This document shows, piece by piece, positions 1-22,010 of a stretch of DNA of 22,010 nucleotides; positions within the stretch are counted from its first letter, which is position 1; every line of letters starts with the position of its first letter. Below the pieces are notes generated by a model, which ran no database searches, was not told the DNA's origin, and saw nothing but the letters and a program-made list of their open reading frames with translations. This DNA is from Brachyspira catarrhinii (GTDB lineage Bacteria; Spirochaetota; Brachyspiria; Brachyspirales; Brachyspiraceae), in the NCBI RefSeq assembly GCF_005518285.1, contig NZ_SJDU01000001.1:1-22010 (forward strand), read 5' to 3'. The position numbers and the translations under genes were made by a program.

Positions 1-44
1 GCGAGTAATAAAGGAGTCTCTCGCGAGTAATAAAGGAGTCTCTC
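1..44. repeat. Perfect 22-bp tandem duplication at the window edge
   Basis: Bases 1-22 and 23-44 are identical (gcgagtaataaaggagtctc plus tc). The copies lie inside the ankyrin-repeat gene. The unit is not a multiple of three, so the second copy read by the gene is in a different frame from the first, which encodes the canonical 'ETPLLLA' ankyrin segment. Ankyrin units are normally about 99 bp, so a 22-bp unit is not a natural repeat period. The position at the very edge suggests either a contig-end assembly artefact or a genuine slippage duplication. Confidence 0.8.
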
Positions 45-366
45 CATCCGCATACCATTTTTTACCGCTATTTTCAAGTATTGTATCTTTTGGCAAAACG
101 GGATTAATATTTATCCTTCTATGCGAAAGTAATTCTTTAACTATTTCTATTTTATTGGCTTGCACCGCTTTATGCAATGCGCTCCAATTAGAATTATCCG
201 TTATATTAACATCGATTCCCGCTCTTATCATTCCTCGAACTTTATTAATATCGCCATTTTCTATTGATAAAAAAAATTCCGATGTATTATTATTTTGAGA
301 ATATAAGTTGAATGAAATTAGAAATAGAATAATTAAAATTCTTTTTATCTTTTTTGCCCTTTCCAT
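1..366 (-). CDS. Secreted ankyrin-repeat protein, N-terminal part (cut by left edge)
   Basis: The reading frame starts at ATG 366 and stays open to base 1, giving 122 residues of a protein that continues outside the window. Residues about 6-20 (IKRILIILFLISFNLYSQ) form a signal peptide with a short K/R-rich start, so the product is probably exported. Ankyrin-type helices follow: 'SIENGDINKVRGMIRAGIDVN', a 'SALHKAVQANKIEIVKELL' helix pair and the start of another repeat, 'GETPLLLA'. Ankyrin repeats mediate protein-protein contacts; no partner can be named here. A weak ribosome site (AGGAAAG, 6 nt before the ATG) overlaps the stop codon of the small membrane-protein gene upstream. Both genes are probably co-transcribed. 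The last 22 bases repeat the preceding 22 and shift the frame, so the final eight or so residues are doubtful. The ankyrin call is fairly sure; the function is unknown. Confidence 0.72.
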   Translation of the reverse strand, partial: MERAKKIKRILIILFLISFNLYSQNNNTSEFFLSIENGDINKVRGMIRAGIDVNITDNSNWSALHKAVQANKIEIVKELLSHRRININPVLPKDTILENSGKKWYADGETPLLLARDSFITR

Positions 367-377
367 AAACAACTTTC

Positions 378-488
378 CTAATCTTTATTTTTATTATTTC
401 TATTATTAACTATTCTGCTTATAATTGCGTATATGCAAAGAAGTATAAAACCAGCTATTAGCAATATATTTATAAGAGAAAGTTTCAT
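378..488 (-). CDS. 36-residue single-pass membrane protein
   Basis: ATG at 488 opens a 36-codon frame ending in TAG at 378-380. The product is MKLSLINILLIAGFILLCIY followed by AIISRIVNNRNNKNKD: one hydrophobic helix of about 21 residues and a short basic, asparagine-rich tail, expected to lie inside by the positive-inside rule. A good ribosome site (GGAG, 6 nt before ATG) precedes it. The stop codon is 11 nt upstream of the ankyrin-protein start, and the ribosome site of that gene overlaps the stop, which points to one operon. An AT-rich stretch with TATAAT-like hexamers lies upstream (about 505-530) but no clear -35 could be fixed. Function is unknown. The combination of ribosome site, TM helix and tight spacing makes a real gene likely. 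Confidence 0.6.
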   Translation of the reverse strand: MKLSLINILLIAGFILLCIYAIISRIVNNRNNKNKD

Positions 489-579
489 TTTTATCTCCGA
501 ATGTTTTTAATTCATAAATTATAATATATCATAATTAAATTAATTTCAATTTTACAATTTTATAAATATTTATTTAAAA

Positions 580-617
580 TAAAAAATTGGGAAATAAAAA
601 TAATTTACTTCCCAATT
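580..617 (-). terminator. Intrinsic terminator of the flaA unit
   Basis: On the minus strand a 9-bp stem (AATTGGGAA, 609-617, pairing with TTCCCAATT, 585-593) encloses a 15-nt AT loop and is followed by a T-rich run (TTTTTTATTTT). It lies 28 nt past the stop codon of the second flaA gene, as expected for a rho-independent terminator of that unit. Confidence 0.75.
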
Positions 618-644
618 CAAAATCTGCTTATTTATTTTTGATTT

Positions 645-1331
645 TTACCAAGTATCAAGCGGGTCGTCTTCTTCTCTGTAAGTTTCCAAATACATATCGG
701 TTTTAGCCACTAAATTATCAAAATAGACATAGTATTTGCCGTAAGAATCTCGAGGGTCAACTTTAATGAATATACCCATAAAGCTGATTCCTTGTTCTGT
801 TTGTCCTCTAAAATCTTCTTGTTTAACATTAGCGGGAACTTGAACCGTTACATTTTTCCAACCCATAAAGTTAAGAGAAACATTACCTATGGATTGAGGT
901 TTTCCGTTTATATCGTAAATATAGAAGCTCATACTATTATTATGATTTCTTCCCGCAACCCAAACGCTTATCTCTTTGGTATAACCCGGTATTTTTACGG
1001 GTCTTGGAGGCGTAACGGAGAACCAAGGATAACCAGTTTTGAAATACTCAACTTTAACTCCAAGTATATATCTGTTTTCTTCCTCTCCTTCCGCAACCAC
1101 ATCTGCAGGTCCGCCTTCTCTACGAATAATATTTACTAATCCGTAATCTCGAGGCATAGCTCCTTGCCAAGTATTCGCAAACTCGAAATTATCTATAATA
1201 AAATTCGTAATAGATTCGGTAACAAAATTATTACCGCCTTCTTCTTCAGTTTGTTCAGCTGCATCTTGAGCAAATAACAAGAATGCAACGGTTAAAATTA
1301 ACATTGTTATTAATATACTTAATCTTTTCAT
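645..1331 (-). CDS. flaA: FlaA-family flagellar filament outer layer (sheath) protein, 228 aa
   Basis: FlaA proteins coat the FlaB core of spirochaete periplasmic flagella and affect filament stiffness and helicity. Residues 1-21 (MKRLSILITMLILTVAFLLFA) form a signal peptide, with likely cleavage before QD; this matches export to the periplasm, where the filament lies. An acidic linker follows, then the beta-rich FlaA domain. Recognisable pieces are 'ISVWVAGRNHNNSMSFYIYD' (about 121-140), 'LNFMGWKNVTVQVPANV' and 'YYVYFDNLVAKTD' near the C-terminus. It is shorter than the usual 240-350 residues of FlaA1 proteins and looks more like FlaA2-type members. It sits 28 nt after a second FlaA gene with its own ribosome site (GGAG, 10 nt before ATG) and ends in a terminator, so the two form one transcript. 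The family is clear; which FlaA paralogue this is, is inference. Confidence 0.85.
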   Translation of the reverse strand: MKRLSILITMLILTVAFLLFAQDAAEQTEEEGGNNFVTESITNFIIDNFEFANTWQGAMPRDYGLVNIIRREGGPADVVAEGEEENRYILGVKVEYFKTGYPWFSVTPPRPVKIPGYTKEISVWVAGRNHNNSMSFYIYDINGKPQSIGNVSLNFMGWKNVTVQVPANVKQEDFRGQTEQGISFMGIFIKVDPRDSYGKYYVYFDNLVAKTDMYLETYREEDDPLDTW

Positions 1332-1359
1332 CTTTTATTTTCTCCTTTACATTAACTTA

Positions 1360-2172
1360 TTATTGCTCTTCCGTATTTTCTTCTTCGCCTTCATCTTCGC
1401 CGACTACTCTAGCGCCGCCTTCCGTATATTGTTCCGAAGAACTTCCGCCAACTTCTTGTCCAAGAGTAGTTTCGATATCCGAACCGTCATAAGCTTCTCT
1501 AAATGTGTCGGTAACCGTTTGGAAATAATCCAACAATACCACAAAATTATCCGCTCTTTCTTCAGGCGAAGCCCAGAAACGGAAATTCAAGAATCTCAAA
1601 CCTTTAGCTCTCGGAACATAAGGTTCTTCTTGAGGAATGAAAGACGGAACAGCCGTGCTTAAATTCTTCCAGCCGATATACTTCAAAGAACCTAAAGGCA
1701 AAGTATAGGTATAGCCGTTATAATCAGCGAATAGCATTTCTATCGTATAATTATAATTTCCTCCCCACACCCATACATCGAAAGTTTGAGCTTTACCAGG
1801 TATAATCTTTTGAACGGTAGGAACTAAATCAAAAAAGTTATAAGACCTTCTGAAAAACGAAACGCTTACCGATAACGAATTCGTGGAATTATACCCCTGA
1901 TTACCCATACCGAACGGTTTTGTCGCAAATAATCTCATATTCGGATATTTCATTACGACACCGTTTTCATTTGTTCTTTCGCCCGTAAATAAGAATCTAC
2001 TTGCATTCGATATTGGCTGCCATTCGTCCAATGTTTCAAAGTTGTAGAGCAATCTCGTTTCCATATAGATACTCGGACTTTGTCCATAAACAATAAACGA
2101 ACTTATGCTTATGAATAAACAAGCGATTACGAGGCAGCGAGAATTTTCTCGCATACTTCTATAAAATTTCAT
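1360..2172 (-). CDS. flaA: FlaA-family flagellar filament outer layer (sheath) protein, 270 aa
   Basis: This is the first gene of the flaA pair and a typical FlaA sheath protein. Residues about 13-30 (CLVIACLFISISSFIVYG) are a signal peptide, with mature protein from about QSPS. The core has the family's hallmark order: 'FDVWVWGGNYNYTIEMLFAD' (about 131-150), 'YTLPLGSLKYIGWKNL', 'SFIPQEEPYVPRAKGLRFLN', then 'VVLLDYFQTVTDTFREAYDG'. The C-terminal tail of about 30 residues is strongly acidic (EDEGEEENTEEQ). A strong ribosome site (AAGGAG, 8 nt before the ATG) supports this start over the internal Met7. A sigma-70-type promoter lies about 50 nt upstream of the likely leader. The product would be secreted to the periplasm and assemble on the FlaB filament with its neighbour. 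The family call is firm; assignment to a numbered paralogue is not attempted. Confidence 0.88.
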   Translation of the reverse strand: MKFYRSMRENSRCLVIACLFISISSFIVYGQSPSIYMETRLLYNFETLDEWQPISNASRFLFTGERTNENGVVMKYPNMRLFATKPFGMGNQGYNSTNSLSVSVSFFRRSYNFFDLVPTVQKIIPGKAQTFDVWVWGGNYNYTIEMLFADYNGYTYTLPLGSLKYIGWKNLSTAVPSFIPQEEPYVPRAKGLRFLNFRFWASPEERADNFVVLLDYFQTVTDTFREAYDGSDIETTLGQEVGGSSSEQYTEGGARVVGEDEGEEENTEEQ

Positions 2173-2228
2173 AGCGCACTCTCCTTATATATTTATAGCT
2201 AATCAATTATATACAATAACTTGAAATA

Positions 2229-2256
2229 ATTATATTATAATAATAAAAATTGTCAA
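2229..2256 (-). promoter_or_regulatory. Sigma-70-type promoter for the flaA pair
   Basis: On the minus strand a perfect TTGACA (2251-2256) and a perfect TATAAT (2229-2234) are separated by 16 nt. Transcription would start near 2222 and give a leader of about 50 nt before the flaA ATG at 2172. Using housekeeping-type hexamers for a sheath gene agrees with spirochaete FlaA genes generally being sigma-70 dependent (known for the group; inferred here). Confidence 0.65.
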
Positions 2257-2309
2257 CTATAAAATATAAATTATTATAATAAAATTTTGTATAAAAATTT
2301 ATAATTTAA

Positions 2310-2987
2310 TTATATATGACCCATTATGGGCAATCCTATCATATAAAAGAAAATAATATTTGTCAATACTCCTATAATAGTCCCAAATACTATTCCGCAA
2401 ACCACATCCAAAGGATAATGAAGTCCTACATAAACTCTGCTAAAAGCTATTAAAGAAGCTATAGTATAAAATAAAATCGCAGAACCCAAACCGTAACTTC
2501 CGACAGAAAACGAAAGCGCAAAACCGACCATAGTATGTCCAGAAGGAAAAGAATGTTTATCGGGAGGATACATTATGGGAATTTTATCATGCTTTTTATA
2601 AGGACGCATTCTGCTGAAAAAATTTTTTATATACAAAAAAACGAATATACAAATAAAAGCGGCGGTAATCGCTCTTGCAAAATATAAAATGGCGTATTTT
2701 ATTCTAAACATATAAATTGAAAAATATAAAAAAGCCCAAACATATCCGTCTCCGAGTCTGCTCATAAGTTTCATAAAATTTTTGAAATAACCTTTTCTAT
2801 TGTCTTTAAAAATTTTTAAAAATAATTTATCGTCTATTTGACTCATAATTTTAACGACTTTTAAATTATTGATATAATTCATTCTTTTGTCTCTTCTCTT
2901 TCTTTTAAGAAGTTTTTTTAATCTTTTTTTTCTTCGCTTTTTATTTTCAATATTATATTCGTTATATTCCATAATAATAAATTGCAT
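2310..2987 (-). CDS. PAP2-family membrane phosphatase
   Basis: This is a phosphatidic-acid phosphatase type 2 enzyme, a family that dephosphorylates lipid phosphates such as phosphatidate, phosphatidylglycerophosphate or undecaprenyl diphosphate at the membrane. All three catalytic motifs are present: KxxxxxxRP at 121-129 (KNFFSRMRP), PSGH at 148-151, and SRxxxxxHxxxD at 183-194 (SRVYVGLHYPLD), with His190 as the expected nucleophile. Several hydrophobic helices surround them. The first 36 residues are extremely rich in Lys/Arg, which is odd. No ribosome site precedes the ATG at 2987; internal Met6, Met36 or Met48 could be the true start, and the basic stretch might then be untranslated. Whether it makes carrier lipid available for cell-wall synthesis or acts in phospholipid metabolism cannot be told from sequence. 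Confidence 0.85.
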   Translation of the reverse strand: MQFIIMEYNEYNIENKKRRKKRLKKLLKRKRRDKRMNYINNLKVVKIMSQIDDKLFLKIFKDNRKGYFKNFMKLMSRLGDGYVWAFLYFSIYMFRIKYAILYFARAITAAFICIFVFLYIKNFFSRMRPYKKHDKIPIMYPPDKHSFPSGHTMVGFALSFSVGSYGLGSAILFYTIASLIAFSRVYVGLHYPLDVVCGIVFGTIIGVLTNIIFFYMIGLPIMGHI

Positions 2988-3074
2988 TAATTTTATTTAA
3001 TTGAATTTAATTAAAAGGTTAACATTAAAAAAAAATAAATCAACCGTTTTTTAAAAAAACGAAAATCATAAAAA

Positions 3075-3512
3075 TTAATTTATGTTTCTTTTATTTACGA
3101 TTAACCCATAACCGCTTATTTCAATCTCGGTTTGATTATTTAGAATGATGAAAAAATTTTTATCTCTTCTTTCGATATAATTTATTTTTGAATTTGGATA
3201 TTCTTTGTCTATAGTATTAACCATATTTTTATGAATGCAGCTTCTTGGAATAGTGGAATTCGTCTCGTTTGCTCTAACGCTTTTCCATAATCCCGTTTCA
3301 TAAAATATAAAATTGAATCCCGATTTTATTCTTACTTCGTATCCTTCGCCATTTTTGTATAAACTCACGGTTTCAATAGAATCTCCTGGAAAATTTATAT
3401 TTATAAAATTCTTCGCTCTCAACGGCAGAGAATTTTCCGTTATATTTTGCGAATAAACTATTTGCAAACAGATTAAAAAATTGGCTAAAATAAAAATTAA
3501 TACTTTTTTCAT
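3075..3512 (-). CDS. Secreted PepSY-like (BLIP-like) protein, 145 aa
   Basis: The protein starts with a signal peptide (MKKVLIFILANFLICLQIVYS) and then has two similar half-domains, each shaped as 'P..A..FI...FP...I..V....(G)YEV....G..I.F...G.WKS'. This is the PepSY-like / putative beta-lactamase-inhibitor-like family found in secreted or periplasmic proteins of gut bacteria. The first half is 'LPLRAKNFININFPGDSIET' to 'FNFIFYETGLWKSV'; the second is 'MVNTIDKEYPNSKINYIERR' to 'NNQTEIEISGYGLIV'. A ribosome site (AAAGGA, 8 nt before ATG) supports the start. It is a paralogue of the next gene upstream in the same direction. The molecular role of the family is not established; an inhibitor or binding function is only suggested by fold. 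Confidence 0.7.
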   Translation of the reverse strand: MKKVLIFILANFLICLQIVYSQNITENSLPLRAKNFININFPGDSIETVSLYKNGEGYEVRIKSGFNFIFYETGLWKSVRANETNSTIPRSCIHKNMVNTIDKEYPNSKINYIERRDKNFFIILNNQTEIEISGYGLIVNKRNIN

Positions 3513-3650
3513 TAAATAAATCCTTTAAAATAAATATTATAAAAAATAAAAATTCAAATCTATTATTAATATTCGTATTTTATGAGAGTTATTTTATTAT
3601 TTTTTAGTTAGTAAGTTGCGTATTAAAATTTATAAATTGTAAACCAAATC

Positions 3651-3716
3651 CAGCGGGAACGAGCTAACAGCGTGGCAATCCGCACATAATATATAATACT
3701 TCGCAATGACAATGCG
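3651..3716. repeat. Remnant of a dispersed GC-richer palindromic repeat
   Basis: Within an otherwise AT-rich gap between the two PepSY-like genes lies a stretch much richer in GC, holding 'cgtggcaatccgca' (3671-3684) and, some 15 nt later, 'acttcgcaatgacaatgcg' (3698-3716). These match the two arms of a short palindromic repeat seen in many unrelated bacterial genomes (arms of the form CATTGCGAAG...GTGGCAATC). Here the arms are diverged and out of perfect register, so it looks decayed. Identification rests on pattern memory, not on a search. Confidence 0.4.
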
Positions 3717-3733
3717 TTATTTTTATAAAAAAT

Positions 3734-4165
3734 TTAATCGTCCATTTTTTGTCCGATAAGTTGTCCGCTACTTGATATAAATAATTCCGTCATATTATTT
3801 AATTTTATTTTGTAATTGCCAAATTCTTTTTCCACATCCGTAATTAACGCTTGAGGATAAGAATTTTTTACGGTGTTTTGAACGGCATTAGGCAAAACGG
3901 TTGGCGGAATTGGAGTATAATCGCTGTCTATACTTTCCCATTCGCCGTTGGGCAAAAATTTTATTTCGATGCCGTTATTTAATTTCGCTTTGAATTTTCC
4001 ATCGTCTCCTTCCACTTTGAATATTTGAGCGTTTGGAAAAGTATTTTGTATAAAACTTCGAGCCGATTGAGGTAAAGCCGAAACTGGAACTACCATATCC
4101 GCAAACAAAACCGAAGCGAATAATAAAGCGATTGATAAGATAAATATTTTTCTTAATTTTATCAT
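3734..4165 (-). CDS. Secreted PepSY-like (BLIP-like) protein, 143 aa
   Basis: This is a paralogue of the 145-residue neighbour. A signal peptide (about residues 1-22, ending LLFASVLFA) is followed by two repeats. The first runs from 'LPQSARSFIQNTFPNAQIFK' to 'LNNGIEIKFLPNGEWESI'; the second from 'LPNAVQNTVKNSYPQALITD' to 'LNNMTELFISSSGQLIG'. This internal duplication is the signature of the PepSY-like family. A strong ribosome site (AAGGAG, 8 nt before ATG) fixes the start at 4165. The 221-bp gap to the next gene contains a repeat remnant, so co-transcription of the pair is uncertain. Export to the periplasm or surface is likely; biochemical function is unknown. Confidence 0.75.
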   Translation of the reverse strand: MIKLRKIFILSIALLFASVLFADMVVPVSALPQSARSFIQNTFPNAQIFKVEGDDGKFKAKLNNGIEIKFLPNGEWESIDSDYTPIPPTVLPNAVQNTVKNSYPQALITDVEKEFGNYKIKLNNMTELFISSSGQLIGQKMDD

Positions 4166-4244
4166 TTTATAATCTCCTTGATTTTAATTTTTTATTTCAT
4201 TATATATAAAAACAAGTATTTTGGCAATATATAAATTGTTTTTA

Positions 4245-5087
4245 TTAATTAAAATCATAATACAAACTATATCTATCAACCAAATATTTCTCCCCATAAA
4301 ATACCAAAGCTATATAATATTTTTCACCGCTTTTGAAATCGGTTGATAATTTATTTTTCGTTTTCTTAATATAATTATAATCTTTATCGAATAAAATTAT
4401 ATCGATATCTTTTTTGTATTCTAAAATAATATTTATCGAAGCGTCTATATCGGTTTTATTTTCTATCGAATAAAAATCTATATCTATTATATTTTCGTTT
4501 TTCAAATAAGGTTTAATATTTTCGTCTATGGAAATTTTTGCGTTATAATTTTTAAAAAAATAGCCGTAAATAATTTGTTTCGGATAATCAATCGTATTTG
4601 CGTTTTGAAAATTATCGTTAATTTCCGTTTCGGTTTTATATAAATATTCGTTTTTGAAATTGAAACTTATATTATAATTAAATTCGTTTTTTGATTCTTC
4701 AGAAACCAATTTAAAAAAGAATTTACCCTCTCTTAAAATCAAATCTTTCATTTCAATTTTGCCGTTATAATTTAAAATATCTTTTGAGTCTATTTTGAAT
4801 AAAGTTTTTTCCGCATTTTCGTCCAATATTTCCAAATTTATATTATTACGACTTTCGGCTTTTATAGAAAAATCCATTATAAATCCGTTAGTGGGGCTTA
4901 TATTATAATAATCAATATCTTCAGAGCTTAATTTCGCTTTTATTAAAATATCTGAATCTACAAATTGAGCGTATTCGGGATTGTCGTTCGGTTCTATTTC
5001 TTTTCTTTCGATTGTATTATTTTTATTGCATGAAAAAATTATTAATAAGAATATAATCGTTTTTTTAAATCGTTTTTTAAAATGCAT
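4245..5087 (-). CDS. Lipoprotein with two PPC-like domains
   Basis: The N-terminus is basic, then hydrophobic, ending in a lipobox-like IIFSC with Cys20, so a lipid-anchored product is likely. Two halves each start with the 'E.NDN...A' signature of bacterial pre-peptidase C-terminal (PPC) domains: 'EIEPNDNPEYAQFVD' (about 31-44) and 'ETEINDNFQNANTID' (about 153-167). Each half then has a 'DIDYYNI' / 'DIDFYSI' strand as in PPC folds. PPC domains are beta-sandwich modules usually attached to secreted proteases, but no catalytic domain is present in these 280 residues. It is the last gene of a five-gene run, 13 nt after pncB, with only a weak ribosome site. Function is unknown; a surface or periplasmic binding role is a guess. 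Confidence 0.6.
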   Translation of the reverse strand: MHFKKRFKKTIIFLLIIFSCNKNNTIERKEIEPNDNPEYAQFVDSDILIKAKLSSEDIDYYNISPTNGFIMDFSIKAESRNNINLEILDENAEKTLFKIDSKDILNYNGKIEMKDLILREGKFFFKLVSEESKNEFNYNISFNFKNEYLYKTETEINDNFQNANTIDYPKQIIYGYFFKNYNAKISIDENIKPYLKNENIIDIDFYSIENKTDIDASINIILEYKKDIDIILFDKDYNYIKKTKNKLSTDFKSGEKYYIALVFYGEKYLVDRYSLYYDFN

Positions 5088-5100
5088 AAATATTTTCTTT

Positions 5101-6300
5101 TTATTCTTGAGAGACTATTTTTAAATAATGCAAAAATTCTTTATCTTCGCATATAGTTTTACCTTCATCGTCCGACAATTTTGCGACTGGTTTTCCATTA
5201 ACGCTTTGAAGTTTCATTACTATATTAAGAGGTTTCGCTATAGGTTTAAAATCGTTCATAATAAAAGTGCCTATCCCGAAAGTCACATTAGTTTGATTTT
5301 TAAATTCTTTATATATTTTATATGCCTTATCAAAATCCAAACTGTCGCTGAATAGTAAAGTTTTCGTCATCGGATTTATTCTTAATTTTTTATAATGATT
5401 TATGACTTTATAACCCCATTCTATAGGATTTCCAGAATCATGCCTTATTCCATCGTAGAGTTTTGCAAAATATAAATCGAAATCTTTTAAGAATTTATCC
5501 GTTCCCAAAGTGTCCGACAAAGCTATTCCCAAATCTCCCCTATATTCATTAACCCAAGATTGAAGCATGAATTTCTGGCTTTCGGCAAGTCGCACTTTAT
5601 CCAAAGCCTGCCCGACTTGATAATATTCATGGGCGTTCGTTCCAACGGCAAGTATATCGTATTTTTTTGCAAAATAAACATTGCTTGTGCCGACAAAACA
5701 TGACGGCGGAATTTTTTTCTTCAAAATATTTATAACTTTATCCTGCCATTTGAAAGAAAATCTTCTTCTCGTGCCGAACTCGGAAAATTTAAATCCGTTA
5801 TTTTCTTTATGCATTGGAATTAGTTTATTCTCAATTTTTTCAAGCAAATTTTTTTCGCCCTGTTTATAAACCGAATCTTTTTTATTTTTTTTTATTACCG
5901 AATAATGATAATATATTTCGCTTATCATAGACAAAACGGGAATTTCCCATAATATCGTTTGATACCAAGGTCCTTCGATTTCAACGGTAAGTTTATTATT
6001 GTCGAATAACGCTTTTATATGCTCTTCCAAAGGCTTATATAACTTTAGGAATTCTATATAATCTCTTTTTATGAATCGTAAAGAAGCCAAATAATCGAGT
6101 TCTTCTTTATTAAAATGAATATTGCAAAAATTTTTTATCTGTTTCAAAAATTCCTCATGCATTTCGTAAGTCCAATTCAAAATATTTCTGCTTTTGAAAA
6201 CATAGCGAACCCATACATTTGAAAATTGCCTTAAAGCGCATTGTTGCATAGTAAATTTATATAAATCTGTATCGAGTAAACTAATTATTATAGGTTTCAT
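5101..6300 (-). CDS. pncB: Nicotinate phosphoribosyltransferase
   Basis: The enzyme joins nicotinate and PRPP to form nicotinate mononucleotide, using ATP, the first step of the NAD salvage route from nicotinate. It is cytoplasmic. The 399-residue length is normal for the family. Landmarks are 'LLDTDLYKFTMQQ' at the N-terminus (8-20), 'EFGTRRRFS' (174-182), 'GTNAHE' (220-225), where His224 should be the autophosphorylated histidine, 'LYDGIRHDSGNP' (281-292) and 'FGIGTF' (341-346). A ribosome site (AAGGA, 8 nt before ATG) supports the start. It lies 12 nt after the AtpZ-like gene and 13 nt before a lipoprotein gene, so it probably belongs to the amidase-led operon, although nothing in those neighbours relates to NAD. 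Confidence 0.95.
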   Translation of the reverse strand: MKPIIISLLDTDLYKFTMQQCALRQFSNVWVRYVFKSRNILNWTYEMHEEFLKQIKNFCNIHFNKEELDYLASLRFIKRDYIEFLKLYKPLEEHIKALFDNNKLTVEIEGPWYQTILWEIPVLSMISEIYYHYSVIKKNKKDSVYKQGEKNLLEKIENKLIPMHKENNGFKFSEFGTRRRFSFKWQDKVINILKKKIPPSCFVGTSNVYFAKKYDILAVGTNAHEYYQVGQALDKVRLAESQKFMLQSWVNEYRGDLGIALSDTLGTDKFLKDFDLYFAKLYDGIRHDSGNPIEWGYKVINHYKKLRINPMTKTLLFSDSLDFDKAYKIYKEFKNQTNVTFGIGTFIMNDFKPIAKPLNIVMKLQSVNGKPVAKLSDDEGKTICEDKEFLHYLKIVSQE

Positions 6301-6312
6301 AATAAAAATCCT

Positions 6313-6531
6313 TCAATTTTTATCATTCTTACTTATGATTTTTGAGATTTTATAAAGTCTGTAAATTCCCGAAATGAATCCGAAAAATATTCCGACTATA
6401 AGAAATAACGGAGCGCTTCCCAATTTTTTATCGACATAATAACCTACCAAACCGAGTCCCAATATCATACTTGCAAATTCAATTCCGAGCGATGCGTATT
6501 TTATGCCGTTTTTTAAATCTTTATTATCCAT
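6313..6531 (-). CDS. AtpZ/AtpI-family small membrane protein
   Basis: This 72-residue protein has two membrane helices (about 12-32 and 41-58) joined by 'YYVDKKLGSAP', a pattern of the AtpZ/AtpI (ATPase gene 1) family. Such proteins are usually encoded at the head of F-type ATP synthase operons and are implicated in c-ring assembly or Mg2+/Ca2+ transport. Here no atp genes are nearby: it lies between the LytM-like gene (32 nt upstream) and pncB (12 nt downstream). The ribosome site is weak. The family assignment rests on the helix-hairpin layout and the VGYYVDKKLG-type loop and is likely; the role at this locus is open. Confidence 0.72.
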   Translation of the reverse strand: MDNKDLKNGIKYASLGIEFASMILGLGLVGYYVDKKLGSAPLFLIVGIFFGFISGIYRLYKISKIISKNDKN

Positions 6532-6563
6532 AATTTTTTATTCTTAAATATTTGTTAATTTAT

Positions 6564-7475
6564 TTAATTAAACGAAGTAAAAATTAGAGGATTCGCGTTT
6601 TCCGTAGCGAGCGTTAGTTCGTATTCCAATATTCCTGTTTTTGCGCTTCCTATAATCTCTCCTTTTTTCAAATCTTTATTTTCCGAAACTAAAGAGGTGG
6701 CAAGTCCTCTATAAGTCGTTATTATTCCGAGTCTATGATAAATCACTATAGTAAAACCTTCGTTATTGTTGTAAGTTATGCTGTGAACCGTCCCCGCCGC
6801 CGTGCTTCTTACCAAAGTTCCCGCTATAGTTTCAAATCCTACTCCTTTTGATGTTAGAGAATTTTTTTGATAAGGTATAGAAATAACGGCGTATCGAGAA
6901 TCTATTGGCAAAATCGAAGGAATGGATTCCAAACCGTTGTTTTTTGAATTTACATTGGCTTTCAATTCGTCCAAATAATTTTTTACTCTTTCAAATTCTT
7001 CCGCTCTTGCGTTTATAATAGCCGCTTTATCTATAAATTCCATATTTGTATAATCCGTATAATCGCCGTAATTTCCGCTTTCTTTTGCATCTCTCGTTAA
7101 TCTAATCATATTCGTTCTATAATCGTAATTCGTAACGAAAGAATTGAATAAATCTTCGAAATAATCTACCTCGTCAAGTCTATTGCTATAACTTCCTTCT
7201 AATGTTTCCACTTTATTTGCAATGACCGTATTTTTTGTTAAATAAGAAAAAGCCGCGAGTAATGCGGCGCAGATAATAACGGAAAGTATAATAATCGAAA
7301 ATATGGATAAAGATACGGTTATAGTTTTCTTTTTTGAATGAGGAACGAACATAAAATATAATCTTTTTGAGAGAATATTTTTTAACCCTTCCAATCTTTC
7401 GGAAAACTTCGATTTTTCTTCGTTCGTATATTTGCGATTTCTTTTTTTCTTTTTGTTTTTATAAGTCTTATACAT
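6564..7475 (-). CDS. Membrane-anchored protein with degenerate LytM (M23) domain
   Basis: The protein has a very basic cytoplasmic start, one membrane helix (about 52-76), a coiled-coil-like stretch (about 80-180) and a C-terminal LytM/M23 fold (about 210-297). The fold is visible in 'AGTLVRSTAAGTVHSITYNN', 'GFTIVIYHRLGIITTYRGL' and 'VSENKDLKKGEIIGSAKTG'. The zinc and catalytic residues of active M23 endopeptidases are missing: no HxGxD at the domain start, YRGL in place of Y(A/G)HL, and LEYEL in place of HLHFE. It is therefore probably not an enzyme but an EnvC/NlpD-like regulator. It directly follows an amidase gene, the enzyme class such proteins activate. The start is chosen as ATG 7475; a TTG at 7517 that overlaps the amidase stop (TTGA) would add 14 residues. 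Neither has a clear ribosome site. Confidence 0.75.
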   Translation of the reverse strand: MYKTYKNKKKKRNRKYTNEEKSKFSERLEGLKNILSKRLYFMFVPHSKKKTITVSLSIFSIIILSVIICAALLAAFSYLTKNTVIANKVETLEGSYSNRLDEVDYFEDLFNSFVTNYDYRTNMIRLTRDAKESGNYGDYTDYTNMEFIDKAAIINARAEEFERVKNYLDELKANVNSKNNGLESIPSILPIDSRYAVISIPYQKNSLTSKGVGFETIAGTLVRSTAAGTVHSITYNNNEGFTIVIYHRLGIITTYRGLATSLVSENKDLKKGEIIGSAKTGILEYELTLATENANPLIFTSFN

Positions 7476-7513
7476 ATTGATTATTTTAACTATAATATTA
7501 AATTTTATCAATA

Positions 7514-8440
7514 TCAATTAATATATATGTTCGTCAAGGCTTCGTATATTTTAGTCGAAATTTCTTTTAAAGCCTTGTTCCCGCCGAGCCTCCAATCATG
7601 AATAAATCCAGCTTCTACCATAACGGACGGCACATCTTTAGAAAATGTATTTTTATTATATATAAACTCGAATTCGTCTCCCAATACGATTAAACCTCTG
7701 ATTGCAATTCCTTCTTTTAATAAACCGTTTCTATCGTAAAAATTCCAAACCGTTTCTGGAATATATCTGTCGTAAGCTATCGTAGGAGAGATTTTATAAT
7801 TTTCTTGCATCTTTTCCGATATCTTTCTTGCCACTTGCATCGAAGCGTTAAACTCTCCGTTATAAGGACTTACGATTACATGAAAGCCTTCCGTTTTCGC
7901 TCTTCTGCTTATATAAGGCATATAATCGAAATGCAAACTTAAAAGCAAATCAAAATTATTGTCTATGGCGTAATTTCTAATCGCGTATAATTCGAGTATT
8001 TGGTATCTCGCCATATTCGTATCTCTGTAAGTATTTTCCGCTTTAGCTCCGTATATTCCTAAAAGTTTTCCGTAATTATTCGTCATATATTCTTTTATCG
8101 GTCTTGAATAATAATCTCCCTCTCTGCTTAAAAGATATTCAAATCTGTTGTCTTCGTCAAGTATAGCGGTTAATTGTTTGGCAAGTCTTAAAGTCATATA
8201 ATATTCGTATCCAAGCCATCCAACGCTTCCTTTAGTTATCACATTATGCCCAGGGTCTATCAATATTTTAACTTTACTACTTTTAGGCTTAATATTCGTT
8301 CTAATCAAATTATTATAAATTGAGCTATCGTTTTCTATTTTTATATTATCGTTAGCGGCTACTATCAAAGACACAAACGCTACTATTATCAAGACAATAA
8401 TAATGGCTGAAAATATGATAAAATAATTTCTATTTTTCAT
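7514..8440 (-). CDS. N-acetylmuramoyl-L-alanine amidase (Amidase_3 family)
   Basis: The enzyme cleaves the amide bond between MurNAc and the stem peptide of peptidoglycan, a step in daughter-cell separation and wall remodelling. A single N-terminal hydrophobic helix (about 6-29) anchors or exports it to the periplasm. The AmiC-type zinc site is complete: His65 in IDPGHN, Glu79 in GYEYYMTLRLA, and His170 in SLHFD; the catalytic glutamate is Glu276 in VMVEAGF. The catalytic domain spans about 57-305 and shows an insertion around 95-150 compared with compact family members. It heads a minus-strand run of five genes and is followed at once by a degenerate LytM gene, a likely partner. A possible promoter lies at 8475-8504. 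No clear ribosome site is seen before the ATG at 8440. Confidence 0.9.
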   Translation of the reverse strand: MKNRNYFIIFSAIIIVLIIVAFVSLIVAANDNIKIENDSSIYNNLIRTNIKPKSSKVKILIDPGHNVITKGSVGWLGYEYYMTLRLAKQLTAILDEDNRFEYLLSREGDYYSRPIKEYMTNNYGKLLGIYGAKAENTYRDTNMARYQILELYAIRNYAIDNNFDLLLSLHFDYMPYISRRAKTEGFHVIVSPYNGEFNASMQVARKISEKMQENYKISPTIAYDRYIPETVWNFYDRNGLLKEGIAIRGLIVLGDEFEFIYNKNTFSKDVPSVMVEAGFIHDWRLGGNKALKEISTKIYEALTNIYIN

Positions 8441-8474
8441 GATTATTTTAATATTCGGATTTTTTAAAATTTAT

Positions 8475-8504
8475 ATAATATTTTTGTTTACATTAATCAT
8501 TCAA
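8475..8504 (-). promoter_or_regulatory. Possible promoter for the amidase operon
   Basis: In the 168-bp divergent gap, the minus strand carries TTGAAT (8499-8504) and TATTAT (8475-8480) 18 nt apart, about 35-60 nt before the amidase start. The match is moderate and in very AT-rich DNA, where chance hits are common. No convincing promoter was found on the plus strand for the GntR gene in the same gap. Confidence 0.3.
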
Positions 8505-8608
8505 TCAATAGATTTTATAGATTAAATAATTTTATTTGCTATAAACTTCAAAGTATATTAAACTATAACAGGTTTCGTTTTTAATATTAAAATTATCAAG
8601 GTATATGT

Positions 8609-9301
8609 ATGAATGATTGCGATTTTAAGTCCAGAGTAGATTTTGTTTCAGACGAAATATTAGAAATGATTATAGACGGCGGATTTCAAGTTGGCGATAA
8701 ATTGCCTAACGAACTTGAGATTGCCAAAGATTTAAATGTAGGAAGAAGCACCGTAAGAGAGGCTATAAAAAAACTCGAAAGTCAAAATATTTTAGTTATA
8801 AAGCAAGGAGCTGGAACTTTTATATCGGATAAAAAAGGACTTATGGATGACCCTATGGGGTTTAGATTTTTTAGAGATAAAAATAAGCTTGTGAGAGATA
8901 TTATAGAAGTGAGAATGATGATAGAGCCTACTATAGCGGAAATGGCGGCGTTAAATTCGGATAGAGAGGATATAGAACAAATAAAATATTTTTGCAAAAA
9001 AGTAGAAGAAGATATACTAAAAAATAGAAGCCATACTAAAAACGATATATTATTTCATACCGCTATCGCTAAAAGCAGCAAAAATAAAGTAATTTCTAAT
9101 TTAATACCAATAATTAATAAATCGATAGAAATGTCTATAGATATTACCGATAACAAACTTGTTTCTACAACTATAGAATGCCATAAAGAAATACTTGAAG
9201 CTATATCGGAACATAATCCAATAGCCGCTAAAGACGCTATGACATTGCATATAATTTATAATCGCAAATATATAAGCGAAAAATTATCAAAAATAGAGTA
9301 G
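8609..9301 (+). CDS. FadR/GntR-family transcriptional regulator (FCD domain)
   Basis: This is a one-component regulator of the FadR subfamily of GntR proteins. The N-terminal winged helix-turn-helix (about 11-74) shows 'QVGDKLPNELEIAKDLNVGR', 'STVREAIKKLES' and 'GAGTFI'. The FCD effector domain follows (about 95-225), with Arg102 and likely metal ligands Asp146, His150, His192 and His214. FCD regulators usually bind carboxylic or sugar acids and control adjacent catabolic genes (UxuR, ExuR, DgoR, LldR types). It precedes a run of ten sugar-acid genes, separated by a 235-bp gap with a strong promoter, which fits a local repressor whose inducer would be one of the pathway acids. A short AAGG ribosome site lies 7 nt before ATG. 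The family is certain; target and effector are inferred from position. Confidence 0.9.
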   Translation: MNDCDFKSRVDFVSDEILEMIIDGGFQVGDKLPNELEIAKDLNVGRSTVREAIKKLESQNILVIKQGAGTFISDKKGLMDDPMGFRFFRDKNKLVRDIIEVRMMIEPTIAEMAALNSDREDIEQIKYFCKKVEEDILKNRSHTKNDILFHTAIAKSSKNKVISNLIPIINKSIEMSIDITDNKLVSTTIECHKEILEAISEHNPIAAKDAMTLHIIYNRKYISEKLSKIE

Positions 9302-9444
9302 ATTTTTAAAAGAATTTTAATCCATTTATTATATTGTTGATTATAAAATTATGATAAAATTCAAATTTCAATGAAAAATTTATATAGTTATCAAGTTTTT
9401 AATAAAAAATTTTAAAACATAAGACAATTTTTTATCAAAAATGC

Positions 9445-9473
9445 TTGACATTTATATTTTTATGTATTATACT
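9445..9473 (+). promoter_or_regulatory. Strong sigma-70-type promoter of the sugar-acid operon
   Basis: A perfect TTGACA (9445-9450) is followed after 17 nt by TATACT (9468-9473), close to the ideal arrangement. Transcription would start near 9480, about 57 nt before the aldolase ATG at 9537. It is the only convincing promoter seen ahead of the ten co-directional genes that end at 21212. Confidence 0.7.
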
Positions 9474-9501
9474 ATAAAATAGATATGATGATTTTTAATA
9501 A

Positions 9502-9511
9502 ATCGTCCGAT
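9502..9511 (+). promoter_or_regulatory. Possible GntR-type operator
   Basis: The inverted repeat ATCG-TC-CGAT lies about 22-31 nt downstream of the predicted transcription start and before the ribosome site. Its centre, GTCCGA, resembles the GTCNGAC core bound by FadR-type proteins. A protein bound here would block transcription, as expected for a local repressor. The arms are only 4 bp long and no second copy was found near the regulator gene, so this is a weak candidate. Confidence 0.3.
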
Positions 9512-9536
9512 GTTTAATTTATTGATAGAGGTTTTT

Positions 9537-10166
9537 ATGTTTGATAAATATGTGTCTACTCCTATAATACCTGTCGCAGTAGTCGAGACAGAAGAGGAAA
9601 TAAGAAAAATAGCGGACTTTTCTTCAGAGTATTTGCCATCCATAGAGCTTACTATGAGAACGGAATACGCTTATAAGGCTCTTGAAATATTATCTAAAGA
9701 TTATTCTAATTTAGCGGTTGCAGCGGCTACGGTTATATCTCCAGAACAAGCCGATAGAATATTAGACTTGGGAATAAATCTTATAATAAGCCCAGGTTTT
9801 CAGCCTATAATGTTGGAACATGCAAAAAATAAAGGATATAATTATATACCAGGAGTAGCTACTCCGTCAGAATTGGAACAATGTCTATATAGCGGTTATA
9901 AATATTTAAAATTTTTTCATGCTGGAGTTTTTGGCGGTATAGAATGGCTTAAAGGAGTCGGAACGGTTTATTCTCATACTGGAGTTAAATTTATGCCTTT
10001 GGGCGGAGTTAGTATTGATAATGTTTTAGAATATTTGAAACTTCCAAATGTATTTGCATGCGGCGGTTCATGGTTATGTCCAAGAAATTTGCTTTCGGAT
10101 AAAAACTGGAAAGAGATAAAGAAAAGATTTGAAACGGCATCTAATTTAATTAAGGAGTTAAAATAA
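9537..10166 (+). CDS. 2-dehydro-3-deoxy-6-phospho(galacto/glucon)ate aldolase (KDPG/KHG aldolase family)
   Basis: This class I aldolase splits 2-keto-3-deoxy-6-phosphogluconate or its galacto epimer into pyruvate and glyceraldehyde 3-phosphate, the last step of Entner-Doudoroff-type routes. At 209 residues it is the normal size. Landmarks are 'IELTMRT' with Glu37 and Arg41, 'SPGF' and 'PGVATPSE' around the pyruvate site, Schiff-base Lys125 in 'YKYLKFF', and the phosphate-binding 'PLGGVSIDN' (155-163) and 'ACGGSWL'. The start is ATG 9537, because AGAGG stands 5 nt before it; an in-frame ATG at 9510 adds nine residues but has no ribosome site. The kinase gene starts 1 nt after the stop. The presence of a DgoD-like dehydratase downstream suggests a DgoA-like role, but gluco versus galacto preference cannot be read from sequence. 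Confidence 0.9.
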   Translation: MFDKYVSTPIIPVAVVETEEEIRKIADFSSEYLPSIELTMRTEYAYKALEILSKDYSNLAVAAATVISPEQADRILDLGINLIISPGFQPIMLEHAKNKGYNYIPGVATPSELEQCLYSGYKYLKFFHAGVFGGIEWLKGVGTVYSHTGVKFMPLGGVSIDNVLEYLKLPNVFACGGSWLCPRNLLSDKNWKEIKKRFETASNLIKELK

Positions 10167-10167
10167 T

Positions 10168-11190
10168 ATGTCTTATATTGTAGGTTTAGGCGAGCTTATG
10201 TTAAGATTATCTTCGTTAGATAGCGAAAGGCTTTTGCAAAGCGCTATGCTAAACGCCACTTTTGGAGGAGTGGAAGCCAATGTATGCGTATCGGCTGCAA
10301 GGTTTGGATTAAATGCGAGATATGTAACGGCTTTTCCAGATAACGCTTTGGGCAGAAAGGCTGAAGAGCTTTTATTAGGGCAAAAAGTGGACACTTCATG
10401 CATAGTATGGAAAGGAAAAAGATTAGGGCTTTATTTTTTAGATATGGGATATGACCATCGTCCTTCTTCCGTTACTTACGATAGAGAATATTCTGCAATT
10501 AGCGAAATAAGTCATGCAGATTTTGATTGGGATAAAATATTTTACGATGCCGAATATTTTCATATAACGGGAGTGACTCCTGGAATAAGCGAAAGCGCAA
10601 GAGAATTGACTATATACGCCGTGAAAGAAGCTAAAAAAAGAAATGTAAAAGTTTCTTGCGATATTAATTATAGAAAAAAACTTTGGAAATACGGAAAGAA
10701 TATATGGGATGTTATGCCAGAAATAGTGGAACAATCAGACATACTTTTTGCAAACGAATACGATGCCGTTAAAATACTTGGTATAAAAAGCGATTTGGAT
10801 GTGGATGGCGTTATTAATGATGAAGAATATACCGATTTAATGGAAAGAACCATAAAAAAATATAATTTAAGTTCGGTAATAACTACTAAAAGAGAAGTGA
10901 AAAGTTCAAGCTATAATATTTTTAGCTCTAAAGCTATAATGAACGGAAAATTATATAAATCAAAAAAATATGACATTAACAATATAGTAGATAGAGTAGG
11001 TTCTGGAGACGCTTTTGTAGGAGGAATATTAAGCGGTTTATATTTATTTGATAATCCGCAGGATATATTGGAATTTGCTACCGCTTCTTCATGCATTAAA
11101 CATACTATTTATGGAGATTGGAATATAACTTCAAAAGAAGAAGTTATTAGCCTTATGAATAGCAAGGGTTCGGGAGATGTCAGCAGATAA
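10168..11190 (+). CDS. kdgK: 2-dehydro-3-deoxygluconate/galactonate kinase (PfkB family)
   Basis: This ribokinase-family enzyme should phosphorylate 2-keto-3-deoxygluconate (or -galactonate) at C6 using ATP, feeding the aldolase encoded just upstream. The N-terminal 'GELMLRL' and the sugar-binding 'FGGVEANVCVSAARFG' (32-47) are typical of KDG kinases. The C-terminal PfkB signature 'DRVGSGDAFVGGILSGL' (275-291) holds the catalytic base Asp281 and the anion hole GSGD. At 340 residues it is within family range. The ribosome site AAGGAG lies inside the end of the aldolase gene and only 1 nt separates the two genes, so translation is probably coupled. It does not resemble the unrelated DgoK fold, so if the substrate is KDGal the family member is a functional replacement. 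Substrate specificity is inferred. Confidence 0.88.
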   Translation: MSYIVGLGELMLRLSSLDSERLLQSAMLNATFGGVEANVCVSAARFGLNARYVTAFPDNALGRKAEELLLGQKVDTSCIVWKGKRLGLYFLDMGYDHRPSSVTYDREYSAISEISHADFDWDKIFYDAEYFHITGVTPGISESARELTIYAVKEAKKRNVKVSCDINYRKKLWKYGKNIWDVMPEIVEQSDILFANEYDAVKILGIKSDLDVDGVINDEEYTDLMERTIKKYNLSSVITTKREVKSSSYNIFSSKAIMNGKLYKSKKYDINNIVDRVGSGDAFVGGILSGLYLFDNPQDILEFATASSCIKHTIYGDWNITSKEEVISLMNSKGSGDVSR

Positions 11191-11219
11191 TTTTATATTT
11201 TATAATAGGCGAGATTTTT

Positions 11220-12377
11220 ATGAAACAAATAATAGATAGATATGAAATTTTTAAAGTTAATCCAAGATGGGTATTTTTAAAAGTTATAACTAAAGACGGC
11301 ATAATAGGTTTTGGCGAGCCTGTTATAGAAGGAAGGGCGGATTCTGTTATAGCTTGCGTAAAAGAGCTTATGGATAATTATTTAATTGGAAAAAACGCAT
11401 TGGATATAAACGACCATTGGAATGTGTTATACAGAGGAGGTTTCTATAGAGGCGGTCCAATATTAATGTCTGCTTTATCTGGAATTGACCAAGCTTTATG
11501 GGATATTAAAGGTGAATTTTTGAATGTTCCCGTTTACGAACTTTTAGGCGGAAAATGTAGAGACAGCATAAGAGCTTATTCATGGGTTGGAGGAGACAGA
11601 CCTTCCGATACAGGAAATATGGCGTTGGATAGAAAAAATAAAGGTTTTTCAGCGGTAAAAATGAATGCAACGGAAGAATTACAGTATATAGATTCTTATG
11701 ACAAAATTGATAAAGTTCTTGAGAGAGTCGCTTCAATTAGAGAAAAATGCGGAAAAAATTTCGGAATAGGAATAGATTTTCACGGCAGAGTTCATAAACC
11801 TATGGCAAAAGTGTTGGCAAAAAAATTAGAAGAATTTAACCCCATGTTTATCGAAGAGCCTGTTTTATGCGAAAATTATGAGTCGTTTAAAGAAATAGCG
11901 AATATAACTTCCATTCCAATAGCTACGGGAGAAAGATTATTTTCAAGATGGGATTTTAAGAAGATATTTCATCAGGGAGCGGTGTCTATTATACAACCTG
12001 ACGCTTCCCATTCTGGCGGAATAACGGAAACTGTAAAAATAGCTTCTATGGCGGAAACTTACGATATAGCTTTGGCTTTGCATTGTCCTTTGGGACCTGT
12101 CGCTTTGGCTTCATGTTTACAAATAGACGCCGTTTCATATAATGCCGTTATACAGGAGCAAAGCATAGGCATACATTATAATAAAGGATGCGATGTTTTG
12201 GATTATATAAAAAACAAAGAAATTTTTAATTTTAAAGACGGTTATTTGGATATTCCTAATAAATCTGGTTTAGGAGTAGAAATAGACGAAGAAAAATTGA
12301 AAGAAGAAAGCAAAAAGGTTTTGGATTGGAAAAATCCAATATGGAGACATAAAGATAATTCTTTTGCCGAATGGTAA
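11220..12377 (+). CDS. dgoD: D-galactonate dehydratase (enolase superfamily)
   Basis: The enzyme removes water from D-galactonate to give 2-keto-3-deoxygalactonate. The protein parallels E. coli DgoD as I recall it along its whole length, including 'GFGEPVIEGRA' (30-40), 'YRGGFYRGGPILMSALSGID' (71-90), 'AYSWVGGDRPSD', 'SYNAVIQEQSIGIHYNKG' and the C-terminal 'WRHKDNSFAEW'. The Mg2+ ligands are in place: Asp186 (GIDFHGR), Glu212 (FIEEPV) and Glu238 (TGERLF), with catalytic His188 and His288 (LHCPLGP). The length of 385 matches the family. A GGCGAG element before the ATG at 11220 can serve as ribosome site. It sits between the kinase and a transporter gene in the operon. Close residue agreement makes this the best-defined substrate assignment in the locus, though some DgoD-like enzymes act on other aldonates. 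Confidence 0.9.
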   Translation: MKQIIDRYEIFKVNPRWVFLKVITKDGIIGFGEPVIEGRADSVIACVKELMDNYLIGKNALDINDHWNVLYRGGFYRGGPILMSALSGIDQALWDIKGEFLNVPVYELLGGKCRDSIRAYSWVGGDRPSDTGNMALDRKNKGFSAVKMNATEELQYIDSYDKIDKVLERVASIREKCGKNFGIGIDFHGRVHKPMAKVLAKKLEEFNPMFIEEPVLCENYESFKEIANITSIPIATGERLFSRWDFKKIFHQGAVSIIQPDASHSGGITETVKIASMAETYDIALALHCPLGPVALASCLQIDAVSYNAVIQEQSIGIHYNKGCDVLDYIKNKEIFNFKDGYLDIPNKSGLGVEIDEEKLKEESKKVLDWKNPIWRHKDNSFAEW

Positions 12378-12420
12378 AAAGTTATACATAAAAAATTTTA
12401 TAAAAAATAGGAGAATAAAT

Positions 12421-13870
12421 ATGTCAGGCGTTAATATGATTATAGGATTGTTAGTATATGTGGTTATACTAATGTTTTTCGGATGGTATATACCAAGAAA
12501 ACAATCGGGAGGAGCGGATTTTTTACTTGGAGGAAGAAATGTTCCTTTCGTATTAGTTTTAGGCACTGCCCTTGCGACATTAGTTGGAACTGGTTCTACT
12601 ATGGGAGCTGTAGGAAGCGCTTATAACAATGGATGGGGGGGGGGTGCTTGTCGGAATAGGCAGCGCTTTAGGATTTTTTATATTGACTTTCGTTTTTGTA
12701 AGCGCAAGAGAATATAAATTTGTAACCGAAACGGAAGAGCTTGCTTATTATTACAATAATAATAAAGGGTTAAAAATTATTGTATCTATAATGCTTACTT
12801 TAGGTTCAATTGGATGGTTGGGAGCGCATCTTCTTGGCGGAAGTTCTTATTTGGCTCATATAACGGGCTTAAATATAAATCTTTGCATGATAATTATGGC
12901 TTTTTGTTTCGCCGTATATATTTTATTAGGCGGATATTTAGCCGTAGTTGTAACGGATACAATTCAGGCTTTTATACTTTTCATTGGATTTTTTGCTATG
13001 GCTTTTTATTCTTACTACAAAGTTGGAGGAATGGAAGCGATTGAAAAAGTAATGGACACAGGAGCGTTAAGTTTTTTAGGCATAGGAAAATTAGGACTTT
13101 TGCCTGCCATTTCAACAGTTTTAGCTATTGGGACTAGTCCATTATCCGTTCCGTCATATAGGCAAAGAATTTACTCGGCTAAAGATACTTCCACCGCCAA
13201 AAGGGCTTTTTTAGTAACTTCGATTGCCATTATTATATTTTCCGTCTTTCCAGCAATGGTTGGTATGTCCGCTCATGTTTTAAATCCAGATATAGAAAAT
13301 GTTAATTTTGTATTTCCTTTTATGGCAACTTCTGCGTTTCATCCTTATATAGGGCTTGCGATATTAATATGCGGTATGTCGGCGTCAATTTCTTCTGGCG
13401 ATTCGGACGCTATGACGGGAACTACAATTTTGGTAAACGATGTTTATCAATTAATTATGGGAAAAGCCATTCCTGCAAATAAAGTAGTTTTATTTTCAAA
13501 AATAACGGCTTGCTCGGTAATATTCGTTTCGCTTTTATTTATATGGTTTGCAAACGATATTTTGGGCTATATTCAAACTATGATTTCAATGCTTTTGGCG
13601 GGAGTAACCGTAGCTGGAGTTTTTGGAAGATTTTGGAAAAGAGCCACTTGGCAAGGAGCTATAGCGGGAATAATTATGGCAACCGTTGTATCTTTTATAG
13701 TATCTTCAAATAAGCAATGGAATTCTTTCTTTGGAGGTCCAATTATTCCAGCTTTAATAATATCTTCTTTAAGTTTGGTTATAGTTTCGTTAATTACTCC
13801 TAAACCAAATAGAAGTAGAGAGGAAGTATTAAAAGAAATAGTTAGCAATAGAGAAGGTATGGGATTATAA
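12421..13870 (+). pseudogene. Sodium:solute symporter (SSS family), split by a G10 tract; ON/OFF switch candidate
   Basis: The gene starts at ATG 12421 (AGGAG, 7 nt upstream). Its first part reads 'MSGVNMIIGLLVYVVILMFF' and 'LVGTGSTMGAVGSAYNNGW', then runs into ten Gs. As given, the frame then yields a short foreign tail and stops at 12717 (98 residues). The rest of the transporter lies in another frame to 13870 and continues exactly where the first part breaks off (…GVLVGIGSALGFFILTFVF…), with about ten further membrane helices. With nine Gs the two join into 482 residues, the normal size for Na+-coupled solute symporters. No other lesion is seen, which argues against old decay. The context suggests uptake of a sugar acid. 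Alternatives are a homopolymer sequencing error, transcriptional slippage that restores the frame, or a fresh mutation. An ATG at 12629 exists but lacks a ribosome site. Confidence 0.82.
12635..12644 (+). repeat. Poly-G tract (10 G) inside the symporter gene
   Basis: Ten consecutive Gs follow the Trp72 codon's T. It is by far the longest G or C run in this AT-rich window. Length decides the frame: 9 (or 12) gives the full symporter, 10 (or 11) truncates it. Such tracts inside coding regions are typical contingency loci that change length by slipped-strand mispairing. Confidence 0.85.
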
Positions 13871-13912
13871 AATTATAATAAGTTAATAGTAATTTAATTA
13901 AGGAGAATATCG

Positions 13913-14905
13913 ATGAAAGTTATAGCTTACGCGGTTAGAGATGATGAAATTCCTTTGTTCGATAAATGGGGAAAACATTACGATATAGAAACGACTATTG
14001 TGCAAGAAAATTTGAGAGAAGACAATATAAAAATGGCGTCTAATTTCGATAGCATAATTTTTCTTGCAGAAGATACAATGAATAAAAATGTATTGGATAA
14101 AATAAAATCTATGAATATTGATTATATTGTTAGTCGTTCGGTAGGAGTGGATAATGTCGATTTTGCTCATGCAAATAAATTAGGCATAAAAGTGGCAAAT
14201 ATTCCAGGATATTCTCCGAATTCCGTAAGCGAATACGCCTTGCTTTCTACTCTCGCGTTATTAAGAAAATATAATTTATATATAAAGAGAGTTCAAATGC
14301 AAGATTTTAGAATAAAAGGGCTTATAGCTAAAGAAATTAGAAATCAAGTAGTCGGCATAGTTGGAGCTGGGCGCATAGGTTCTCTTACTGTTAAACATTT
14401 TTCAGGATTTTTTCCTAAAAAAATACTTATTTTTGATAATTTTCAAAATGACGAATTAAAGAAGTATGCAGAATATGTTTCAATGGATGAAATATATAAA
14501 GAATGCGATATTATAGTTTATCATGTTCCGTTGATTGAAGAGACAAAATATTTGATACGCAAAGAAAATATAGATAAAATGAAAAATGGAGTTTTCATAA
14601 TAAATGTTAGCAGAGGTAAAGTTATGAATACCGCCGATGTTATAGACGCTTTAAAATCTGGCAAAATAGGAGGAGCCGCCATAGATGTATATGAAAACGA
14701 GCTTCCATATTTTAGATTTGATAAAAGGGAAACTTTTATAGAAGACGATATGTTAAGAGAGCTTTTGAGTATTCCTAACGCTATAGTCACTCCGCATGCG
14801 GCATTTTATACGGACGAAGCGGCGTCAAATATGGTGTCTGTGTCTCTTAAAAATGCAAGAGAGTTTTACGACACGGGCAATTGCTCAAATATTATTAAAG
14901 TATAA
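13913..14905 (+). CDS. D-isomer-specific 2-hydroxyacid dehydrogenase (D-lactate dehydrogenase-like)
   Basis: This NAD-dependent enzyme interconverts a 2-keto acid and the D-2-hydroxy acid. The Rossmann motif 'GIVGAGRIG' (148-156) with Asp175 at the end of the second strand indicates NAD rather than NADP. The catalytic triad of the D-LDH type is complete: Arg234 (NVSRG), Glu261 (DVYENE) and His295 (TPHAAFYT). The substrate-domain 'SRSVGVDNVD' (74-83) and the length of 330 also agree with D-lactate dehydrogenases. It has an AAGGAG ribosome site and lies between the symporter and the TRAP genes. It could turn pyruvate from the aldolase into D-lactate and so regenerate NAD+ used elsewhere, or reduce or oxidise a pathway-specific 2-keto sugar acid. 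The second option is speculation prompted by its place in the operon. Confidence 0.85.
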   Translation: MKVIAYAVRDDEIPLFDKWGKHYDIETTIVQENLREDNIKMASNFDSIIFLAEDTMNKNVLDKIKSMNIDYIVSRSVGVDNVDFAHANKLGIKVANIPGYSPNSVSEYALLSTLALLRKYNLYIKRVQMQDFRIKGLIAKEIRNQVVGIVGAGRIGSLTVKHFSGFFPKKILIFDNFQNDELKKYAEYVSMDEIYKECDIIVYHVPLIEETKYLIRKENIDKMKNGVFIINVSRGKVMNTADVIDALKSGKIGGAAIDVYENELPYFRFDKRETFIEDDMLRELLSIPNAIVTPHAAFYTDEAASNMVSVSLKNAREFYDTGNCSNIIKV

Positions 14906-14923
14906 ATAGAATGCGGTTATTTA

Positions 14924-14958
14924 TAAATTTATTTTTATAATTAATAAAAATAAATTTA
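14924..14958 (+). other. Long all-A/T stem-loop in the leader of the TRAP genes
   Basis: AAATTTATTTTTAT (14925-14938) pairs perfectly with ATAAAAATAAATTT (14944-14957), and an extra T-A pair gives a 15-bp stem with a 5-nt loop (AATTA). It sits in the 88-bp gap before dctP, the largest inside the operon. It contains no G-C pairs and is followed by an A-rich run, not Ts, so it is not a standard terminator. It may be chance in AT-rich DNA or may mark an internal processing point. Confidence 0.45.
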
Positions 14959-14993
14959 ATTAAATAAAAAATAAAAAATTAAAGGAGAAAATC

Positions 14994-15977
14994 ATGAAAC
15001 ACATGAAACAAAAGAGAAGCTACATCCTATTATTTGTATTGGTTTTATTAATAGGATGTAAAGAGAATTCCGACCAAGTTATTCGTTTTAAGATGGGGCT
15101 TGTCGACCCAGAAAACAGTAATTACGGTATGGGAGCAAAGAGGATATCTCAAGAGGTATCAAACGCCACTTCTGGAAAAATTATTATAGATGTTTTTGGA
15201 AGCGGACAGTTAGGCAATGAAAGAGATATGTATGAAGGCGCTCAACTTGGAACTGTAGATATAGCTACGATTGCAAATCCAGTTTTAACTTCATTCATTC
15301 CCGAAATGGCTATTTTAGACCAGCCGTTCTTATTTGAAACGGAAGAGCAAGCTCACAATGTTATTGACGGAGAGCTTGGAGAATTAATAAAGCAAAAGGC
15401 TTTGGAGCAAGGAATACATATCGTGGGATGGATGGAATCTGGTTTTAGAAATTGCTTTTCTATTCGTCCAATTAAAAATTTATCAGATTTTAAAAATTTG
15501 AAAATAAGGACAATGGAAAACGCTACGCAAATAGCGGTATTTGAATCCTTCGGAGCTATTCCAACTCCGATGCCCGCCACAGAACAATATACGGCTTTAC
15601 AGCAGCGAACAATAGATGCTGGCGAGAACGCAATTGCAAATGTTTTAGCGAATAAATATTACGAGGTGGTTAAAAATATAACTTTAACTCGCCATCAATT
15701 TGTTTTTATAGCTATTGGATTATCGGATAAAGCATGGAATAGAATTCCAGATGAATTGAAGCCCGTTTTCGTGGAATCCGTAAAAGAAGGAGCGAATTAC
15801 CAAAGAGCTTTATTATCCGAAGCAAATGCAGAGGCTGAAGTAGAGCTTAAGGAAATTGGCGTTACTTTTTATAATATAGATAGAAACGAATTAAAAAATT
15901 CGGCAAGTCAGAAAATGGTATCCTTTACTAATAGAATACCAAAAGATTGGATAGATGCCTCTAAAATATTAAATTAG
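14994..15977 (+). CDS. dctP: TRAP transporter solute-binding protein (DctP family)
   Basis: This is the extracytoplasmic receptor of a tripartite ATP-independent periplasmic transporter, which captures an organic acid and hands it to the Q/M membrane subunits for Na+-driven uptake. The signal sequence ends in the lipobox LLIGC, so the mature protein is probably a lipoprotein from Cys22. The DctP fold is seen in 'GQLGNERDMYEGAQLGTVDI' (71-90), 'LDQPFLF' (108-114) and 'LKIRTMEN' (169-176). Arg172 is the conserved arginine that salt-bridges the carboxylate of the ligand; Arg152 and Glu211 are other likely pocket residues. A strong ribosome site (AAAGGAG, 6 nt before ATG) supports the first of two nearby Mets. 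It is followed by a stem-loop and then dctQ and dctM. The neighbours suggest a hexonate or uronate ligand. Confidence 0.93.
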   Translation: MKHMKQKRSYILLFVLVLLIGCKENSDQVIRFKMGLVDPENSNYGMGAKRISQEVSNATSGKIIIDVFGSGQLGNERDMYEGAQLGTVDIATIANPVLTSFIPEMAILDQPFLFETEEQAHNVIDGELGELIKQKALEQGIHIVGWMESGFRNCFSIRPIKNLSDFKNLKIRTMENATQIAVFESFGAIPTPMPATEQYTALQQRTIDAGENAIANVLANKYYEVVKNITLTRHQFVFIAIGLSDKAWNRIPDELKPVFVESVKEGANYQRALLSEANAEAEVELKEIGVTFYNIDRNELKNSASQKMVSFTNRIPKDWIDASKILN

Positions 15978-15994
15978 GCTTTATGTTTTTTGTA

Positions 15995-16020
15995 ATGCAG
16001 CCTATTAAAGTAGGCTGCAT
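15995..16020 (+). promoter_or_regulatory. Strong intercistronic stem-loop between dctP and dctQ
   Basis: ATGCAGCCTA (15995-16004) pairs perfectly with TAGGCTGCAT (16011-16020) around a 6-nt loop (TTAAAG). Half of its pairs are G-C in otherwise AT-rich DNA. No T-run follows, so it should not act as an efficient intrinsic terminator. Placed after the binding-protein gene, it probably protects the dctP message from 3' decay and so gives more receptor than membrane subunits, an arrangement common after binding-protein genes. That role is inferred. Confidence 0.7.
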
Positions 16021-16042
16021 CAATTGAATTAGGAATTAATTT

Positions 16043-16528
16043 ATGAAGAAAATTTATAATTTTTTAAATAGAATAGAATATTTTATTTTGATAATAACAT
16101 TTACTATAATGATATTATCAACTTTTGCCCAAGTTATTAATCGAAATTTCATCGGTTTAAGTATTTCATGGTTTGAAGAATTAGCAAGATATTCGATGGT
16201 GTATATGGCTTTGCTTGCAACGGAAATTGGATTGAGAGACGGCAGCCAAATTTCTATTACTCTATTAACGGATATAGCAAAAGGTTTTTTAAAAAAATTA
16301 TTACTAATTATTGTAAAAGTTATTATTATAGTTTTTTCAGCGGTTATTTTTATAACTTCTTTCCAAATTCAAAGAGTTCAAATTATGGCAAATCAAACAT
16401 CGGCAGGACTTCGTATACCTATGGTGATACCGTATTTTGCATTAACTCTTAATTTTGGAATAATAGTAATAACGCAGAGTTTACAGCTAATTATGATAAT
16501 ATTTTCTAAAAATAGAGAAATAAAATAA
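16043..16528 (+). CDS. dctQ: TRAP transporter small permease (DctQ family)
   Basis: This 161-residue membrane protein has four predicted helices (about 12-34, 45-66, 88-110 and 128-152), the DctQ layout. The family signature is visible as 'ISWFEELARYSMVYMALLAT' (41-60), with the conserved W-EE-R motif, and 'EIGLRDGSQISI'. The small subunit joins the large DctM subunit in the membrane and is needed for docking of the DctP receptor. The ribosome site AGGA lies 8 nt before ATG. It follows the dctP stem-loop and ends 17 nt before dctM. Like most DctQ proteins it is poorly conserved outside the signature, but the order P-Q-M leaves little doubt. Confidence 0.9.
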   Translation: MKKIYNFLNRIEYFILIITFTIMILSTFAQVINRNFIGLSISWFEELARYSMVYMALLATEIGLRDGSQISITLLTDIAKGFLKKLLLIIVKVIIIVFSAVIFITSFQIQRVQIMANQTSAGLRIPMVIPYFALTLNFGIIVITQSLQLIMIIFSKNREIK

Positions 16529-16545
16529 GAATTTAAGGAGAAAAA

Positions 16546-17817
16546 ATGTCTGGTTTAATTTTATTTGGTTCTTTAGCCGTATTATTGGCTATTGGAGTTC
16601 CTATAGCTATTTCATTAGGAGGCGCGACTTTAATAACGGTAATATTTCTACAAGTTCCGCTTTCTGTTCTTGGGCAAAGAATTTTTACAGGTTTAGATTC
16701 TATTTCCATTATGGCTATTCCGTTTTTTGTATTAGCTGGAAACCTTATGACTAAAGGAGGTATTTCAAGGAGATTAGTTAATTTGTCAAATAGTATTATT
16801 GGCAATTTTAGAGGTGGTATGGGATACGCGATGGTTTTAGCTTGCGCTTTTTTTGCGGCTTTATCGGGTTCAGCGCCAGCTACCGTTATAGCTATAGGTT
16901 CTATGTTATACCCAGAAATGGTTAAACTTGGATACCCTAAAGCTAGAGCTGCTGGTTTATTGGTAGTATCTGGTGGATTAGGACCTATAATTCCTCCAAG
17001 CATAATTATGGTTGTATATTGCACAATAACAAATAGCTCGGTTGGAGATATATTTAAAGCTGGCATAGTGGCGGGTATTTTAATTACAATAATAGTGATG
17101 GCTATAGGATTCTATATATCGCATAAGGAGAAATGGCCTATAAACGAAAATAAAATTTCATTGAAAGATTTTTTGATTTCTTTACTTAAAGCTATTCCCG
17201 CTATAATGCTGCCTGTTATAATATTAGGAGGCATTTATTCTGGATTATTAACTCCGACAGAATCTGCAAGCGTAGCTGTAGTTTATTCTTTTATTGTCGG
17301 AGTATTTGTATATAGAGAGATAAAAATAAACGATTTATTAGAAATATTGTTAAATTCAGCTAAAAGTAGCGCCATGTTATTATTTATAATAGCCACTTCT
17401 ACGGCATTTTCATGGATTTTTACTTTCTCTGGTATATCGGGACATTTAGTATCTACGATAATTTCATTAAATCTATCGCCAATTTTATTTTGTTTAATAA
17501 TAGCTATAATATTATTAATATTCGGGACATTTTTAGAAGGGATTGCCACTTGCGTATTATTAGTGCCTGTTTTATGGCCAATAGCTCAGAGTCTGGGCAT
17601 AAATTCCATACATTTTGGCATGATAGTCGCTCTATCCAATGTAATTGGAACAATGACGCCTCCAGTAGCCGTGAATATATTTGCCGCGGTAAGCGTAACA
17701 AATTTAAACATAGGAGAAATAGCCAAAGGAGAAATTCCGTTTTTTATAGGGTATAATATAATATTTTTCTTATTTGTTATTTTTCCTTGGTTTAGCACTT
17801 TTTTATTAGGTAATTAA
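16546..17817 (+). CDS. dctM: TRAP transporter large permease (DctM family)
   Basis: This is the main transport subunit, a 423-residue protein with about 12 hydrophobic segments, catalysing Na+-coupled inward movement of the acid delivered by DctP. Characteristic stretches are 'SIMAIPFFVLAGNLMTKGGI' (53-72), 'FFAALSGSAPATVIAIGSML' (103-122), 'GGLGPIIPPSIIMVVYC' and, in the second half, 'GIYSGLLTPTESASVAVVYS' and 'GTMTPPVAVNIFAA'. The repeated P-rich hairpins mark the two pseudo-symmetric substrate regions. The length is normal. The ribosome site (AAGGAG, 7 nt before ATG) is strong. The set P-Q-M is complete and apparently intact, in contrast to the split symporter upstream, so this operon would keep one working importer whichever way the symporter reads. 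Confidence 0.94.
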   Translation: MSGLILFGSLAVLLAIGVPIAISLGGATLITVIFLQVPLSVLGQRIFTGLDSISIMAIPFFVLAGNLMTKGGISRRLVNLSNSIIGNFRGGMGYAMVLACAFFAALSGSAPATVIAIGSMLYPEMVKLGYPKARAAGLLVVSGGLGPIIPPSIIMVVYCTITNSSVGDIFKAGIVAGILITIIVMAIGFYISHKEKWPINENKISLKDFLISLLKAIPAIMLPVIILGGIYSGLLTPTESASVAVVYSFIVGVFVYREIKINDLLEILLNSAKSSAMLLFIIATSTAFSWIFTFSGISGHLVSTIISLNLSPILFCLIIAIILLIFGTFLEGIATCVLLVPVLWPIAQSLGINSIHFGMIVALSNVIGTMTPPVAVNIFAAVSVTNLNIGEIAKGEIPFFIGYNIIFFLFVIFPWFSTFLLGN

Positions 17818-17852
17818 GTTTTTAAAACTAAAAACAAAAGGAGATATAAATT

Positions 17853-18614
17853 ATGGAAGATTTGTTTAATATAGAAGGTAAAAAAGCTATAGTAACGGGA
17901 GCTTCTAAAGGATTAGGGTATGCAATGTCAGAAATATTAATGCAATGCGGATGCGAAGTTGTATTAATTGGTTCTTCTGATAAGATTTATGCATCCTACG
18001 AAAATTTTAAGAAACTTGGATATAAATGTTACGCAATAAAAGCGGACTTGATTAAAAGAGAAGAAAATTATAGAGCTTTTGAGGAAAGTATGAAATGCCT
18101 TAATAACGATATAGATATACTTGTGACAGCCGCTGGAATACAAAGAAGGCATAGCGCCGAAGATTTTCCAATTTCAGAATGGGATGATGTTATTAATATT
18201 AATCTTAATTCTGTTTTTATTTTTTGTCAGCTTGCAGGAAAAATAATGCTAAAAAAAGGAAAAGGTAAAATAATAAATGTGGCTTCTATGTTATCTTTTT
18301 TTGGAGGGCAAACCGTTCCAGCCTATAGCGCATCAAAGGGTGGCGTAGCGCAACTTACAAAAGCTTTAAGCAATGACTGGTTAGGAAGAGGAGTTAATGT
18401 TAATGCTATAGCGCCTGGTTATATGAATACAGATATGAATGAAAATCTTATTAAAAATCCAGAAAGATTAAAACAAATATCCGATAGAATACCCGCGGGT
18501 AGATGGGGAACTCCAGATGATATGAAAGGCATCACAATATTTTTATCATCTGATGCATCGGATTACATAAGCGGCGCTATAATCCCCGTTGATGGCGGAT
18601 ATTTGGTTAAATAA
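17853..18614 (+). CDS. kduD: KduD-like short-chain dehydrogenase (2-deoxy-D-gluconate 3-dehydrogenase / DKII reductase type)
   Basis: This is a classical NAD(P)-dependent SDR of 253 residues, the same length as KduD. It has the cofactor motif TGASKGLG (15-22), 'TAAG' (92-95), catalytic Ser145, Tyr158 and Lys162, and the C-terminal 'SASDYISGAIIPVDGGYLVK'-type end. The segments 'VNVNAIAPGYMNTDMNENL' and 'DRIPAGRWGTPDDMKG' closely parallel E. coli KduD, which reduces 2,5-diketo-3-deoxygluconate to 2-keto-3-deoxygluconate in uronate breakdown. That product is the substrate of the kinase upstream. The next gene is an isomerase that could supply the diketone. A related option is gluconate 5-dehydrogenase. 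The ribosome site AAGGAG lies about 9 nt before ATG. SDR family sure, KduD-type role likely, exact substrate open. Confidence 0.82.
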   Translation: MEDLFNIEGKKAIVTGASKGLGYAMSEILMQCGCEVVLIGSSDKIYASYENFKKLGYKCYAIKADLIKREENYRAFEESMKCLNNDIDILVTAAGIQRRHSAEDFPISEWDDVININLNSVFIFCQLAGKIMLKKGKGKIINVASMLSFFGGQTVPAYSASKGGVAQLTKALSNDWLGRGVNVNAIAPGYMNTDMNENLIKNPERLKQISDRIPAGRWGTPDDMKGITIFLSSDASDYISGAIIPVDGGYLVK

Positions 18615-18638
18615 TTATTTTTTAAAAGGAGAATTAAA

Positions 18639-19433
18639 ATGAATAAAGATAGTAAAATTATTATGGAAAAATGGAGTATAATGTCTCCAAATGGCTACGG
18701 ATTACATAAATGCATTGCGCCAGAAACCCATGACTGTAACGTAGTAAATATATTAAGATTAAATATAAAAAAAGGAGATACTTTTAAACTTAAATCTAAT
18801 GAATTAGAAATGAATGCCGTCTTAATAAAAGGGCATGCCAAAGTTTCTAATAGAGATTTAAATGAGGAGATGGATAAATTAGATGCATTTTACATTCCTG
18901 GCAATTCGGATATATTAATAGAAAGTATGGAAGATACTATTTTTTATATCGGAGCTGCAATTTGCGAAGGATATGGAAAAACTTTTTTTAGAAAGTTTAA
19001 TAAATATTTGGAATTAGGAAATATACATCAAATACATGGAAAAGGCGCTGGGCAAAGAGAAGTATTTTTTACTCTAAATCCAGAAGTTCCATCATCCAGA
19101 TTACTATGCGGACTTACTTGGGGACAAGATGGTGGATGGACTAGTTGGCCTCCGCATCAGCATGAAAATGACCTTGAAGAAGTATATTGCTATTTCGATA
19201 TGGATTATCCAAAATTTGGAATGCATTTAAGTTATTTAAATTCGGGAGAATTTAACGAAATAGTATCGCATGTAGTTCAAAGCGGTTCTATGGTTTTGGC
19301 TCCGAAAGGCTATCATCCTACTGTGGCATCGCCTGGAACTATAAATACTTATTTTTGGGTTTTAGCCGCTCATTCGCATAAGAGCAGAAGATATGATTTA
19401 GCCATAGCTGACCCTAAAATTATTATAGATTAA
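18639..19433 (+). CDS. IolB/KduI-family sugar-acid isomerase (5-deoxy-glucuronate isomerase-like)
   Basis: This is a cupin-type metal isomerase of the KduI/IolB superfamily, 264 residues. The metal motif lies in the second cupin: 'PPHQHENDLEEVY' (171-183) provides His173, His175 and Glu180 or Glu181, and His226 in 'APKGYHPTVA' is the likely fourth ligand. The pattern 'W(T/S)SWPPHQH' fits IolB (5-deoxy-glucuronate isomerase) better than E. coli KduI, whose metal segment reads differently. Both families catalyse aldose-ketose isomerisation of a uronic acid. Other inositol genes (iolC, iolD, iolE, iolG, iolJ) are absent here, and a KduD-like gene lies 24 nt upstream, so the enzyme may do KduI's job (4-deoxy-5-ketouronate to 2,5-diketo-3-deoxygluconate). 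Family call firm, reaction inferred. Confidence 0.78.
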   Translation: MNKDSKIIMEKWSIMSPNGYGLHKCIAPETHDCNVVNILRLNIKKGDTFKLKSNELEMNAVLIKGHAKVSNRDLNEEMDKLDAFYIPGNSDILIESMEDTIFYIGAAICEGYGKTFFRKFNKYLELGNIHQIHGKGAGQREVFFTLNPEVPSSRLLCGLTWGQDGGWTSWPPHQHENDLEEVYCYFDMDYPKFGMHLSYLNSGEFNEIVSHVVQSGSMVLAPKGYHPTVASPGTINTYFWVLAAHSHKSRRYDLAIADPKIIID

Positions 19434-19469
19434 ATATTAGTTTAATATTACTAATAAGGAAAATTTAAA

Positions 19470-21212
19470 ATGAAAAGAAATATTAAAGATATGCCAAGTC
19501 AAAAGGTAAGAGAATTATCTCCAGAAATAGACCCTTTAAAAATAGGCATGGGTTGGACAGTTCAAGATTTAGATAAAATTCATGTTTTTATAGAAACCAC
19601 ATACGGGCATAGTCATCCTGGCAGCGCTCATTTGCTGCCTATAGCGCAAGAAGCGTATAAAGAAATTGAAAATAATAACGCCAAAGGGAATTTATTTTTC
19701 ACTACGGATATTTGCGATGGACAGGCTCAAGGGCATGACGGTATGAATTATTCGCTTCCTTCAAGAGAATTTATTTGCAATATGATAGAATGTCAGTTTA
19801 ACGCTACCGCTTTTGATAGCGCAATATTTATATGTTCATGCGATAAAGGAGTTCCCGCCCATTTGAAAGCTATAGCAAGATTAAACGCTCCTTCTATAGT
19901 TATAACGGGAGGAGTTATGCAAGCGGGACCGAATTTACTAACGCTGGAACAAGTTGGAACATATTCCGCAAAATATCAAAGAAACGAAATAACCAAAGAA
20001 GAGTTTTTAAAAGCTAAATATAACGCTTGTCCGAGTTGCGGAGCATGTTCTTTTATGGGAACGGCTGGAACGATGCAGGTTATGGTAGAAGCTTTAGGGT
20101 TAAGTTTGCCTGGCAGCGCTATGATGGCTGTGGAAATGGAAGATTTAAAGAATGTAGCAAGGATAGTCGCTAAAGAATCCATAAGACTCGCATATGACAA
20201 TATAAAACCTTCCGATATACTTACTCATAAAGCTTTTGAAAACGCTATTATGATTCATTCTGCAATAGGCGGTTCTACTAACGCTTTGCTTCACATTCCA
20301 GCTATAGCAAACGAACTTGATTTAAATATAGATATAGATTTATTTAGTAAGATTCATAAGGAAATTAATTTTATAACAAATATAAGACCGAGCGGATTTT
20401 ATCCAGGTTCTTACTTCCATAAAGCTGGCGGAGTTCCCGCGGTTATGAGAGAGCTTAAAAAATTCCTACATCTCGATGTTATGACGGTTACTGGCAAAAC
20501 TCTTGGAGAAAATTTAGAAGATTTGGAAAAAAGCGATTATTTTAAAAAATCTGACGAAGAATTAAGAAAAATTAATATTAAAAGAGAAGATATAATAAAA
20601 CCTTATAAAAATCCTATAAAACAAGGAGGAGCGATAGCCATACTTAAAGGGAATATAGCTCCAGAAGGCGCGGTTATAAAACATTCGGCTTTACCTAAAG
20701 AAATGAGAAATGTAGTATTAAAAGCCGTAACTTTTGACAGAGAAGAAGACGCTATGAAAGCGGTAATAAGCAAAGTAATAAAACCAGGCGATGCCGTTAT
20801 AATAAGATACGAAGGTCCAAAAGGTTCATGTATGCCCGAAATGTTCTATACAATGGAGGCAATATCTTCGGACGAGTCTTTAAGTTCAACGGTGGCTCTA
20901 ATTACGGACGGACGCTTTTCTGGAGCTAATCGAGGTCCAGCAATAGGACATGTATCGCCAGAAGCAGCGGCTGGAGGACCGATAGCGTTAATTGAAAATG
21001 AAGATTTAATCCACATAAATGTAGACGAATATTCTATTAATATTATTGGAGTAAAAAACGAAAGGAAATCTAAAGAAGAAATAGATAGTATTTTAAACGA
21101 AAGAAGAAATAAATTAAAACCTTTCATACCTAAATTTAAAAAAGGAGCTTTAGCGGTTTATTCCTCTTTAGCTAATGGGGCTATGAAAGGAGCTTATATG
21201 GAAATTAGATAA
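19470..21212 (+). CDS. IlvD/Edd-family Fe-S dehydratase, probably acting on a sugar acid
   Basis: The family removes water from dihydroxy acids, aldonates or 6-phosphogluconate with an iron-sulfur cluster as Lewis acid. Length is 580. Landmarks are 'CDGQAQGHDGMNYSLPSRE' (82-100), 'ICSCDKGVP' (121-129), 'CPSCGACSFMGTAGTMQ' (187-203), 'AIGGSTNALLH', 'YEGPKGSCMPEM' and 'DGRFSGANRGPAIGHVSPEA' near the C-terminus, with the catalytic serine in RFSG. Likely cluster ligands are Cys82, Cys124 and Cys193; the position that is Cys in arabonate/xylonate dehydratases reads Ser52 (HPGSAHL). Cys82 in a CDG motif is as in 6-phosphogluconate dehydratase (Edd). Branched-chain biosynthesis (IlvD proper) is less likely because no ilv gene is near and the operon is catabolic. 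Substrate undetermined. Confidence 0.85.
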   Translation: MKRNIKDMPSQKVRELSPEIDPLKIGMGWTVQDLDKIHVFIETTYGHSHPGSAHLLPIAQEAYKEIENNNAKGNLFFTTDICDGQAQGHDGMNYSLPSREFICNMIECQFNATAFDSAIFICSCDKGVPAHLKAIARLNAPSIVITGGVMQAGPNLLTLEQVGTYSAKYQRNEITKEEFLKAKYNACPSCGACSFMGTAGTMQVMVEALGLSLPGSAMMAVEMEDLKNVARIVAKESIRLAYDNIKPSDILTHKAFENAIMIHSAIGGSTNALLHIPAIANELDLNIDIDLFSKIHKEINFITNIRPSGFYPGSYFHKAGGVPAVMRELKKFLHLDVMTVTGKTLGENLEDLEKSDYFKKSDEELRKINIKREDIIKPYKNPIKQGGAIAILKGNIAPEGAVIKHSALPKEMRNVVLKAVTFDREEDAMKAVISKVIKPGDAVIIRYEGPKGSCMPEMFYTMEAISSDESLSSTVALITDGRFSGANRGPAIGHVSPEAAAGGPIALIENEDLIHINVDEYSINIIGVKNERKSKEEIDSILNERRNKLKPFIPKFKKGALAVYSSLANGAMKGAYMEIR

Positions 21213-21222
21213 ATTCTATGAT

Positions 21223-21285
21223 ATGAGCGTAAATTTTGATTTGAATACGGCTTTTGAAGTTGCAACGGCTATATTTAAATTATAA
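21223..21285 (+). other. 20-codon open frame, possible remnant of a lost gene's 3' end
   Basis: Just after the dehydratase stop, ATG 21223 opens MSVNFDLNTAFEVATAIFKL before TAA. The composition looks like the amphipathic C-terminal helix of an enzyme, and the same frame is open upstream to 21187. No ribosome site precedes it. It may be the tail of a deleted operon gene or simply noncoding DNA before the terminator. Confidence 0.2.
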
Positions 21286-21298
21286 AAACTTATAATAA

Positions 21299-21328
21299 AA
21301 GGAGCTTTATTATAATATAAAGCTCCTT
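21299..21328. terminator. Bidirectional intrinsic terminator
   Basis: AAGGAGCTTTAT (21299-21310) pairs perfectly with ATAAAGCTCCTT (21317-21328), a 12-bp stem with a 6-nt loop. On the plus strand it is followed by AAAATATTATTTTTTATTT and on the minus strand by a TTTTATTA tract, so it can end both the sugar-acid operon and the convergent metQ-like gene. Confidence 0.85.
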
Positions 21329-21355
21329 AAAATATTATTTTTTATTTCAAAAATT

Positions 21356-22010
21356 TTATTTCCAAGTAGGCAAATAAGAACCTTTGAAATTATTGGCGTA
21401 AACTTCTTCGACAATATCCGATTGATAAGCCTCGATAACTTTTTTATATAGCTCGTTGTCTTTATCTTTCGTTCTTGCAGCTATCAAATTAACGAACGAT
21501 TTTCCGCTATAAATTGCGGGGTCGTCTTTAAATATATAATCCGTTCCAGGATTCAAACCGAAATCAATAGCGTAATTTCCGTTTATAACGGCGCATGCCA
21601 CATCGGGAAGTAAGCTGTATATTCCGCCAGCTTCAACTTCTACTATCCCCAAATTTAAAGGATTTTCTATTATGTCGGACACGCTCGGAGTATCTCCAGC
21701 TTCTGGACGAACTTTTATCAATCCCGCAGCTTGCAATACTTTTAACGCTCTTCCTCCGTTTGAAGGGTCGTTTGGAATCGCCACTTTATCTCCGCTTTTA
21801 ACCTCGCTTACATTTGAGATTTTTTGAGAGTAGATATTCATTGCCGATATATAAGTGTCGGCTATTGCGACTAAATCGTAGCCTTTGTTTGACACTTCAT
21901 CGTTGAAATAGGCATAATGCTGAAAGGCGTTCAAATCAATCTCTCCGTCATTTAAAGCCTGATTCGGAATCGTATAATCGGAGAAAGTATATAATTCTAC
22001 AGTTATACCT
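21356..22010 (-). CDS. metQ: MetQ/NlpA-family ABC transporter substrate-binding lipoprotein (cut by right edge)
   Basis: The frame is open from the right edge (first whole codon at 22009) to the stop at 21356-21358, giving 217 residues of the C-terminal part; the signal and lipobox lie outside. The sequence 'NQALNDGEIDLNAFQHYAYF' is the hallmark of D-methionine/L-methionine binding proteins of the NlpA family, which feed an ABC importer (MetN, MetI). Further matches are 'DKVAIPNDPSNGGRALKVLQ', 'GLIKVRPEAGDTPSVSDI' and 'GKSFVNLIAART' before a C-terminal 'VYANNFKGSYLPTWK'. An internal TTG at 21934 is not the start because the conserved region continues upstream of it. It converges on the sugar-acid operon and shares its terminator. 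A methionine ligand is likely, but NlpA proteins also bind other small amino acids. Confidence 0.9.
   Translation of the reverse strand, partial: GITVELYTFSDYTIPNQALNDGEIDLNAFQHYAYFNDEVSNKGYDLVAIADTYISAMNIYSQKISNVSEVKSGDKVAIPNDPSNGGRALKVLQAAGLIKVRPEAGDTPSVSDIIENPLNLGIVEVEAGGIYSLLPDVACAVINGNYAIDFGLNPGTDYIFKDDPAIYSGKSFVNLIAARTKDKDNELYKKVIEAYQSDIVEEVYANNFKGSYLPTWK

Follow-up and report, generated by a model that had tools for sequence, protein, structure and literature searches.

The symporter gene and its operon

The window, that is the whole stretch of 22,010 nt that was analysed, contains what looks like an operon for a galactonate-type sugar-acid pathway, and within it a symporter gene whose two parts lie in different reading frames because of a run of ten Gs. 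The features are as follows.

8609..9301, plus strand: GntR/FCD regulator (Pfam GntR and FCD), by its position a candidate regulator of the operon
9445..9473, plus strand: promoter-like site TTGACA-17-TATACT upstream of the aldolase gene, from a consensus scan only
9510..10166, plus strand: KHG/KDPG-type aldolase (PF01081; TIGR01182, 175 bits, cut-off 156)
10168..11190, plus strand: PfkB-family kinase, probably a 2-keto-3-deoxy sugar-acid kinase (PF00294; NCBIfam KDG/KDGal models below cut-off)
11220..12377, plus strand: galactonate dehydratase (NF010624, 646 bits, cut-off 311)
12421..12717, plus strand: 5' part of the symporter gene in frame 1, encoding 98 aa with the final residues out of frame; matches residues 1-74 of the full-length relative P0001
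12635..12644, plus strand: G10 tract, spanning codons W72-G73-G74-V75 of the full-length relative
12629..13870, plus strand: 3' part of the symporter gene in frame 2, encoding 413 aa when read from an internal ATG; member of SSF (PF00474)
13913..14905, plus strand: D-2-hydroxyacid dehydrogenase (PF02826, PF00389)
14994..15977, plus strand: TRAP solute-binding protein DctP (PF03480, NF037995)
16043..16528, plus strand: open reading frame, probable TRAP small permease DctQ by its position between DctP and DctM
16546..17817, plus strand: TRAP large permease DctM, without G-tract (PF06808, TIGR00786)
17853..18614, plus strand: SDR dehydrogenase, KduD-like (TIGR01832, 287 bits, below the cut-off of 339)
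18639..19433, plus strand: KduI/IolB-family isomerase (PF04962)
19470..21212, plus strand: IlvD/Edd-family dehydratase (NCBIfam IlvD/Edd models, all below cut-off)

Within the galactonate-type gene set the dehydratase and the aldolase score above their model cut-offs and the kinase is assigned at the level of the Pfam family only, and the operon probably acts on a hexonate, for example D-galactonate. The scan that gave the promoter-like site found 75 sites against 63 expected in shuffled sequence. As the original prediction had it, an intact TRAP importer is present in the same operon, with both DctP and DctM matching their families. The gene that follows the symporter begins only 42 bases downstream, and polarity in an OFF state is therefore possible. 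The galactonate dehydratase is found in none of the 25 other Brachyspira genomes at 1e-40, which marks the operon as accessory. The genus itself is indicated by the protein encoded at 5101-6300 of the window, which has its best match, at 85% identity, among uncultured Brachyspira records.

The 5' part of the symporter gene starts at an ATG at 12421 preceded by AGGAG, and its 98-residue frame is symporter-like up to ...NNGWGG, after which it is out of frame until the stop codon at 12715-12717. Frame 2 is open from 12614 to 13867 (418 codons), giving 413 residues from the ATG at 12629, and its product matches Pfam SSF with 100.3 bits over profile positions 44-405 of 406. The 98-aa 5' part alone has no Pfam family match and aligns with the N-termini of relatives. 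A natural protein of 482 aa, P0001, spans both parts, differing at two positions in residues 1-72 and at 11 in the 409-residue C-terminal part, and against it no second lesion is seen across 480 codons; the frame beyond the tract is thus the remainder of one conserved and otherwise intact protein. The proposal that ten Gs separate two frames of one symporter that has no other defect is in this way borne out, the run being exact.

By sequence the 3' part belongs to the SSF family, and by fold so does P0001, whose model (mean pLDDT 87.6) is closest to the Na+/sialic acid symporter 5nv9 with TM scores of 0.79/0.80. The protein could not be placed in any SSF subfamily with a known substrate, since PutP, PanF and other models are far below cut-off, and TIGR00813 reaches 122 bits on the 3' part against a cut-off of 184. 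From its context the symporter is a probable sugar-acid importer, and its cargo is most likely the sugar acid degraded by the operon.

Long G-runs in this and other Brachyspira genomes

The G10 at 12635-12644 is flanked by T, and the window has no second G or C run of at least five. In a set consisting of the 22 ORFs taken as genes together with the N-terminal part of the symporter, with the tract itself left out, GGG makes up 34 of 433 glycine codons. When synonymous codons were shuffled in 41 Gly-Gly contexts over 20,000 trials, a run of at least nine was obtained in 0.58% and one of at least ten in none. Pattern counts on both strands of the genome (2.69 Mb in 987 contigs, 88% complete) gave 12 runs of six Gs, one of seven, none of eight, nine of nine, three of ten, two of eleven, and one each of 13 and 14. 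The distribution is thus bimodal, with 16 runs of at least nine against about 0.18 expected from base composition, and such a separation of short from long runs would be expected for repeat-driven contingency loci. A random run in AT-rich DNA is ruled out by the codon shuffles and the base-composition expectation, in line with the earlier claim that such a run is unlikely by chance. That the tracts themselves are poly-G sequencing artefacts was also rejected, because they are located inside contigs and at glycine codons of conserved proteins, and homologues encode those glycines otherwise. Loss of mismatch repair as the cause of the many tracts is unsupported; the genome encodes MutS1, which would dampen slippage.

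Genes for methyltransferases and glycosyltransferases are typical targets of contingency loci, and these two classes account for nine of the 16 long runs. Five are found in SAM-dependent methyltransferase genes (three on L065, one each on L068 and L070) and four in genes for glycosyltransferases or a glycosyltransferase-like protein (L065, L067, L069 and L071). One is in a SPASM/radical-SAM gene (L062), three are in importer genes, and three lack an assigned family, namely one on L063, for which a rough count gives ten hydrophobic segments, one on L066, and one in a short frame on the minus strand of L065. The 13-kb locus L065 (G000:C130:1-13043) carries five G9-G11 runs, three of them in methyltransferase genes next to one another and a further one in the glycosyltransferase-like gene, and is a candidate for a dense phase-variable modification cluster. 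At L062, L067 and L068 runs of G9-G10 lie near the 3' ends of the genes, directly before TAA-rich sequence, where a change in tract length would alter the C-terminus.

The three tract-bearing importers belong to unrelated families, and two of them add to the original prediction, which concerned the symporter. Besides the SSF symporter of the window they are a sorbitol PTS EIIBC (L061), matching the SrlE model with 449 bits at a cut-off of 400, and a TRAP DctM (L064). The EIIBC gene (L061:364-1367, G000:C12) is split by a G10 at G000:C12:474-483, with the N-terminal part and the remainder in different frames, and the DctM gene has a G9 at G000:C105:1445-1453 and is in frame. Tracts are not general to importers, as only one of the five DctM-like permeases found in the genome has one.

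Runs of at least nine Gs occur in 20 of 26 Brachyspira genomes, this one included, and G021 has 15. The genes at 37 of the 53 tracts taken from 19 other genomes were scanned against Pfam, the remaining 16 being mostly short open frames. Above cut-off there were 15 methyltransferases, three radical-SAM proteins, one glycosyltransferase, one Vsp surface protein, two epimerases, one TPP enzyme, one BNR-repeat protein and two members of the CoA-transferase family; two genes had sub-threshold matches only and nine had no match. No importer family was seen among these 37. The resulting difference, 3 of 16 tracts here against 0 of 53 in other Brachyspira (Fisher p 0.011, or 0.036 when L076 is counted), is a soft one, as the comparison is post hoc and covers 37 scanned genes out of the 53 tracts. 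L076 (911-2040, minus strand) is located in G021, and has a G11 starting in the fifth codon after the start codon of a frame that runs to a stop; a different frame encodes a hydrophobic protein of nine segments. This protein has no Pfam or NCBIfam match and its relatives in plasmid records are hypothetical where annotated; it may be YkvI-like and possibly a permease, and the locus could be a second switch of a membrane protein. G005, G020 and G013 (L178, L181 and L182) share a G9 of the same length between the same 12-base flanks, with the CoA_trans family found in both members that were scanned, indicating that a G9 need not vary in Brachyspira.

Homologues of the tract-bearing importers

The original prediction had suggested comparing the tract with that in other Brachyspira. 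For the symporter itself such a comparison found no partner: no close orthologue is present in 24 other genomes, where the best match has about 30% identity, and in the 25th (G041) there is no match at 1e-60; long G-runs as such are found in 19 of the 25. The absence of both the orthologue and the dehydratase from these 25 genomes rules out an old genus-wide switch in the symporter. No near-relative symporter DNA was found in the named genomes, and a single homologue combines close similarity with DNA readable at the tract site. It is encoded in G115, from another spirochaete family, is 70% identical, and reads TGG GCA GGG GTT with no run, so the symporter tract is not ancient. The prediction had also held out poly-G in homologues as a check; this was not found in the G115 homologue, which points to a recent tract, and the reading as a candidate switch is still supported. 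Compared with the same homologue over 409 codons, the symporter gene differs at 100 first, 66 second and 233 third codon positions, a pattern that indicates constraint on the symporter at the protein level.

The other two importers show the same at their tract sites. The DctM orthologue in G007, with 90% amino acid and 81% nucleotide identity, has AGA GGC GGA GTT versus AGG GGG GGG GTT here, and the EIIBC homologue in G018 (52% aa) has GGA GGA GGA GTT and no run. The same glycines are thus encoded by mixed codons in homologues, indicating that the runs arose recently at Gly-rich sites of conserved proteins. Among protein entries, P0001 is 97% identical to the symporter and in frame, with 28 member sequences on four contigs, the longest of 21,886 bases; at the protein level, then, a near relative of the symporter is in frame. 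The nearest DctM entry, P0241 (98%; 55 members on 42 contigs), is intact. The nearest EIIBC entry, P0121 (98%), begins at the Gly run, which would fit an OFF phase or a fixed loss equally well.

A possible switch in carbon-source uptake

The reading that we prefer, with a probability of roughly 0.65, is that the G10 is a contingency locus and that carbon-source importers of this genome are subject to on/off phase variation by poly-G; the mechanism is known and the target class is unusual. It agrees with what had been predicted for the symporter from the window, since nine of the other G9-G14 runs of the genome lie in methyltransferase or glycosyltransferase genes, the protein is otherwise intact and a 97% identical relative is in frame. 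Slipped-strand replication would alter the number of Gs, presumably reversibly, and the tract length modulo three should then set the frame, giving either the 482-aa symporter (ON) or a stop about 23 codons further on (OFF). The assembled length would belong to the OFF class, with a 98-aa remnant as product. In this remnant no more than the first two predicted helices would be complete: the tract encodes residues 72-75, so that the break would interrupt the long helix predicted for residues 58-98, and the 98-aa product should not be a transporter. ON cells would produce an SSF-fold sodium symporter that most likely takes up the sugar acid of the operon, and in OFF cells the tract-free TRAP importer downstream may take over the flux, or may also be reduced through polarity. 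With the same device in EIIBC and in a second TRAP permease, the cells of one clone would form a mosaic that differs in nutrient uptake, and switching may thereby benefit the cells. A wider version, which we put forward tentatively and at somewhat less than even odds, is a 'diet phasome': poly-G slippage would randomly turn SSF, PTS and TRAP importers on and off, the switches being part of accessory catabolic operons, and a clonal population in the gut would in this way hedge among several sugars and sugar acids.

The tract could also be real and mutable with the assembled length a sequencing, PCR or consensus error, the gene being normally in frame and the run not a selected switch. The genome is a 987-contig draft of 88% completeness, long homopolymers are reported to trouble Brachyspira sequencing (PMC8845278), and near relatives are in frame for two of the three importers (P0001 and P0241). 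Such an error would account for the frame, but neither for the surplus of long runs at glycine codons across the genome nor for their concentration in modification genes, and we regard it as unlikely. One-way recent inactivation of a symporter made redundant by the TRAP importer of the same operon would account for the out-of-frame assembly, and the EIIBC gene is likewise split with its nearest entry truncated N-terminally at the Gly run; drift, however, does not predict a lesion placed within a rare G10, a second lesion is absent over 480 codons and the intact relative P0001 exists, so that inactivation seems quite improbable. Long homopolymers are known slippage sites, and transcriptional slippage or ribosomal frameshifting might let some full-length protein be made from a tract that lowers expression with no switching. 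This leaves unexplained the many tracts that stand directly before stop codons or in genes of other classes, and there is very little to be expected of it.

Finally, the switch may be real and its benefit an escape from an agent that uses the importer, such as a bacteriocin, phage DNA entry or a toxic substrate analogue, rather than nutritional bet-hedging. The PTS permease Man-PTS is a bacteriocin receptor in other bacteria (PMC5566476), but this precedent does not concern the three importers considered here, and we give escape only an outside chance.

The usual explanation of slipped-strand phase variation is surface evasion. Carbon importers of the cytoplasmic membrane are non-obvious immune targets, and three of them under G-tracts in one genome would thus point to a selective force of another kind in gut bacteria, metabolic bet-hedging, of which tract length in metagenomes would provide a countable readout.

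Known poly-G systems offer partial parallels. In Campylobacter and Helicobacter the poly-G/C loci are likewise tracts within reading frames, concentrated in sugar transferases and methyltransferases (PMC6321876, PMC2823697), and some tracts near gene ends give C-terminal variants in Helicobacter canadensis (PMC2823697), like the arrangement at L062, L067 and L068. The Campylobacter set has a metabolic member, ansA (L-asparaginase), and a heme/hemopexin transporter-protein precursor, HxuB_1 (PMC6321876), whereas here 3 of the 16 are carbon-source importers. In Neisseria meningitidis 'Transport and binding' is over-represented among repeat-associated genes and metabolic functions are mentioned; the transporter gene sstT differs in that its repeat is upstream of the gene (PMC5084427). 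It has been cautioned for the Neisseria phasome that sporadic tracts in metabolic genes may result from evolution independent of selection (PMC5953494), and this applies also to the importer tracts found here.

Evasion is part of the usual rationale for phase-variable haemoglobin receptors. The meningococcal HmbR and HpuAB resemble the present case in having a poly-G within the reading frame of a nutrient-uptake gene, there with reversible on/off switching (PMC3786947), but they are haemoglobin-binding iron receptors, while those found here are probable carbon-source importers of the cytoplasmic membrane, judging by family. Treponema pallidum, also a spirochaete, has poly-G tracts at tpr, TP0126 and TP0127 whose length is thought to control expression; the cases named are mostly outer-membrane proteins and promoters, unlike the importers here, and a G insertion between strains in the sodium symporter TP0555 is not described as a tract in the passages concerned (PMC3373638, PMC10118025).

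Among the matches listed from the open-access literature, outside which most subscription papers fall, none described poly-G phase variation for Brachyspira. Vsp proteins are mentioned in general terms as phase-variable (PMC5415613), and in PMC4267127 the term appears in the reference list only. In G021 the gene at L080:1663-2825, which matches PF05540 (Serpulina variable surface protein) with 81 bits, is split by a G9 that might be an on/off switch for a Vsp protein.
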